Source: Psychroflexus planctonicus | Lineage (GTDB): Bacteria; Bacteroidota; Bacteroidia; Flavobacteriales; Flavobacteriaceae | Length of the DNA stretch: 64,000 nucleotides | Assembly (NCBI RefSeq): GCF_014640195.1 | Contig: NZ_BMGM01000012.1 | Location: forward strand, 1 to 64,000 | Direction of reading: 5' to 3' | In this document: one piece after another, positions 1 to 64,000 of the stretch | How the letters are laid out: each line of letters opens with the position of its first letter | Numbering within the stretch: position 1 is the stretch's first letter | Program-made: the position numbers and the translations under genes | The notes under the pieces: generated by a model | The model's input: only the letters and a program-made list of their open reading frames with translations | Databases searched by the model: none | Told to the model about the DNA's origin: nothing

Positions 1-93
1 AAATAAATCAGTAGCAAGCTTAACTTTCCAACTACGCTTGTGTATGTCAATTCCAATAAATAACTTCGGTGTGGCAGTTTGTTCAGTGTTCAT
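1..93 (-). CDS. IS110-family transposase, N-terminal part (cut by window edge)
   Basis: The minus strand from 93 down to 1 is open for 31 codons starting with ATG, and the reading continues off the window. The peptide contains LFIGIDIHKRSWKV, the start of the RuvC-like DEDD domain of IS110-family transposases/recombinases; the Asp in GIDIHK (residue 16) would be the first catalytic acid. IS110 enzymes move DNA without classical terminal inverted repeats, and for members such as IS621 are guided by a structured bridge RNA encoded in the non-coding flank. Only the N-terminus is visible, so I cannot say whether the gene is intact. The family call is firm from the motif; the subgroup is not. Confidence 0.82.
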   Translation of the reverse strand, partial: MNTEQTATPKLFIGIDIHKRSWKVKLATDLF

Positions 94-410
94 ATCTTAT
101 AATTTTTAGTGAAATTTAAAGATACTGGACTTTCTGCTTTTTCATGGATGCTATAGTTTATGGCGGATTTTGTGCCAAACCCAAAGTTTTTGTAATTTTA
201 AAAATGTAAAAACTTAACCTGCTTTTGCCGCAGGCAGGACGAAATCCCATTGCTACCGCACAAATCCTTTCGTGTGGTTGTATAAGTAAGTTAGGTGTTT
301 GTGTTGTTGTTAGGTAGTTAGTTTTAATTATATTTAGGTTGTATTGTTTTATAGTTTATGAATATATTTACGTTTATAATAACTGCAGGTAACAAATATA
401 AGCGAATAGC
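94..410. other. Non-coding structured flank: IS110 left end or attC-like site
   Basis: No gene is seen in this 317-bp stretch. Positions 212-296 begin with ACTTAAC and end with GTTAGGT; the outer 17 bases of each side pair at 12 of 17 positions. Inside are two alternative smaller stems: ACGAAA (239-244) with TTTCGT (268-273), and an imperfect 10-bp hairpin at 255-278. Two readings fit: part of the structured left end (bridge RNA region) of the IS110 element whose gene starts at 93, or an integron attC-like recombination site (RYYYAAC ... GTTRRRY). The sequence alone does not decide, and the element boundary cannot be placed. Confidence 0.35.
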
Positions 411-1526
411 ATGAATAACATTAAAAGCAAGATAATAATAAAAATGGGAAATCTGGTTTTGATTATTATAACACTTCAAATATTGGCTTGTACTGAACAA
501 GTGAAAGAAAAGCACTCTGATGATAGTGTTAAAAATCAAGTTGAAAATCAAGTTTATAACCAACCTTTAATTTTTAAACAAAATACAACATTCCCTCAAA
601 TTCATACCAATTTAAATGGTATGGTTAGAGAATTTGTCAGAACAATGTATCAAGATACAAATGGCAACTATTGGTTTGGAACAAATGGAGATGGAATAAT
701 ACGATACGATGGTAAAGTGCTAGAAAAAATGGAGATTGAGAGTAGCCATCCTCAAGTGAGAGTTCTAAAAATCGTAGAAGACAAGGCAGGTAATGTATGG
801 TTTGGCACTTCTGATGGACTCCTAAAATACGATGGTAGAAAATTTTCACAAATAGAAGGATTACAAGGTGATGATGTAGAAGTCTGGAGCTTAACAATTG
901 ATAGAAACGGACTGATCTGGGTCGGAACAGTAGAAGGCGTAAGTCATTTTGACGGTGAAAAATTCACCCCCTTTTTATTACCAGAAACAAAGGTTGAGAA
1001 TCCAGAACCTATATATTCAATAAACAGGGTGAGTAGTTTTTTAGAAGATAACGATGGAAATATGTGGATTAGTAAGGATGGTAATGGCATTTTCAAGTAT
1101 AAGAACGGGAATTTCACCCAATTTACAAACCAGAATGGCCTTACAGAGAATAATGCAAATGCTTCCTTGTTAGATAAAAAAGGAAATATTTGGATTGGCT
1201 CATATTATGGAGGTGCAAGTAAGTTTGATGGAAATACGTTTAGAAACTTTACAAAAGATGGAATTATTGAAGGAATTGAAACTGGCAATTTTATTGAAGA
1301 TAAGACAGGGAATATTTGGTTTACAGCAGAAAATGTAGGTGTTTATAAATATGATGGGGCAAAATTCACTTTATACACTACAGAAGATGGATTAACTTCA
1401 AATCTTGTGCTCAGCATTTTCGAAGATAATAGAGGCCAACTTTGGTTTGGTACTTGGCAAGGCTTATGTATTTTTGACGGTGAAAAATTCGTAAATGCGA
1501 ATGAAAAAGAACCTTGGACGAGCTAA
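411..1526 (+). CDS. Seven-repeat two-component-regulator-propeller lipoprotein
   Basis: 371 residues. A signal peptide ends in the lipobox ILAC (Cys27), so the product should be a lipid-anchored envelope protein. The rest is seven repeats of the Reg_prop type, each with D..GN.WFGT...G...YDG spacing (starting near residues 75, 110, 145, 200, 245, 285 and 325), which predicts a closed seven-bladed beta-propeller. In hybrid two-component systems such propellers sense ligands in the periplasm, but here no kinase, response regulator or membrane-spanning Y_Y_Y domain follows. The protein looks like a free-standing sensor or binding propeller. It forms a tandem pair with the next gene. Ligand unknown. 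An alternative start at codon 12 would also leave a signal peptide. Confidence 0.75.
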   Translation: MNNIKSKIIIKMGNLVLIIITLQILACTEQVKEKHSDDSVKNQVENQVYNQPLIFKQNTTFPQIHTNLNGMVREFVRTMYQDTNGNYWFGTNGDGIIRYDGKVLEKMEIESSHPQVRVLKIVEDKAGNVWFGTSDGLLKYDGRKFSQIEGLQGDDVEVWSLTIDRNGLIWVGTVEGVSHFDGEKFTPFLLPETKVENPEPIYSINRVSSFLEDNDGNMWISKDGNGIFKYKNGNFTQFTNQNGLTENNANASLLDKKGNIWIGSYYGGASKFDGNTFRNFTKDGIIEGIETGNFIEDKTGNIWFTAENVGVYKYDGAKFTLYTTEDGLTSNLVLSIFEDNRGQLWFGTWQGLCIFDGEKFVNANEKEPWTS

Positions 1527-1535
1527 AGATAAGTG

Positions 1536-1558
1536 TTGCTAATAAAACCAATTAGCAA
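1536..1558 (+). terminator. Hairpin between the two propeller genes
   Basis: A perfect 8-bp inverted repeat (TTGCTAAT / ATTAGCAA) with a 7-nt loop lies ten bases after the stop of the first propeller gene. No T-run follows, so a classical intrinsic terminator is doubtful; it may be an mRNA 3'-end stabiliser or attenuator. Confidence 0.35.
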
Positions 1559-1622
1559 TTGCGACCTACAGGATGCTAACTTTCATATACCAAAGCTTGT
1601 GCGTCATATAGAAAAAACCATA

Positions 1623-2729
1623 ATGAACAGAAAAATAGAATCGATTTTCCTAATACTCATATTGATCTTGAACTTTTCTTGTACTGAAAAAAAATCAACA
1701 GAAAAGGAGATTAACCAAGCTCAATTGGTAGCCACTTCAAAAATGGACACTTTAAAATTCACTTCGGGAATACGAGCTATCTTTCAAGACAGCAAAGACA
1801 ATTATTGGTTTGGAAGTCTAGAAGAAGGAGTTGCGGTTTATAATGGGAAATCATTCAACTATTTCACTAGCAATGAAGGACTTTCTGACAACCAAATCCA
1901 CTCCATTCAAGAAGACAAAGAAGGAGTTATTTGGTTTGATACACAAACTGGAGTTAGCAGTTACGACGGCACAAGAATTAGTAATCGAACAAAAGCAAAT
2001 AATGAAAATTATCAAAATGTTTCCCCAATTCAAACCATTGACTATGGGACAAGTGAATGGATGAAATCTGACAATGACTTATGGTTTGAAGCTGGAAATA
2101 AAGCTGGAGTTTATAGATACGATGGGCAACGATTACATTATTTAGAGTTTCCTCCTCAAAAAGCACTTAACACCTACGATAATTTATTTGCTGTAACTGA
2201 TATTTCAAATGGCAAAGACAATATGATTTGGTTTAGCACATATGCAGCTGTTTTCGGCTACAATGGAAGTGATTTTACAATCATTAATGATGAAACATTA
2301 GGATTTGATAGAAAATTTGAAACTTTGCATACCCGAAGTATTTACGAAGATTCAAAAGGTGGGCTTTGGCTTGGGAATAACGGAATTGGCGTATTACTTA
2401 AAGAAGGTGATTCAATCGTAAATTTTTCAAAAAAGCATGGCTTGATTCACCCCAACAGCAAACGAAATGGAGAAAAATCACCCCAAGGCACACTAGAACA
2501 CGTTTTTATAATCACTGAAGACAACAAAGGAAACATTTGGTTTGGAGACAGAGATGCTGGAATTTGGAAATTCGATGGTAAACAATTTGAAAATTATACC
2601 AAAAAAGATGGATTGGAAAATGATTTCGTTCTTTCAATTTACGAAGATGAAAATAGTGAATTATGGTTTGGAATGGCAGATGGAAATATATATACACACA
2701 ATGGAAAGACTTTTGAAAAGCAATTTTAA
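1623..2729 (+). CDS. Seven-repeat propeller lipoprotein, paralogue of the upstream gene
   Basis: 368 residues from the ATG at 1623. The open frame extends upstream to 1533, but this internal Met starts a proper signal peptide (MNRKIESIFLIL...) with lipobox LNFSC at Cys20, so it is preferred. Seven repeats of the Reg_prop kind follow (for example FQDSKDNYWFGS, TEDNKGNIWFGD, YEDENSELWFGM), with repeats three and four more diverged than in the first copy. No signalling domain is attached. The same architecture in tandem points to a local duplication followed by divergence. It is probably an envelope lipoprotein with a binding or sensing role; the partner is not visible in the window. Confidence 0.72.
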   Translation: MNRKIESIFLILILILNFSCTEKKSTEKEINQAQLVATSKMDTLKFTSGIRAIFQDSKDNYWFGSLEEGVAVYNGKSFNYFTSNEGLSDNQIHSIQEDKEGVIWFDTQTGVSSYDGTRISNRTKANNENYQNVSPIQTIDYGTSEWMKSDNDLWFEAGNKAGVYRYDGQRLHYLEFPPQKALNTYDNLFAVTDISNGKDNMIWFSTYAAVFGYNGSDFTIINDETLGFDRKFETLHTRSIYEDSKGGLWLGNNGIGVLLKEGDSIVNFSKKHGLIHPNSKRNGEKSPQGTLEHVFIITEDNKGNIWFGDRDAGIWKFDGKQFENYTKKDGLENDFVLSIYEDENSELWFGMADGNIYTHNGKTFEKQF

Positions 2730-3134
2730 GAAATACGAACGCTCAACAGCGCAAACAAAAATTCCAAAATTTGTGTTGAACCTTGCCATCACATGAAAGG
2801 CGATAATTTTGTGTTTTTAGATATTAGATAATTAAAAGTTTAATCAGCTTTTGCTGGTAGCCATCAGAAATATCTGAACTACCAACAAACTAGAATAAAA
2901 TAAGCCCAATTTCTTCCTGCAATATAAAACATGGAAAAATATAGGGAACTAGCTTCAGTTTAAATCTATTTTGCTTCATACATATTCTTTAAGCTGTTTT
3001 TAATAAGTTCCAGTATCAATAATGTTCCTTACTTTATTTTAATTTTTGTAAATTCGTAATTTAATATTTATCTTTAATAAAAAGACTGTTTCAAACTTCA
3101 AAGAAACTTTTTAATTCTACATAAAATAAGTACA
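2730..3134. other. Gene-free AT-rich spacer with composite hairpin
   Basis: 405 bp with no convincing gene. It contains a nested hairpin at 2851-2888: an outer 10-bp arm (TTGCTGGTAG with CTACCAACAA, 9 of 10 paired) enclosing a 5-bp inner stem (TCAGA / TCTGA). There is also a shorter imperfect inverted repeat at 2741-2781 whose ends (GCTCAAC, GTTGAAC) resemble attC core sites but are too close together for a normal attC. The remainder is featureless A/T-rich sequence. Confidence 0.4.
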
Positions 3135-3695
3135 ATGTTTAAAAAATATCCAGACGAAGAATGGAAAACCATTCAATTTGATGATAAGGTTTCAGAAAAA
3201 GAAAAGTATAAGGTATCAAATTACGGTCGAGTATTAAATTGCAAAGGAGAAAATGAATTTTTAGTAAAAGCAGCCTATATAAATGGATATCAACATTTGC
3301 CTGTAAGGCAAAAGAAAAATGGAAATTCAACTAGTAGATATGTGCATAAGTTAGTGGCTCAGCACTTTTTAGAGCAAAATGATGGTCAATATGTTATTCA
3401 CAAAAACTACCACAAAAAAGACAATAGGGTAGTTAACCTAAAATGGGCTACTAAAAGCGAAAAAGAAATGCATCAATTTAGTAATCCTGAACACAAAATT
3501 AGTGTTAGCAAAAGAAAAGGCAGAGTAACAAATGCCAAATTAACCGAAACTAGAGTGAAGTTAATTAAGCGAAAACTAAAAGATCCTAACCGAAGAACAC
3601 GATTAAAAATGATAGCTAAGCAATTTGGTATTTCTGAAATGCAGCTTCACCGAATTAAAACTGGTGAAAATTGGAGTTCAGTAACAGAATATTAA
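3135..3695 (+). CDS. NUMOD4 / HNH endonuclease-like protein with C-terminal HTH
   Basis: 186 residues. Residues 8-33 (EEWKTI ... YKVSNYGRV) match the NUMOD4 DNA-binding motif found next to HNH nucleases of the homing-endonuclease group. Residues 70-108 (YVHKLVAQHFL ... VIHK ... DNRVVNLKWAT) match an HNH_3 domain, with His89, Asn97 and Asn101 in the expected places, although the usual H(I)DG pair is replaced by HKNYH, so catalysis is uncertain. Residues about 130-182 form a helix-turn-helix like those at the end of such proteins. It stands alone, not inside an intron or intein that I can see. Probably a mobile-type or phage-type nuclease; a purely DNA-binding role is possible. Confidence 0.65.
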   Translation: MFKKYPDEEWKTIQFDDKVSEKEKYKVSNYGRVLNCKGENEFLVKAAYINGYQHLPVRQKKNGNSTSRYVHKLVAQHFLEQNDGQYVIHKNYHKKDNRVVNLKWATKSEKEMHQFSNPEHKISVSKRKGRVTNAKLTETRVKLIKRKLKDPNRRTRLKMIAKQFGISEMQLHRIKTGENWSSVTEY

Positions 3696-3720
3696 TAATT
3701 TTTAGAAGCTTTTAAAACAA

Positions 3721-3753
3721 AAAACCCTGTTTGATCATCAAACAGGGTTTTTT
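3721..3753. terminator. Bidirectional intrinsic terminator
   Basis: AAAACCCTGTTTGAT and its exact complement flank a single central base, giving a long perfect hairpin with A-run before and T-run after. It lies between the convergent HNH-like gene and the FKBP gene, and can stop transcription from both sides. Confidence 0.85.
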
Positions 3754-3771
3754 AATTATAAACTTTAATGC

Positions 3772-4200
3772 TTATTTAATTTCAACAACTTCTAAGTCAA
3801 AAACTAAATCTTGTCCAGCTAAAGGATGGTTAGCATCAACAACAATATGGTCATCTTGCACTTCTGCAACACGCAGTTGGCGCTCAGTTCCGTCAGGATT
3901 TTGAGCAACTAAGCCCATTCCAACTTCTGGCTTAATTTCTTCTGGAAGCTGCGCTTTTTCAACTTTTTGAAAAAGTTCATCTACTTTTTCACCATATGCT
4001 TCTGCAACTGGAATGTTTACTGTTTTTTTCTCGTTAACTTTCATATCAACAACAGCGTTTTCAAATCCAGGAATCAACATCCCTTTTCCTAATGTGAATT
4101 CTAATGGCTCACGCTCTAGTGAACTATCAAAAACTTCACCTGAAGTTAATTTTCCTGTGTAATGTACTACTACTGTGTCGTTTTCTTTAACTTGACTCAT
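3772..4200 (-). CDS. FKBP-type peptidyl-prolyl cis-trans isomerase, SlyD-like
   Basis: 142 residues. The N-terminal FKBP core (VHYTGKLTSGEVFDSS, then GKGMLIPGFENAVVDM) is split by an IF (insert-in-flap) chaperone domain (VAEAYGEKVDEL ... VGMGLVAQNPDGT), the arrangement of SlyD. The metal-binding His/Cys-rich tail of E. coli SlyD is absent, and there is no signal peptide, so it is a cytosolic folding helper. It is a single gene with its own promoter (4250-4279) and a shared terminator after it. The family call is secure; assignment as slyD itself is not made because of the missing tail. Confidence 0.9.
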   Translation of the reverse strand: MSQVKENDTVVVHYTGKLTSGEVFDSSLEREPLEFTLGKGMLIPGFENAVVDMKVNEKKTVNIPVAEAYGEKVDELFQKVEKAQLPEEIKPEVGMGLVAQNPDGTERQLRVAEVQDDHIVVDANHPLAGQDLVFDLEVVEIK

Positions 4201-4249
4201 AAAAAATAAATTTTAAAAAATTAATCAATCATTCGATCGAAATTCGCTG

Positions 4250-4279
4250 CAAAACTAGCATATATATATTGAAAACCAA
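4250..4279 (-). promoter_or_regulatory. Promoter for the FKBP gene
   Basis: On the minus strand TTG (4279-4277), a 19-nt spacer, then TAGTTTTG (4257-4250). This matches the Bacteroidota sigma-70 promoter (TTTG/TTG, N17-23, TAnnTTTG). The predicted transcript starts near 4243, about 40 nt before the ATG. Confidence 0.5.
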
Positions 4280-4403
4280 TTTCTTAGATGAAATTTATTG
4301 GCTTTTAGGTATATCTTAACATTTACAGCTTTCAAAAGAATTTCGAAAATCGATTAAGCTCATTTGTATTTAGTAATTTTACGTTTTACTTAAAATCTAA
4401 ATT

Positions 4404-4943
4404 ATGGCTATTCAGAAACCGTTTAACTTAAATAAGTGGATAGAAGAAAATAGAGCACTCTTAAAACCACCTGTTGGAAATAAAAATCTATATAAAGATG
4501 CTGGTGATTATATTGTAATGATTGTTGGCGGACCTAATGCTAGAAAAGATTATCATTACAACGAAACCGAAGAGCTATTTTACCAATTAGAAGGTGAAAT
4601 TGAAGTACATGTGCAAGAAAATGGTAAAAAGAAAACCATGAAACTCAGCGCAGGCGACATGTACTTGCATCCTGCCAAAGTGCCTCATTCACCTGTTAGA
4701 AAACCCAATTCTATCGGTCTGGTAATTGAACGTAAACGAACTGATTTGCCTGGTAAAGACGGCTTATTGTGGTTTTGCGATAACTGCAACCATAAACTTC
4801 ACGAAGTGTATTTTCCATTAAATGATATTGAAAAAGATTTTTTAAAACATTTTACACATTTTTATGGCAGTGAAGAATTGAGAACCTGCGATAATTGCGG
4901 AACCGTTATGCCTGTGGATAAACGTTTTACGGCAGAAGAATAA
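4404..4943 (+). CDS. nbaC: 3-hydroxyanthranilate 3,4-dioxygenase
   Basis: 179 residues, the normal size for the bacterial enzyme. It opens the ring of 3-hydroxyanthranilate to 2-amino-3-carboxymuconate semialdehyde, the step that leads to quinolinate and NAD. The cupin fold shows the iron ligands His51 (DYHYNETEE), Glu57 and His95 (PHSPVRKP), and the C-terminal rubredoxin-like site is complete (Cys125, Cys128, Cys162, Cys165). The DUF58 gene begins 3 bp after its stop, so the two may be co-transcribed without an obvious functional link. NadC and an ACMSD-like enzyme elsewhere in the window fit the same pathway. The family call is firm. Confidence 0.93.
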   Translation: MAIQKPFNLNKWIEENRALLKPPVGNKNLYKDAGDYIVMIVGGPNARKDYHYNETEELFYQLEGEIEVHVQENGKKKTMKLSAGDMYLHPAKVPHSPVRKPNSIGLVIERKRTDLPGKDGLLWFCDNCNHKLHEVYFPLNDIEKDFLKHFTHFYGSEELRTCDNCGTVMPVDKRFTAEE

Positions 4944-4946
4944 CTT

Positions 4947-5876
4947 ATGAATACAAAAACCAAAACCAATTCTTTTCCTACTTACGATTTTGGTAACTTG
5001 CCTTTGCTCGCCAATCAAATTGTGGAAGGCTTTATTTCAGGGATTCATAAAAGTCCCTTTCATGGCTTTTCAGCTGAATTTGCCGAACATAAAATTTACA
5101 ATACGGGAGAAAGTACCAAACACATCGACTGGAAACTTTTTGCCAAAACCGATAAATTATACACTAAACGCTTCGAAGAAGAAACCAACATGCGTTGTCA
5201 TTTTATTATAGACAGCTCAAGTTCTATGTTTTACCCTGAAACATCAGGAAACAATCAGTTGAATAAAATGGGTTTCTCCGTAATTGCTACTGCAGCTATT
5301 ATGCAGATTTTGAAAAAACAACGCGATGCAGTAGGATTGAGTATTTACAATGAAAAAATCGATTTTTCTTGTAATGAAAAGGGAAGTGATCGGCATTTTA
5401 ATATGATTTATAATGAATTGGAAAATCTTTTTCATTTGAAGCCTAAAGCTAAGAAAACCGAAACCTATACTTTTTTACATCAAATTGCTGAACAATTGAA
5501 GCGTAGATCGATGGTTGTGCTTTTTAGCGATATGCTTCAAGATACTGATGCACAAGAAGATGTTTTTGAAGCTTTACGACATTTAAAATACAACAAACAT
5601 CAAATTGTACTTTTTCATGTAATTGATAAAGAACACGAAATAGATTTTAACTTCGACAATCAACCTAAGAAATTTGTTGATGTAGAAACGGGCGAGCATG
5701 TTCAGTTGTTTGCAGATCAAGTAAAAGAAGATTACCACAAAGCAGTTGATGCATATTTTAAAAAGCTTCAATTGAAATGTGCACAGTATAAAATCAACTA
5801 CCAACAAGTCGATGTTCAACAAGGTTTTGATAAAGTACTCAGAAGTTTTCTGGCTGAAAAAATGGCAGTAAGATAG
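4947..5876 (+). CDS. DUF58 protein, soluble, with intact VWA-type metal site
   Basis: 309 residues. It has the DUF58 signature STKHIDWKLFAKTDKLY (residues about 56-72) followed by a von Willebrand A-like half with D89-S-S91-S-S93 (IIDSSSSMF), an intact DxSxS metal-ion-dependent adhesion motif. There is no membrane segment, unlike the second DUF58 protein at 6956-8287. DUF58 proteins usually work with MoxR AAA+ ATPases; none lies next to this gene, but one is 2.4 kb away in the opposite operon. The gene follows the 3-HAO gene by 3 bp. The exact role is unknown; a cytosolic adaptor or chaperone partner of MoxR is a reasonable guess. Confidence 0.8.
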   Translation: MNTKTKTNSFPTYDFGNLPLLANQIVEGFISGIHKSPFHGFSAEFAEHKIYNTGESTKHIDWKLFAKTDKLYTKRFEEETNMRCHFIIDSSSSMFYPETSGNNQLNKMGFSVIATAAIMQILKKQRDAVGLSIYNEKIDFSCNEKGSDRHFNMIYNELENLFHLKPKAKKTETYTFLHQIAEQLKRRSMVVLFSDMLQDTDAQEDVFEALRHLKYNKHQIVLFHVIDKEHEIDFNFDNQPKKFVDVETGEHVQLFADQVKEDYHKAVDAYFKKLQLKCAQYKINYQQVDVQQGFDKVLRSFLAEKMAVR

Positions 5877-5943
5877 TTTTTAGGTTGCTATCTTTACTTA
5901 AATTTTAAGTATAGCAATAACATCTATGTCCAAATTACTATAA

Positions 5944-6206
5944 ACCTGAGTTCGATTATTCTCACTTTGTCAAAACTGTTTTAAATAGTTAGGTACGAGC
6001 TTTTTTATGACGTAATATCTGGATATTGCGGAGTAAAAAAGTAAAGTAGATTGCTGTTTAAAACTGACTAATCTACTTCCTTCAATAAGAACATCCATTT
6101 ACTGCGTTAATTTTTATCATGATAGCTTAGGCTATCCTTCAAAAAATTGCCTAGTAACTGAATATCCTTATTGATTTTGACTTTGTGATTATAATCGAAC
6201 TCAGGT
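5944..6206. mobile_element. MITE-like 263-bp element with 32-bp terminal inverted repeats
   Basis: The left end begins ACCTGAGTTCGATTAT and the right end is its exact complement. The match runs on imperfectly to 32 bp (27 of 32 paired). TATAA occurs directly outside both ends (5939-5943 and 6207-6211), consistent with a 5-bp target duplication. The interior has no open frame of useful size but several hairpins: AATATC-TG-GATATT, a 9-bp pair AAGTAGATT (6044-6052) / AATCTACTT (6070-6078), and GATAGC/GCTATC at 6121-6136. It is best read as a non-autonomous insertion element; a family with matching ends is not identified here. The flanking bases of the 5877-6365 gap hold nothing else I can support. 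Confidence 0.6.
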
Positions 6207-6365
6207 TATAATTAAAAAACTAATTGAGTTTATGTTTTTATGCCACTAATTCACTAATTCTTATTCGTGCATTAGTGTGAAAGCTATTTATAGATACCAT
6301 GATCTTAATTTCTTGCTTCATATTTCAAAAAAATTATAAACTACAAATAACATAAAGCTGATTTT

Positions 6366-6950
6366 CTACTCCTGTAAAAACGAATAAAACTTTCTAAAAG
6401 CACGTCCACGATGACTAATTTCATTTTTTAAGTTGGCTGGCATTTCAGCAAAACTGAGTTCACTTTCCTCAGGTTTAAAAATGGGATCGTAGCCGAAACC
6501 TTTTTCACCTTGTTTTTTATCTAAAATTTCGCCTTTACAAACTCCTTCAAAAAATAGTGTTTCATCTTTAGTACGGTAGCAAATTACGGTTCTAAATTGT
6601 GCTTTTCTATTGGACTTGCCTTTCAGGTTATCCAATAGCTTTTGCATATTGGCTTCGCTGCTTTTTGCTTCGCCTGCATATCTTGCGCTAATAACGCCAG
6701 GTTCGCCTTGCAAAGCTTCAACTTCCAAACCAGTATCGTCTGCAAAACAGTTTTTTCCGTAATTATTGAAAACATAATCTGCTTTAATTTGTGCATTTTC
6801 AGTCAGGTTTTTGCCGTCTTCTATTATTTCTTCATGGCAACCTATATCGTCTAAACCTAAAATTTCGATATGCGAAGGAACCATGCTTTGTACTTCCTTT
6901 AATTTATTGAGGTTGTGCGTAGCAAATACAATTTGTGTTTTCTCTTTCAT
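6366..6950 (-). CDS. rdgB: Non-canonical purine NTP pyrophosphatase (RdgB/HAM1)
   Basis: 194 residues. It hydrolyses ITP, dITP and XTP to the monophosphates and so keeps deaminated purines out of DNA and RNA. The N-terminal FATHNLNKLKEV holds the conserved (T/S)xNxxK nucleotide site. FADDTGLEVEAL carries the catalytic Asp pair, GEPGVISARYAG and GFGYDPIF the base-recognition loops, and SHRGRA the final signature. It is the last gene of the minus-strand MoxR operon, 5 bp after the DUF58 gene, and is probably co-transcribed by position rather than function. Firm identification. Confidence 0.95.
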   Translation of the reverse strand: MKEKTQIVFATHNLNKLKEVQSMVPSHIEILGLDDIGCHEEIIEDGKNLTENAQIKADYVFNNYGKNCFADDTGLEVEALQGEPGVISARYAGEAKSSEANMQKLLDNLKGKSNRKAQFRTVICYRTKDETLFFEGVCKGEILDKKQGEKGFGYDPIFKPEESELSFAEMPANLKNEISHRGRAFRKFYSFLQE

Positions 6951-6955
6951 GTGTT

Positions 6956-8287
6956 TTACAATATTCCTTTCGCTTTGATTTCAAGATACTTATTGATGGT
7001 GTTGATGCTTAAATCTTTGGGTTTCGTTAAAATAGTTTGAATTCCGTTGTTTTTCAGTTCATCTACCATCAATCGTTTATCATACGCAAAACTTCCTGCG
7101 ATGGTTTTTTCGTACACATCCCGAAGCTGGTTGGTTTGGATGTGTTGCAGTTTGTCCAATTCGGTGTTTTCAAAGAAAATAACTACCAGCATGTGTTTTT
7201 TAGCGATGGCCCTTAGGTAAGGCAATTCCCTTCGCATGGCGGCAATATGCTCGAAGTTGGTATACAACATCAGCAGACTACGCTGATTGATTTTTCGTTT
7301 TACATAAGTGTATAATTTACTAAAATCGCTGACCAAAAAATCGGTTTCAATATTGTACAATCGTTCTGAAATGACATTGAGATGTGTCTTTTTTTGTTGA
7401 GCAGCAATGATTTTTCCTATTTCATTTGAAAAATCCATCATTCCCACTTTGTCATTTTTCTTGAGCGCTACATTGCTAAAAGCCAAGGTTGAATTGATGG
7501 CATAATCCAACAAACTCAATCCTTCAAAAGGCATTTTCATCACTCTGCCTTTGTCTATTAAATTGTAGATGGGTTGCGACTTTTCATCTTGGTATTGATT
7601 CACCATCAAAGCGCGTTGTTTGGCGGTAGCTTTCCAATTGATGGTACGCACATCGTCTCCGACAACGTATTCTTTAATTTGTTCAAATTCTAAAGTGTGA
7701 CCAATTCGTCTTATTTTTTTGAAACCGTATTCACTTAATTTGTTGCTTTGTGCTAAAAAGTCGTATTTTTTCATTTGTATAAACGAAGGGTAGACTTTCA
7801 CCATTTGTTCATTAGCAAATTGGTAGCGTTTTTTTACCAAGGCAATTTTGGTGAAAGCATAGATATTCAAATTTCCAAAAACATATTCACCACGTTGCTT
7901 CGGAACCAATTGATAGCTATGCATACGCTCTTCTTTGGGAAGAATTTGCAAGGTGAGTTGAAAATCGCGCTTTTGAAATTGTACCGGAATTTCATCGATA
8001 ATTTCCAGTTGAAGGCTTAATTTGGAACGATTTTCAATGCGAATTAAAATTTCATTTTCATCGGAATTCGAAAATTTATCGGCTGCAATACGTTTGGCTT
8101 TGATGTGCGAATTGCTAAATAACACAATGGCATCAACTACTACTAAAATGCAAAACCCAAATAAAAGCAAGCTGCTAGCTACAAATAAAAATTCAATCCA
8201 ATTGGATAAAAGGAATAGAAATGCGATGCCAAACAAGGCATAAAAAAAGCGTTTGTGTAAGTAAAATCGTTTTATAAGTGCAATCAA
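6956..8287 (-). CDS. Membrane DUF58 protein of the MoxR operon
   Basis: 443 residues with two hydrophobic segments near the N-terminus (about residues 15-32 and 36-57), then a beta-rich region and the DUF58 core GDDVRTINWKATAK (about 210-223). The VWA-like metal motif reads IDKGR at 244-248, i.e. the D-x-G-R variant seen in MoxR-linked DUF58 proteins rather than DxSxS. It starts 2 bp after MoxR, so is translationally linked to it. In such clusters the ATPase and DUF58 protein are thought to act together on envelope or metalloprotein assembly; this is family knowledge, not shown here. Confidence 0.85.
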   Translation of the reverse strand: MIALIKRFYLHKRFFYALFGIAFLFLLSNWIEFLFVASSLLLFGFCILVVVDAIVLFSNSHIKAKRIAADKFSNSDENEILIRIENRSKLSLQLEIIDEIPVQFQKRDFQLTLQILPKEERMHSYQLVPKQRGEYVFGNLNIYAFTKIALVKKRYQFANEQMVKVYPSFIQMKKYDFLAQSNKLSEYGFKKIRRIGHTLEFEQIKEYVVGDDVRTINWKATAKQRALMVNQYQDEKSQPIYNLIDKGRVMKMPFEGLSLLDYAINSTLAFSNVALKKNDKVGMMDFSNEIGKIIAAQQKKTHLNVISERLYNIETDFLVSDFSKLYTYVKRKINQRSLLMLYTNFEHIAAMRRELPYLRAIAKKHMLVVIFFENTELDKLQHIQTNQLRDVYEKTIAGSFAYDKRLMVDELKNNGIQTILTKPKDLSINTINKYLEIKAKGIL

Positions 8288-8289
8288 AA

Positions 8290-9369
8290 TTACCTTGGAA
8301 TTTCTACTGTTTTTACAATCATATCAATTACATCTTCTGCCGTCATTCCTTCCATTTCTCTTTCGGGTGAAAGTACAACACGGTGGTTTAAAACAGGTTT
8401 TAAAGTGCGTTTAATGTCTTCTGGCGTTACAAAATCTCTTCCTTGAATGGCAGCAAATGCTTTTGAAGCATTCAAAATAGCAATGGAAGCTCGTGGCGAA
8501 GCACCTAACATTAAGTGTGGATGATTTCGGGTGTTGTGAACCAATTCTGCGATGTAGGAAAATATTTTTTCTTCCACTACAATTTCATTTAATTGAGCTT
8601 TGAATTCTAATAATAGGGTAGGAGACAAGACTGATTTTACCTGGTCTACTGGTAAGTGGCTTTTTCGAACATGATGCGATTGAATGATTTTTACTTCGCT
8701 TTCTAAATCGGGATAATCCAATTTAATTTTGAAGACAAATCGATCCAACTGCGCTTCGGGTAAAGCGTAAGTTCCTTCTTGCTCAATTGGATTTTGGGTG
8801 GCCAACACCATAAAAGGCGCTTTCATGGTATAGACTTCGCTGTCCATACTCACTTGCTTTTCTTCCATCACTTCAAAAAGCGCGGCTTGGGTTTTGGCGG
8901 GAGCACGGTTAATTTCATCAATTAAAACAATGTTCGAAAAAATCGGTCCTTTTTTGAATTCAAAATCGCGTTTTTCTTCATTGTAAATGGAAGTTCCCAA
9001 CACATCACTTGGCATTAAGTCCGGCGTAAATTGAATACGGTTGAAATCGGTTTCAATGCTTTTTGCAAAAAGTCTGGCGGTAAGGGTTTTGGCAATTCCG
9101 GGAACACCTTCAATTAAAACGTGACCGTCTGCGAGTAAACCTACAATCAATTGTTCTAAAAATTCATCCTGACCAATGATGATTTCCTTTAGATTGGTTT
9201 TTAATTCATCTAAACTTTCTTTTAGTTTTTGAAGCGGAATCCTATTTTGAAAATCATCTACTTCTGTTGAAGGAGCCTGATTGGCTTCATTATTGGGTTC
9301 GTGATTTTCAGCTTGTATTTTTTGCTCGTTTGCTCTTTCTTCTGGTTTTTGTTCTTCGTTCTCCATCAT
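8290..9369 (-). CDS. MoxR-type AAA+ ATPase
   Basis: 359 residues. After an acidic, low-complexity N-terminal tail of about 40 residues comes the AAA_3 core: Walker A GVPGIAKT (88-95), Walker B IVLIDEINRA (147-156), sensor 1 LATQNP, arginine-finger region ALPEAQLDRF, and a C-terminal lid with the GASPRA sensor 2. MoxR ATPases act as chaperones with VWA or DUF58 partners, and the partner gene is immediately downstream. The start overlaps the stop of the DUF4350 gene by one base (ATGA type), so translation is coupled. The call is secure at family level; no substrate is evident. Confidence 0.93.
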   Translation of the reverse strand: MMENEEQKPEERANEQKIQAENHEPNNEANQAPSTEVDDFQNRIPLQKLKESLDELKTNLKEIIIGQDEFLEQLIVGLLADGHVLIEGVPGIAKTLTARLFAKSIETDFNRIQFTPDLMPSDVLGTSIYNEEKRDFEFKKGPIFSNIVLIDEINRAPAKTQAALFEVMEEKQVSMDSEVYTMKAPFMVLATQNPIEQEGTYALPEAQLDRFVFKIKLDYPDLESEVKIIQSHHVRKSHLPVDQVKSVLSPTLLLEFKAQLNEIVVEEKIFSYIAELVHNTRNHPHLMLGASPRASIAILNASKAFAAIQGRDFVTPEDIKRTLKPVLNHRVVLSPEREMEGMTAEDVIDMIVKTVEIPR

Positions 9370-10586
9370 TATTTTTTTATTTTACTTGCTAATTCGTCAA
9401 ACTTCATCAAATCTTCTTTTGAAATTTCATTTCGCCGTTCAATATACTTAATGTGTTCAAATAAGTTCTTTATGAAACTTACTTCTTGAGCACTCTTTGA
9501 AGCTAATTCGGTATAAAATTTTTGGTTAATTTCTTTAGTTGAAACTTGATAATGCTTTCGAATATAATGCATTAATTGCTTAATTTGTTTGGTAGCGATA
9601 TCTTTATGTGCTTTGTTTTCTAAAAACATATTGGCTACCGTTTTGGTATATTCATAAGTTTTATTAGCCAATGGTTCTCGAATTGGTATAGGTTTTTGCT
9701 TGCGTTTTCCCTGTACAAAAACAAAAATAATTGAAGCGAGAATAGCTACATAATAAGCCCATTTCAAAGCTCGATTTTGGGTTACATAATACAGTAAACT
9801 GTCAATGTTTTCTTTACCAGATTTGTAATACTGATCTATGTAAACTGGATTTTCCCAATTGATGTACTGTAATGCATTGGAGGTATACTTATAATTGTCT
9901 TGGTGTACAAAAAAATGATTTCCGAATGCTTCTGGAAAACTATGCAGCAGAAATTTACCTTCGCCAAAAGGTGCTTCAATAAAATTTATAAGTTCTTCTG
10001 CTTCATCTTGGTCTTCTTCATCTTTTGCTACTGGTTTTACATAGCCTAAAACACGTTGTTTAAGTGTATCTAATTCCGAAAAATAGTTGGCTTCATATTC
10101 TGTAACACTGGAATACAATTTTTCATCAAAAATAGGATTGACTAATCTTAATTTATTTTCATAAACAAATTGGTATTTAAACATAAATTGACTGATTTTT
10201 ATGCCTAAGGTATCTTTCAATTTATTAGAAAAATCTAATGATGACATGAATACGGTATTTCCATTTTCAACCCATTTCAATAATTTATCTAAGCTTTCAT
10301 CATCTAAATCTACATAATTATTGAAATACAAAATGCTTCCCTTATCGTGTATTTCTTTTTGTTGAAAAGCTTCATATGAAGAAGTTTCAATTTCAGTTAT
10401 ATTGGGATTATTTTCCATTTTCTCTTCAAAATGAAGATTGATGGCTTTAGCGCCTAAGGGAGTAGAAACTTTTTTGGAATAGTCTGGCGTCCAGTTTAAC
10501 GGCATGGGTTTAGTAGCTTCCATGTAAATGCTAACTCCGATTGAAACAAGCAAAAGCAGCAAAATAAATTTGTAGTTTTTACTCAT
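9369..10586 (-). CDS. DUF4350-domain membrane protein
   Basis: 405 residues. An N-terminal membrane segment (about residues 6-23) is followed by an extracytoplasmic region with a DUF4350-like glutamine-amidotransferase-type fold (GSILYFNNYVDLDDESLDKL, WVENGNTVFMSS) and a second membrane helix near 278-295 before a basic RKQKPIP stretch and a helical cytosolic tail. It sits between the DUF4129 and MoxR genes, overlapping both by 8 and 1 bp. DUF4350 proteins regularly accompany MoxR/DUF58/DUF4129 genes; no enzymatic residue set is evident. Function unknown. Confidence 0.75.
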   Translation of the reverse strand: MSKNYKFILLLLLVSIGVSIYMEATKPMPLNWTPDYSKKVSTPLGAKAINLHFEEKMENNPNITEIETSSYEAFQQKEIHDKGSILYFNNYVDLDDESLDKLLKWVENGNTVFMSSLDFSNKLKDTLGIKISQFMFKYQFVYENKLRLVNPIFDEKLYSSVTEYEANYFSELDTLKQRVLGYVKPVAKDEEDQDEAEELINFIEAPFGEGKFLLHSFPEAFGNHFFVHQDNYKYTSNALQYINWENPVYIDQYYKSGKENIDSLLYYVTQNRALKWAYYVAILASIIFVFVQGKRKQKPIPIREPLANKTYEYTKTVANMFLENKAHKDIATKQIKQLMHYIRKHYQVSTKEINQKFYTELASKSAQEVSFIKNLFEHIKYIERRNEISKEDLMKFDELASKIKK

Positions 10587-11322
10587 TTTTTTGGTTTATA
10601 CGCTCATGAAGCTGGTTAAACAATTGGTTTATTTTTTGAAATTGAATTTCATTGACATCAAAACCGCCGTACCATGCAAAATTGTAGAAGTTGGTTGTTT
10701 GCTTAAAGGATTCTGCAAAAGGCTTAGCTTTTAATTCTTCGGCATAATCTGTATTGGTTTTTTCAAATTGATATTCGATTAATTCTAATTTATCTAATTT
10801 TTGTAGGGTTTGCAAATACCAATACCTAACTGCCAATCTGTAATTTCTGTTTTCCAGCGCTTCTGCTTTCAATTTAGCTAAATCTTTGGTTTTGACCAAT
10901 TCTTCTTCATCTGAAAAGAAAATCTGATTTTTTTTAGTTTCAGCCAATACATTTTGCCCAGGATTGAGTTTGATAAACAACCAAAAAATGAAAATAACAA
11001 CGCCAATTACAATAAGGTAAGGTAATATTTGAGTGAGTAAATACACAAAACTATCAGTTTGTATATCTCCAAAAATGGCTTGCATTAACTGATTCCATTT
11101 CTGGCTTAACCAGTTTGTAAAATCATCCCACCAACTTTCTTCAGTAAAGGATCTTTCGTAATCAAATTCAGATTTCTCTTTGATTTCTTGCATCAAACTT
11201 TCATCTACTATAAGTGTTTCTTCAATTGAAGATGTATCCAACTGCAAAGGGGTTTCTTCATCTTGCGCATGCAAGAAAAACAAATTGAATAAAGCGATGA
11301 AGATGAATAGTCTATGCTGCAT
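10579..11322 (-). CDS. DUF4129-domain membrane protein
   Basis: 247 residues. A signal peptide (MQHRLFIFIALFNLFFLHAQ) is followed by an acidic periplasmic part, one membrane helix (about residues 95-117, LLTQILPYLIVIGVVIFIFW) and a cytosolic helical domain with RNYRLAVRYWYLQTLQKLDKL and the end motif FYNFAWYGGFDV, typical of DUF4129. It resembles the single-pass component found in many MoxR operons; related transglutaminase proteins carry the same C-terminal domain. It overlaps its neighbours by 1 and 8 bp, so is translated as part of the operon. No catalytic function known. Confidence 0.78.
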   Translation of the reverse strand: MQHRLFIFIALFNLFFLHAQDEETPLQLDTSSIEETLIVDESLMQEIKEKSEFDYERSFTEESWWDDFTNWLSQKWNQLMQAIFGDIQTDSFVYLLTQILPYLIVIGVVIFIFWLFIKLNPGQNVLAETKKNQIFFSDEEELVKTKDLAKLKAEALENRNYRLAVRYWYLQTLQKLDKLELIEYQFEKTNTDYAEELKAKPFAESFKQTTNFYNFAWYGGFDVNEIQFQKINQLFNQLHERINQKNE

Positions 11323-12194
11323 TAATTGCTTCCTATGGTGTCAATTTCTTGTGCTGTTCCTGTTAAGTTTTGCTTTTCATTTAAATTGAAATAAATAAGT
11401 GCTGTTGCAATTATACTCACTAAAGCAAGCACATTTGTGCCAATATTTCCAATTGCAGTAAGCGTTAGCATAATCCAATCGGTTTCTAGTAAGTTATCGT
11501 AATTTACTGTAGAAGCATCTATGTTAGTAATCATGGTAAACATGGCATACAACATAACTGGTATTTGAAATATTCCAGAAGCTAAGCCTACAATAATAAA
11601 AATTACTAAAATTGTTCCTAAGGTTGGCCAGAAATGATCTCTTATTAATCCAAAAGCATCGGAGATACTTTCGCTTATGCTTTTATCTTCAAAAATTAAA
11701 ATAGAATACATCAACGAAACTGGAACAATCATATAAAAAACAGGCAATACACATAAGATTATACTAATAATTAACATGATAGACGAAACGATTATAAGTC
11801 CAGTCATGCTCCAAAAACGCGATTTTATTTCAGATTTCACAAACTCAAGGTCTATCGTGTTTTTCAGTCGATAGGATTTCATACTTGCTAAGATAGATAA
11901 GTAGCTAACCACATAAAAAAACAACGTAGACAAAACTGAAAGTAAATACGGTAAGGAAGTAAAAAATTCAACTAAATCAAATCCTGTATTTATACCCAGT
12001 AAATTGTCACTAAATTCTTGTGCCGAAAATTGATAATATACACTTGCCGCAACAGAAATTATTAGCATGGGTAAAATAGTACTAATAAAAACTTGCGATA
12101 AGCCTGAGAAATTTTGTCTTATAAATGAAAAAGTATCTGTTATGGTTTCGCCTAAATCGCGTTCTTTTTCAAGTTTAATATTGGTTTGTTGCAT
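11322..12194 (-). CDS. Polytopic membrane protein of the MoxR/SpoIIM operon
   Basis: 290 residues with a short cytosolic start (LEKERDLGETITDTFSFIRQNF) and about six hydrophobic segments spread from residue 35 to 270. No conserved catalytic motif is visible. It overlaps the SpoIIM-like gene by 20 bp and the DUF4129 gene by 1 bp. In related Bacteroidota the corresponding gene is usually annotated only as a membrane protein. A role together with SpoIIM-like and RDD proteins in a membrane complex is inferred from position only. Confidence 0.6.
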   Translation of the reverse strand: MQQTNIKLEKERDLGETITDTFSFIRQNFSGLSQVFISTILPMLIISVAASVYYQFSAQEFSDNLLGINTGFDLVEFFTSLPYLLSVLSTLFFYVVSYLSILASMKSYRLKNTIDLEFVKSEIKSRFWSMTGLIIVSSIMLIISIILCVLPVFYMIVPVSLMYSILIFEDKSISESISDAFGLIRDHFWPTLGTILVIFIIVGLASGIFQIPVMLYAMFTMITNIDASTVNYDNLLETDWIMLTLTAIGNIGTNVLALVSIIATALIYFNLNEKQNLTGTAQEIDTIGSN

Positions 12195-13146
12195 GTTGTT
12201 TTTTGTTTAATTTATTTGGATAAATTACGTAATAATAAAGGATTAAAAAAAGTGAACTTACAATTATAAGAATGGCTAATGCATCTGGCATTTGAGTGTA
12301 TCGCGTTACAAAACCTTCCAAGAATCCAGCAACTATAAAAAAAGGAACCGTGCTAATTACAATTTTCAAACCTGCTTTTACACCTCGAATAAAGGATTGA
12401 AGTCTGGAATAGGTTCCTGGAAAAAGCATTCCTTTTCCTACAACCAATCCAGCGCACGTGGCGATAATTATCACTGAAATTTCTATAGTTCCGTGTATCC
12501 AAATGGTTCTAGCAGATTCCCACAACAAACCTTGATCATGAAAGAAATATTGAAACGAACCAAGCATTACTCCATTTTGCATAGCAATAACAATGCTGCC
12601 CAAGCCAAATAATAAACCATAACCAAAGGCTATGAGTGCTACTCTAATATTATTAATGGTAATGCCTAAAAACATATCGGTTTGATTGGCTTCTTTGTAT
12701 ACTGCCATCGGGTCTCCAGCTTCAATGTTAGCTAAAGTCATGTTCACATAGTAATCACCCAGAATTAACCGCACAAAAGTATCGTCTACGGCGGCAGAAT
12801 AGGCACCGATAATACTAAAAATTAAAAATATTGAAAAAGCCAAAAGTAATTGCGGATGGTATTTTTTAAATTCTAAAGGAAACTCTTGTAAGTAAAACTT
12901 ATAAAATCTTCCTTTTGATTCTTTTTTGCTCTTGTAAATTTTTTGATGAGCTACAGATGCTAATTCATTTAAATAGCTAGAAGTCTCACTAGTTGGGTAA
13001 AAAGTTTGACTGTAACTCAAGTCGTCGGTAACATCTAAATACAGGTTTGATAATTCATCTGGAGAAAGTTTTGCATTATTTTGCAGAACACTTTCAAATT
13101 TTAGCCATTTGTTCTTATTTTGCTTAATAAATGCAGCTTCTCGCAT
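12175..13146 (-). CDS. SpoIIM-like (stage II sporulation protein M family) membrane protein
   Basis: 323 residues. A soluble N-terminal helical region (MREAAFIKQNKNKWLKFE ... DDLSYSQTFYPTS) precedes five or so membrane helices. The loops FGYGLLFGLGSIVIAMQNGVM and WIHGTIEISVIIIATCAG match the SpoIIM/DUF95 family. This organism shows no sign of sporulation; in Bacteroidota the family occurs in MoxR clusters beside RDD proteins, as here. It is the first gene of a seven-gene operon and is divergent from the RDD gene with only 35 bp between them. Role: an unknown membrane function. Confidence 0.85.
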   Translation of the reverse strand: MREAAFIKQNKNKWLKFESVLQNNAKLSPDELSNLYLDVTDDLSYSQTFYPTSETSSYLNELASVAHQKIYKSKKESKGRFYKFYLQEFPLEFKKYHPQLLLAFSIFLIFSIIGAYSAAVDDTFVRLILGDYYVNMTLANIEAGDPMAVYKEANQTDMFLGITINNIRVALIAFGYGLLFGLGSIVIAMQNGVMLGSFQYFFHDQGLLWESARTIWIHGTIEISVIIIATCAGLVVGKGMLFPGTYSRLQSFIRGVKAGLKIVISTVPFFIVAGFLEGFVTRYTQMPDALAILIIVSSLFLILYYYVIYPNKLNKKQHATNQY

Positions 13147-13164
13147 AGATAGAGTTTAAAACAT

Positions 13165-13172
13165 CAAATTTA
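13165..13172 (-). promoter_or_regulatory. -7 box of the SpoIIM-MoxR-RdgB operon
   Basis: TAAATTTG on the minus strand fits TAnnTTTG and lies 18 nt before the ATG at 13146, in the short spacer shared with the divergent RDD gene. No clear TTG element is found at the usual distance, so strength is uncertain. Confidence 0.4.
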
Positions 13173-13181
13173 AGACATTTC

Positions 13182-13892
13182 ATGAATAAATTTAGCATAC
13201 AAACCGCACAAAATATTACTATTCAACAACAAGTGGCAACGCTAACTCAACGTGGCTTTGCCTATTTAATAGATGGGTTAATTATTATTGCTTATGTAAT
13301 TATTTACTTATTTATTGCCAATGCTGCGGGTATGGACGATTTTGAGTCTTGGGCTTTTAATCTCACTTTTTTCTTGCCTATTTTTTTGTATCATTTGTTA
13401 TTTGAAATCTTCAACAACGGGCAAAGCATCGGGAAAAAAGCTTTTCAAATTCGTGTGGTTTGTTTAGACGGAAGCAAGCCTAAATTTTCCAATTATTTAA
13501 TTCGTTGGTTAATTAGACCTATTGATTTTTTGTTTTCTTGGAGTGTAGCTATTGTATTTGTTTTGGCCACAGGGCGTGGTCAACGTTTGGGAGATTTAGC
13601 TGCTAAAACAACCGTAATTAGCGAGCAACGCAGAACAGGATTTACCAAAACGGTAGCTACTTATTTACCAGAAAATTATCAACCCAAATATCCGCAAGTC
13701 ACTGTATTTTCTGATGAAGATATTCAAAAAACCAACCGTATTTTTAAGAAAGCAAAACACACGGCAAACCACAAGGTGATTTTGATGTTAAGCGATAAAC
13801 TTTCAAAAGAAATGAAGGTAGAATTTGACGAAAAACCGATTGAGTTTGTCAACCGAATTTTAATGGATTATACTTATTTTGCTCAACAATAG
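13182..13892 (+). CDS. RDD family membrane protein
   Basis: 236 residues. The family motif is clear: QRGFAYLIDGLIIIAYVIIY at residues 24-43 (the R..D of RDD), a second helix, and GQSIGKKAFQIRVVCLDG with LIRWLIRPIDFLFSW and GQRLGDLAAKT further on. A basic cytosolic tail of about 85 residues follows. It is divergent from, and 35 bp from, the SpoIIM-like gene, the standard Bacteroidota arrangement with the MoxR cluster. RDD proteins are poorly characterised; some are linked to ion exchange. No specific substrate is proposed. Confidence 0.88.
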   Translation: MNKFSIQTAQNITIQQQVATLTQRGFAYLIDGLIIIAYVIIYLFIANAAGMDDFESWAFNLTFFLPIFLYHLLFEIFNNGQSIGKKAFQIRVVCLDGSKPKFSNYLIRWLIRPIDFLFSWSVAIVFVLATGRGQRLGDLAAKTTVISEQRRTGFTKTVATYLPENYQPKYPQVTVFSDEDIQKTNRIFKKAKHTANHKVILMLSDKLSKEMKVEFDEKPIEFVNRILMDYTYFAQQ

Positions 13893-13955
13893 GAAGTTGA
13901 GAAGCAAAATTGTTTCATGCTATTTTATACTTTACCTTGTGAAGTTTTATCTATT

Positions 13956-14858
13956 TTAAAATGCTACACTAACTATAATGTGAAGCAATGCAATGGCAAA
14001 AGTGCTAAGCGCTACTTTTTTTAATTCCGGATCGAGTAATTTTGGATTCTTGTTTTTTCTAACTTTTAGCAAATGAATAAACAAAGGAATAAATCCGATT
14101 AAACAAACATATTGTATAGAGTTATTAAGCAAGTATACATAAGTAACAAAACTTGCAAACGCAATAACTATAATAGAAAAATGATACAATTTTGCTTTGG
14201 CATTTCCCAACTTTACAACTAAGGTGTTTTTACCTGCTTTTAAATCACTTTCTTGGTCTCGCATATTATTTACATTCAGTACAGCGGTGCTTAACAAGCC
14301 AACACCAACAGCGGGTAAAATAATCAGGCTATCTAATTTTTGGCTGAACAAAAAATAGGTTCCGATTACGCTAACCAAACCAAAAAAAAGGAAGACAAAA
14401 AGATCTCCTAACCCACGATATCCATAAGCTGAATTGCCTACAGTGTATTTTATAGCTGCATAAATGGCCAATAAACCCAAAGCAATAAATGCCAAGGTAT
14501 AAAGTAAATTTTCACTTCCAAACGAAACATAAATTAAACCTACAGCCAATGCAAAGGCAACGAAGCTACTTAAAATAATAGCTAGCTTCATTTGTTTATC
14601 ACTGATGTTTCCACTTTGTAAGGCACGCATGGGACCAACACGATCTTGGTTATCTGTTCCTTTTACACCATCGCCATAATCGTTTGCAAAATTGGAAAGA
14701 ATTTGTAAAACTAGCGTAGTAGCAATAGCCAAGATAAATATGGAAAAATTAAAATAATCGTTTAGCAAAGCATAAGCTGAGCCTACCATAATTCCAGAAA
14801 CGGACAATGGTAAAGTGCGTAATCGAGCTGCAGAAATCCAGGCTTTAAACTTTGACAT
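13956..14858 (-). CDS. menA: 1,4-dihydroxy-2-naphthoate polyprenyltransferase (MenA)
   Basis: 300 residues with about eight or nine membrane helices. The first Asp-rich prenyl-diphosphate site is NFANDYGDGVKGTDN (about 56-70) and the second is NVNNMRDQESDLKAGKNTL (about 195-213), both diagnostic of the UbiA superfamily and of MenA within it. It attaches the isoprenoid tail to DHNA, the last but one step of menaquinone synthesis in the inner membrane. It is the last gene of a minus-strand run: regulatory-domain protein, sirtuin, purB, menA, with a 3-bp gap to purB. Confidence 0.93.
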   Translation of the reverse strand: MSKFKAWISAARLRTLPLSVSGIMVGSAYALLNDYFNFSIFILAIATTLVLQILSNFANDYGDGVKGTDNQDRVGPMRALQSGNISDKQMKLAIILSSFVAFALAVGLIYVSFGSENLLYTLAFIALGLLAIYAAIKYTVGNSAYGYRGLGDLFVFLFFGLVSVIGTYFLFSQKLDSLIILPAVGVGLLSTAVLNVNNMRDQESDLKAGKNTLVVKLGNAKAKLYHFSIIVIAFASFVTYVYLLNNSIQYVCLIGFIPLFIHLLKVRKNKNPKLLDPELKKVALSTFAIALLHIIVSVAF

Positions 14859-14861
14859 AAA

Positions 14862-16199
14862 CTAAATTCCTGTGTAATTAAACGGAGTAATAGCCGAAAG
14901 TTCTAATTTTATTTCTTCACTAACTTCTAAAGTTGAGATAAAATCTTGAATAGATTTTTCAGTGATTCCGGTATTAATTCGGGTTAATTCTTTTAAAGCT
15001 TCATAGGGATTAGGGTAATTTTCTCTCCGCAAAATAGTTTGAATAGCTTCAGCAACAACAGCCCATTGAGCGTTTAAATCTTGCGTAATTTTCTCTTCGT
15101 TTAAGAGCAATTTGTTCAAACCTTTTAAAGTAGATTGAAAAGCTATCAGCGAATGTGCAAAAGGAACGCCTACGTTACGTAAAACAGTTGAATCTGTTAA
15201 ATCGCGTTGCAATCTGCTAATTGGAAGCTTTTCAGATAAATGATTAAATACGGCGTTTGCCATTCCTAAGTTGCCTTCTGAATTTTCAAAATCAATAGGA
15301 TTTACTTTGTGTGGCATAGCCGAAGAACCAATTTCCCCTTTTTTGATTTTTTGTTTGAAATAATCCATTGAAATATACGTCCAAAAATCACGATCTAAGT
15401 CGATTAATATGGTGTTGATGCGTTTTAGCGCATCAAAAAGCCCAGCTAAATGATCGTAATGTTCAATTTGTGTAGTAGGAAATGAATGATGAAGTCCTAA
15501 TTTGTTTTCAACAAAATTGCTTGCAAAATTTTTCCAATCTACATGTGGATAAGCTACGTGATGTGCATTAAAGTTTCCAGTTGCTCCACCAAATTTAGCC
15601 GCCATAGGAATCTGTAACAATTGTATTTCTTGTTCTTCAATTCGTTTTACAAAAACTTCAATTTCTTTCCCGAGTCGGGTAGGAGATGCAGGTTGCCCAT
15701 GGGTTCTAGCCAACATAGGAATGTGTTCCCATTCTGTTTTTAATTCAATTAATTTATCTTTTAATTCTTCTAAATTGGGCATGTACACTTCTTCAACTGC
15801 TTCTTTGATAGAAAGTGGAATGGAAGTATTGTTAATATCTTGAGAAGTCAATCCAAAATGAATAAATTCTTTGCTTTCTGTTAAACCAACTGCTTCAAAT
15901 TTTTCTTTTAAAAAATATTCAACCGCTTTTACATCGTGATTGGTTACTTGTTCAATGCTTTTAATGTGTTGCGCATCTTCTTCAGAAAAATTCCGATAGA
16001 TATTTCGAAGTTCTTCAAACACAATTTTTTCTACCTTTTGAAGCTGTGGAATATCAATTTCGCACAAGGCTATAAAATATTCTACTTCAACACGAACTCT
16101 GTATTTAATCAAGGCAAACTCACTAAAATAAGCTTGTAGGTTTTGGGTTTTACTTTGGTAGCGCCCGTCTATTGGAGAAATATTTAATAAGGCATTCAT
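14862..16199 (-). CDS. purB: Adenylosuccinate lyase
   Basis: 445 residues, similar to E. coli PurB in length and layout. It cleaves SAICAR to AICAR and adenylosuccinate to AMP in purine synthesis. The N-terminal LLNISPIDGRYQSKT, the His region FIHFGLTSQDINNTS, TRTHGQPASPTRLGK-like (here ARTHGQPASPTRLGK) and the superfamily signature GSSAMPHKVNPIDFENSEG are all present, the last containing the catalytic Ser loop. It lies 12 bp after the sirtuin gene and 3 bp before menA in the same direction. Confidence 0.96.
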   Translation of the reverse strand: MNALLNISPIDGRYQSKTQNLQAYFSEFALIKYRVRVEVEYFIALCEIDIPQLQKVEKIVFEELRNIYRNFSEEDAQHIKSIEQVTNHDVKAVEYFLKEKFEAVGLTESKEFIHFGLTSQDINNTSIPLSIKEAVEEVYMPNLEELKDKLIELKTEWEHIPMLARTHGQPASPTRLGKEIEVFVKRIEEQEIQLLQIPMAAKFGGATGNFNAHHVAYPHVDWKNFASNFVENKLGLHHSFPTTQIEHYDHLAGLFDALKRINTILIDLDRDFWTYISMDYFKQKIKKGEIGSSAMPHKVNPIDFENSEGNLGMANAVFNHLSEKLPISRLQRDLTDSTVLRNVGVPFAHSLIAFQSTLKGLNKLLLNEEKITQDLNAQWAVVAEAIQTILRRENYPNPYEALKELTRINTGITEKSIQDFISTLEVSEEIKLELSAITPFNYTGI

Positions 16200-16211
16200 A
16201 TTGGTAGACTT

Positions 16212-16895
16212 TTATGCGTGGGTTGATATTATTTTTTTAACAATTCTTGGAGTAGCTTTAGCTGCTTTTTCGGCAAATACATGCAAATTTTTGCTTGCTT
16301 CAACATTGGGGTTAGGGTCAATCAGGTAAATTTCTGCATCTACTGGTGCAAAATCAATTAATCCAGCGGCAGGATAGACTTGTAAGGATGTCCCAATAAC
16401 TATTACTATATTAGCTTCACTAAAAATTTTTGTGGCTTCTTCTATTTTAGGAACGGCTTCACCAAACCATACAATATCAGGTCTTAGTTGGTTTCCATCT
16501 TTGGCTTTATCGCCAAGATTAATGTCTTTTTCCCATGGGTAAACTAAGTTATCGTTGTGTTCGCTTCTTGCTTTAAGCAATTCGCCATGTAAATGCAAAA
16601 CATTTTTGTTGCCTGCTTTTTCGTGTAAATTATCTACGTTTTGGGTTACGATTTGTACATCAAAACGCGCTTGTAATTCAGTTAAAGCAAAATGCGCTGC
16701 ATTGGGCTTTACTTCTAAAAGTTGCTTTCTGCGTAAGTTGTAAAATTGAAGGACGTTAGACGGGTTTTTTTTCCACCCTTGGGGAGATGCAACTTCCATT
16801 ACATCATGACCTTCCCAAAGACCGTCGTTATCTCTAAAGGTTTTTATTCCGCTTTCCGCACTAATTCCTGCACCTGTTAAAACTGCAATTTTCAT
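16212..16895 (-). CDS. cobB: NAD-dependent protein deacylase, sirtuin (CobB-like, no zinc cysteines)
   Basis: 227 residues. It removes acyl groups from lysines using NAD. The Rossmann NAD site is GAGISAESGIKTFRD (8-22), TQNVDNLHEKAG (84-95) precedes the catalytic His103 in HLHGEL, and IGTSLQVYPAAG closes the site. Tyr52 and Arg55 (FYNLRRKQL) match the class III Y-x-x-R pair that recognises succinyl or malonyl lysine, as in E. coli CobB. The protein has no cysteine at all, so the usual four-Cys zinc module between H103 and RPDIVWFGE is missing. Family firm; desuccinylase activity is inference. Confidence 0.88.
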   Translation of the reverse strand: MKIAVLTGAGISAESGIKTFRDNDGLWEGHDVMEVASPQGWKKNPSNVLQFYNLRRKQLLEVKPNAAHFALTELQARFDVQIVTQNVDNLHEKAGNKNVLHLHGELLKARSEHNDNLVYPWEKDINLGDKAKDGNQLRPDIVWFGEAVPKIEEATKIFSEANIVIVIGTSLQVYPAAGLIDFAPVDAEIYLIDPNPNVEASKNLHVFAEKAAKATPRIVKKIISTHA

Positions 16896-16905
16896 GCTGT
16901 AGAGT

Positions 16906-17673
16906 TTATCTATTAATAGCTTTATATTCTTCGTAGCAACCGCTTATGGCATCTAGAATTTGTAAATCGTTTGCTGTTTTTATAAATTCTCTAGAATAGT
17001 CGCAACGTTTTAAAATTTCTTCGATATCTGGTTTACTAATTCCTAAAACTGCGGCTAAGGTTTCTTGATCGTATTTATCTTGAAGGATATTTCTAATTTC
17101 ATCATCATCTTTCATTTTACGAAGCTTTTTCATTTCCTGACCTTTCCTGCCAAAGGTTTTATACAAAAAATCAGCTGGATTAAAAACAGATTCTAAGGTT
17201 TTAGAAAAAGCAGATTTTTGATATTTACCACCTTCGTAACCATAATTTAAGCCAGAAATGCTGTATCTAAAATCATCATAAATAGGAATGTTCTTAGCGT
17301 CTATTTCTAAGAAACCGGTTAGTTTAATTTCTTTAACGGTTACTTCTTCTAAAGCAATAGCGGCTTCCGTCATTTTAATTTTAACTTCACCAAACTTCAC
17401 CCAATCTTCTGTAATTTTAACTTGAATGGGTTTAAATCCTAGATATTGAAAAAATAGCGTATCGTTTACATGCGCCATTAAGGTAAAACGTCCTTTCTCA
17501 TCGGTTATACTTCCTTTAACCCTTGTGGTATTTACAATATTTACACCATCTAAAGGAAGGTCGTTAGCAGCGTTGAGTACTTCACCAGATATCAGTTGTA
17601 ATTCATCTTGATTTTGAGACCAAGATGAAAAACAAATTAAACTGATAAGTATGCTTGTTAAATATAATTTCAT
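16906..17673 (-). CDS. Secreted CarboxypepD_reg-like domain protein
   Basis: 255 residues with a signal peptide (MKLYLTSILISLICFSSWSQ). Residues about 25-100 form a beta-sandwich of the carboxypeptidase-regulatory-like type (SGEVLNAANDLPLDGVNIVN ... ITDEKGRFTL ... DTLFFQYLGFKP), the module that also starts TonB-dependent receptors. The remaining 130 residues are a helical domain specific to these proteins. Two other genes here (57576-58352 and 58511-59284) share the layout, including the linker LTG.L..DA. Probably periplasmic or outer-membrane associated; function unknown. First gene of the run leading to cobB, purB and menA. Confidence 0.72.
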   Translation of the reverse strand: MKLYLTSILISLICFSSWSQNQDELQLISGEVLNAANDLPLDGVNIVNTTRVKGSITDEKGRFTLMAHVNDTLFFQYLGFKPIQVKITEDWVKFGEVKIKMTEAAIALEEVTVKEIKLTGFLEIDAKNIPIYDDFRYSISGLNYGYEGGKYQKSAFSKTLESVFNPADFLYKTFGRKGQEMKKLRKMKDDDEIRNILQDKYDQETLAAVLGISKPDIEEILKRCDYSREFIKTANDLQILDAISGCYEEYKAINR

Positions 17674-17740
17674 TCTAAAGGATAAAGAAATTGTTTATAA
17701 ATTTAAACGAATTACTTTTGATAACTTCAGGATTTACTAA

Positions 17741-19501
17741 TTATTTCTTTTTTGATCTTCTTCTGTTAAAAGAAGATTCAACATTGCTCTTCTTTCCTTT
17801 TCTGTGTCCAGAAAAGTTAGACTTTCCCGAGTCTCTACGTTTTCCAAATCCGCCTGATTTTTTTCGATCAGAACGATCTCGACCTCCGCCACCTCGACCA
17901 CCTTTGTCTTTGGTGATTTCTACATTTACATTTCGACCTTGGTAGGTAAAACTTTCAAAGATTTCCATCACTTTAGGCTCATCTGATTTGGCTACATTAA
18001 AAAATGAAAAACTATCTTTAACATCTACTTTAGCAACGCCATCGCGATCCAATTGCAATTGTTCTTTTAAGAAATCTTTCAATTGCATCCAGTTGAAGCC
18101 ATCTTTTTCTCCTAAATTAATGAAGAATCGGGTTTCATCTGAGCGTTCTCTGCTTTCGTAGTCGCTATCTCTTGCCGCAGGTTTGTTAATGGAATCTGCG
18201 TCTTTATAGTAATTGTAAAAGCGTGTAAATTCAACAGAGAAGAATTTCTTTATCAAATCTTCTTTAGATAAATCCATTAACTTTTCTTCCAATTTTGGAA
18301 GATACTCATCAATTTTATGATTTACTTCTGTGTCTTTTATTTGGTTTACCAAATGAAACAATTGCTTTTCGCAAATTACTTCACCTGTAGGTATTTCTTC
18401 TTCAGTAAATTTTTGGCCAATGATGCGCTCAATTTGTTTGATTTTACGCAGTTCAGATTTGGTTAAAATCACTAAAGATTTACCAGTTTTACCAGCTCTA
18501 CCTGTTCTACCACTTCGGTGAGTATAAATCTCTACTTCGTCCGGCAATTGGTAGTTAATTACGTGCGTAATATCATCTACATCAATTCCACGTGCAGCAA
18601 CATCGGTAGCCACTAAAATTTGGACTTGTTTGTTTCTAAAGCTTTTCATGACCATATCACGCTGGCTTTGGCTTAAATCGCCATGTAGTGCCGCTGCGTT
18701 ATATCCGTCTTCAATTAAGCGTTCAGCTACTTTTTGGGTATCGCGTTTGGTTCTACAAAACACACAAGCATAAACTTCTGGGTTTACATCTACCAAACGC
18801 TTTAGTGCGTTGTAGCGATCTCTAGCAGAAACTAAAAAGTATTCGTGACTTACGCTTTTTGTACTTACGTTGCGTTGTCCAACCGTAATTTCTCTTGGGT
18901 TGTTCATGAACTTTTTAGCAATACTTGCTACTTCTTTAGGCATGGTTGCACTAAAAAGCCATGTTGATTTTTCTTTTGGACTATGCGATAAAATGTCGAT
19001 GATGTCTTCGTAGAAGCCCATATTCAACATTTCGTCTGCTTCATCTAAAATACAATATGCTAATTTTGAAATGTCAATCATTCCGCGTTTCAGCATGTCT
19101 TTCATACGTCCAGGAGTGGCTACAATAATTTGCGCTCCTTTCTTTATTTGTTTTTCTTGGTCTGTAATGCTTGCTCCTCCATAAACGGCAACTGTTCTTA
19201 AACCTGGGCTGTATTTCCCATAGTGTTGAAACTCGTTGGTAATTTGTAAGCATAATTCCCTAGTCGGCGATAAAATTAATCCTTGCGTGAATTTCTCGTC
19301 AAAGTTAATTTTCTGAATAAGTGGAAATCCAAAAGCAGCAGTTTTTCCCGTTCCTGTTTGTGCTAAAGCCACCAAATCGGTTTCTTTTTCTAACAAAATA
19401 GGAATGGCTTGTGCTTGAACTTCGCTTGGCGACTCAAAGCCTAAGTCGCTAATGGCTTTCAATATGTTTTCTTGTAAGCCTAGTTCTGAAAAATTTGTCA
19501 T
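17741..19501 (-). CDS. DEAD-box ATP-dependent RNA helicase with DbpA-type RNA-binding domain
   Basis: 586 residues. All helicase motifs are in order: Q motif (FESPSEVQAQAIP), I (AQTGTGKT, 47-54), Ia PTREL, Ib TPGR, II DEAD (153-156), III SAT (184-186), V ATDVAARGID and VI HRSGRTGRAG. A helical linker leads to a DbpA/CsdA RNA-recognition fold (about 455-530, FFINLGEKDGFNWMQLKDFL) and a basic Gly/Arg/Ser tail. This is the CsdA/DeaD group that remodels rRNA and structured mRNA, often in the cold. Single gene with its own TACCTTTG box; the basic tail is probably disordered and RNA binding. Confidence 0.93.
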   Translation of the reverse strand: MTNFSELGLQENILKAISDLGFESPSEVQAQAIPILLEKETDLVALAQTGTGKTAAFGFPLIQKINFDEKFTQGLILSPTRELCLQITNEFQHYGKYSPGLRTVAVYGGASITDQEKQIKKGAQIIVATPGRMKDMLKRGMIDISKLAYCILDEADEMLNMGFYEDIIDILSHSPKEKSTWLFSATMPKEVASIAKKFMNNPREITVGQRNVSTKSVSHEYFLVSARDRYNALKRLVDVNPEVYACVFCRTKRDTQKVAERLIEDGYNAAALHGDLSQSQRDMVMKSFRNKQVQILVATDVAARGIDVDDITHVINYQLPDEVEIYTHRSGRTGRAGKTGKSLVILTKSELRKIKQIERIIGQKFTEEEIPTGEVICEKQLFHLVNQIKDTEVNHKIDEYLPKLEEKLMDLSKEDLIKKFFSVEFTRFYNYYKDADSINKPAARDSDYESRERSDETRFFINLGEKDGFNWMQLKDFLKEQLQLDRDGVAKVDVKDSFSFFNVAKSDEPKVMEIFESFTYQGRNVNVEITKDKGGRGGGGRDRSDRKKSGGFGKRRDSGKSNFSGHRKGKKSNVESSFNRRRSKKK

Positions 19502-19517
19502 AAAATAAAATAAGGTG

Positions 19518-19525
19518 CAAAGGTA
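19518..19525 (-). promoter_or_regulatory. -7 box of the DEAD-box helicase gene
   Basis: TACCTTTG on the minus strand matches TAnnTTTG exactly and lies 16 nt before the ATG at 19501. No good TTG element sits at N17-23. The predicted leader is short. Confidence 0.4.
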
Positions 19526-19579
19526 GTCATTCTAACTCAGACCCTTCATTTATTTGTAGATTAAGTTTTTACATAGGTT

Positions 19580-19664
19580 GGATATGAGATATGAGAAGGT
19601 AGATATGAGATATTAGAAGTTAGATATTAGATATTAGATATTAGAAGTTAGAAGTTAGAAGTTT
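19580..19664 (+). repeat. Tandem repeat block A (GAAGTTAGATATTA type)
   Basis: Degenerate tandem copies of AGATATGAGA, TTAGATATTA and TTAGAAG run for about 85 bp; the + strand contains no C at all. The same words recur in block B about 235 bp downstream. Possible slipped-strand repeat without coding potential. Confidence 0.75.
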
Positions 19665-19897
19665 GAACTTCCCTAAATAGCATTGACCGTTTTGGTTCAT
19701 ATTCTAATTTACTTTATCATAAGTCTATTGGACATTTATCAGGATTCCTTTGCGTCGATTTATTTCTGCATAAGTAAGTGATCATTACTAAATACGAGCA
19801 TCCCCTTGAGGGGATTTTAGGGGTGTTTCATTCATAATTAAAAATTGATAATGTAATCTTGATTTATAAAACAGCATACTTCGAACTCTAGTTAAAA
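19665..19897. other. Spacer between repeat blocks with palindrome
   Basis: No gene. A 16-bp near-palindrome (ATCCCCTTGAGGGGAT, 19800-19815) followed by TTTTAGGGGTG stands out as a GC-rich island in A/T-rich DNA. It has the look of a dispersed repeat or the trace of an old insertion. The rest of this stretch shows nothing I can support. Confidence 0.4.
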
Positions 19898-20026
19898 GTG
19901 AGAAGTTAAATATTTGATATGAGAAGTTAGATATTAGAAGTTAGATATTAGAAGTTAGATATGAGAAGTTAGATATTAGAAGTTAGATATTAGAAGTTAG
20001 ATATTAGAAGTTAGAATTGAGATATT
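19898..20026 (+). repeat. Tandem repeat block B (14-bp unit TTAGATATTAGAAG)
   Basis: About eight copies of a 14-bp unit TTAGATATTAGAAG, with TTAGATATGAGAAG as a regular variant, fill this stretch just upstream of hemN. There is no C on the + strand across the array. It shares its unit with block A. Units are contiguous with no unique spacers, so this is not a CRISPR. Confidence 0.85.
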
Positions 20027-20143
20027 TAATTATATTGAAACGATAACATATTACTTTGTGTAAGCTATCAAATTCCATTTTACTGACTGATGTCATTTCT
20101 AATGAAGCATTTGCGTTTTATTTTTGTAAGAAAGATATACTGG

Positions 20144-21496
20144 ATGAAAGAATTAATTGCTAAATACAATGTAGCTGGACCAAGATATACAAGTTATCCT
20201 ACCGTTCCATATTGGGAAGAAGAAAATTTTTCTCGTTGGGCTTGGATAACTTCTTTAACCGAAGCGGTTTCAGAAAACAAGCCGATTAGTCTTTATATTC
20301 ATTTGCCTTTTTGTGAAAGTTTATGTACGTTTTGTGCTTGTAATAAGCGAATTACAAAACAACATTCAGTTGAGTCGCCTTATATTCAAGCGGTTTTAAA
20401 AGAATGGCGTTTGTATGTAGAGACATTGGGTTTTATGCCAATTATTGAAGAAATTCACTTAGGTGGTGGTACACCAACTTTTTTCTCACCTTTTAATTTG
20501 AAAAAGTTAATCGATGGAATTTTTGATTTAGCCTATAAAGCCAATACCTATGAATTTAGTTTTGAAGGACACCCAAACAACACTACAACTGCACATTTAG
20601 AAGAATTATATAATTTAGGCTTTACACGAGTAAGCTACGGAATACAAGATTACAACCCAACTGTTCAAAAAGCAATTAACCGTATTCAACCATTTGAAAA
20701 TGTAAAAAACGCAACTGAAAAGGCACGTAAACTTGGATTTACTTCCATAGGGCATGATTTAATTTTCGGTCTGCCTTTTCAAACTATAGAAGATATTCAA
20801 TTTAGTATTGAAAAAACAGTAGAGTTGAAGCCCGACCGAATTGCCTTTTATAGTTATGCGCATACGCCATGGATTAAAGGAAATGGTCAACGTGGCTTTA
20901 AAGATGAAGATTTACCTACTGCAGAAGTAAAAAGGAAACAATATGAATTTGGTAAATCGCTTTTAGAAGCCAATGGATATCAAGAAATAGGAATGGATCA
21001 TTTTGCTCTTCCACAAGATCCGCTTTTTAAAGCCATGGAAGAAAAAACGCTCCATCGTAATTTTATGGGTTATACCACCACGCAAGCTAAGCAAATGATA
21101 GGTTTAGGAGTTTCTGCAATTAGCGATTCTTGGAATGCCTTTGCGCAAAATGAAAAAAAATTAGAAGATTATTATCGCCATCTAAGGAATAATCAGCTTC
21201 CTGTATTTAGAGGACACTTATTAGATAAAGAAGATTTAATTATCAGGCAACATATTTTAAATTTAATGTGTAAATTTGAAACTAGTTGGAGTAAAGATGA
21301 TATGTTTAACATGCACATGGGAGATGTTATTATTGCACTTCAAGAAATGCAAAAAGACGGCTTAATTGAACTTTGCTCAAATCAAATTAAAGTTCATGAA
21401 GCTGGAAAAGCATTTATTAGAAATGTGTGTATGGCTTTTGACTTGCGTTTGAAAGCTAAAACACCTGATAAAAAGATTTTTTCAATGACCATTTAA
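20144..21496 (+). CDS. hemN: Oxygen-independent coproporphyrinogen III oxidase (HemN)
   Basis: 450 residues from the ATG at 20144. The frame is open back to 20090, but MKELIAKYNVAGPRYTSYPT is the normal family N-terminus. It is a radical-SAM enzyme that converts coproporphyrinogen III to protoporphyrinogen IX without oxygen. The cluster is Cys57-Cys61-Cys64 (CESLCTFC, then ACNKR as in true HemN rather than HemW), followed by HLGGGTPTF and GIQDYNPTVQKAINR. The C-terminal HemN domain is present. It lies directly after the repeat array and 14 bp before a universal-stress gene, which suggests use at low oxygen. No convincing FNR site was found upstream. Confidence 0.93.
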   Translation: MKELIAKYNVAGPRYTSYPTVPYWEEENFSRWAWITSLTEAVSENKPISLYIHLPFCESLCTFCACNKRITKQHSVESPYIQAVLKEWRLYVETLGFMPIIEEIHLGGGTPTFFSPFNLKKLIDGIFDLAYKANTYEFSFEGHPNNTTTAHLEELYNLGFTRVSYGIQDYNPTVQKAINRIQPFENVKNATEKARKLGFTSIGHDLIFGLPFQTIEDIQFSIEKTVELKPDRIAFYSYAHTPWIKGNGQRGFKDEDLPTAEVKRKQYEFGKSLLEANGYQEIGMDHFALPQDPLFKAMEEKTLHRNFMGYTTTQAKQMIGLGVSAISDSWNAFAQNEKKLEDYYRHLRNNQLPVFRGHLLDKEDLIIRQHILNLMCKFETSWSKDDMFNMHMGDVIIALQEMQKDGLIELCSNQIKVHEAGKAFIRNVCMAFDLRLKAKTPDKKIFSMTI

Positions 21497-21510
21497 CTTA
21501 AATCAAAACC

Positions 21511-22353
21511 ATGAAAACCATTTTAGTACCCGTAGATTTCTCAAAACCATCTGAGAACGCCCTTAAAGTAGCAGCCCAATTAGCAAATAAAAATAATGCC
21601 AAAATTATTGTACTGCACGTTGTAGAATTGGCAGAGTCCTTATTTGGTACAGACCAATTTAATGTTGATAATCAAGAAGTAATGTTTTTTATGAAAATGG
21701 CTAAAAAACGATTTAGTAAATTTCTAGAAAAACCATTTTTAAATAATGTAGATATTCAAGACCTAGTAGAGATTGGTCCTACATCTTACATGATTACAAA
21801 AACAATTAAAGAAAACAATATTGACTTTGTAGTTATGGGTTCTGTTGGAGCTAGCGGTCTTAAAGAAGTTTTAATAGGTTCAAACACGGAGAAAATTGTA
21901 AGAAATTCTAGTGTTCCTGTACTTGTAGTAAAGAAGGAAATGGAAAACTTCAACATTAAACAAGTAATATTTGCTTCTAATTTTGAATTAGAGAACTTAA
22001 AGTCTTTCAGAAAAGCCAAAGAATTTGCCAATCAATTTGAAGCCAAAATGAAGTTGTTGTATGTAAATTTACCTGGCAACCAATTTTATAGTACAGAAGA
22101 AATTAGAGAACAAATGCGTGTTTTCTTAAATAAAGCAGAAGTGCCATACACAACCGATGATGTAATGATTTATAATGATTACACAATAGAATTAGGTGTG
22201 CTTAACGCTGCAAAAGAAGCTAAAGCAGATTTAATTGCTATGCCAACTCACGGCAGACGTGGTTTATCTCATTTCTTTAATGGTAGCGTAGGTGAAGATG
22301 TGGTTAACCATTCTACTTTACCGGTAATTACTTTTAAAATAGATAGTAAGTAA
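21511..22353 (+). CDS. Universal stress protein with tandem Usp domains
   Basis: 280 residues made of two Usp domains (about 1-145 and 150-280). The first keeps the ATP-binding signature GSVGASGLKEVLIGSNTEKI (G-2x-G-9x-G-S/T). The second has the related THGRRGLSHFFNGSVGEDV. Each begins with a beta strand of the usual type (TILVPVDFSKPSENALK, KQVIFASNFELE). It is a cytosolic protein with a stress-survival role that is not defined further. It follows hemN by 14 bp, so a shared transcript for oxygen-limited growth is plausible. Confidence 0.9.
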   Translation: MKTILVPVDFSKPSENALKVAAQLANKNNAKIIVLHVVELAESLFGTDQFNVDNQEVMFFMKMAKKRFSKFLEKPFLNNVDIQDLVEIGPTSYMITKTIKENNIDFVVMGSVGASGLKEVLIGSNTEKIVRNSSVPVLVVKKEMENFNIKQVIFASNFELENLKSFRKAKEFANQFEAKMKLLYVNLPGNQFYSTEEIREQMRVFLNKAEVPYTTDDVMIYNDYTIELGVLNAAKEAKADLIAMPTHGRRGLSHFFNGSVGEDVVNHSTLPVITFKIDSK

Positions 22354-22380
22354 TCCCAAAAAAAATACTTGTATTTCAAA

Positions 22381-22411
22381 GACCATCGATAGATTTCGGT
22401 GGTTTTTTTTA
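22381..22411. terminator. Intrinsic terminator after usp
   Basis: ACCATCG and CGGTGGT pair (one G-T wobble) around an eight-base loop, followed by T8. It lies between the convergent usp and Nramp-like genes, overlapping the end of the latter. Confidence 0.7.
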
Positions 22412-23644
22412 TAGAAAAAATACAGTCCACAAATACACAAAATTAAAAACTACTAAGCCTACAAGACAAACAATACTAAATATTTTAAAAGCTTTGTTGA
22501 ATTTGAAATCTTTAGGAATGTTTTTCTGCTGAAATAACTGATAGTTGAACCAAGCTAAGAACGGAGCTGCCAAAAATGAAAGCCCTGTAGCAAAATCTAC
22601 TAAAACAGTAAATTGGTTACTGCCAAAATGAATAATTCCAAAAGCAAATGAAGAAACTAAAAATAAGCAGATCAAATAGATATTGAACTTTTGTTTTTTG
22701 GTAACTGCTTTTTCTATAGATATTATTTCAGAAATAACTCTAGGATATGCATCTGCAACACTTAGCGTAGTGCTAAACATGGTGATAAATGCAGCAAAAG
22801 CAATAAAATTTTCTGTCCAATTGCCTAAAGTTTGCGCATATAAATCGATAAGTTGAGCTGAAAAAGTAACACTGCTTTTTGAAAATTCTAAGCCATTACC
22901 AAACATGACTAAAACGCCAAGCATAAAAAATAAAATACCAATTACTGAAGCCGCAACATAACCAATATTAAAATCCCACATGGTATCATCTGCAGTTGTT
23001 GCTTTTCCAGTAAGTATACTTTTTTCCTTCGTCCAGATAGAATGCCAAATAGAAGCATCTATTGGAATGGGCATCCAACCCATAAATGCAACTATAAAAG
23101 CTATACTGCTAGCCGTTGTTAAACTAGGTATCTCAACTGCATATGGAGCGCTTTCTATTTTTACAGCAGCAATAACTACAGCAAAAAAAGTTAGAAGCGT
23201 AAGCAAGGTAATAATAATCTTCATCCCTTTATCTAATGTATTGTATCTACCAAAAAGCAAAATACCAAAGCAGATGCATAATAAAATTAAACACCAAATG
23301 GAAAGTGAAATACCTAATGGAAAAAAGTATGCTGCTAAACCACCTGTAACTAGCGTTACTGCAGCAAGAATAATAAACATTGTGCCTACAGTTATACCAA
23401 TGTAAGTGTAGTACTGAAACTTCCCTAAACTTTTGTAACCTTCAATTAAATTTTTCCCTGTGGCTGCTGTATATTTTGGACCCATCATTAAAAATGGATA
23501 TTTAGAAATACATGCAATGAGCAATGCAAAAATTAAAACCCATCCGTATTCAGCACCAGCACGTGTAGACTGTACTAAATGTGAAACTCCAATGGCTGCA
23601 CCAGCCAATAAAAATCCTGGACCTATATTTTGAGATAAACGCAC
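22409..23644 (-). CDS. Nramp-related transporter with altered metal-binding motifs
   Basis: 411 residues and about eleven membrane helices. The start NIGPGFLLAGAAIGVSHLVQ and GAEYGW align with the first Nramp helix. However, the canonical DPGN metal motif is replaced by GVSHLVQ (19-25), and the helix-6 MPH region reads GWMPIPIDASIW (189-200). Both are binding determinants in true Mn/Fe transporters, so substrate and coupling may differ. Some Nramp-related proteins carry Mg or other ions. It lies 4 bp after the DUF389 gene in the same direction and is likely co-transcribed. Superfamily firm, substrate open. Confidence 0.78.
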   Translation of the reverse strand: MRLSQNIGPGFLLAGAAIGVSHLVQSTRAGAEYGWVLIFALLIACISKYPFLMMGPKYTAATGKNLIEGYKSLGKFQYYTYIGITVGTMFIILAAVTLVTGGLAAYFFPLGISLSIWCLILLCICFGILLFGRYNTLDKGMKIIITLLTLLTFFAVVIAAVKIESAPYAVEIPSLTTASSIAFIVAFMGWMPIPIDASIWHSIWTKEKSILTGKATTADDTMWDFNIGYVAASVIGILFFMLGVLVMFGNGLEFSKSSVTFSAQLIDLYAQTLGNWTENFIAFAAFITMFSTTLSVADAYPRVISEIISIEKAVTKKQKFNIYLICLFLVSSFAFGIIHFGSNQFTVLVDFATGLSFLAAPFLAWFNYQLFQQKNIPKDFKFNKAFKIFSIVCLVGLVVFNFVYLWTVFFL

Positions 23645-23648
23645 TTAA

Positions 23649-25538
23649 TTATTTTTCTAAATTTATATTGATTTCTAAATCTACTTTTTTATTTAATATT
23701 TCTTCAATTTTATTTTTTACTTGATCTAATTCTTTATCACTAGGAGCTTGTTTGCCAACTATTTTTATAGCTAATTTTAACGGCTCTTTTTTAATTATTT
23801 CAACATTTTTTATAAGTAGTTGATCTACTTTGGTGTTGTTTATAGAATTTACAATTTTGTTTTCGTTTACAACTTGTATAAAACCATAACCCAAAGGAAC
23901 GCTGATGGCCAAGACTATAATTAGTGAAATTAGCAAGCCTTTTTTAGCAATTTTAAACGGACTAAATCCCATTAACAAAAAAGTAAAAGCGCCAGATAAA
24001 ACCATTCCGGTTAAGTTGGTAAGTAGGAGTAAAAATGCCCCAAAAAACACATCCCATTTACCCCAACCTATACCAATACCAGAAACGGCTAAAGGAGGTA
24101 CCAAAGCAACAGCAATTGCAACACCTGCAAGTGTTTTTGCGAGGTCTGTTTTTGCATGTGCATAAGCGCCTGCCATTCCAGAAACTACAGCAACTCCTAA
24201 GTCTAATAAATTGGGTTCTAGTCGAGAACTAATTTCAGAGTTAATAGCATAGAGTGGTGTAATTAGAGTTAAAACAATAGCAGCCATGTAGGAAAACAAC
24301 AATCCCCACCCAATTGTAGTTAAACTTTCTCTAATCAGACTTTTATCTTGTCTTAAAGTTCCCATAGATAAAGAAATTACAGGAGAAATTAATGGTGCTA
24401 AAATCATAGCTCCAATAATAATTGGATTAGAGTTTGCAAACAATCCAAAACTAGCAAGCACGGTAGAAAGAACCATTAAAATAATGTATGAAGATTTGGT
24501 TTTTGCATTTTCTCTTAAAACAGTAAACAAATCTTTGAACTCTGATGTAGACGCATGTTCAATAAAAGGTAATTTTTTAGACAACATTTCAATTACATCT
24601 TCACCTTTAGGTAGGTGAGCAATTTTGAACAAGCTTTGATTTCCTTTTTCTTCTTTTGTAAATAATAAGCTTTTGCTAGGCACTAATTTAAAAGTACCTT
24701 CAATTTTAATGTGGAACTCTTTCGATTTAATCATACTACCATCAATAGTGCAAGATTCTTCATCTTTATAATTTATTTTGATGCTGTCTGATTTAATATG
24801 ACCTAAAAATTGATAATGAGATGTTCCTGTTTTTTTCCTAAAATCGAAGAGCATTTTAAAATATGCAAAGATAATTTTAGTGAAGCTTCTCGGCCCAAAA
24901 ATTAAGCTATGAAAAAGACCATCATTTAAAAATGATTCTTCTAAAATTAATCTGGAAATAACAGAATTTTTAGCGTGTTGTGTAATTAAAATTCCAGCTA
25001 CAGCAGTTTCAAATGCGTCTTTATTGTCTGCTTTTATGGTTACAGAAGTAGGCCTAACTGAGTTTAATCGATTTGCAAAATTAATGAAACGCTTCAATTT
25101 GTAAATAGGATTGTTTCTGAAGTTTTTTCTTGTTATTTCAGTAATTACATCTCCAATTACTAAATAATTATTCACTAATTGATCATTACAGAACAGTAAG
25201 TCGGTTTCTACAATTTTTTCAACTTCAAGGAAATCATCTATTGCATTCGCTAAGTCCGTTTCAATTGCGTAACTATTTCTTATCTCTAAAGCTTCTGGAT
25301 GAGGTAAAAAACCGATGCAAAAGTTATTTTCATGAGCGATTAAAATTGATTTCTGAATTTGCTTATCGTTTAAATATAAAGCAACTCTGCTATCCTTCTC
25401 AATCTGTTCAAATATATTTTCTTGAAAAGCTTCAATTTTGTTGAATGATGATTCAATTTTTTCTTTTATGCTGTCTTCCAAACTTTCAAAAGCTTCAGTT
25501 TCATAAATTAAATATGTTTTTGTTGCTTTTTCAGTCAT
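23649..25538 (-). CDS. Lipid-kinase-like domain fused to DUF389 membrane domain
   Basis: 629 residues. Residues about 335-565 carry the DUF389/TIGR00341 membrane domain (NSNPIIIGAMILAPLISPV, VSGMAGAYAHAKTDLAKTLAG, ALVPPLAVSGIGIG) with around six helices. Residues about 50-295 resemble the diacylglycerol/sphingosine-kinase-like fold, most clearly the C-terminal sandwich (NDGLFHSLIFGPRSF ... IKINYKDEESCTIDGSM ... FKLVPS). The GGDGT nucleotide loop and the PxGTxND motif are absent (PHPEALEIRN instead), so kinase activity is unlikely. The last 65 residues are soluble. Probably a membrane protein with a degenerate lipid-binding sensor; function unknown. Confidence 0.75.
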   Translation of the reverse strand: MTEKATKTYLIYETEAFESLEDSIKEKIESSFNKIEAFQENIFEQIEKDSRVALYLNDKQIQKSILIAHENNFCIGFLPHPEALEIRNSYAIETDLANAIDDFLEVEKIVETDLLFCNDQLVNNYLVIGDVITEITRKNFRNNPIYKLKRFINFANRLNSVRPTSVTIKADNKDAFETAVAGILITQHAKNSVISRLILEESFLNDGLFHSLIFGPRSFTKIIFAYFKMLFDFRKKTGTSHYQFLGHIKSDSIKINYKDEESCTIDGSMIKSKEFHIKIEGTFKLVPSKSLLFTKEEKGNQSLFKIAHLPKGEDVIEMLSKKLPFIEHASTSEFKDLFTVLRENAKTKSSYIILMVLSTVLASFGLFANSNPIIIGAMILAPLISPVISLSMGTLRQDKSLIRESLTTIGWGLLFSYMAAIVLTLITPLYAINSEISSRLEPNLLDLGVAVVSGMAGAYAHAKTDLAKTLAGVAIAVALVPPLAVSGIGIGWGKWDVFFGAFLLLLTNLTGMVLSGAFTFLLMGFSPFKIAKKGLLISLIIVLAISVPLGYGFIQVVNENKIVNSINNTKVDQLLIKNVEIIKKEPLKLAIKIVGKQAPSDKELDQVKNKIEEILNKKVDLEININLEK

Positions 25539-25726
25539 AAATCATTCAGTTAAAAAATAAATATAGTGTATTTGAAGCTTAGTATTGCATTAAAAATTGA
25601 ATCGCAATATAAATTTAATGTCATTGAAAATCATATTTAAAGGTATTTAATATTTCTAAACCTTAGCAAAAATCTAAAAAATTAAAGCTATAAAATTCAA
25701 ATCTAGAATATCTTTAAAGATTAACC

Positions 25727-25759
25727 TTTGTTGGATTAAGTTTTGAGAAAGTAATTTTG
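25727..25759 (+). promoter_or_regulatory. Promoter for the secreted protein gene at 25833
   Basis: TTTG (25727-25730), 21-nt spacer, TAATTTTG (25752-25759): a full match to the Bacteroidota promoter pattern. The start site would be near 25766, leaving a leader of about 65 nt. It lies in the 294-bp spacer between divergent genes, which otherwise shows nothing. Confidence 0.5.
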
Positions 25760-25832
25760 ATGTAGAGTTTAATATATTTTTTGGCAAAAATTTCAATAGA
25801 TTAGTTAATTTAGTTTTTTAAAAAAATGGACT

Positions 25833-26558
25833 ATGAAACAAATTATATTCACCCTATTATTCTTTTTTTCTGTGTTTGCATCAAGTTCACAAACTCTAAA
25901 TGGAGCTTGGCAATTAATTGAAAAAGACCAAAAACCAGTTTTGCATGAAGTTATTAAATTATATAGTAATTCCTATTTTACCTATGCAGCTTACAAAAAA
26001 GATTCTGGCGAATTTTTAGAAGCAGGTGGCGGTAGATTTATGTATGAATTTTTTAATTACAGAGAACACTACGAAATAGATTCTACTAATCCTGAACGTT
26101 CCGGAACTACTACTAATTATAAAGCGGTTTTAGAAAACAATATTTTACGAATTACCAATTTAAAAACTGGAGTTGTTGAGCGATGGAAAAAAATAGATGA
26201 AGCTGATAATTTTGAAATGACAACCTGTTGGCGTATTCACGAAAAACAAGATGAAGGCGATGCAGATTGGCGAAGAATTGAATACGGACCAAGAAAAACC
26301 TTAAAAATGTTAACCAATAATCGCTATCAAGTATTAGCTTTAAATAGTGAAACTGGAAAATTTGTTGGTTCTAGTGGCGGTACTTGGTCTAATTCGGGCA
26401 GTACTTACACAGAAAATGTTCAATTTTTCTCAAAAGATCAAAGCAATGTTGGCAAATCTTTAGCATTTCAACGAAAATATGAAGACGGTCTATGGCACCA
26501 TACAGGTAGAGATACCAAAGGAAAAGTACTGATGGAAAAATGGCTTAGGTACAAATAG
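25833..26558 (+). CDS. Secreted protein with two lipocalin-like repeats
   Basis: 241 residues with a signal peptide (MKQIIFTLLFFFSVFASSSQ). Two similar halves follow, each starting with a W-containing strand (LNGAWQLIEKDQKP at 22-35 and TTCWRIHEKQDEGDADW at about 131-147) and continuing with the alternating strands of a lipocalin-like barrel: K(L/M)..N.Y....(Y/L), then SGEFL/TGKFVG.SGG. The second ends in GKVLMEKWLRYK. Related Bacteroidota proteins are annotated only as membrane or secreted. A small-molecule carrier or envelope-stress role is possible; function not known. Confidence 0.62.
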   Translation: MKQIIFTLLFFFSVFASSSQTLNGAWQLIEKDQKPVLHEVIKLYSNSYFTYAAYKKDSGEFLEAGGGRFMYEFFNYREHYEIDSTNPERSGTTTNYKAVLENNILRITNLKTGVVERWKKIDEADNFEMTTCWRIHEKQDEGDADWRRIEYGPRKTLKMLTNNRYQVLALNSETGKFVGSSGGTWSNSGSTYTENVQFFSKDQSNVGKSLAFQRKYEDGLWHHTGRDTKGKVLMEKWLRYK

Positions 26559-26647
26559 AAAATGTTTATAAATTGTTAAGTAATTTCAATGAAATTCATT
26601 TTAACGGTTCATATTAATTCTTATATTTCGCCTGTTTACCACAACCC

Positions 26648-28522
26648 ATGAAAGAAACCAAATACACAGAAGATAATATTAAGTCTTTAGACTGGAAAGC
26701 ACATATTCGTATGCGTCCAGGTATGTACATTGGTAAACTTGGCGACGGCTCTAGTGCAGACGATGGAATTTACATTTTATTGAAAGAAGTACTAGACAAT
26801 TCCATAGACGAATTTGTAATGGGTTCTGGTAAAACCATTGAAATATCATTGCAAAGCAACAAAATGATTGTTCGCGATTATGGTCGTGGAATTCCACTAG
26901 GAAAAGTGGTGGATGTTGTTTCTAAAATGAATACCGGTGGTAAGTACGACACCAAAGCTTTTAAAAAATCAGTTGGACTAAACGGAGTAGGTACAAAAGC
27001 AGTTAACGCTTTGTCTTCTTACTTTAGAGTAGAATCTACTAGAGATAATAAATCGGTTTCAGCTGAATTTGAAAAGGGTGAACTCGTTGAAACTGAACAA
27101 TTAGATGAAACTTCTAGAAGAAAAGGAACCAAAGTGACCTTTATTCCTGACGAGGAAATCTTCAAAAAATATACGTATCGAAACGAGTACATCACCAAAA
27201 TGCTTAAAAACTATGTCTACCTTAACCCAGGTCTGAGCATTATTTTTAACGGTGAAAAGTTTTATTCTGAAGAAGGTTTAAAAGATTTACTTGGCGATAG
27301 CATTCCTAAAGAAAGCAGATTATTCCCGATTATTCATTTAAAAGGCGAAGACATCGAAGTGGCTTTAACCTTTAGTAAAGCACAATACAGCGAAGAATAT
27401 CACAGTTTTGTTAACGGACAACACACCACGCAAGGCGGAACGCATTTAACAGCTTTTAAGGAAGCTATTGTAAAAACCGTTCGCGAATTTTACGGTAAAA
27501 ATCATGATCCAAGTGATGTTCGAAAATCCATAACTTCAGCCATTAGTATTAAAGTAATGGAACCCGTTTTTGAAAGCCAAACCAAAACCAAATTAGGATC
27601 TACCGATATGGGTGGAGATTTACCAACCGTGCGTACCTATATTTTAGACTTTGTAAAACGAAACTTAGATAATTATCTTCATAAACATCCTGAAACAGCA
27701 GAAAAGCTTCAACGTAAAATTCTGCAAGCAGAGAAAGAACGAAAGGAATTATCAGGAATTAGAAAACTGGCTAAAGATCGAGCCAAGAAAGCCAGCATTC
27801 ACAATAAAAAATTACGAGATTGTAGAATTCACTTAAGCGATGTAAACAAAGAAGGTTATTTAGATACTACTTTGTTTATTACCGAGGGAGATTCAGCTAG
27901 TGGAAGCATTACCAAATCTCGAAATGTAAATACGCAAGCTGTTTTTAGCTTAAAAGGAAAACCCTTAAATTCATTCGGATTAAGCAAAAAAATTGTATAC
28001 GAAAATGAAGAGTTCAATTTATTGCAAGCTGCTCTAAATATTGAAGATTCAATTGAAGATTTACGTTACAACAACATTGTTATTGCAACAGATGCAGATG
28101 TAGACGGAATGCACATTCGTTTACTTATCATTACCTTCTTTCTACAATTTTTCCCAGAATTAATTCGTGAAGGACATTTGTATATTTTGCAAACTCCTTT
28201 ATTTAGAGTGAGAAACAAAAAAGAAACCATTTATTGTTATTCTGAACAAGAACGCAGAGATGCCATAAAAAAATTAACTGGAAAACCAGAAATTACACGA
28301 TTTAAAGGTTTAGGTGAAATTTCTCCAGATGAGTTTAAAAACTTCATTGGAGATGATATTCGTTTAGATCCAGTAATGTTAGATAAAGACAAAACCATTA
28401 ATGAGTTATTGACTTTTTACATGGGAAAGAACACACCAGACCGACAAGAATTTATAATTGATAATCTGCGATTAGAAGTAGATTTAGTAGAAGAAATTGA
28501 AGATGAGATTAACCAACTATAG
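26648..28522 (+). CDS. parE: DNA topoisomerase IV subunit B (GyrB/ParE type)
   Basis: 624 residues. The ATPase half has the Bergerat fold motifs [10 protein letters not shown] (47-56), DYGRGIPLG (77-85) and [14 protein letters not shown]. The TOPRIM half has the catalytic Glu in [12 protein letters not shown] and the metal Asp pair in [10 protein letters not shown]. The C-terminus ends in the standard ParE/GyrB tail. It pairs with ParC encoded 460 bp downstream, which makes it the topo IV decatenase rather than gyrase. It is the first gene of a three-gene run with a small membrane gene in between. Confidence 0.93.
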
Positions 28523-28973
28523 TAACATAAAAATTATACCAGCAATTTACTACTTTTCTGTAGTAATATTCTTCTTGATAATCTTTCTGAATTTTCAGTT
28601 AGATGGCACTTTGTTTCCATCTCTAAAATATTATTATTTAGTATTAATCGGTATTTTTGTCAGCTTAGTGTATGTTTATTTTGGTTGGAAGTATTTTGAA
28701 TATGATAGCGAAGGTGAAGTTGTTGTGTTTTTAAACCGAGGAGTAATTTTAAGTAACTTCTTCAATTACCGTGGGAATGCTATAGAAATTAGAAGATCAA
28801 GGATTGTGGGTTATAAGATTTATAACTTTTTAATATACAAAAGATTAGTTATTGAAATTAAATCTAAATCTAAAACTTATACTAGGCATTCCAATATCAC
28901 TTTTGTAAGTCCAAATAAAATAAATTACCTTAGACAATCGCTAGATAAGTTAATAGCAAAAAATAAGTCGTAA
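28503..28973 (+). CDS. Small membrane protein between parE and parC
   Basis: 156 residues from the ATG at 28503 (TTG at 28497 is an alternative). The start lies 20 bp inside parE and the stop 6 bp before parC, so it is part of that transcript. It has two hydrophobic helices (about residues 12-30 and 38-57), then a basic beta-rich domain ([17 protein letters not shown] ... [17 protein letters not shown]) resembling a bPH-type domain. I recognise no function. Its conserved-looking position inside a topoisomerase operon is the interesting part. Confidence 0.6.
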
Positions 28974-28979
28974 AACTGC

Positions 28980-31616
28980 ATGAGCGAACAAGATTTTCCT
29001 TCATCTGAAGAAGAACATTCTCAAGATTCACCAAACGAGTTAATTAAAATCTCTGGTATGTACCAGGACTGGTTTCTAGATTACGCATCTTACGTAATCA
29101 TGGAAAGAGCCGTGCCTGCTTTAGAAGATGGTTTTAAACCTGTACAAAGAAGGATTTTACATTCCATGAAAGATTTAGATGATGGACGTTACAATAAAGT
29201 AGCGAACATTGTTGGTCATACCATGCAATACCATCCGCACGGAGATGCAAGTATAGCCGATGCAATTGTGCAAATAGGTCAAAAAGATTTATTGATTGAT
29301 GCGCAAGGAAACTGGGGAAACATCCTTACCGGAGATCGCGCCGCAGCTTCCAGGTATATTGAAGCAAGACTTTCTAAATTTGCTTTGGATGTGGTTTTTA
29401 ATCCCAAAACTACTAAATGGCAAGTTTCGTACGATGGTAGAAAAGACGAACCCGTAAATTTACCAGTAAAGTTTCCGATGGTTTTGGCTCAAGGTGCCGA
29501 AGGAATTGCCGTAGGTTTAAGCACTCGAATTCTACCGCATAACTTTATTGAATTAATCGATGCGTCAATCAAGCATTTAAAAGGAAAACGCTTCACCATT
29601 TATCCAGATTTTCCAACTTCTGGAATTATGGATGTTTCAGAATATAACGATGGTTTGCGCGGTGGCAAAATTAGACTTCGTGCTAAAATTGAAATTCTTG
29701 ACAAAAAGACTTTAGTCATTAATGAAATTCCATACGGAACCAATACTACTTCCTTAATCGATTCCATTTTAAAAGCGAACGATAAAGGAAAAATAAAAAT
29801 TAAAAAGATTGAAGACAATACGTCTTCTGCGGTGGAGATTTTGGTGCATTTGCCCAATAATATTTCGCCAGATAAAACCATTGATGCGCTGTACGCATTT
29901 ACCAATTGCGAAGTTTCTATCTCTCCGTTAAGTTGTGTAATTTACGAAGACAAACCGCAGTTTTTAGGCGTTTCAGAATTGCTTAGAAAAAGTACAGACC
30001 ACACGGTTCATCTACTGAAACGAGAATTAGAAATCAAGTTAGATGAGCTTGAAGAACAATGGCATTTTGCTTCTTTAGAACGTATTTTTATTGAAAAAAG
30101 AATCTACCGTGATATCGAAGACCAAGAAACTTGGGAAGCGGTTATTGAAGCCATTGATGTAGGATTAAAACCACACATTAAACATTTAAAAAGAGCGGTT
30201 ACCCGAGATGATATTATCCGTTTAACCGAAATTAAAATCAAACGAATTTCAAAATTCGATTTAGATAAAGCTCAACAAAAAATTGAAGCGCTGGAAGATG
30301 AAATTGAAAAAGTAAAACATCATTTAGCTCATCTGGTTGAATATGCTATTGATCATTTCGAACGCCTTAAAAAAACCTATGGAGAAGGCAAGGAGCGCAA
30401 AACAGAAATCCAACCTTTTGAAGATATTGAAGCCACAAAAGTGGTAATTAGAAACAATAAACTTTATGTAAATAGAAAAGAAGGTTTTATTGGAACATCG
30501 CTTAAAAAAGAAGAATACGTAACCGATTGTTCAGATATAGACGATATTATTTGTTTTACGGAAGATGGAAGCATGATGGTTACAAAAGTTGACTCCAAAA
30601 CCTTCATTGGTAAAAACATCGTTTACGTTGGTATTTTTAAGAAAAAAGACAAGCGCACCATTTATAATTTAATTTACCGTGACGGCAAAAACGGCCAGAG
30701 CTTTATGAAACGCTTTGCGGTAACTTCCATTACAAGAAATCGGGCTTATTCTGTAGGTAAAGATAAACCAGGCACCAAAGTTTATTATTTTTCTGCCAAC
30801 CCCAATGGAGAAGCAGAAACAGTAACCGTTCACTTAAGACAGACAAAAGGCATTCGAAAAGTAAAATTTGATATTGATTTTGCTGATTTAGCCATAAAAG
30901 GAAGATCATCTAAAGGAAATCTAGTCACTAAATTCCCGATTAAAAAAGTAGAGCTAAAGGAAGAAGGCGTTTCTACCTTAAAACCAAGAAAAATCTGGTT
31001 CGATGATACAGTAAAACGCTTAAATGTAGATGAACGTGGCGAATTACTAGGCGCTTTTCGAGGCGAAGACCGTATTTTAATTATCACACAAAGTGGAATT
31101 GTAAAAACCATACGACCCGAATTAACCACTCACTTTGAAAAAGACATCATCGTAATGGAAAAATGGATTCCTAAAAAACCAATTTCTGCAGTGTATTATG
31201 AAGGTGAAAAAGAACGCTTTTATGTAAAACGCTTTTTTGTTGAAAATGAAGAACGAGAAGATCTCATTATTTCAGACCATAAGGATTCTTACTTAGAATT
31301 GGTTTCAACAGATTACATTCCCCAAATTGAAGTTGAATACACCAAACAGCGCGGCAAAGACCGTAAACCAAATGAAACTGTAAACTTGCAAGAATTTATT
31401 TCAGTAAAAGGAATAAAAGCCATGGGAAACCAATTATCTGCTGAAAAAGTAAATCAGATTGATTTGCTAGAACCCATTCCTTTTGAGCCTAAGGAAGACA
31501 CTCCTGCAAACGATATTGATGTAGTTGATGAAGAAGAAATTGAATCTTCAAAATCACATTCAGCTTCCAATACAAAATCGCAAGGGAGTTTGTTTGATGG
31601 AATTGATGAAGATTAA
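28980..31616 (+). CDS. parC: DNA topoisomerase IV subunit A (ParC)
   Basis: 878 residues. The breakage-rejoining core shows YASYVIMERAVPALEDGFKPVQRRIL and the catalytic Tyr126 in AASRYIEARL. The quinolone region reads HPHGDASIADA with Ala90 where E. coli GyrA has Ser83 and ParC Ser80. A coiled-coil region is near 425-460 and a six-bladed C-terminal domain follows; the tail is acidic. It lacks the GyrA box QRRGGKG, which supports ParC. Together with ParE it separates daughter chromosomes. Translation probably starts at 28980, 6 bp after the small membrane gene. Confidence 0.92.
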   Translation: MSEQDFPSSEEEHSQDSPNELIKISGMYQDWFLDYASYVIMERAVPALEDGFKPVQRRILHSMKDLDDGRYNKVANIVGHTMQYHPHGDASIADAIVQIGQKDLLIDAQGNWGNILTGDRAAASRYIEARLSKFALDVVFNPKTTKWQVSYDGRKDEPVNLPVKFPMVLAQGAEGIAVGLSTRILPHNFIELIDASIKHLKGKRFTIYPDFPTSGIMDVSEYNDGLRGGKIRLRAKIEILDKKTLVINEIPYGTNTTSLIDSILKANDKGKIKIKKIEDNTSSAVEILVHLPNNISPDKTIDALYAFTNCEVSISPLSCVIYEDKPQFLGVSELLRKSTDHTVHLLKRELEIKLDELEEQWHFASLERIFIEKRIYRDIEDQETWEAVIEAIDVGLKPHIKHLKRAVTRDDIIRLTEIKIKRISKFDLDKAQQKIEALEDEIEKVKHHLAHLVEYAIDHFERLKKTYGEGKERKTEIQPFEDIEATKVVIRNNKLYVNRKEGFIGTSLKKEEYVTDCSDIDDIICFTEDGSMMVTKVDSKTFIGKNIVYVGIFKKKDKRTIYNLIYRDGKNGQSFMKRFAVTSITRNRAYSVGKDKPGTKVYYFSANPNGEAETVTVHLRQTKGIRKVKFDIDFADLAIKGRSSKGNLVTKFPIKKVELKEEGVSTLKPRKIWFDDTVKRLNVDERGELLGAFRGEDRILIITQSGIVKTIRPELTTHFEKDIIVMEKWIPKKPISAVYYEGEKERFYVKRFFVENEEREDLIISDHKDSYLELVSTDYIPQIEVEYTKQRGKDRKPNETVNLQEFISVKGIKAMGNQLSAEKVNQIDLLEPIPFEPKEDTPANDIDVVDEEEIESSKSHSASNTKSQGSLFDGIDED

Positions 31617-31759
31617 TTTCCGTCATTCATGAATTTATAGGAATTGTTATTTTTGTTGAAGTAAAGGAATATCGATTTTCGTTTATTTTTTTGGATTAAT
31701 TACATGTTTGGTTTCTAGACTTTTATGAATTTTTCGTAAATTTATGCAAATTTTTTAAA

Positions 31760-32689
31760 GTGCATTATCCTTTAATTCATTTAGATTTTCCAGACCGAGA
31801 ATACAGCAAACTGATTGATGATGCTTTAAGATATGCGCTTCTTTCAGCTCCATTTACCGTAGACCGAATGGCTTTGCTTGGTAAAAAGGAAAAACATCAA
31901 GCTACCACTCAACGCATTTTTAATATTTTTAAAGGAAAACTAGCTGAATCATTATTCGAATATTTTTGTCATATCAATGCCTTACAAGCAGATTTTGATG
32001 TTTGTACAACTCCTTATTATCAAATTGATAAACGGGATTTTAGCTATGGAAACCTAGAATTTGACATCAAAAACAACTTTATATATCATGCGGGAGATTT
32101 CTTTTCAGATTATAAAAAACTACCTGCATTAATTCCAAATCGGTTTCCAAACGATCAATGGGATTCCAGATTAAAACCATTTATAAAGCAAGAAGTGGGA
32201 TATATTTTTTCATTTATGAAAGCAGCAGGTTTACATAACCAAAAACGCGGGAAGTATTTTGTTGAACTAAAATTGACAAAACAACAAACCGATTTCATTC
32301 ATAGTTATTTCATGAAATACCAAGGTTTGCCACAAAACGAAGCTGTTTTTAAAGCTGAAAAATACATACATGAAATATTGAAATCTGAAGAACTTTCAGA
32401 CCTGTATAAAATTCATTTTTATCCAAAGTTGGTTGTCGCTGGATCTGCAGATAAAATGCATTGGGATGTATTTAAAAACATAGGTCCATTTGAAACAGAT
32501 AATCATTTTCAAAATGATCCGTTTTCCAACTGGTATTCCAAAGTTGGCAATAGAAAAAGTATTTCATTTTTAAACGGCACCATCTGGGGAATAATTACCA
32601 ATAAAACACTTCCCGTTCAGTTTTTAAATCCCATTACCAAATTGTTTCCCAAGTTAAAAAGTCAACTAGTAGGAGGAAAGTGGCTTTAG
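31760..32689 (+). CDS. PD-(D/E)xK-like nuclease candidate, partner of the adjacent DNA methyltransferase
   Basis: 309 residues from a GTG at 31760 (the nearest upstream ATG, 31744, runs into a stop). Residues 59-63 GKLAE and 90-104 (D..RD ... LEFDIKNN) give the pattern Glu, Asp, then D102-x-K104, which fits a PD-(D/E)xK restriction-type fold. No other domain is recognised. The gene ends inside the last 4 bp of a convergent DNA methyltransferase gene, a classical arrangement for type II restriction-modification. The match to the nuclease motif is by eye only; a different kind of DNA-binding protein is possible. Confidence 0.5.
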   Translation: MHYPLIHLDFPDREYSKLIDDALRYALLSAPFTVDRMALLGKKEKHQATTQRIFNIFKGKLAESLFEYFCHINALQADFDVCTTPYYQIDKRDFSYGNLEFDIKNNFIYHAGDFFSDYKKLPALIPNRFPNDQWDSRLKPFIKQEVGYIFSFMKAAGLHNQKRGKYFVELKLTKQQTDFIHSYFMKYQGLPQNEAVFKAEKYIHEILKSEELSDLYKIHFYPKLVVAGSADKMHWDVFKNIGPFETDNHFQNDPFSNWYSKVGNRKSISFLNGTIWGIITNKTLPVQFLNPITKLFPKLKSQLVGGKWL

Positions 32690-34143
32690 TTTTTCGGCTT
32701 TTGAAAAGTCAAACAATATTGATGAAAAGTATTGGAAACAAAAGTGTTTCCGTAGCCGTAAGGAGCTAAATTAATATCGTCTTGAAGCCAGAAAACTTCA
32801 GGAAGCAAGATTAAATCTTTTTGTAATAAATGTCCTAAATCGTATGCAAAGGGATAATTTTTTCCTTTCTTTTTAATGTTTTTGACCACAATAGTAAAGT
32901 AACCACCAGGTTTCAATAATTTGATGAGTTGCTGATAAATTTCAACTAGGTTTTCAATAAATAATCTGTAATCTGCTATATTTCCTAAATCTAATTCGTT
33001 ATTCGAATAGTTAGTTGGCAAGCCATTTTTTATTCGTTTAGCTTGATTTTCAGCTCCAGCCATATTCAACATGTCCCAATACGGTGGCGAAGTAAAGATG
33101 TAATCTATTTCAGGAAAATCAGAAGTTTTTATATCTCTAGCATCTTTTTGAAGCAACTTAAAATCTACATGTTTGGGAATTTCATCAAAAATGGCTTGTT
33201 GCTCTGGGTTGAGGTAATTCTTCAAACGTTCTTGGGCAATTTCATAGAAAAACGGACTCAATTCGGTGCCATAGGCATTGCGTTCATTTTGTAAAGCAGC
33301 CAATTGTGTTGAAGCTGTTCCCGACATGGGATCAAAAACAGCATCGTATTTTTTGGTGAAAATGGGTAAAAAAAGTTCAACCACTTCTTCAGGGAATTTG
33401 GCAGGGTGCAGAACTTCTTTTTTATTTCGTCTAGGCGGTTTTATAATGTGCCAATTGCTAATTTTATTTTCACTTTTAACCACGCCAATTTCTTGAGTAT
33501 TCTTAATGAAAAAATCGGTTTCATGAAACTGTCCATAATCTACACCAGAATTCTCATCATTCCTAAAGTATAAAGCATAATAGACATTTGCAGCGGTAGA
33601 AAAATGAGTGTTTGACGGTTTTTTTTCTTCAGCAGACAAACAAGCAATTTTTTCATCTTTAAGCGTGTAAATTTCAGCTATACGTTGGCTTAAATCCCAT
33701 GCTTTGGGCATATAGGTTTCGTTTAAAAAACAATTTTTAGTAAAAACACTTAAAAATCTACGGTGAATCAAATAGGGTTGAAGTTGCTTTGCAAGCTTGA
33801 AAATAGTTCTGTTTAGTTGAATTGCTTCATCTTTGTCTTGAAGTGCGAGGGCTTCATCTACAACATCTATTAATACAAATTGAATGCTGGTTTCACCTGA
33901 AATGGAATTGACTTCCGTTAAAACTTGCGCACCTTCTTCTTTAGCAATATTTTTGAATAGCTTTTTCTTTTTTTCATTTCCATGAAAAAATACAAGAGGT
34001 GGATGTTCATCCCAATCAAATTTCACAAAAAAGCGAATATTCTTTCGGTAGGTTTCAGCAATATCATCTTCTAGGTACCATGATTTTTGAAAAGGAAGCC
34101 ATTCTTTAGATGAAATATTATTAAACCGGTTTCTGCCTGCCAT
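32686..34143 (-). CDS. Site-specific DNA methyltransferase (SPPYW type)
   Basis: 485 residues. Motif X HPAKFPEEVVELF (246-258) is followed by motif I DPMSGTASTQLA (271-282), then motif IV SPPYW (352-356) and the LKPGGYFTIVVKN region. This order (X-I-IV) is that of amino-methyltransferases; the TSPPYW form is common in N4-cytosine and N6-adenine enzymes. The 240-residue N-terminal half is family specific and may recognise the target. It has its own promoter (34160-34187). The convergent gene at 31760 may be the matching nuclease. If not, this is a solitary methyltransferase. Confidence 0.85.
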   Translation of the reverse strand: MAGRNRFNNISSKEWLPFQKSWYLEDDIAETYRKNIRFFVKFDWDEHPPLVFFHGNEKKKKLFKNIAKEEGAQVLTEVNSISGETSIQFVLIDVVDEALALQDKDEAIQLNRTIFKLAKQLQPYLIHRRFLSVFTKNCFLNETYMPKAWDLSQRIAEIYTLKDEKIACLSAEEKKPSNTHFSTAANVYYALYFRNDENSGVDYGQFHETDFFIKNTQEIGVVKSENKISNWHIIKPPRRNKKEVLHPAKFPEEVVELFLPIFTKKYDAVFDPMSGTASTQLAALQNERNAYGTELSPFFYEIAQERLKNYLNPEQQAIFDEIPKHVDFKLLQKDARDIKTSDFPEIDYIFTSPPYWDMLNMAGAENQAKRIKNGLPTNYSNNELDLGNIADYRLFIENLVEIYQQLIKLLKPGGYFTIVVKNIKKKGKNYPFAYDLGHLLQKDLILLPEVFWLQDDINLAPYGYGNTFVSNTFHQYCLTFQKPKN

Positions 34144-34159
34144 TGTAAAAAGTTATTTT

Positions 34160-34187
34160 CAAAAATAGAAATTTTAATGAAAGCAAA
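34160..34187 (-). promoter_or_regulatory. Promoter for the DNA methyltransferase gene
   Basis: Minus strand TTTG (34187-34184), 16-nt spacer, TATTTTTG (34167-34160), 16 nt before the ATG. The spacer is one base below the usual range. Confidence 0.42.
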
Positions 34188-34195
34188 AACTAAAT

Positions 34196-35125
34196 CTACT
34201 TTTTCTGTTTAAATTTTAGGGCGCGATTTGGATAATCGGTAATAATTCCATCAACTCCTAAACGCAATAATTTTTGCATGTCTTCCGGCTCGTTAACCGT
34301 CCAAGGAATAATCTTCATTTCAAGTTGCTGAGCTTCCATTACTAACATTTTAGTGACGAGTTTGTAATGTGGGCTAAACACCGCTGGCATAAAATCAAGT
34401 TTTGGAAGCAAGTCTTCTAATTTATCTTCAGCAGTTAACAAAGCAACCTGCGTTTTTGGATTTTTTAGATGAATTGCATTTAAAATGCGAACATCAAAAC
34501 TTTGCAAACATACGTCCTTCAACTTTGCATGTTTGTTGATTACTTTTAAAACTAAGTCTACAAATTTTTTGGGTTCTGGATGAAAGATACCATCTCCTTC
34601 AGGAAAACTTTTTATTTCGATTACAAACTTCAAGGGAATTCCATGATTTTTAGACAAGGCATAGCCCATTTGCAAAACATCTTTCAAAAGCGGTTTTGTT
34701 GCTGCTTCATTTTCTTGTTCTTCAAAATTTGGGTGTAAGCGTTTACCACAATCAAAATCTTGTGTTTTAGCATAAGTCATTTGAAAAATGTTATACTTTT
34801 TTCCTTGGTTTATTTCAATTTCTTGTTTTTTGTAAGTGCAAATTCTAGGATTCATCCAAGCTTCGTGAGAAACCAATACCTTTTCATCTTTGGTAATTAC
34901 AACATCCATTTCAAGTGCATTTACGCCTAATTCTATGGCTTTTTCAAAAGCAGCAAGGGTGTTTTCTGGCGCTAATCCACGAGCACCTCGATGTCCGAAA
35001 ATTTCAAAATCAAATTTATTCATGCTAGGAAAGGTAGTTGGCTTTTCTTTTGTGTACTCAGTTTTTTGATTTACTAGCGTCAACGCAAACATAAATATTG
35101 GATTAAAGTATTTACTAATTTTCAT
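34196..35125 (-). CDS. Glycerophosphodiester phosphodiesterase
   Basis: 309 residues. It hydrolyses glycerophosphodiesters to glycerol-3-phosphate and an alcohol. The GDPD core begins FGHRGARGLAPENTLAAFEKA (about 43-63; His and Arg of the active site) and continues with ALEMDVVITKDEKVLVSHE (metal Glu and Asp and catalytic His), FVIEIKSFPEG, and the end signature PWTVNEPEDMQKLLRLGVDGIITDYP. The first 35 residues are hydrophobic and may be a signal or anchor; the family core starts at Met35. A TAATTTTG box at 35142-35149 supports the longer start. Confidence 0.92.
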   Translation of the reverse strand: MKISKYFNPIFMFALTLVNQKTEYTKEKPTTFPSMNKFDFEIFGHRGARGLAPENTLAAFEKAIELGVNALEMDVVITKDEKVLVSHEAWMNPRICTYKKQEIEINQGKKYNIFQMTYAKTQDFDCGKRLHPNFEEQENEAATKPLLKDVLQMGYALSKNHGIPLKFVIEIKSFPEGDGIFHPEPKKFVDLVLKVINKHAKLKDVCLQSFDVRILNAIHLKNPKTQVALLTAEDKLEDLLPKLDFMPAVFSPHYKLVTKMLVMEAQQLEMKIIPWTVNEPEDMQKLLRLGVDGIITDYPNRALKFKQKK

Positions 35126-35141
35126 TCATTTGATTTGCGTT

Positions 35142-35149
35142 CAAAATTA
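35142..35149 (-). promoter_or_regulatory. -7 box of the GDPD gene
   Basis: TAATTTTG on the minus strand, 16 nt before the ATG at 35125. No TTG element at the usual distance. The 264-bp spacer to the divergent proC shows nothing else. Confidence 0.38.
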
Positions 35150-35389
35150 AACCTAATTTATACTGTTTAGGTTTATAGAAAATCAACATTACATTAAGCT
35201 AAGATTACGCTTTCCATTTTGTCACTGACATATTTTCACCTTGTGTTTGAATTTAGCTATAATTTAAGATAAAAACTAAAGTAATGTTAATAAAAACTAA
35301 AATATGATAAATAATAAGAACTTTAATGGTTCATAAGAATTCTCGCATAGTGATTGCAGCTTATGTTTTATCAAATCAAATAAAAAAAC

Positions 35390-36193
35390 ATGAAAGTATT
35401 AGTTATTGGAGCTGGGAATATGGGGTTAACCTATTCAGAAGGAATGGCAAAATCTCCATTGCTCAACAGAAAAAACTTAATGATTCACGATTTATCTACT
35501 GAATTAATTGAAATGTTAGATAAACGACCAGAATTTGATGTGTATGAAAAACTAGATGATTGTCTTCCAGAAGCAGATGTTATATTCATAGGCGTAAAAC
35601 CTTATCATGCAGATGCATTAATGGAAAATATGAAATCTATGGTAAACCAAGATCAAATTTTTGTCTCTTTAATGGCAGGTGTTACAATAGCACATATTCA
35701 AGAAGGGCTTGGTATTAAAAAAGTGGTGAGAACAATGCCAAATTTACCTGCAAAAGTAGGAAAAGGGGTTACTTCGTATACAGAATCTAAAGAAATTTCA
35801 AGAGTCGAGTTACTAATGATTCGAAATTTATTAGATACTACTGGAGAGTCAATTCGAGTTAAAAATGAAGAATTTATAAATAAGTCAACAGGGATTTCTG
35901 GTAGTGGACCAGCCTATGTTTTTTACTTCATGCAATCTATGCTAGAGGCAGCTAAAAAAATGGGATTTTCTGATAATGATTCTAAAGTCTTAGTTAGTAC
36001 AACTTTTGAAGGTGCAATTGAATTGTTTAACCAATCTGATTTAACACCAACTGCGTGGATGGATAGAGTAGCATCTAAAGGTGGTACAACTCGTGCAGCA
36101 TTAGATTCTATGGATGAAAATAACGTAGAAGAATTGATTAAAGAAGCCGCTTTTGCAGCATTTAATAGAGCTGTTGAACTAGGTGAAGAATAA
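35390..36193 (+). CDS. proC: Pyrroline-5-carboxylate reductase
   Basis: 267 residues. It reduces P5C to proline with NAD(P)H. The N-terminal Rossmann motif is VIGAGNMGLTY, and the C-terminal signature GISGSGPAYVFYFMQSM plus GGTTRAALDSMDENNVEEL is typical. It is the first gene of the proline operon proC-proB-proA (25 and 14 bp gaps). Having all three genes together is the usual layout in Flavobacteriia. Confidence 0.95.
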   Translation: MKVLVIGAGNMGLTYSEGMAKSPLLNRKNLMIHDLSTELIEMLDKRPEFDVYEKLDDCLPEADVIFIGVKPYHADALMENMKSMVNQDQIFVSLMAGVTIAHIQEGLGIKKVVRTMPNLPAKVGKGVTSYTESKEISRVELLMIRNLLDTTGESIRVKNEEFINKSTGISGSGPAYVFYFMQSMLEAAKKMGFSDNDSKVLVSTTFEGAIELFNQSDLTPTAWMDRVASKGGTTRAALDSMDENNVEELIKEAAFAAFNRAVELGEE

Positions 36194-36218
36194 AAAAACA
36201 TTACGATAATTAACAATT

Positions 36219-36992
36219 ATGCATAAAAAGAGAATAGTAGTTAAAGTAGGTACTAATGTAATGACCAACTTGAACAATAGAATTGTAGGACCAATTTTAA
36301 AAAATTTAGTTCGTCAAATTGCTTATTTATATGAGCGGGATATTATTACCGTTTTGGTGTCATCGGGTTCAGCTATTGCAGGTAAAGAAGTTTTAGGTAC
36401 CTGCAGCGCAGAAGATAAAAGTACAAGAAGACAAATTTATTCTTCTGTAGGTCAACCTAGAATGATGAGACATTACTACACTATGTTTCACGATTTTGGA
36501 ATGCGTTGTGCGCAAGTTTTAGCAACAAAACGAGATTTTGCTCCAGGTAAATACCGAGAAAATATGATCAATTGTTACGAAGGTCTTATACAAGAAGGAA
36601 TCATACCAATTGCAAATGAAGATGATGCCGTTTCACTATCCATGTCTATGTTTTCGGATAATGATGAGTTAGCCAGTTTAGTTGCCGAATTAATTGGTGC
36701 TGATATGATGATTATGTTAACTGATATAGATGGTTTATACACAGGACATCCAAATGATGAAAATTCTGAATTATTGCACCAAGTAAATGTAGATGAAAAT
36801 GTGGAAAAATATGTGCAAGAAAATGAAAAAGCAGAAGGTGAAGGTCGAGGCGGAATGGAATCTAAATTGAAAATTGCCAAACTAACCGCTTCAAAAGGAA
36901 TTCCTACTTACATAGCTAATGGTAAAGAAGAAGATATTATTATAGATATTGTAAACGGTAAACGCAAAGGAACCGAATTTATTAACGGATAA
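36219..36992 (+). CDS. proB: Glutamate 5-kinase (no PUA domain)
   Basis: 257 residues of the amino acid kinase fold: KRIVVKVGTNVMTN at the start, LVSSGSAIAGKEVLG, PIANEDDAV, FSDNDELASLVAELIGADMMIMLTDIDGLYT and GRGGMESKLKIAK. It phosphorylates glutamate, the committed step of proline synthesis. Unlike the 367-residue E. coli enzyme it lacks the C-terminal PUA domain, a common short form. Second gene of the operon. Confidence 0.94.
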   Translation: MHKKRIVVKVGTNVMTNLNNRIVGPILKNLVRQIAYLYERDIITVLVSSGSAIAGKEVLGTCSAEDKSTRRQIYSSVGQPRMMRHYYTMFHDFGMRCAQVLATKRDFAPGKYRENMINCYEGLIQEGIIPIANEDDAVSLSMSMFSDNDELASLVAELIGADMMIMLTDIDGLYTGHPNDENSELLHQVNVDENVEKYVQENEKAEGEGRGGMESKLKIAKLTASKGIPTYIANGKEEDIIIDIVNGKRKGTEFING

Positions 36993-37006
36993 AAAGAAAA
37001 ATATAT

Positions 37007-38206
37007 ATGCAATTACTAAGTACAGATAAAAAAAATGCAGTTTTGGATTCAATGATGAAAATTATTGAAAACCAAAAAGAACAAATAATTGAAGCCAATA
37101 AAAGAGATTTAGATGTTTTTGATCGAGATGATCAAGCGCTTTACGACAGACTTGTAGTAAATTCTGCTAAAGTAGATGGCATGATTCAAGCCATAAAAGA
37201 AGTACGAAATCAAGACGACCCAGTCGGCAATGAAATTTCTAATATTACTTTAGATTCTGGATTAAATATTATAAATAAAACCGACCCATTCGGAACCATT
37301 TTAATTATTTATGAATCCAGACCCGATGTAACTATTGAAGCTGCCGTTCTAGCTTTTAAAGCGAATAATAAAATCTTACTAAAAGGTGGAAAAGAAGCTA
37401 ACGAAAGCAACATTAAATTAGTGGAGTGTTGGCATCAAGCTTTAGCTGAAAATGGTCTCGAAAAAGATTGGATTACCTTGATGCAAATGAACAGACAAGA
37501 AACCCAATCGTTTTTAATGAAGCCATCTCAGAAACTAGATTTAATAGTACCACGTGGTGGCGAACGATTAATTGATTTTGTAAAACAATATGCTAAATGT
37601 GCTGTTTTAATCAGTGGTCGAGGCAATAACTTCCTATATGTAGCTAAAGATGCAGACTGGAAAAAATCAATAGAAGTTATTGTAAATGCCAAAACCGATA
37701 AAATTTCAGGATGTAATGCTTTAGATAAAGTACTAATTGATGAAAATATCCCTAATTTTGAAGATAAAGTTAGAGAATTAGCTAAGGTTTTAAAAGATTT
37801 AGAAGTTGAGTTGTTAACCGATGGAAAAGTTTCAGAAATACTTTCATCTGAAAATTCAATTGGCGATGAACAAGTTTGGTATGAAGAATTTTTGGCTATG
37901 AAAATTGTGATTGCTTCAACAGCATCGCAGGAAAAAGCCATGGAGAAAATCAATATGTACTCTGGGAAACATTCCAGTTGTATCATGACAGAAGATGCTG
38001 AAAAGGCAAAACTTTTCATGGAACAAATTGATAGTGCAGCGGTATACCATAACGCTTCAACACGATTTACAGATGGTGGACAAATGGGCGTAGGAGCAGA
38101 GTTGGCTATTTCAACCGATAAATTGCACCACCGTGGTCCACTGGGCTTAAAGCAATTGGTTACCAACAAATATTATGTTTTCGGAGACGGACACATTCGC
38201 AAATAA
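37007..38206 (+). CDS. proA: Glutamate-5-semialdehyde dehydrogenase
   Basis: 399 residues. It reduces gamma-glutamyl phosphate to the semialdehyde. ALDH-fold motifs: [63 protein letters not shown] (catalytic Cys in the SGCNA segment) and [11 protein letters not shown] near the end. Slightly short compared with E. coli (417). Last gene of proC-proB-proA, followed by an intrinsic terminator. Confidence 0.95.
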
Positions 38207-38213
38207 TTTTTAT

Positions 38214-38245
38214 AACTGCCGAGCATTTTTGTTCGGCAGTTTTTA
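38214..38245 (+). terminator. Intrinsic terminator of the pro operon
   Basis: Perfect 9-bp stem AACTGCCGA / TCGGCAGTT with a 10-nt loop, then TTTT. It lies 8 bp after proA. Confidence 0.85.
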
Positions 38246-38265
38246 ATTCACTTAAATTTAAAACT

Positions 38266-38580
38266 ATGTTTGGAGATATGATGGGCATGATGGAAAAGGT
38301 AAAAGTAGCCCAAAAAAAAGTAGAAGAAACCAAAAAACGATTAGATACAGTTTACTTGAATCAAGCATCGAATGATGGCTTATTAAAGGTTGAGCTTACA
38401 GCAAATAGAAACATTAAAAAAATTGAAATTGCAGATGAGCTGCTTGAAGATAAAGAACAATTAGAAGATTATTTAATCTTAACATTAAACAAAGCCATTC
38501 AAAAAGCAACTGATGTTAACGAAGCAGAATTATCTGCTGTAGCCAAAGAAGGAATGCCAAAGATACCAGGCTTAACTTAA
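38266..38580 (+). CDS. YbaB/EbfC nucleoid-associated protein
   Basis: 104 residues, the standard size. [21 protein letters not shown] gives the amphipathic N-terminal helix, followed by the short beta region [21 protein letters not shown] and the C-terminal helix. YbaB proteins are dimeric DNA binders that shape the nucleoid; the usual neighbours dnaX and recR are absent. It comes directly after the pro-operon terminator and is probably a separate transcript. Confidence 0.88.
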
Positions 38581-38801
38581 TCAATAAGAAGTCGTTAATT
38601 GGAATATTTCGTGTATTTATTCATATAAACTATTTTTAAATATTAAGTAATTATAAGATATTCTAAAAAAAAGAATAGAATTTATAAGAAATTGAAATCT
38701 CTTGTTGATAAATATCACTAACTTTTAACAAATTGATAAATATTTATTAACCGAAAACGTTTTAGTCATTCTATCGATTAGGTTTTAATCTACTTTTATA
38801 A

Positions 38802-38809
38802 TATTTTTG
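38802..38809 (+). promoter_or_regulatory. -7 box directly before pfkA (leaderless type)
   Basis: TATTTTTG ends 4 nt before the pfkA ATG at 38814, so the transcript would begin at or next to the start codon. No TTG element at the right distance, so a longer transcript remains possible. The 233-bp spacer upstream shows nothing else. Confidence 0.35.
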
Positions 38810-38813
38810 GAAT

Positions 38814-39797
38814 ATGAACAAATTACAAAAAATTGCTGTTTTAACTTCAGGTGGTGATTCACCAGGAATGAATGCAGCTATCAGATCAGTAGTTAGAGCA
38901 AGTGTTTACCACAACTTAAAATGTGTTGGAATCTACCGCGGCTATCAAGGTTTAATTGAAAACGCATTTATCGATTTGGACGCTCGTTCTGTAAAAAATA
39001 CCATTAATCGTGGAGGGACTTTTCTTAAATCTGCCCGATCAAAAGATTTTATGACTAAAGAAGGAAGAGAGAAAGCCTTTGAAAATTTAAAAGCCAATAA
39101 AATTGACGCTCTAGTTGTAATTGGTGGTGACGGAACATTTACTGGTGCCCGTATTTTTGGAGAAGAATTTGATTTTCCAGTAGTGGGAATTCCAGGCACC
39201 ATAGATAATGACATTAATGGTACAGATTTCACCATTGGTTACGATACAGCTTTAAATACCGTGGTAGAAGCAATCGATAAGATTAGAGATACTGCTTCTT
39301 CTCATGATAGATTATTCTTAGTTGAAGTGATGGGTCGTGATGCTGGAGACATTGCCTTAAATAGTGGTATTGGAGCAGGAGCCGAAGAAATCTTAATACC
39401 CGAAGAAGACATGGGAACAGAACGTCTTCTTGAATCTTTAAAACGCAGTAGAAATTCTGGAAAAACTTCTAGTATAATCGTTGTTGCAGAAGGCGATCAG
39501 ATTGGAAAAAACATAACTAAGTTAGCCGATTTCATTCAAATTAATTTAACTGAATACGAAGTTAAAGTAACTGTATTAGGACATATTCAACGTGGTGGTT
39601 CACCGAGTTGCTACGATCGAGTTCTAGCAAGTAGGCTAGGAGTTGGCGCAGTAGACGCTTTAATGGAAGGCAAAAGCCATATCATGATTGGTGTAAACCA
39701 TAAAGAAGTAGTTCAGGTGCCTTTTGAAATCGCTATAAACGGTAAAAAGAAAATAGACGAAAAATTAATTCGTGTAGCGGACATTATGTCCATTTAA
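38814..39797 (+). CDS. pfkA: 6-phosphofructokinase, ATP type
   Basis: 327 residues. It phosphorylates fructose-6-phosphate. LTSGGDSPGMNAAIR, IGGDGTFTGA (Gly after the Asp, as in ATP-dependent enzymes), VGIPGTIDND with the catalytic Asp, DTASSHDR, EVMGRDAGDIA and HIQRGGSPSCYDR are all present. First gene of the cluster pfkA-gap-GlcNAc kinase-pgi. Confidence 0.96.
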   Translation: MNKLQKIAVLTSGGDSPGMNAAIRSVVRASVYHNLKCVGIYRGYQGLIENAFIDLDARSVKNTINRGGTFLKSARSKDFMTKEGREKAFENLKANKIDALVVIGGDGTFTGARIFGEEFDFPVVGIPGTIDNDINGTDFTIGYDTALNTVVEAIDKIRDTASSHDRLFLVEVMGRDAGDIALNSGIGAGAEEILIPEEDMGTERLLESLKRSRNSGKTSSIIVVAEGDQIGKNITKLADFIQINLTEYEVKVTVLGHIQRGGSPSCYDRVLASRLGVGAVDALMEGKSHIMIGVNHKEVVQVPFEIAINGKKKIDEKLIRVADIMSI

Positions 39798-39813
39798 TAA
39801 TAATTAAAATTAA

Positions 39814-40818
<1,005 letters not shown>

Positions 40819-40832
40819 GCCTATAACTTCAT

Positions 40833-40868
40833 AAAAAGCTTATTTCCTTAATTGAAATAAGCTTTTTT
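40833..40868 (+). terminator. Intrinsic terminator after gap
   Basis: A 14-bp perfect stem AAAAAGCTTATTTC / GAAATAAGCTTTTT with a 7-nt loop and continuing T-run, 15 bp after the stop. It would separate pfkA-gap from the kinase-pgi pair. Confidence 0.85.
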
Positions 40869-40891
40869 TATTTTAACCTAAACTTACTCTT

Positions 40892-41761
40892 ATGATAATC
40901 ATAGCTGATGGCGGTTCAACTAAATGTGACTGGATACTTTTAAACGACAAAGGCGAAGTAATAATGAAAACTCGCACAAAAGGTTTAAATCCAGCTGTTT
41001 TCAAACCACATGTTTTAAAAGAACGGATTGAAGACAGTGAAGATTTAAAAGCTAATTTAGATAAAATTGAACGTGTTGACTTTTACGGTGCTGGATGTGG
41101 TACACCAAGTCCAAGACAGAATTTAAAAAACATTCTTCAAGATTTTTTTGGTTCTGCTGAAGTGAATGTAGAAGAAGACATGATGGCTGCAGCATACGCC
41201 GCAACAACCGACCCTGGAATTGTTTGCATTCTTGGTACAGGTTCAAACTCGTGTTATTTTGATGGAAAAAATGTTCACATGGAAGTTGAATCTTTAGGTT
41301 ATGTGCTAATGGATGAAGCCAGCGGGAATTATTTTGGAAAACGTCTAATCCGTGATTATTACTACAAGTTTATGGGAGACGATATGAGTAGAGAGTTCTC
41401 AAGACGTTACGACTTAAATGCAGATAGTATTAAACACAACGTATACAAAGAAGAAAACCCAAATACGTATTTGGCTTCTTTTGCAGAATTTATTTTTACG
41501 GCCGAAGAGCGAAATGGATATTTTTATAAACTTATTTATGAAGGTATGGAGAAGTTTATAGAACGTCGCGTAATGTGCTATAGAGAAGCACAAAGTGTGC
41601 CCATTCACTTTATTGGTTCTATTGCCTTTTTCTCTGAAGATATTATTCGTGATGTTGCAAAACGCTACCACTTAGAAATCGGAAATATTATAAGAAGGCC
41701 AATAGATGGCTTAATTGAACATTACCGAAATAACGTTATTCCTGATTTAACAAATTACTAA
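40892..41761 (+). CDS. N-acetylglucosamine kinase-like (BadF/BadG family ATPase)
   Basis: 289 residues of the ASKHA fold: phosphate-1 loop IIADGGSTKCDWILL (2-16), phosphate-2 ILGTGSNSCYFDG, and an adenosine loop FIGSIAFFSEDII. Bacteroidota relatives are annotated as N-acetylglucosamine kinase or BadF/BadG/BcrA ATPase. GlcNAc kinase would feed amino sugars into the pathway just encoded around it. Pgi starts 10 bp after its stop. Confidence 0.75.
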   Translation: MIIIADGGSTKCDWILLNDKGEVIMKTRTKGLNPAVFKPHVLKERIEDSEDLKANLDKIERVDFYGAGCGTPSPRQNLKNILQDFFGSAEVNVEEDMMAAAYAATTDPGIVCILGTGSNSCYFDGKNVHMEVESLGYVLMDEASGNYFGKRLIRDYYYKFMGDDMSREFSRRYDLNADSIKHNVYKEENPNTYLASFAEFIFTAEERNGYFYKLIYEGMEKFIERRVMCYREAQSVPIHFIGSIAFFSEDIIRDVAKRYHLEIGNIIRRPIDGLIEHYRNNVIPDLTNY

Positions 41762-41771
41762 AAAATACCGA

Positions 41772-43418
41772 ATGGCTTTAGCTGCTATCAACCCAACTGA
41801 ATTAAGTGCTTGGAAAAAATTATTGTCAATTTTTGAACAAGAGAAAGATATTTCAATTTTAGAACATTTTAAAAATGAACCAAACCGAACTGAAGAATTT
41901 TCAATTCAATCTGAAGAGTTTTTAGTTGATTTTTCAAAACATAGAATTTCAAAAAAATCACTTTCAGCTTTAGTTGAACTAGCAGAAGAGTCAGGTTTAC
42001 AAAAAGCAATTCAACAGTATTTTGAAGGAACTTCTATAAATGCCACCGAAGAACGCGCCGTATTACATACTGCACTTAGAAACTTCGATAAAAATTCATC
42101 GGCTTCAGTAGATGGAGAAAAAGTATATGACGCTGTTAATCAAACGCTTCATAAAATTGAAAAATTTGCAAATTCAGTGAATAACGGAAGTTGGAAAGGT
42201 TATTCAGGTAAAGCTATTACAGATGTTGTTAATATTGGTATTGGCGGTTCAGATTTAGGACCTAATATGGTAGTAGATGCTTTAGGATTTTACCACACAC
42301 ACATCAAAACACATTTTGTTTCTAATGTAGATGGCGATCATGTTTTAGAAAGTATAAAACACCTAAACCCAGAAACTACTTTATGTTTAGTAGTCTCAAA
42401 GTCTTTTACCACACAAGAAACTTTAAATAACGCCAACACCATTAGAAGTTGGTTTTTAGAACACACTACACAAGACCAGATAGAAAAGCATTTTGCTGCT
42501 GTATCTGCTAACGTAGATAAAGCCAATGAATTCGGAATAGCTTCAGATAATATTTTCCCGATGTGGGATTGGGTTGGTGGTCGATTTTCTTTATGGAGTG
42601 CCGCTGGACTTTCTATTGCATGTGCAGTAGGTTTCAACAACTTTAAAGAACTATTAAAAGGAGCTGAAGCCATGGATCAGCATTTTCAAACGGCTTCTTT
42701 TGATGAAAACATCCCTGTAATTATAGCTTTAATTGGAATTTGGTATGCAGACTTTTATGATGCAGAAAGCGAAGCTATTATTCCATATACACAATATTTA
42801 CAAAAATTAGCTTCTTACTTACAGCAAGCTAGTATGGAAAGCAATGGGAAAGGAGTAGATCGCTCTGGAAACAATGTAACTTACCAAACAGGTTCTATTG
42901 TTTGGGGTGAACCAGGAACAAATTCTCAACATGCATTTTTTCAATTGATGCATCAAGGAACTAAATTGATTCCTGCAGACTTTATAGGTTTCAAAAAATC
43001 TTTACACGGCAATAAAAGACATCATGATTTATTAATGGCTAACTTTTTTGCCCAAACTGAAGCACTTTTAAAAGGGAAATCAGCAGAAAATGTTACTGAT
43101 GAATTAAAAAAACAAGGGAAAACAGATGCACAAATACAAGCATTGTTGCCTTTTAAAGTTTTTGAAGGAAACAGGCCAACTACTACCATTTTAGGTGAAA
43201 AGTTATCCCCAAAAAGCTTAGGAATGCTCATTGCCATGTACGAACACAAAATATTTGTACAAGGAGTAATTTGGAATATTTTTAGTTACGACCAATGGGG
43301 TGTAGAACTAGGTAAACAACTTGCCAATGCTATCTTAGATGATTTTAAAACCAATAAGTTTAATCATCATGACGCATCTACGGCTCAACTTTTAAAAGCA
43401 TATCAAGAAAGTAAGTAG
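41772..43418 (+). CDS. pgi: Glucose-6-phosphate isomerase
   Basis: 548 residues, typical length. VVNIGIGGSDLGPNMV, the substrate region VVSKSFTTQETLNNA, the PGI signature GRFSLWSAAGLS and the C-terminal YDQWGVELGKQLAN (catalytic Lys) are present. It interconverts glucose-6-phosphate and fructose-6-phosphate. Last gene of the glycolysis cluster. It starts at the first plausible Met after the kinase. Confidence 0.97.
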   Translation: MALAAINPTELSAWKKLLSIFEQEKDISILEHFKNEPNRTEEFSIQSEEFLVDFSKHRISKKSLSALVELAEESGLQKAIQQYFEGTSINATEERAVLHTALRNFDKNSSASVDGEKVYDAVNQTLHKIEKFANSVNNGSWKGYSGKAITDVVNIGIGGSDLGPNMVVDALGFYHTHIKTHFVSNVDGDHVLESIKHLNPETTLCLVVSKSFTTQETLNNANTIRSWFLEHTTQDQIEKHFAAVSANVDKANEFGIASDNIFPMWDWVGGRFSLWSAAGLSIACAVGFNNFKELLKGAEAMDQHFQTASFDENIPVIIALIGIWYADFYDAESEAIIPYTQYLQKLASYLQQASMESNGKGVDRSGNNVTYQTGSIVWGEPGTNSQHAFFQLMHQGTKLIPADFIGFKKSLHGNKRHHDLLMANFFAQTEALLKGKSAENVTDELKKQGKTDAQIQALLPFKVFEGNRPTTTILGEKLSPKSLGMLIAMYEHKIFVQGVIWNIFSYDQWGVELGKQLANAILDDFKTNKFNHHDASTAQLLKAYQESK

Positions 43419-43443
43419 CAAATAATAGTAAAGTTTTCAGTTT

Positions 43444-44145
43444 CTACTCACAAGCTTTCCAGATTGCATCATGATTTGGTGTTGGAGCTTTTATGCTTAG
43501 TTTTTCGTTAGTAACAGGATGCATGATTTCTAGCTTGCGAGCATGTAAATGTATACTTCCATCTGGGTTGCTTCGGTCAAAGCCGTATTTTAAATCTCCT
43601 TTAATGGGGCAACCTATTTTAGAAAGCTGACTTCTTATTTGGTGATGTCTACCTGTAAGTAAATCTACTTCTAACAGATGGTAATTATCTAGACTTTTTA
43701 TCAATTGGTAACGTAAAATAGCTTTTTTGCTATCAGGAACTTCGTTAATATTGGCGTAGGATTTGTTTTGTTTAGAATTTCGTTTTAAAAAATGAATTAA
43801 TTCTGCGTTTTCTTTTTCAGGCTTGTTTTTAACAATTGCCCAATAGGTTTTTTGGGGTGACTTGTTGGCAAAAGCTTTGTTTAATCTAGTTAATGCTTTA
43901 GAAGTTTTAGCAAAAAGAACAATCCCACTTGTAGGTCTATCTAAGCGATGTACAACACCTAAATATACATTTCCAGGTTTGTTATCTCGTTTTTTAATGA
44001 ATAACTTGATCAATTCACTCAGGGGTAAATCGCCTGTTTTATCACCTTGTACTAAATCTCCTGCTCGTTTGTTTACTACCAATAAATGATTGTCTTCAAA
44101 TAAGATATCAATATTATCAGTTGTGGTTTTCTCGTGTTTTGGCAT
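43444..44145 (-). CDS. RluA-family pseudouridine synthase
   Basis: 233 residues without an S4 domain. The catalytic loop GVVHRLDRPTSGIVLFAKT (about 62-80; the Asp in RLD is the nucleophile) and LLTGRHHQIRSQLSKIG place it in the RluA branch. It converts a uridine in rRNA or tRNA to pseudouridine; which site is not determinable. Its promoter box ends 4 nt before the ATG. Confidence 0.9.
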   Translation of the reverse strand: MPKHEKTTTDNIDILFEDNHLLVVNKRAGDLVQGDKTGDLPLSELIKLFIKKRDNKPGNVYLGVVHRLDRPTSGIVLFAKTSKALTRLNKAFANKSPQKTYWAIVKNKPEKENAELIHFLKRNSKQNKSYANINEVPDSKKAILRYQLIKSLDNYHLLEVDLLTGRHHQIRSQLSKIGCPIKGDLKYGFDRSNPDGSIHLHARKLEIMHPVTNEKLSIKAPTPNHDAIWKACE

Positions 44146-44149
44146 TTTA

Positions 44150-44180
44150 CAAATGTAACCGAATAATACACGTATTCAAA
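44150..44180 (-). promoter_or_regulatory. Promoter of the RluA-like gene, leaderless type
   Basis: Minus strand TTTG (44180-44177), 19-nt spacer, TACATTTG (44157-44150), then only TAAA before ATG. It fits the Bacteroidota promoter pattern fully; transcription should start at or beside the start codon. Confidence 0.5.
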
Positions 44181-44199
44181 TCTAAAAAGTAAGTGTAAT

Positions 44200-44778
44200 T
44201 TATAACAAAGAAGTTTCTTTAAATTTTAAACTTACGAAATCTTTAAACTGCTTGTCAAATTTCATAAAATGCTCGGTGTACTCTACATCACTTATTAAAA
44301 ATAAATGCTGTTTGTTATTATCCTGAATGCTAATTCTATCTTGCTTTTCATCTAATTCTGCTAAGTTAAATTTTGTAAGAAAACGATTTTGTAATTCTAA
44401 TATTTTAGTGTTTGTTGCATAAGGAAAAACCCTCGAAACCATAAGGATTTTATCTTGAAAAAAATGAAATAACAATTTTTGTTTTTCACCATCCCGAATG
44501 GTCTTATACAAATAAATTTCAGTTTTAGGTTTATTAGTTAAATTTACTACAGTAACAGGTTTTCCAAGTGTTTTTCTTAATTCTTTAGATGTTGAAGTAA
44601 AAGAAACATCTTCTAAGAAATGAATTTCATTTTGTACATGAATATAATTTTCACTATGAGCACAAAATTCTTCATATAAGCCGAAATCAGCGTATTTAAA
44701 GTATACTGAATTATAGTCGTAATTAAATCTCTTATTTCCCGTGATTTTTCGAAACCACGAATTTAAAAATGATAACAT
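44200..44778 (-). CDS. Protein of unknown function
   Basis: 192 residues from ATG 44778 (the frame stays open to 44820, but its Met there lies upstream of the promoter box). No signal peptide beyond a weakly hydrophobic start and no motif I recognise. Composition is mixed alpha/beta with many charged residues, suggesting a soluble protein. It is a single gene, with two TAnnTTTG boxes exactly 20 bp apart upstream. No function is proposed. Confidence 0.5.
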   Translation of the reverse strand: MLSFLNSWFRKITGNKRFNYDYNSVYFKYADFGLYEEFCAHSENYIHVQNEIHFLEDVSFTSTSKELRKTLGKPVTVVNLTNKPKTEIYLYKTIRDGEKQKLLFHFFQDKILMVSRVFPYATNTKILELQNRFLTKFNLAELDEKQDRISIQDNNKQHLFLISDVEYTEHFMKFDKQFKDFVSLKFKETSLL

Positions 44779-44807
44779 AATAGACGTTTTTTGTGGATAA
44801 TCTTCTA

Positions 44808-44835
44808 CAAAACTAAACACTACTCTACAAAATTA
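44808..44835 (-). promoter_or_regulatory. Tandem -7 boxes, 20-bp period
   Basis: On the minus strand TAGTTTTG (44815-44808) and TAATTTTG (44835-44828) lie within two near-identical 16-bp direct repeats spaced 20 bp apart. They could be alternative promoters or a repeated operator for the gene starting at 44778. Confidence 0.42.
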
Positions 44836-44931
44836 AACAGTAGATATTAATTACATCTAAAATTATGTTAATTAAATAAAATAAAATGAAAGATTTTTTA
44901 AAAAAGGCTCGGAAATGATTTGATATTCTCC

Positions 44932-46560
44932 TTACGTTTGAATTACGCCTAGATTAAAGTCTTTAGTAATAGGCGCATGATTAGCAACATCTATTCCGTT
45001 AGAAATCCATTTACGTGTATCTAAAGGATTAATTACTGCATCTGTCCAAATTCGTGCAGCTGCATAATATGGACTAGTTTGCTCATCGTATCCAGATTTA
45101 ATTCTATCAAAAAGCTCTTTTTCAACTTCTTCAGTAATCTTTTCGCCTTTAGCTTTTAAGCGAGCTGTTTCAATTTGCAGCAAAACTTTCGCAGCTGAGT
45201 TTCCACTCATTACTGCTAATTCAGCTGATGGCCAAGCAACAATTAATCGCGGGTCGTAAGCTTTTCCACACATGGCATAATTTCCAGCTCCGTATGAATT
45301 TCCAATTACAATTGTAAATTTTGGAACTACAGAATTACTCACTGCATTTACCATTTTGGCTCCATCTTTTATAATACCGCCATGTTCGCTTTTACTCCCT
45401 ACCATAAAGCCTGTTACATCTTGTAAAAACACCAAAGGAATTTTTTTCTGATTGCAATTGGCAATAAAACGAGTGGCTTTGTCTGCAGAATCTGAATAAA
45501 TTACACCACCAAATTGCATTTCTCCTTTTTTGGTTTTTACAATTTTACGTTGATTAGCAACAATGCCAACTGCCCAGCCATCGATGCGAGCATAACCTGT
45601 TAATATGGTTTGTCCGTATCCTGCCTTGTATTCTTCAAATTCAGAATGATCTACCAAGCGATTGATAATTTCCATCATATCGTATTGATCACTTCGTTTT
45701 GCTGGTAAAAAACCAAAAATTTCGTTGGGATTTAATTTGGGTTTAGCTGCCTTTTTTCGGTTGAATCCAGCCGAGTCAAAATCACCAATTTTATCCATGA
45801 TGTTTTTAATTTTGGTCAACGCATCTTTATCATCTTTGGCTTTATAGTCGGTTACGCCGCTGATTTCACAATGCGTTGTAGCACCACCAAGGGTTTCATT
45901 ATCTACACTTTCGCCAATTGCAGCTTTTACCAAATAACTCCCAGCAAGGAAAATACTGCCTGTTTTCTCCACAATTAGGGCTTCATCACTCATAATTGGT
46001 AAATAAGCACCGCCAGCTACACAACTCCCCATAACAGCAGCAATTTGTGTAATTCCCATACTGCTCATTACTGCATTGTTTCTAAAAATACGGCCGAAAT
46101 GTTCCTTATCCGGAAAAATTTCATCTTGCATTGGTAAATACACACCAGCACTATCAACCAAGTATATAATTGGTAATCTATTTTCTATTGAAATTTCTTG
46201 AGCGCGTAAATTCTTTTTACCGGTAATGGGAAACCAAGCACCGGCTTTAACTGTAGCATCGTTAGCCACTACAATTACTTTTTTACCGGAAACCTTTCCA
46301 ATTTTCACAACCACTCCACCACTAGGGCAACCTCCGTGTTCTTGGTACATTCCATCACCTGCAAAAGCTCCAATTTCTATGGCATCTTTAGGTTCATCTA
46401 GTAAGAAATCAATGCGCTCTCTTGCGGTCATTTTTCCTTTGGAGTGATGTTTTTCAATTTTTTTCTCACCACCACCTAAGTAGACTTTTTTTAGTCGGTG
46501 GTTTAAATCTGAAACCAAAAGTTTATTATGATCTTCGTTTTTATTGAATTTGATGTCCAT
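44932..46560 (-). CDS. Acyl-CoA carboxylase carboxyltransferase subunit, methylcrotonyl-CoA-like
   Basis: 542 residues. Two crotonase-like halves with KMTARERIDFLLDEPKDAIE at the front, GGCPSGGVVVKIGKVSG, NDATVKAGAWFPITGKKNLRAQEI and MGSCVAGGAYLPIMSDEAL in the first, then the second (GYGQTILTGYARIDG, DVTGFMVGSKSEHGG, GNSYGAGNYAMCG). This pattern is closer to methylcrotonyl-CoA carboxylase beta than to the propionyl type at 54261. It uses a biotin-carrier partner; the BCCP and biotin carboxylase in this window are 6 kb away. Likely in leucine breakdown. Confidence 0.85.
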   Translation of the reverse strand: MDIKFNKNEDHNKLLVSDLNHRLKKVYLGGGEKKIEKHHSKGKMTARERIDFLLDEPKDAIEIGAFAGDGMYQEHGGCPSGGVVVKIGKVSGKKVIVVANDATVKAGAWFPITGKKNLRAQEISIENRLPIIYLVDSAGVYLPMQDEIFPDKEHFGRIFRNNAVMSSMGITQIAAVMGSCVAGGAYLPIMSDEALIVEKTGSIFLAGSYLVKAAIGESVDNETLGGATTHCEISGVTDYKAKDDKDALTKIKNIMDKIGDFDSAGFNRKKAAKPKLNPNEIFGFLPAKRSDQYDMMEIINRLVDHSEFEEYKAGYGQTILTGYARIDGWAVGIVANQRKIVKTKKGEMQFGGVIYSDSADKATRFIANCNQKKIPLVFLQDVTGFMVGSKSEHGGIIKDGAKMVNAVSNSVVPKFTIVIGNSYGAGNYAMCGKAYDPRLIVAWPSAELAVMSGNSAAKVLLQIETARLKAKGEKITEEVEKELFDRIKSGYDEQTSPYYAAARIWTDAVINPLDTRKWISNGIDVANHAPITKDFNLGVIQT

Positions 46561-46664
46561 AGGTAGATTTTAAACTTGCTAATTATTGATGTGCTAAAAT
46601 ACGAATACTTGCTGATTTTTTATAAAAAGCACTACTATTTTATTGATTCCTTATTTTAGGAGAA

Positions 46665-47225
46665 TTAGAAACGGTATCCAAAACTTACATTGAAACGAGG
46701 TACTAACCAATCATCTTCTCTGCTGGTATATATATTTCTAGCTAAACCAATACCCACATCGAGAAGCAAGTTATTTCTTGAAATCAATTTGGTTCCAAAA
46801 GCAAAACCTATACCTAAATTGTGGCTGTTGTTTTCTTTAAATTCGGTATAACTACCTGTGTAATAATAGTCATAATCTTCAATAGAATTGTACATGGCAA
46901 AAACTTCGCCGTAAAATCCACCTGCATATTTTTTGGCAAAATACTGCCGATAATAGCCAGAGATTTGATGTTTGAATTCCCACAAGTCATCATCATAAGT
47001 ATACATTACAGTAAGTCCAATACCAGAATTTTCATTGAGTACATATTCATAATTGGCTTCAAATGCGCCGAGCAGTAAATACAATGCGTTTAAGCGTATT
47101 TCGTTTATGCTCTCGTCAATTTCAGCTTCATTTTCAGCTTCATTAATTGAAGACTGCGCAGTAATATTGAATACGGAAAGTTTAGTAAATACTAGAAGTA
47201 ACACAATTTTAGAGAAGTTTTTCAT
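46665..47225 (-). CDS. Outer-membrane beta-barrel-like protein
   Basis: 186 residues with a signal peptide (MKNFSKIVLLLVFTKLSVFNITAQ). Alternating hydrophobic strands follow, with aromatic residues at their ends (IGLTVMYTYDDDLWEFKHQISGYYRQYF, LGIGFAFGTKLI, FNVSFGYRF). The last residue is Phe, the usual signal for barrel insertion. It resembles the small DUF3575-type outer-membrane proteins. It lies apart from a clear operon; function unknown. Confidence 0.6.
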   Translation of the reverse strand: MKNFSKIVLLLVFTKLSVFNITAQSSINEAENEAEIDESINEIRLNALYLLLGAFEANYEYVLNENSGIGLTVMYTYDDDLWEFKHQISGYYRQYFAKKYAGGFYGEVFAMYNSIEDYDYYYTGSYTEFKENNSHNLGIGFAFGTKLISRNNLLLDVGIGLARNIYTSREDDWLVPRFNVSFGYRF

Positions 47226-47261
47226 CGGTTTTATTTTGCTTTTAAAAATAGTATAAAAACA

Positions 47262-47291
47262 AAAAACTGCTTTAAATTTAAAGCAGTTTTT
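47262..47291 (-). terminator. Intrinsic terminator after the Spy-like gene
   Basis: A perfect 30-bp palindrome (AAAAACTGCTTTAAA and its complement) with T-rich sequence on the minus-strand side, 23 bp after the stop of the 47314 gene. It also lies upstream of the next minus-strand gene. Confidence 0.75.
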
Positions 47292-47313
47292 GAAATAAAC
47301 ATTTATTTTTTAA

Positions 47314-47820
47314 TTATCGTCTTTCATTTCTTCTATTCTGATTCGATGATCTTGAGCGTTCACTTTTTCGTATCTGATCGGCTCTATTTTCCATACGTTG
47401 AGCTTTTCTTTCTTTTCTAGTTTGAGCCTTTTCTTTATTCATATCGTCCCATTTCTCAAATTGCTCAGGCGAGAGTATTTCCTGCATTTTGTTTGTGGTA
47501 ACTTTTTTGCGCTCTTCTACATCAGCTTTCATGGACATTCTTTTAGCTTTCTCTTCATTCCGCATTCTTCGTTGTCGTGCTCTTTTTTTTCTAACTTCTT
47601 TTTTGGCTTCAACAATTTCAGATTTCAACTCTTTATTGGTTTTAGCTTGTTCCATAAAGAAAGTTTTGAGTTTCTCTTTCTGAGTTTCGCTCAATTCTAA
47701 ATTTTTATCTAAACGATCTATTCTTTGTTGAGCGCGATCTTCAAGGTTTGTTTGTTTTAGCTTTTGTGCATAACCAAAGCTAAAAACAAACATCAACGTA
47801 AAAATAAGTATATTTTTCAT
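47314..47820 (-). CDS. Spy/CpxP-like secreted protein, very basic
   Basis: 168 residues. Signal peptide (MKNILIFTLMFVFSFGYAQ), then an all-helical region. LELSETQKEKLKTFF and MQEILSPEQFEKWDDMNKEK match the LTxxQ pattern of the Spy/CpxP chaperone group. The protein is very rich in Lys and Arg. Spy-type proteins protect envelope proteins during folding stress. The family call is moderate since the core pattern is short; the last 30 residues look disordered and positively charged. Confidence 0.58.
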   Translation of the reverse strand: MKNILIFTLMFVFSFGYAQKLKQTNLEDRAQQRIDRLDKNLELSETQKEKLKTFFMEQAKTNKELKSEIVEAKKEVRKKRARQRRMRNEEKAKRMSMKADVEERKKVTTNKMQEILSPEQFEKWDDMNKEKAQTRKERKAQRMENRADQIRKSERSRSSNQNRRNERR

Positions 47821-47865
47821 GGTCTTTTTGTTTCCTATAATGGTTCAATTTTCGTGCCAGTATGT

Positions 47866-48747
47866 TTAATTCTTTTTTTTTTTAACAAAAGGCGCTTTAG
47901 CTTGACTAAAAAAACGATCAGGATAATGTTCATCTCCATGAAATCCTAATTCAATATTTCTTCCGTTGTTGGGAATGTATGCTGTATTAAAAATATAATC
48001 CCAAATGCTCAAGCTAATACCGAAATTCATTCCATAAGGTTTGTGTTCAGGCAATTCTTTCGAATGATGCCAAATATGCATCTGCGGATTATTGAAAAGA
48101 TATTTTAATGGTCCATAATTCCAATTTAAGTTAGCATGATTCAAATGACCAACAAACACTGTAAACATGTGTACTACAAAAAATTCTTGAATACCAAAAC
48201 CAATCATAGCTATCGGAATGTATTGGGCCGTTTTATAAAAAACGGTTTCCATAAAATGAAACCGGAAATGCGCATTAAAACTCATTTCTTTCACCGAATG
48301 ATGTACTTTATGAAATTCCCATAACCAAGGAATTTTGTGAAGCAGAACGTGAACATTCCATTGAATAAAATCGGCTACCACAAATAGAATTAAAAATTGA
48401 GACCAAATAGGGAGCTGGTCAACCTGAAAAGCGATGATGTTTTCAAGACCAAACAAACCAAAAAAATCATTAAACAATTCTACACCAATGTTAGAAATGG
48501 CATTATAACCTACCAATGAAAAAAGGAAGAAATTGAAAAGTATGTAGAATGAGTCCAACCAAAAACCTTTTCGAAATATCTTTTGCTCTTTCCTCCAAGG
48601 AAGTATAATCTCAAAAATCCAAACCAAAATGGATAAACCAATTAACCAATAAAAGTAATTGGTCCAACTAGGATTGCTAATTTCATTTATCAAATAATTG
48701 AAATAGCCCGAAAAAGATTCTAGAAAAATATCTACGTATTTATTCAT
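47866..48747 (-). CDS. Sterol desaturase / fatty acid hydroxylase family protein
   Basis: 293 residues with about four membrane helices. The di-iron His clusters are present: VHVLLHKIPWLWEFHKVHHS, HAHFRFHF, VGHLNHANLNW and MHIWHHS. It is an integral-membrane oxygenase that uses O2 to modify lipids. Substrate unknown. Its promoter box (48752-48759) ends 4 nt before the ATG. Confidence 0.88.
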   Translation of the reverse strand: MNKYVDIFLESFSGYFNYLINEISNPSWTNYFYWLIGLSILVWIFEIILPWRKEQKIFRKGFWLDSFYILFNFFLFSLVGYNAISNIGVELFNDFFGLFGLENIIAFQVDQLPIWSQFLILFVVADFIQWNVHVLLHKIPWLWEFHKVHHSVKEMSFNAHFRFHFMETVFYKTAQYIPIAMIGFGIQEFFVVHMFTVFVGHLNHANLNWNYGPLKYLFNNPQMHIWHHSKELPEHKPYGMNFGISLSIWDYIFNTAYIPNNGRNIELGFHGDEHYPDRFFSQAKAPFVKKKKN

Positions 48748-48751
48748 CTTG

Positions 48752-48759
48752 CAAAATTA
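48752..48759 (-). promoter_or_regulatory. -7 box of the sterol-desaturase-family gene, leaderless type
   Basis: TAATTTTG on the minus strand, then CAAG, then ATG at 48747. No clear TTG element. A very short or absent leader is predicted. Confidence 0.35.
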
Positions 48760-48864
48760 CTCAATTGGCTTGTGTTTTCTGTAACATTAGTTACGAAGAA
48801 AGATTTTACAAAGATTAAAGTTTCTAAAAAAAAAATGCTCTTCTACCAAAAGCTTTTGAAGCAT

Positions 48865-49338
48865 TTATTTTGTTTTTGAATGAAATAGCTTCGGAAAAAA
48901 CATTCCAGTTTTCTTTTTATAGGCTTTGTATTCAGGAAATTTCTGTTGAAGCAATTCTTCTTCATAGAAAGCTTTAAAGTAGATGAAAACATGAAACAAG
49001 AATCCAATTGCAATTTTGTATTCAGATGCATAAGCAATTCCCCAAGCGTAAAATAGAATTAAAATTCCACTATAAATAGGATGTCTTGAAAATGCATAAA
49101 CGCCATTGGTTTGTAACTGCATTCCATCTTTAGGTGAAGGAAACGGAGAAACCAAAGAATTCATACTTAAAACAGCAAGAATGGACCAGAGCAAACCCAT
49201 GCCAGCAATGAGTTGAAATAATATTTTAAAGTCGTTTGAAACTTCCCATTTCACAACATCAAAATCTTGAAAATAAAGCACAAAAAACACAAGTTGAATA
49301 GAAACATAAACCCAATCTTTAACCGACTTTCCTTTCAT
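48865..49338 (-). CDS. Isoprenylcysteine methyltransferase-type membrane protein
   Basis: 157 residues, about four membrane helices. GVYAFSRHPIYSGILILFYAWGIAY is the ICMT/PEMT core, with the R-H-P-x-Y motif at the cofactor site, followed by a charged motif (YFKAFYEEELLQQKFPEYKAYKKK) typical of this group. It probably methylates a small molecule or lipid; the substrate is not predictable. It lies 7 bp after the rlmH stop, so is co-transcribed with it. Confidence 0.82.
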   Translation of the reverse strand: MKGKSVKDWVYVSIQLVFFVLYFQDFDVVKWEVSNDFKILFQLIAGMGLLWSILAVLSMNSLVSPFPSPKDGMQLQTNGVYAFSRHPIYSGILILFYAWGIAYASEYKIAIGFLFHVFIYFKAFYEEELLQQKFPEYKAYKKKTGMFFPKLFHSKTK

Positions 49339-49345
49339 TTAACTT

Positions 49346-49819
49346 TTATTGATGGTGATATGGTAAATTATTTAAAATGCTAAACGCTCTATAAGTTTGC
49401 TCTGTGAAAAACAAACGAATCATTTGATGAGAAAATGTCATCTGCGATAAGGAAACGCTAAGTTTTGAAGTAGAATAAACGGCTTCAGAAAATCCATAAG
49501 GTCCACCAATAACAAACACCAAGTTTTTCAGTCCTTTGTTCATTTGCTTTTGCATCCAATTGGCATAATTTACAGAATTGAATTCTTTCCCATTTTCATC
49601 TAATAAAACCAAAAAATCAGTTGGCTTCAATTTGGCTAAAATCAACTTTCCTTCTTCAATTTTTTGTTCATCTTCACTTAGTTTTTTCCTGTTTTTCAGA
49701 TCTGGAACAATTTCAACTTTATATTTTACAAATCGGCTGAGTCGCTTTTCGTAATCTTGCACTAAGATTTTCAGCGCTTTACTGTCAGTTTTTCCTACGC
49801 AAATTAGGGTAATGGTCAT
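49346..49819 (-). CDS. rlmH: 23S rRNA (pseudouridine1915-N3)-methyltransferase RlmH
   Basis: 157 residues from ATG 49819. The frame is open to 49867, but MTITLICVGKTDSKALKILV is the standard start and gives the normal length. SPOUT fold: FLVLLDENGKEF, FVIGGPYGFSEAVY (knotted SAM site) and LSQMTFSHQMIRLFFTEQTYRAFSILNNLPYHH. It methylates the pseudouridine of helix 69. Divergent from nadC, with overlapping promoters. Confidence 0.95.
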   Translation of the reverse strand: MTITLICVGKTDSKALKILVQDYEKRLSRFVKYKVEIVPDLKNRKKLSEDEQKIEEGKLILAKLKPTDFLVLLDENGKEFNSVNYANWMQKQMNKGLKNLVFVIGGPYGFSEAVYSTSKLSVSLSQMTFSHQMIRLFFTEQTYRAFSILNNLPYHHQ

Positions 49820-49834
49820 CTTTAAAATTAGCCT

Positions 49835-49842
49835 TAACTTTG
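49835..49842 (+). promoter_or_regulatory. -7 box of nadC
   Basis: TAACTTTG, 23 nt before the nadC ATG at 49866. No TTG element at the usual distance. It overlaps the region used by the divergent rlmH promoter. Confidence 0.4.
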
Positions 49843-49849
49843 TGAAATT

Positions 49850-49883
49850 CAAAAATAGGGAATACATGATTAGCGAAGCACAA
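49850..49883 (-). promoter_or_regulatory. Promoter of rlmH
   Basis: Minus strand TTG (49883-49881), 23-nt spacer, TATTTTTG (49857-49850). It is only a few bases from the nadC box, so the two promoters may compete. Confidence 0.38.
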
Positions 49884-50723
49884 TTTCAAAAAGAAATAGA
49901 TATAATTATTGCCAATGCATTGCGAGAAGATGTAGGTGATGGCGATCATTCTTCTTTGGCTTGTATCCCTAAAGACGCCAAAGGTGAAGCTAAATTGTTG
50001 GTTAAAGAAGATTGTATAATTGCTGGTTTAGATTTTGCCAAGCAGGTTTTTCAACATATTGATGGTAATTCTGAAATTGATTTTAAAGCCAAAGATGGAG
50101 ATGCTTTAAAAGTCGGAGACATTGCTTTTACTTTAAAAAGTAACAGTCAAAGTATTTTAAAAGGTGAACGCTTGGTGCTTAACGCCATGCAACGTATGAG
50201 TGCAATTGCTACTAAAACCAAAGCTTTTACTGATGTTTTAGAAGGAACTAAAACCAAGATCTTAGATACTCGAAAAACTACGCCAGGGTTTAGAGCTTTA
50301 GAAAAATGGGCGGTAAAAATTGGTGGTGGTGTTAATCATCGGTTTGCATTGTACGATATGATTATGCTGAAAGATAACCACATTGATTTTGCGGGTGGAG
50401 TAGACCAAGCTATACAAAAGACTCAGGCTTATTTAAAGCAAAATAATTTAGATTTAAAAATTATTGTTGAAGCAAGAGATATAAATGAAATTCAAAAAAT
50501 TATTCAACACAACGGAATTCATCGAATATTGATCGATAATTTTTCTTTTGAAGATACATGTAAAGCAGTACAATTAATCGGTGATTTTTGTGAAACTGAA
50601 TCCAGCGGTGGCATTACGCTTTCCTCAGCTAGAGATTATGCAGATTGTGGAGTAGATTATATTTCAAGTGGAGCCTTAACGCATTCTGTTTACAATGTAG
50701 ATTTAAGTTTAAAAGCCATTTAA
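49866..50723 (+). CDS. nadC: Nicotinate-nucleotide pyrophosphorylase (quinolinate PRTase)
   Basis: 285 residues from ATG 49866; upstream codons to 49812 would overlap rlmH and its start. It converts quinolinate and PRPP to nicotinate mononucleotide. DVGDGDHSS, LDTRKTTPGFRALEKWAVKIGGGVNHRF, MLKDNHIDFAGG and ESSGGITL are the family motifs (Arg, Lys and Asp of the active site). Quinolinate could come from the 3-HAO product. YihY starts directly at its stop. Confidence 0.95.
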   Translation: MISEAQFQKEIDIIIANALREDVGDGDHSSLACIPKDAKGEAKLLVKEDCIIAGLDFAKQVFQHIDGNSEIDFKAKDGDALKVGDIAFTLKSNSQSILKGERLVLNAMQRMSAIATKTKAFTDVLEGTKTKILDTRKTTPGFRALEKWAVKIGGGVNHRFALYDMIMLKDNHIDFAGGVDQAIQKTQAYLKQNNLDLKIIVEARDINEIQKIIQHNGIHRILIDNFSFEDTCKAVQLIGDFCETESSGGITLSSARDYADCGVDYISSGALTHSVYNVDLSLKAI

Positions 50724-51650
50724 ATGAGTGACCAATTTGATAGAACCTTGACCAAAATTCCTGTTCTACGTAATTTGGCTGTTTTAAGTAGAAAGTTAAA
50801 AGTACCTGGAACAGATGGTTTGTCTTTTTATAGATTGTTTAAAATATATGTTTTTGGTATTATTAAAGGAACTTTTTCTACCAGAGCAAGTTCGATTGCT
50901 TTTAGTTTTTTCATCGCTATTTTTCCATTTCTTCTATTTGTTTTAAATTTAATTCCTTTTGTTACTTTTATAGATAATTTTCAAGAAGAGTTATTAGCTT
51001 TTATTCAAGAATTGCTGCCGCCCCAAACTTCAGATTTTTTCAATGAAATTTTTCTAGATATTGCCAATAATCCTAGAGCTGGTTTACTATCATTTGTATT
51101 TATTCTTTCTATTTTTTTAATGTCTAATGGAGTAAATGCCATATTAACTAGTTTTGAATTTTCGTATCACACCAATATTAATCGAACAATTTTTAGACAA
51201 TACATTGTAGCAATGGGTGTGGCTATTATTATTGCCATATTATTACTATTAACCGTAATATCAACTATTTACCTAACTTACTTAATTGAAGACTTTAAAC
51301 AACTTAATATATTTATAGATGAAATATATTGGATACGCGTTGGGCGGTATGCTATTTTAATAGGAATGCTATACCTAGGTTTAAACGTGTTGTATTATTT
51401 TGGAACACGTGAGAGCAGAAATGCAAAGTTTTTTTCGGCAGGAGCATTGCTAACCACTACTTTAATTATTCTTACCACAATTTTATTTTCAATTTATATT
51501 GAAAATTTTGCCAGTTATAACAAACTTTATGGTTCAATAGGCGCATTGCTAATTTTACTATTTTATATTTGGTTAAATTCAAATATACTTTTATTAGGTT
51601 TTGAGCTCAACGCTTCTATTTACAAACTAAAACGAACACACAATAAATGA
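50724..51650 (+). CDS. YihY/BrkB family inner membrane protein
   Basis: 308 residues, about six membrane helices. Family motifs: STRASSIAFSFFIAIFPFLLF, MSNGVNAILTSFEFSY, and KLYGSIGALLILLFYIWLNSNILLLGFELNA at the end. It starts at the base after nadC ends and overlaps the next gene by 4 bp. The family has been annotated as RNase BN by mistake; the function is unknown. Confidence 0.9.
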   Translation: MSDQFDRTLTKIPVLRNLAVLSRKLKVPGTDGLSFYRLFKIYVFGIIKGTFSTRASSIAFSFFIAIFPFLLFVLNLIPFVTFIDNFQEELLAFIQELLPPQTSDFFNEIFLDIANNPRAGLLSFVFILSIFLMSNGVNAILTSFEFSYHTNINRTIFRQYIVAMGVAIIIAILLLLTVISTIYLTYLIEDFKQLNIFIDEIYWIRVGRYAILIGMLYLGLNVLYYFGTRESRNAKFFSAGALLTTTLIILTTILFSIYIENFASYNKLYGSIGALLILLFYIWLNSNILLLGFELNASIYKLKRTHNK

Positions 51651-52237
51651 TCTTATACAACTTCGAGAAAACTATTCTCTTTATAGGTATCTTTTTTTCG
51701 CTGAGCTTCGTTAATCAAGCCACTGCACAAATTGAATTATCAGGCACAGAAATTCCTTCATATCTAGAAATAAATTCAAAAGACACATTACAACTTTTTG
51801 GAGCAGGTGCACGTGAAATTCTTTGGCTAGATGTGTATTTAGTAGTTATTTATTTCAATGAGTCAGATTACAATTCTGAAGAACTTATACTCTCTAACAA
51901 AACAATGGGATTGAGACTATATATGAAGTCTAGCTTAGTTTCCAAGAAAAGAATTAAAATGGCTATTGAAAGGGGTTTCAATAAATCTACACAAGGAAAT
52001 TACAAGAAATACAAAACTAGAATAGAACAAATGATAGATTCATTTGAAGAAGAAATTTATAAAAATGATGTGATCGATTTAATTTATTTTCCTTCTGAAG
52101 AAACTCGTTTTTATAAAAACAACCAATACTTAGGTACCATTCAAGGTGCCGATTTTAAGCAGGCTTTATTTGGTATTTGGTTATCTGAGCATGCCGTAGA
52201 TAAAGATTTAAAAGAAGATCTCCTAAAAGGAATTTAA
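51647..52237 (+). CDS. Chalcone-isomerase-fold secreted protein
   Basis: 196 residues. A signal peptide (FIGIFFSLSFVNQATAQ) is followed by the chalcone isomerase-like fold: LQLFGAGAREILWLDVYLVVIYF at 45-67 (G-x-G-x-R strand) and the C-terminal FKQALFGIWLSEHAVDKDLKEDLL. Bacterial members lack flavonoid activity in most cases; they bind fatty acids or are of unknown role. ATGA overlap with the YihY gene. Confidence 0.78.
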   Translation: MILYNFEKTILFIGIFFSLSFVNQATAQIELSGTEIPSYLEINSKDTLQLFGAGAREILWLDVYLVVIYFNESDYNSEELILSNKTMGLRLYMKSSLVSKKRIKMAIERGFNKSTQGNYKKYKTRIEQMIDSFEEEIYKNDVIDLIYFPSEETRFYKNNQYLGTIQGADFKQALFGIWLSEHAVDKDLKEDLLKGI

Positions 52238-52300
52238 ATGCATTTTAATGGGGCATAAAATGGATAATAATTATATTTACCCAAGTTTAAAACCAATTAC

Positions 52301-52786
52301 ATGAGCAAATTGTATAAAGCCAAAGTGAATGACGAATTTGAATTTGAGTTCACACAAGAAGAAATAGATAAAGTAGACAGTTTTTCTCCCACTTCTAAAC
52401 AAATCCACATACTGCATGAAAACCAATCGGTTACTACAGAAGTAATACAGCAAAATTTTAATCAGCAAGCCTATCAAATTAAAGTCAATTCAAACATTTA
52501 TAAAGTACAAATCTCAAACGATTTAGATGTATTGATTAAAGAAATGGGGCTGTCTTTAGCAGCTTCTTCTCAGATAAACGAGATAAAAGCACCAATGCCA
52601 GGCCTAATTTTAGATATTAAAGTAGAAGAAGGACAAGAAGTTAAAGAAGGCGAGACTTTACTAATTTTGGAAGCCATGAAAATGGAAAATTCAATTACTG
52701 CTCCCAGAGATGCCGTGATTAAAAAAGTTCCTATTACACAAGGAAACACTGTAGCTAAAAATGAATTGTTAATCGAAATGGAATAA
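52301..52786 (+). CDS. Biotin carboxyl carrier protein
   Basis: 161 residues. The N-terminal 80 residues are a linker-type region, and the C-terminal biotinyl domain (about 92-161) has APMPGLILDIKVEEGQEV and the biotinylated Lys127 in EAMKMENS. It is the first gene of BCCP-biotin carboxylase-carboxyltransferase, with its stop overlapping the next start. It carries carboxyl groups for the partner enzymes. Confidence 0.9.
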   Translation: MSKLYKAKVNDEFEFEFTQEEIDKVDSFSPTSKQIHILHENQSVTTEVIQQNFNQQAYQIKVNSNIYKVQISNDLDVLIKEMGLSLAASSQINEIKAPMPGLILDIKVEEGQEVKEGETLLILEAMKMENSITAPRDAVIKKVPITQGNTVAKNELLIEME

Positions 52787-54240
52787 TGATGCAGAGCATA
52801 AATAAAATATTAGTTGCCAACCGTGGTGAAATCGCACTACGCGTTATGAAAAGTATACGAAAAATGGGAATCAAATCGGTTGCTATTTTTTCTGAAGTAG
52901 ACCGAAATGCACCCCACGTTAGATATGCAGATGAAGCCGTTTGCGTGGGAAAAGCCGCTTCAAACGAATCCTATTTAAGAGCAGATAGAATCATTGAAAT
53001 CTGCAAACAATTACATGTAGATGCCATTCATCCAGGTTATGGTTTTTTAAGTGAAAATGCAGATTTTGCTGAAACCGTAGAAGAAAACAACATTATTTTT
53101 ATTGGTCCTAAATCGCATGCAATTCGAGTTATGGGCGATAAATTAGCAGCTAAAGATGCGGTGAAATCCTACGATATACCGATGGTTCCCGGAATAGATG
53201 AAGCCATTACCAATGTAGAGAAAGCCAAACAAATAGCTAAAGAAATCGGTTTTCCAATTTTAATAAAAGCTTCAGCTGGCGGTGGCGGAAAAGGAATGCG
53301 AGTAGTTGAAGAAGAAAAGAACTTAGAAGAACAAATGCAGCGCGCCATCAGCGAAGCCAAATCTGCTTTTGGCAACGGAGCTGTTTTTATTGAAAAATAC
53401 GTGGGTTCACCAAGACATATCGAAATTCAAGTTTTGGCAGATACACATGGAAATACAATTCATTTATTTGAGCGGGAATGTAGTGTACAACGCAGGCATC
53501 AAAAAGTAGTAGAAGAAGCTCCTTCAGTTATTTTAGACGATGCATTACGAAAAGAAATGGGCGATGCTGCCGTACGAGTAGCCAAAGCTTGTGATTATGT
53601 AGGTGCAGGAACAGTAGAATTTTTAATGGACGAGCAGAAAAACTTCTACTTCTTAGAAATGAACACCCGCTTACAAGTAGAACATCCAGTTACTGAAATT
53701 ATTTCAGGAGTAGATTTAGTCGAGCAGCAAATTAAAATCGCTCGAGGTGAAGTTTTAGAAATAAAACAAGAAGATTTAAAAATACAAGGTCATGCATTAG
53801 AATTACGAGTATATGCAGAAAATCCTTTAGAAGATTTCTTGCCTAGTGTAGGTTTGTTAGAACGTTATAGACCGCCATCTGGCGAAGGAATTCGGGTAGA
53901 CGATGGTTTTGAAGAAGGCATGGAAGTACCTATTTATTACGATCCGATGTTGGCTAAATTGGTTACTTTCGGCAAAGATCGAAACCAAGCTATACAACGT
54001 ATGATTGAAGCCATCGATCAATATGAAATTAAAGGCATTGAAACTACATTGCCTTTTGGGAAATTTGTTTGTAAACATGAAGCTTTTGTAAGTGGAAACT
54101 TCGATACTCATTTTGTTAAGAATTATTATACGCCAGATTTGCTTCATGAGGAAACTAAAAATGAAGCCAGAATAGCTGCGTTAATCGCCATAAAAAAATA
54201 TCAAGAAGACCAACAAAAACTCCGTTTACCAAAGGTCTAA
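52786..54240 (+). CDS. Acyl-CoA carboxylase biotin carboxylase subunit
   Basis: 484 residues. ATP-grasp enzyme that carboxylates biotin: [63 protein letters not shown] and [14 protein letters not shown] are present. An extra C-terminal region after 450 is short. Overlap with BCCP (TAATGATG) shows translational coupling. It probably serves both carboxyltransferases in the window. Confidence 0.93.
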
Positions 54241-54260
54241 CTCAAAAAGCATTTATTGAA

Positions 54261-55802
54261 ATGAGCAAAGCAATAGAAAATTTACAAGCTAAAATAAAAC
54301 AAGCCAAACTTGGCGGTGGTCAAGTTAGAATAGACAAACAACACGAAAAAAAGAAACTTACTGCAAGAGAACGCATCGACTACTTTTTAGACGAAGGCTC
54401 TTTTGAAGAAATGGGCATGTTGGTCACACACCGAACAACAGACTTCAACATGGACAAACAACAGTTCTATGGTGATGGAGTAGTTACGGGTTATGGCGCA
54501 GTAGACGGAAGATTAGTTTACGTATACGCGCAAGATTTTACCGTTTTTGGCGGAGCACTTTCTGAAACACACGCGGAGAAAATTTGTAAAATCATGGACA
54601 AAGCTGTGCAAGTTGGAGCGCCTATTATTGGACTAAATGATTCTGGTGGTGCGCGAATTCAAGAAGGAGTTCGTTCCTTAGGCGGTTATGCTGATATTTT
54701 TTACAGAAATGTACAAGCCAGTGGCGTAATTCCACAAATCTCGGCTATTATGGGACCTTGTGCAGGCGGAGCAGTATATTCTCCTGCCATGACGGATTTT
54801 ACTATTATGGTACAAGATACCAGTTACATGTTTGTAACTGGGCCAAATGTGGTTAAAACCGTTACCAATGAAGAAGTAAGTTCAGAAGAATTAGGTGGAG
54901 CAAGTGCACATTCAACTAAATCAGGTGTTACGCATTTTACAGCTCAAAATGATATTGATTGCCTAATGCAAATCAAGAAGTTGTTGAGTTACATGCCGCA
55001 AAATAATCAAGAAAAACCTGAAGATATAGAAATTCAGTTGGATGAAGAATACCGTGAGCAATTAGAGCACATTGTTCCTGAAAATGCCAACAAACCTTAT
55101 GATATGCACGAAGTAATCAAAGGCATTATTGATGAAGATTCCTTTTTTGAAGTGCATAAAAATTATGCGGATAATATTCTTGTAGGTTTTTCTAGAATAG
55201 GAGGTAAGAGTGTTGGAATAATAGCTAACCAACCTATGAGTTTAGCCGGTGTTTTAGACGTAGATGCTTCCAAAAAAGCAGCACGATTTGTTCGTTTTTG
55301 TGATGCTTTTAATATCCCACTTTTAGTGTTGGTAGATGTACCAGGATTTTTACCCGGTACAGATCAAGAATGGAGTGGAATTATTTTACATGGCGCTAAA
55401 TTGCTGTATGCATTAAGTGAAGCTACTGTTCCAAGAGTTACGGTAATTACTAGAAAAGCCTATGGTGGCGCTTACGATGTTATGAATTCGAAACACATTG
55501 GAGCCGACTTAAATTTTGCATGGCCAACCGCAGAAATTGCCGTTATGGGAGCAAAAGGAGCATCAGAAATTATTTTTAGAAAAGAAATTGCTTCAGCTGA
55601 AAATCCAACTGAAAAATTACTAGAAAAAGAAGCAGAATATGCTGAAACTTTTGCTAATCCATACAAGGCAGCTCAACGTGGTTTTATAGATGAAGTTATT
55701 CTTCCAAAAGATACACGTAGAAAGTTGATCAAAGCTTTTACCATGCTAAAGAATAAAGATGTGCTAAGACCTAAACGAAAACACGGTAATATTCCTTTAT
55801 AA
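54261..55802 (+). CDS. Propionyl-CoA carboxylase beta-type carboxyltransferase
   Basis: 513 residues. [23 protein letters not shown] at the start, [41 protein letters not shown], the oxyanion loop [14 protein letters not shown], and [17 protein letters not shown] in the second half match the propionyl/acetyl-CoA beta subunit. It follows biotin carboxylase by 20 bp. It carboxylates propionyl-CoA or a related acyl-CoA. Confidence 0.92.
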
Positions 55803-55847
55803 CATAAAATAGAAACAATTGAAGCTTAAATATAGTTAGCACTTTAT

Positions 55848-56762
55848 TTAGAAAATAGATAAGCCAGTTAAATTGGTTAATTCTTCTAGAGCTTTCATGC
55901 CTAAACTTGAATTTCCTTTATCATTGAGTTTTGGACTCCAAACAGCAACAGAGAATTGCCTGGGATGAACAGCAACTATACCGCCGCCAACTCCAGATTT
56001 CCCTGGTAATCCTACACGGTAGCTAAATTCGCCAGCTTCATCATAAAATCCACAGGTTTGCATAATAGAATTGATTCGTTTCACACTTTGATTATTAAAA
56101 ACTTGATGGTTTGTACCTGATAACTTTCCGTCATCTGCAAAAATTTTATACGATGTTGCCAATTGTTTACAAGACATGTTTAAGGAACATTGGTAGAAAT
56201 AAAAGTCTAAAACTGCTTCTGGGTTGTTTTTAATATTGCCTAAAGATTTCATGTAATAAATTAAGGCTACGTTCCTAGAACCAGTTGCTTTTTCAGATTC
56301 GGCAACGCGCTCATCATAAGCAATACTTTCATCTTTACTTATTTTTCTAACAAAATTTAGCAAATCGTCTTTTGGGTTTTCCAGAACACTTAAAAGCAAA
56401 TCTGCAACAACAATAGAACCTGCATTGATAAATGGGTTTCGTGGTATTCCATTTTCGTTTTCGAGTTGTGTGAGTGAATTATATGCATTTCCCGAAGGTT
56501 CTACGTTTACTCTTTTCCAAAGATCATCGCCAACAATTTCTTTTGCTAAAGCAAGAGTATAAACTTTTGAAATACTTTGTATTGAAAATAATTCATTGCT
56601 ATCTCCAAAAGCGTAATCTTTTCCATCAACACAGGAAAGATGTAAGCCAAATTTATCAGGATTTACTTTCTGTAATTCAGGTATGTAATTAGCTACTTTT
56701 CCTGTTTTAGGAAGTTTGCTAATTTTATGCTCTAGCTTTTCAATAATGTGTTGATAATCCAT
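55848..56762 (-). CDS. glsA: Glutaminase A
   Basis: 304 residues. It hydrolyses glutamine to glutamate and ammonia. The serine-dependent beta-lactamase-like fold has Ser63-x-x-Lys66 (FSIQSISK), EPSGNAYNSLTQLE, the ENGIPRNPFINAGSI segment and GVGGGIVAVHPRQF. It starts at the base where PepE ends, so the two are co-transcribed. Both release amino groups from small compounds. Confidence 0.94.
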   Translation of the reverse strand: MDYQHIIEKLEHKISKLPKTGKVANYIPELQKVNPDKFGLHLSCVDGKDYAFGDSNELFSIQSISKVYTLALAKEIVGDDLWKRVNVEPSGNAYNSLTQLENENGIPRNPFINAGSIVVADLLLSVLENPKDDLLNFVRKISKDESIAYDERVAESEKATGSRNVALIYYMKSLGNIKNNPEAVLDFYFYQCSLNMSCKQLATSYKIFADDGKLSGTNHQVFNNQSVKRINSIMQTCGFYDEAGEFSYRVGLPGKSGVGGGIVAVHPRQFSVAVWSPKLNDKGNSSLGMKALEELTNLTGLSIF

Positions 56763-57487
56763 TAATTTAACTTTACTGAATTCAAATCAAAACCACTGTC
56801 AATTTCTTTAATGCTTTGCTTATGAAACAAACGTGCACTGAGATTTCCTTTTAAAAGTATTTTACTGTTTTCTAAATGCAACCAGCTTCCTTCTCTTAAA
56901 CCTAAAACCATTTCTTTATTATAGGTCATAAACTCTTTTATTCGGGTTTCTCGAGTTTCACCCATATGTTTATCATTAGCAATAGGATCTAAATAATGTG
57001 GATTTATTAAAAACGGAACAATACCTAAAGCATCAAAACTCGGCGGGTAAACTATAGGCATATCGTTTGTAGTTTTAATACTTAAACCACAAATATTACT
57101 GCCTGCGCTTGTGCCTAAATAAGGAGTTCCATTAGAGATTTTCTGTTTCAGAGCATCGAGTAAGTCAAACTTATACAATTGATTTAATAGCACAAAAGAA
57201 TTTCCACCACCTGTAAAAATGGCTTTCGCATTTTTAATGGCTTCAATTGGTTGATTAAACTGGTGCAAACCAACACATTTTTTTCCAATTTTAGAAAAGG
57301 CTTCATTTGCTTTTTGGGTGTATGCATCATGACTAATTCCACTTGGTCTTGCAAAGGGAACAAACAAAACTTCGTCTATATTCTTAAATAAATTAACTAA
57401 TTCAGGCAGGAGGTATTCCAAATATTTGCCTTGATGTAAGGTTGAAGTACTGGCTAATAAACATTTATAATTAGAAGTATTTGTCAT
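56762..57487 (-). CDS. pepE: Dipeptidase E (alpha-aspartyl dipeptidase)
   Basis: 241 residues from ATG 57487; upstream codons reach 57577 but would cover the divergent gene's start. It hydrolyses Asp-X dipeptides. The Ser-dependent class I glutamine-amidotransferase-like fold has IFTGGGNSF and the catalytic Ser127 in GTSAGSN, with INPHYLD supplying the His. Together with glsA it makes a two-gene operon. Confidence 0.88.
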   Translation of the reverse strand: MTNTSNYKCLLASTSTLHQGKYLEYLLPELVNLFKNIDEVLFVPFARPSGISHDAYTQKANEAFSKIGKKCVGLHQFNQPIEAIKNAKAIFTGGGNSFVLLNQLYKFDLLDALKQKISNGTPYLGTSAGSNICGLSIKTTNDMPIVYPPSFDALGIVPFLINPHYLDPIANDKHMGETRETRIKEFMTYNKEMVLGLREGSWLHLENSKILLKGNLSARLFHKQSIKEIDSGFDLNSVKLN

Positions 57488-57575
57488 TTTAACTCTTTTA
57501 ATTAATTGTTGTTTCGTGTTGTAAACTTCGCTGATTTTATATATATTGTTGTATCTTTTAAACACATTTAACATC

Positions 57576-58352
57576 ATGAGAAATTTTTATCTAATTCTTT
57601 TTTTTCTGCCCTTTTTAACTTTTGCTCAAATAACAGAACGTGTTTTTGTTGAAGGAAAAGTAAACGTGCCTTTGCAAGATGATGCTGCCAAAATTGATGT
57701 ATATAATAAAACAACCGAAAAAGGCACTATTACTAATGAAATTGGCGAATTTCAGATTTTTGTTGGCGTAGGTGATGAGTTGAGTTTTTCTGCAGTTCAA
57801 TATGTAGATTTTTCAGTTTTCATCAACCAAACAATTGTAGATAATAAAAAAATGACTGTTTTGTTACGTGAGTCTGAAAATACACTTGATGAAGTTGTTA
57901 TTAAACCCTATGATTTAACTGGAAACATTGTTGTAGATGCGCAAAAAGTGAAAACTACCGATAAAATCAATTTAGATAAAGACACAAAAAAAGCAATTAA
58001 CACCATGGAAGGTGAATACACTGCAGATCGTCAAACTGCAGAGCGAAAATCTATTGTAGATGAACAATTTATTGAATACGGATTAGACGTTGCTAATATT
58101 TTTAGAACCATTTTTAAAAATGTGGGTAAAAATGAAAAAAATGAATTACCTAAAGATTTAGATGTTACCGTTAGAAAGATGTATGACGACGATTTTTTCA
58201 ATGAATATCTAGACATCGACAAGAAAAACATCAATGAATTTATCTTCTTTGTTCAAGACACTGGTTTTAGTAAAGAGTTATTGAAGAAAGAAAATCAACT
58301 TGACTTTATTCAATTTTTGGTAGAAAAATCCAATGAATTCAAATCTAATTAG
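57576..58352 (+). CDS. Secreted CarboxypepD_reg-like protein, paralogue 2
   Basis: 258 residues from ATG 57576 (the earlier Met at 57546 has no signal peptide directly behind it). Signal peptide MRNFYLILFFLPFLTFAQ. A regulatory-like beta-sandwich (FVEGKVNVPLQDDAAKIDVYN ... TITNEIGEFQIFV ... ELSFSAVQYVDFSVF) is followed by DEVVIKPYDLTGNIVVDAQ and a helical C-terminal domain. Same plan as 16906-17673 and the next gene. Likely outer-membrane associated; function unknown. Confidence 0.72.
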   Translation: MRNFYLILFFLPFLTFAQITERVFVEGKVNVPLQDDAAKIDVYNKTTEKGTITNEIGEFQIFVGVGDELSFSAVQYVDFSVFINQTIVDNKKMTVLLRESENTLDEVVIKPYDLTGNIVVDAQKVKTTDKINLDKDTKKAINTMEGEYTADRQTAERKSIVDEQFIEYGLDVANIFRTIFKNVGKNEKNELPKDLDVTVRKMYDDDFFNEYLDIDKKNINEFIFFVQDTGFSKELLKKENQLDFIQFLVEKSNEFKSN

Positions 58353-58510
58353 TAACAAAATTTACTTTGTTTTGGATGCACTACAGGATTATTCAAATTA
58401 TAGATGATTTATTTTTCTCTTTTTCAATTTTAAAACTGCTGTAAAAACAAAAATTTATAATTGCAATTTTTAAGAATGAAGTTCGTTAATTCAAATATGC
58501 AATCTATAGA

Positions 58511-59284
58511 ATGAAGCTTCAACAAATACTTGTTTATATTTCACTTTTCTTATTTTCAGGAGTTTGTATTCATGCGCAATCAATAAATTTAGAAGGAAAA
58601 ATTATAGCTGACAACGAAGAAACAGCTTTTGTAAATATTATTAATCTTTCACAAAAAACAGGCAGCATTAGTAATACCAAAGGAGAGTTTAATGTTTCGG
58701 TTCATTTAAACGATACATTAATTTTTAGTGCTGTTCAGTTTGAAAAACTTGAGGTGGTAATTTCTGAAGAGATAATTCAAAATGAATTTTTAGAAGTTCA
58801 GTTAGTTGAAAAAAATAATCTTTTGCGCGAAGTAGTTTTAAACCCTTATGGTTTAACAGGAAATTTAGTTGAAGATGCGCAAAATATGCCAAGTTACGTT
58901 TTTGACTATAAAGCTGCAGGTTTAAAACCACCCCGAAAACCTTTGTCTCAAACTGAAAGAAGATTGTACACCGCGACCAGTACTTCTGTAGATTATATTC
59001 TAAATTCAATAAATGGAAGAATTAAAAAACTCCGCATGTTAAATGAGTGGAGTAAATTAGATGATTTAAAAAATGATATACAACAACGCATTCCTAAAAC
59101 ATACTTTGTTACAGATTTAGGAATTGAAGAAAAGTACCTAGAAGATTTTATTTACTTTTGCATAGAAGACAATGCGTTAAAATCATACGTACAAAATAAC
59201 GAAGATTTAGAAATCATTAAATACCTTAGACTAAAAGCCGATGCTTATAAACTACTTAAAGCCAACGAAATTTCTACTCATTAG
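58511..59284 (+). CDS. Secreted CarboxypepD_reg-like protein, paralogue 3
   Basis: 257 residues. Signal peptide (ILVYISLFLFSGVCIHAQ), then the beta-sandwich (LEGKIIADNEETAFVNIIN ... SISNTKGEFNVSV ... LIFSAVQFEKLEV) and LREVVLNPYGLTGNLVEDAQ before the helical tail. Closest to the preceding gene. It overlaps the next gene by 44 bp, so they form one transcript with DUF6702 and probably the M1 peptidase. Confidence 0.72.
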   Translation: MKLQQILVYISLFLFSGVCIHAQSINLEGKIIADNEETAFVNIINLSQKTGSISNTKGEFNVSVHLNDTLIFSAVQFEKLEVVISEEIIQNEFLEVQLVEKNNLLREVVLNPYGLTGNLVEDAQNMPSYVFDYKAAGLKPPRKPLSQTERRLYTATSTSVDYILNSINGRIKKLRMLNEWSKLDDLKNDIQQRIPKTYFVTDLGIEEKYLEDFIYFCIEDNALKSYVQNNEDLEIIKYLRLKADAYKLLKANEISTH

Positions 59285-59756
59285 TCTTTTTTGTTTCTCT
59301 CAAACCAGTTTTAATTCCCATAAATTTTACGTTAGTGTTACGGATGTGGAGTATAAAACTGAAGAAAAAGCAATTCAAATAATCAGTCGAGTTTTTGTAG
59401 ATGACTTTGAAGATGTGTTAGGAAAAAGATTTAGCATTCCAATAGTGTTGCTTCCTGATGAAGAATCAAAAAATGCAGATCAATGGATCTCGAGATACAT
59501 CAATCAAAAATTAAATATTGAAATACAAGGTAAAGAAGTTCAACTCAATTTTATAGGAAAGCGCTATGAAGATGATAGAATTTACCTTTATATTGAAGCT
59601 GAAAACATTCCTGATTTTAATTCTATTTCAGTTGAAAACCTAATCTTAACCGATTTATTTGAAGAACAAAAAAACTTGGTACACTTCAAAAAAAACAAGG
59701 AATTGAAAAGTATGGTTTTAACTAAATCTAAGTCAAAACATACTTTTACCTACTAA
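59241..59756 (+). CDS. DUF6702 family protein
   Basis: 171 residues with a hydrophobic signal region (FLLISLFCFSQTSFNSHKFY) and the DUF6702 pattern HKFYVSVTDVEYKTEEKAIQI and RVFVDDFEDVL near the start. Small beta-rich envelope protein. It begins inside the previous gene and is followed 52 bp later by the M1 metallopeptidase, the typical Flavobacteriia neighbour. No activity known. Confidence 0.75.
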   Translation: MLINYLKPTKFLLISLFCFSQTSFNSHKFYVSVTDVEYKTEEKAIQIISRVFVDDFEDVLGKRFSIPIVLLPDEESKNADQWISRYINQKLNIEIQGKEVQLNFIGKRYEDDRIYLYIEAENIPDFNSISVENLILTDLFEEQKNLVHFKKNKELKSMVLTKSKSKHTFTY

Positions 59757-59808
59757 CATTTTATCAAACCTAAAAAATAACTATTTTAGCAATCAAAATT
59801 TGAAAACT

Positions 59809-62118
59809 ATGAGAAATTTATTGAAATGTATTTTCGTTTCAAGCTTGTTTCTTCTACCATTAACTTTAATGGCACAGGAAGAAGAAGAAAAACAACAAGG
59901 CCACACCAACGAGAATAAATTTAAACAGCTTCACGATTTATTTGCAACACCAAACTCTTATCGAACAGCTGCGGGAGCTCCAGGACATGAGTATTACCAA
60001 AATACAGCAGATTACCAGATGAATATTGTGTTGGACGACAAAACACAACGTTTAACAGGTGAAGCTACAGTTACTTACACCAATAATTCTCCAAACGAAT
60101 TGGAATACCTTTGGATGCAATTGGACCAAAACATTAGAGAAAAAGGAAGCCCAGCTAAAGAAAAAGACGGTGCTGGTTTTTCACCTGTAATGCCAGTAGA
60201 AAATTTCACAGAAACTTACATGGGTGAAGAATTTGATGGCGGTTTTAAAATTACTTCGCTAACCAAAGACGGCCAACCATTACCACATAAAATAAATTGG
60301 ACAATGATGCGCATAGATATGCCACAGTCTTTGAAGCCTGGAGAAAGTTTTACATTTGATATCGAATGGAATTATTTAATAAATAATCACGTAACAAACA
60401 GAGCAAGATCAGGTTATGAACATTTTGAAGAAGATGGAAACAACGCTTATGTTATTGCACAGTTTTTTCCAAGAATGGCGGTGTATAATGATGTAGAAGG
60501 ATGGCAAAACTACCAATTTTGGGGTAACGGAGAATTTGCACTTCCTTTCGGAAATTACGATGTAAAAATTACAGTTCCTGAAGACCATGTTATGGAAGCT
60601 ACGGGCGAACTTCAAAATAGAAAAAAAGTATTTACAAAAGATATGATGAAACGCTATGATGAAGCAAAAAAATCTTTTGATAAACCTGTTCTAATTGTAA
60701 CCCAAGAAGAAGCAGAAGCTGCAGAAAAAGCTTTTGCAACAAAAACAAAAACATGGGAATGGAAAGCTGAAAAGGTTCGAGATTTTGGTTTTGCTACTTC
60801 TAGAAAATTCATTTATGATGCCATGAATGTAAAGATAGGAGATAAGGAAGTCATGGCCATTTCACTTTATCCTAAAGAAGGAAATCCACTTTGGGAAGAA
60901 TGGTCAACTTATGCAGTAGCTAGTACTTTAGAAACTTACAGCGATTTTACATTTCAATATCCTTACCATAAAGCTATTTCAGTTCACGCAAAAAATCAAG
61001 GAATGGAATATCCTATGATTTGCTGGAATTACGGAAGACCAAATAAAGACGGAACTTATTCAGATCGAGTAAAATATGGAATGATTAGTGTTATTATTCA
61101 TGAAATAGGACACAACTATTTCCCAATGATTGTAAATAGTGATGAGCGCCAATGGGGTTGGATGGATGAAGGTTTAAATACGTTTATGCAATATTTAGCT
61201 GAACAAGAATTTGGCAAGAAACATCCTGATGCTTTAGGTGGTTTAGATGCTTATCCTTCAAGACGTGGAGAGCCTTCTAAAATTGTAGATTACATGAAGG
61301 GAAACCAAGACTACATATCTCCAATCATGACTAACCCTGAACAAGTTTATCAACTTGGAAACAATGCGTACGGAAAGCCAGCAACTGCACTTAATATTTT
61401 AAGAGAAACAGTAATGGGACCAGAATTGTTTGATTATGCTTTTAAAACTTTTGCTCAACGCTGGATGTTTAAACACCCAACTCCTGAAGACTTTTTTAGA
61501 ACTATGGACGATGCATCTGCTGTAGATTTAGATTGGTATTTTAGAGGCTGGTTTTATACTACAGATTATGTAGACATTGGTGTAAAAAGCGTAAAAGAAT
61601 ATTTACCAACCAATACACCTACAAAAAAAGGCAAAGAGTTACTGGCTCGTTACGGAATTACAGATCCAGAAAACGACCCAAGAACTGCTGGAGCTGTGTA
61701 TGTAGTAGAAGTAGGTTCAGAAGATTTTGATGAAGCTATGCTAGAAAAAGATCCTTTAGAAAACGCCCCATTATTAAATGAATTTATAATGGATAACTTT
61801 TCTGCTCAAGAACAAGTAGACTTAGATGTACCAAAGTATTTTTATGAAGTTACCTTCAACAAACCAGGTGGTTTAGTAATGCCTATTATTGTTGAATATG
61901 CTTACGAAGATGGTTCAACTGAAAAAGTAACCTATCCAGCACAAGTTTGGCGTAAAAACGACAAAGAAGTTAGCAAGGCAATTACATCTGATAAGCGAAT
62001 AGTTAATATAACTGTAGATCCTGATATAGAAACCGCTGATGTAGACTTGTCTAACAACAACTGGCCAGCTAAAGAAAAAGAGTCTGAATTTGATGAATTT
62101 AAAAATAAAGAAGACTAG
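59809..62118 (+). CDS. M1 family metallopeptidase
   Basis: 769 residues from ATG 59809 (a TTG nine bases earlier is a poor alternative). Signal peptide MRNLLKCIFVSSLFLLPLTLMAQ. Zinc site His431-Glu432-x-x-His435 in HEIGHNY with the third ligand Glu454 (18 residues later). N-terminal beta domain, catalytic domain, then helical and beta C-terminal domains with an acidic end. It is exported and probably cleaves peptides in the periplasm. Terminator follows. Confidence 0.93.
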   Translation: MRNLLKCIFVSSLFLLPLTLMAQEEEEKQQGHTNENKFKQLHDLFATPNSYRTAAGAPGHEYYQNTADYQMNIVLDDKTQRLTGEATVTYTNNSPNELEYLWMQLDQNIREKGSPAKEKDGAGFSPVMPVENFTETYMGEEFDGGFKITSLTKDGQPLPHKINWTMMRIDMPQSLKPGESFTFDIEWNYLINNHVTNRARSGYEHFEEDGNNAYVIAQFFPRMAVYNDVEGWQNYQFWGNGEFALPFGNYDVKITVPEDHVMEATGELQNRKKVFTKDMMKRYDEAKKSFDKPVLIVTQEEAEAAEKAFATKTKTWEWKAEKVRDFGFATSRKFIYDAMNVKIGDKEVMAISLYPKEGNPLWEEWSTYAVASTLETYSDFTFQYPYHKAISVHAKNQGMEYPMICWNYGRPNKDGTYSDRVKYGMISVIIHEIGHNYFPMIVNSDERQWGWMDEGLNTFMQYLAEQEFGKKHPDALGGLDAYPSRRGEPSKIVDYMKGNQDYISPIMTNPEQVYQLGNNAYGKPATALNILRETVMGPELFDYAFKTFAQRWMFKHPTPEDFFRTMDDASAVDLDWYFRGWFYTTDYVDIGVKSVKEYLPTNTPTKKGKELLARYGITDPENDPRTAGAVYVVEVGSEDFDEAMLEKDPLENAPLLNEFIMDNFSAQEQVDLDVPKYFYEVTFNKPGGLVMPIIVEYAYEDGSTEKVTYPAQVWRKNDKEVSKAITSDKRIVNITVDPDIETADVDLSNNNWPAKEKESEFDEFKNKED

Positions 62119-62143
62119 AAAGATTTTATATTAATTAGACTAA

Positions 62144-62175
62144 AAAAACCACGTTTGAGAAAACGTGGTTTTTTA
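62144..62175 (+). terminator. Intrinsic terminator after the M1 peptidase
   Basis: Stem AAACCACGTTT / AAACGTGGTTT with a 4-nt loop, then T6, 25 bp after the stop. Confidence 0.85.
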
Positions 62176-62225
62176 TTTCTTGAATCCAGCCTTTAAACCT
62201 ATTCATAATTTATAATTTATCCGTA

Positions 62226-62254
62226 TTTGAGCACTTCAGTATTTCGTATATTTG
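62226..62254 (+). promoter_or_regulatory. Promoter of the tat gene, leaderless type
   Basis: TTTG (62226-62229), 17-nt spacer, TATATTTG (62247-62254), then CCCT and ATG at 62259. A complete Bacteroidota promoter whose start would coincide with the start codon. Confidence 0.55.
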
Positions 62255-62258
62255 CCCT

Positions 62259-62546
62259 ATGAATTTAATATATTTCATTAGCGGAGGAGAAATTGCCATC
62301 ATATTACTGATTGTGGTTATGGTTTTTGGTGCAGATAAAATACCTGATATTGCTCGTAATCTTGGTAAAGCAGCTAAATCGGTTAAAAATGCCACAGACG
62401 AAATTAAATCTGAAATCAACAAGTCTTCTGAAAGAACTTCTCAGGAGTTTGATAAAGTAGATATTACCAAACAGATAGACAAAGAAGCGGCTAAGGTAAA
62501 AGATGACATAGATGAAATCACTGGACCCGTAAAACGAAGATTTTAA
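62259..62546 (+). CDS. Sec-independent translocase component TatA/TatB
   Basis: 95 residues. A single N-terminal membrane helix (IAIILLIVVMVFGADKI) followed by the amphipathic helix with FGADKIPDIARNLGKAAKSVK is typical of TatA/TatB. Charged helical tail. It forms pores for folded proteins together with TatC (not seen here). The next gene overlaps by one base. Confidence 0.85.
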   Translation: MNLIYFISGGEIAIILLIVVMVFGADKIPDIARNLGKAAKSVKNATDEIKSEINKSSERTSQEFDKVDITKQIDKEAAKVKDDIDEITGPVKRRF

Positions 62547-62764
62547 TGCAGCTAAATAGAAACGTAGGAAAATTAGACCGAGCCATTCGAACTTTAGTAG
62601 CTATAGGAATTGCCTTGCTTTACTTATTTGATGTGATTTCAGGAATATTGGGTATGGTCTTAACCGCACTTGCTATTATTTTACTAATTACAAGTCTAGT
62701 TAATTTTTGCCCTTTGTATAAAATTATCGGCTTCAACTCTTGTAAATTCGATCCTGAAAATTAA
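62546..62764 (+). CDS. DUF2892 (YgaP-like membrane domain) protein
   Basis: 72 residues. VGKLDRAIRTLVAIGIALLYL opens the family, two membrane helices follow, and the end CPLYKIIGFNSC holds the conserved Cys pair. It probably anchors in the inner membrane. Overlaps tatA/B by one base, so likely translated together. Confidence 0.85.
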   Translation: MQLNRNVGKLDRAIRTLVAIGIALLYLFDVISGILGMVLTALAIILLITSLVNFCPLYKIIGFNSCKFDPEN

Positions 62765-63406
62765 TTACTTTACTCGCGTAAGTGTTAAGCCATCTCTTAT
62801 GGGCAACAAAACAGATTCAACAGCTTCATGTTGATTGATGTATTTGTTGTAATCTATTAAAGCAAGAGTATCTTTATCTTTAGGGTTTATATCTTCAACA
62901 ACTTTACCGCTCCATAAAACATTGTCTGATAAGATTAAAGCACCAGGATTACATAAGGGTAAAGCCAAGTCAAAGTAGTTTTTATAATTCATTTTATCGG
63001 CATCAATAAAAACCAAGTCAAATTGAATATTTAAACTTGGAATAATATCTAATGCATTTCCAATATGTTGAAAAATCTGACTTGCTTTACCTGATTTTTC
63101 AAAATACTTAGTTTGCATCTCTTCTAATTCTTCATTTTTATCAATCGTATGCAATTGGCCTTCGGTTTGTAACCCTTCAGCTAAGCACAATGCAGAATAT
63201 CCTGTGTAAGTTCCTATTTCTAAAATGTGGGTTGGAGATTTTAGTTTCGAAATTAAACTCAATAACCTTCCTTGAAAATGGCCGCTTAACATTCGTGGCT
63301 GCAAGACCTTTTGCCAAGTTTCTCTTTGCAATTCTTGTAAGATTTTTGGTTCTGGCATGCTGTGTTCTTCAGCGTAAGCTTCAATGTTTTCAGGTAAGAA
63401 ATTCAT
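62765..63406 (-). CDS. Class I SAM-dependent O-methyltransferase
   Basis: 213 residues. SAM site LEIGTYTGYSALCLAEGL (about 62-79), metal Asp in FVFIDADKMNY-type motif (LVFIDADKMNY) and LSDNVLWSGKV: catechol/caffeoyl-CoA O-methyltransferase family. Substrate unknown. Its start overlaps the stop of the ACMSD-like gene (TAATG), so they form an operon. Confidence 0.9.
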   Translation of the reverse strand: MNFLPENIEAYAEEHSMPEPKILQELQRETWQKVLQPRMLSGHFQGRLLSLISKLKSPTHILEIGTYTGYSALCLAEGLQTEGQLHTIDKNEELEEMQTKYFEKSGKASQIFQHIGNALDIIPSLNIQFDLVFIDADKMNYKNYFDLALPLCNPGALILSDNVLWSGKVVEDINPKDKDTLALIDYNKYINQHEAVESVLLPIRDGLTLTRVK

Positions 63407-64000
63407 TAGCTTAAAATTCTTTTTACCAATTCTTCTTTACCTTTTTCATCGTCTCCATACAACCATTGCAATACATTGTTAGACCAAATTTGGTCACGTT
63501 CAATTTCAGAAATTACATTTTGGTCTACAGCTAAATCCAATATTTTTCCTGGATACGAAGACTGTTTTTCGCTTTCCATTTCACCTAATGGATATGGATC
63601 GTCAAGTCCAGTAATAATTTGTTTGGGTTGTTGATTATCTACTAATAATTTAAAGGATTTAGTATCATGAACTAAGGTATCAAAGAAAATATTTCGATGA
63701 CCAACTGATTTTCTTGGATGCACTTTACCTTCAAATAAATCGGGTCTACCATCAAAACCTTGAATTCTTCTTCCTAAGTTAATTTGTGCCAATTGTCCAC
63801 CATGTGCAAAACACACCCGCATGTTTGGGAATTTGTCTGGATATCCGTTTAACGTGTGAAAGTGATAGGCATCTGCACATTGGGCTAACATCCAAATCAG
63901 GTGAAATCGCCAAGATGTATTTTCTAATTTTATAAACTTTTCTCCATCATAAGGATGCACTTCAACTGCTAAATTGTACTTGCTTGCCATTTCGAAAATC
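63406..64000 (-). CDS. ACMSD-like amidohydrolase, 3' part (cut by window end)
   Basis: 198 codons are visible and the frame stays open to the window end (IFE precedes the Met at 63990), so the N-terminal half lies beyond. AVEVHPYD, VCFAHGG and ITGLDDPYPLGE carry the metal-binding His and catalytic Asp of the aminocarboxymuconate-semialdehyde decarboxylase family. That enzyme acts on the 3-HAO product, diverting it from quinolinate. A related decarboxylase with another substrate is possible. Confidence 0.78.
   Translation of the reverse strand, partial: IFEMASKYNLAVEVHPYDGEKFIKLENTSWRFHLIWMLAQCADAYHFHTLNGYPDKFPNMRVCFAHGGQLAQINLGRRIQGFDGRPDLFEGKVHPRKSVGHRNIFFDTLVHDTKSFKLLVDNQQPKQIITGLDDPYPLGEMESEKQSSYPGKILDLAVDQNVISEIERDQIWSNNVLQWLYGDDEKGKEELVKRILS

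Follow-up and report, generated by a model that had tools for sequence, protein, structure and literature searches.

Two convergent genes in the window, the whole 64,000-nucleotide stretch of Psychroflexus planctonicus DNA analysed here, very probably form a type II-like restriction-modification system, a reading that we hold at a probability of about 0.8. One gene encodes a DNA amino-methyltransferase (MTase) and the other a 309-aa candidate endonuclease, referred to below as the nuclease, which belongs to a family that is unrecognised by the searched libraries. Restriction-modification is by far the best explanation suggested by the sequences. In this model, the C-terminal half of the MTase would modify a particular DNA site of the host chromosome, placing the methyl group on an exocyclic amino group. 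The cognate endonuclease would be the 309-aa protein, a Mg-dependent PD-(D/E)xK enzyme that would cut this site wherever the methyl group is missing.

Table 1. Features of the convergent gene pair, in window coordinates.
Feature	Position	Strand	Remarks
Putative restriction endonuclease gene	31760..32689	+	309 aa, GTG start
DNA amino-methyltransferase (MTase) gene	32686..34143	-	485 aa, ATG start
Tail-to-tail overlap of both stop codons, TTAG	32686..32689	.	4 bp
Degenerate MTase-like domain within MTase	33550..34071	-	~residues 25-198; hhalign N-half vs C-half
Catalytic MTase half	32689..33414	-	residues 244-485; order X-I-IV

The genome that contains the window comprises 3.1 Mb in 34 contigs. 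The original prediction described two genes that converge with a 4-bp overlap, and this arrangement is exact (Table 1). The pair is flanked by parE-/parC-like and glpQ-/proC-like genes (named by eye), and the same flanks are found around a second copy in Psychroflexus salis (G009, NZ_BMGL01000005.1). The P. salis copies align over their full length, with identities of 59% for the nuclease and 76% for the MTase. At the three codon positions, the identity between the two species is 0.67/0.78/0.49 in the nuclease gene and 0.79/0.90/0.55 in the MTase gene, a profile that has the pattern of purifying selection. Together with the full-length alignments, this pattern indicates that both genes are real and not chance ORFs. 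As in other restriction systems, divergence is faster in the nuclease than in the MTase. The G+C content of the nuclease gene (32.4%) and of the MTase gene (33.5%) is close to that of the window (33.0%), so base composition does not point to a very recent import. No other defence gene adjoins the pair in the window (by eye), and a type III or BREX arrangement was set aside for this reason.

The MTase is readily identified. It matches the Pfam family N6_N4_Mtase with 68.8 bits, above the cut-off of 26.7, as well as many PADLOC type II MTase models. Both SAM-binding and catalytic motifs of an MTase are found in the protein, as originally predicted: motif X (HPAKFPEEVVELF, residues 246-258), motif I (DPMSGTAS, residues 271-278) and motif IV (SPPYW, residues 352-356). 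In alignment A5, D-P-x-x-G-T is present in 7/7 rows and TSPPYW in all six of the seven rows that reach it. An SPPY(W) motif favours m4C, and on this rule our guess is that the methylated base would be m4C. Among PDB sequences, the catalytic half is matched best by the putative modification methylase TTHA0409 (2zie/2zif/2zig, 8.3e-30 by profile). An AlphaFold2 model of the MTase has a mean pLDDT of 44.8, with residues 51-90 in blocks of 72-88, and the fold matches of such a poor model carry limited weight. For residues 301-485 of the model, TTHA0409 (2zie_A) is again the top match (Z 9.0, rmsd 6.0, 121 aligned), level with other MTases, NNMT 7ehz among them.

The 240-residue N-terminus had been predicted to set the specificity of the enzyme. 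This proposal is reshaped rather than confirmed by our results, as a degenerate MTase domain seems to make up most of the region. The profiles of the N-half and the C-half align in hhalign with Prob 97.8 (E 7e-13, 91 columns), compared with a maximum Prob of 0.8 in 50 column shuffles and 0.1 for the reversed profile. The MTase contains, in these terms, a second domain homologous to its catalytic half, and the aligned stretch of the N-half corresponds to the region following motif IV. The catalytic-half profile also matches residues 98-192 of the MTase ORF of genome G933. The N-terminal domain keeps neither motif I nor SPPY (by eye). The N-terminal 228 residues alone have no Pfam match, and the N-half profile has no credible match among PDB sequences. 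In the low-confidence model, residues 20-164 match SAM-MTase folds with Z 6.3-7.2, among them MnmM 8h1a (Z 7.2, rmsd 3.7, 120 aligned). Values of Z under 8 may reflect just a common arrangement, and the sequence result is therefore the main evidence for an MTase-like domain. In an MTase encoded on a Haloferax plasmid (see below), the opening motif (KEW...KSW) directly joins motif X, whereas ~210 residues lie between the two in the window MTase. In view of this difference, the extra domain looks inserted, or like the remnant of a fused second MTase. It might read DNA, or might have no such role.

The 309-aa protein was originally described as lacking a recognised family, and this description holds: searches of Pfam, NCBIfam, PADLOC, PHROGs and PDB sequences gave nothing credible for it or for its relatives. 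Several matches within the family were set aside. These comprise PDB sequence rows for Twinfilin, KEOPS Pcc1 (down to E 0.0077), Ino eighty subunit 2 and matrilysin; four Pfam families, each matched by a single member at 0.05-0.14; a NOMO1-like match; TIGR00957 at 0.17; phrog_5018, matched by a short form of the protein at 0.0053; and phrog_10308 and phrog_10859, matched by the G933 nuclease. Residues 178-235 of the G933 nuclease (L094:75-923) also match RTasYodC, a reverse-transcriptase-associated model of PADLOC, with 22.7 bits and E 1.4e-5, which may be chance.

The sequence features attributed to the 309-aa protein, namely the GTG start, GKLAE (residues 59-63) and D102-I-K104, are all present. 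Its N-terminus carries the motif YA-x-x-S-x-P-F-T. In alignment A12, E63, D93, D102 and K104 are invariant in 8/8 long forms, a count that includes the window protein and a broken copy from genome G714, aligned up to its stop. Judged on sequence, this invariance is more than chance. The PD-(D/E)xK pattern consists of a helix E, a D and then DxK on the next strand, and the spacing and context of the residues in the nuclease fit it. The conserved D and the (D/E)-x-K are found in all eight long forms and in the Haloferax relative, which keeps D93, D102 and K104 and has Q in place of E63. A DVKT version of the DxK motif is shared by the Haloferax relative and the short forms. The AlphaFold2 model of the nuclease, obtained with only 3 sequences in the alignment, has a pLDDT of 37. 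Foldseek returned 22 matches to this low-confidence model at E ≤ 10 and 0 at E ≤ 0.001, with no recognised nuclease among the 22. So poor a model does not verify the putative nuclease fold.

An intact long-form nuclease gene and a full-length MTase gene converge in five loci: the window, P. salis, G739, G520 and G933. The genes overlap by 4 bp in the window, P. salis and G739, and are separated by 1 bp in G520 and by 24 bp in G933. In these five pairs an MTase gene is thus linked to a candidate endonuclease gene, as in type II systems. In G486, both genes are truncated by contig ends, the nuclease at the start of its contig and the MTase at the end of a different one; their orientations are those expected if the assembly had split a convergent pair. 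The co-occurrence that the original prediction called for is accordingly kept in four other genomes and compatible with a fifth. Both G486 contig ends (L004:4185-5354 and L022:347-1501) carry an AAA-type ATPase gene, DUF4143-like by eye, beside the nuclease and the MTase. The five convergent loci span three neighbour sets (Psychroflexus, G739/G520 and G933); they are not all independent, since G520 and G739 share their order and neighbours. Identities of the two proteins are broadly, but not perfectly, parallel in the sequences compared. Next to the values for P. salis given above, G486 and G933 are 49% identical in the nuclease and 54% in the MTase over the parts present. The window nuclease is nearer to G486 (46%) than to G739 (38%), and the N-terminal MTase region of the window is 39% identical to G486 and 43% to G739.

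There are exceptions to the linkage. The nuclease of G1215 appears intact although the 13 kb read there contain no MTase, and two Kozakia plasmids have the MTase and no nuclease on the plasmid. In G714, the nuclease gene contains an in-frame TGA (L031:4513-5304), no MTase is seen at the locus, and no MTase match was reported in the genome at E ≤ 1e-20. The G714 locus keeps the neighbours found in G739 and G520, which are thioredoxin-like, RadC-like and reductase-like genes (by eye). A broken nuclease without an MTase is the remnant to be expected from an addictive restriction pair, though one case cannot fix the order of the losses.

The nuclease family is rare and patchy. It was found in 2/100 related genomes (the window genome and P. 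salis), in 1/395 genomes of a phylum sample (the window genome only), in 4/395 genomes of a class sample around G486 (G486, G520, G714 and G739), in 3/12 genomes from the order of G739 (G520, G714 and G739) and in 4/393 genomes from the order of G486 (G486, G933, G1215 and G1219); the nuclease profile grew between searches, and these rates are not strictly comparable. A scan of genome contigs gave 2 nuclease loci. Viral contigs contained no relative when scanned with the nuclease alignments and with the short form, and a single short match of 28% when scanned with the MTase. With tblastn, the window nuclease had no match in plasmids and phages, neither the G486 nuclease nor the short form had one in plasmids, and the Haloferax protein retrieved only itself from plasmids.

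MTase matches (E ≤ 1e-20) occur in 5/395 genomes of the same class sample. Those of G486, G520 and G739 include the N-terminal domain, and those of G784 and G512 cover the catalytic half only. The three genomes with the N-terminal domain are all among the four with the nuclease, for which the chance is 4e-7 assuming independent genomes; this assumption is violated, as G520 and G739 share order and neighbours, and linkage is better argued from how many separate contexts the pair occupies. Among the 100 related genomes, some MTase match is found in 11. It is full length only in the window genome and P. salis, and the other nine have partial matches only.

Two other loci of G784 drew our attention. 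At L043:7248-11134, the gene after two MTases encodes a protein of 755 aa that has 4Fe-4S binding motifs and an EIKS stretch (by eye) and might be an iron-sulphur restriction enzyme. At L043:4161-6282, an adenine MTase (by eye) precedes a DUF6996/DUF6997/DUF7226 protein that contains an IEAKN stretch; these two may form a further restriction pair.

Within the genus, glpQ was considered as a synteny anchor and had a match in 18/27 genomes. At 16 of these 18 loci, neither the MTase, proC nor parC was present in the flanks read, and parC was therefore taken as the anchor instead. It was found in 26/27 genomes, and within the ~1.5 kb read beyond parC the pair is present only in the window genome and P. 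salis; among the other 24 parC loci, L089 ends inside parC and L075 ~340 bases beyond it. A whole-genome search likewise found the nuclease in only two of these 27 genomes.

Remote relatives of the nuclease also lie near MTases, on a Haloferax plasmid, in a relative of a Bacteroidales MAG and in streptococcal phages. On the Haloferax lucentense plasmid pSVX82-3 (L025:4851-9878), an MTase and a nuclease relative of 462 aa lie in one gene row, with a UvrD-type helicase that carries a PDDEXK_1 domain between them. The MTase is 44% identical to the window catalytic half. The 462-aa protein was detected by hmmsearch with E 1.9e-12 among 1,423 ORFs, with no match among the same ORFs when shuffled. 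Its hhalign comparison with the nuclease gave Prob 96.8, and 96.5 in a repeat, against a maximum of 0.7 in 40 column shuffles. The three-gene row looks like a separate archaeal defence cassette. A term search of an archaeal survey (PMC10609329) found neither the word helicase nor Haloferax lucentense.

In G1219, a 178-aa short form follows D12-class MTase genes. It was detected by hmmsearch with E 4.4e-6 in the whole genome and 9.6e-9 among the ORFs of three loci. Short and long forms align in hhalign with Prob 95.4 (maximum of 1.6 in 40 shuffles) over 75 columns that stop just before the DxK strand; the hmmsearch match reaches this strand. The connection of short to long forms is the weakest of the remote-relative links. 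Homologues with 56% identity to the short form are found in four Streptococcus constellatus phages, which are nearly equal in length and so probably represent one lineage. In Streptococcus phage Javan105, the short-form gene converges on three MTase genes, one of them encoding a 26% relative of the window MTase. The Javan105 region (L097:228-7743) contains an RloC-annotated gene, two unknown proteins, one of which is the short-form relative, and three DNA MTases.

Several known systems can be compared with the pair. The pair shares with type II PD-(D/E)xK systems a separate, linked amino-MTase gene and a protein of ordinary REase size with D...DxK. It differs from them in that no sequence relation of its nuclease to any library family was found, and in the extra degenerate MTase-like domain of its MTase. 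The review PMC4081073 gives 31 kDa for a typical type IIP subunit, describes the genes as usually closely linked, assigns 69% of 289 characterised enzymes to PD-D/EXK and notes that REases of unrelated specificity are generally without mutual sequence similarity. M12.MhoVII, as described in PMC12898733, likewise has two MTase-like domains in one chain beside a restriction gene; both of its halves are active MTases of different classes, whereas the N-terminal domain of the window enzyme is without motif I and SPPY. HVO_A0006 of Haloferax volcanii is an archaeal PD-(D/E)xK protein discussed with DNA methylation in PMC4389544. It is described there as a type IIG fragment with PD60-x14-E75-A-K77, while the H. 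lucentense relative is a separate 462-aa gene; going by this description, identity with HVO_A0006 was set aside. In a limited literature search, none of the titles and abstract openings seen describes this pair.

Other explanations of the locus account for parts of the evidence. The nuclease-like protein may be modification-dependent (type IV-like) or act independently, its linkage to MTases reflecting the habit of genes in defence islands. The apparently intact G1215 copy with no MTase nearby would suit such a protein, as would the helicase with PDDEXK_1 that separates MTase and nuclease in Haloferax and the placement of the Javan105 short form among several MTases and an RloC-annotated gene. 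We nevertheless consider this unlikely, given the convergence in five loci with three neighbour sets and the decay of the nuclease in G714, where no MTase was found. It is still less probable that the 309-aa protein is no nuclease at all and assists the MTase in regulation or by binding DNA. Residues E63, D93 and D102-x-K104 are invariant in the long forms, and the DVKT version recurs in the Haloferax relative and the short forms, which speaks against this role even though the protein cannot be placed in a recognised nuclease family and lacks a confident fold.

A solitary MTase with the nuclease beside it by chance is the least credible of these explanations and can almost be dismissed. The Kozakia plasmids, which have the MTase alone, are in keeping with it. 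The linkage data strongly contradict it: convergent pairs are conserved among different neighbours, and the nuclease and the full-length MTase occur in the same two of the 100 related genomes, the nine others having a partial MTase only.

Within the preferred restriction-modification reading, a more specific picture can be offered tentatively. The nuclease family, which extends over Bacteroidota, a haloarchaeal plasmid and streptococcal phages and lies outside the searched libraries, might combine an N-terminal YA-x-x-S-x-x-x-T-x-x-R motif (K in G1215) with a fused PD-(D/E)xK core. In Bacteroidota, its partner MTase might read DNA through a catalytically dead N-terminal MTase domain, so that one chain would divide the labour in the manner of catalytic/non-catalytic MTase dimers.

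The restriction-modification reading provides a testable function for proteins that are unrecognised by the searched annotation libraries. The nuclease family is a possible source of new restriction specificities, and the degenerate domain makes it possible to study if an MTase copy that has lost its activity can take over DNA recognition within a modification enzyme.
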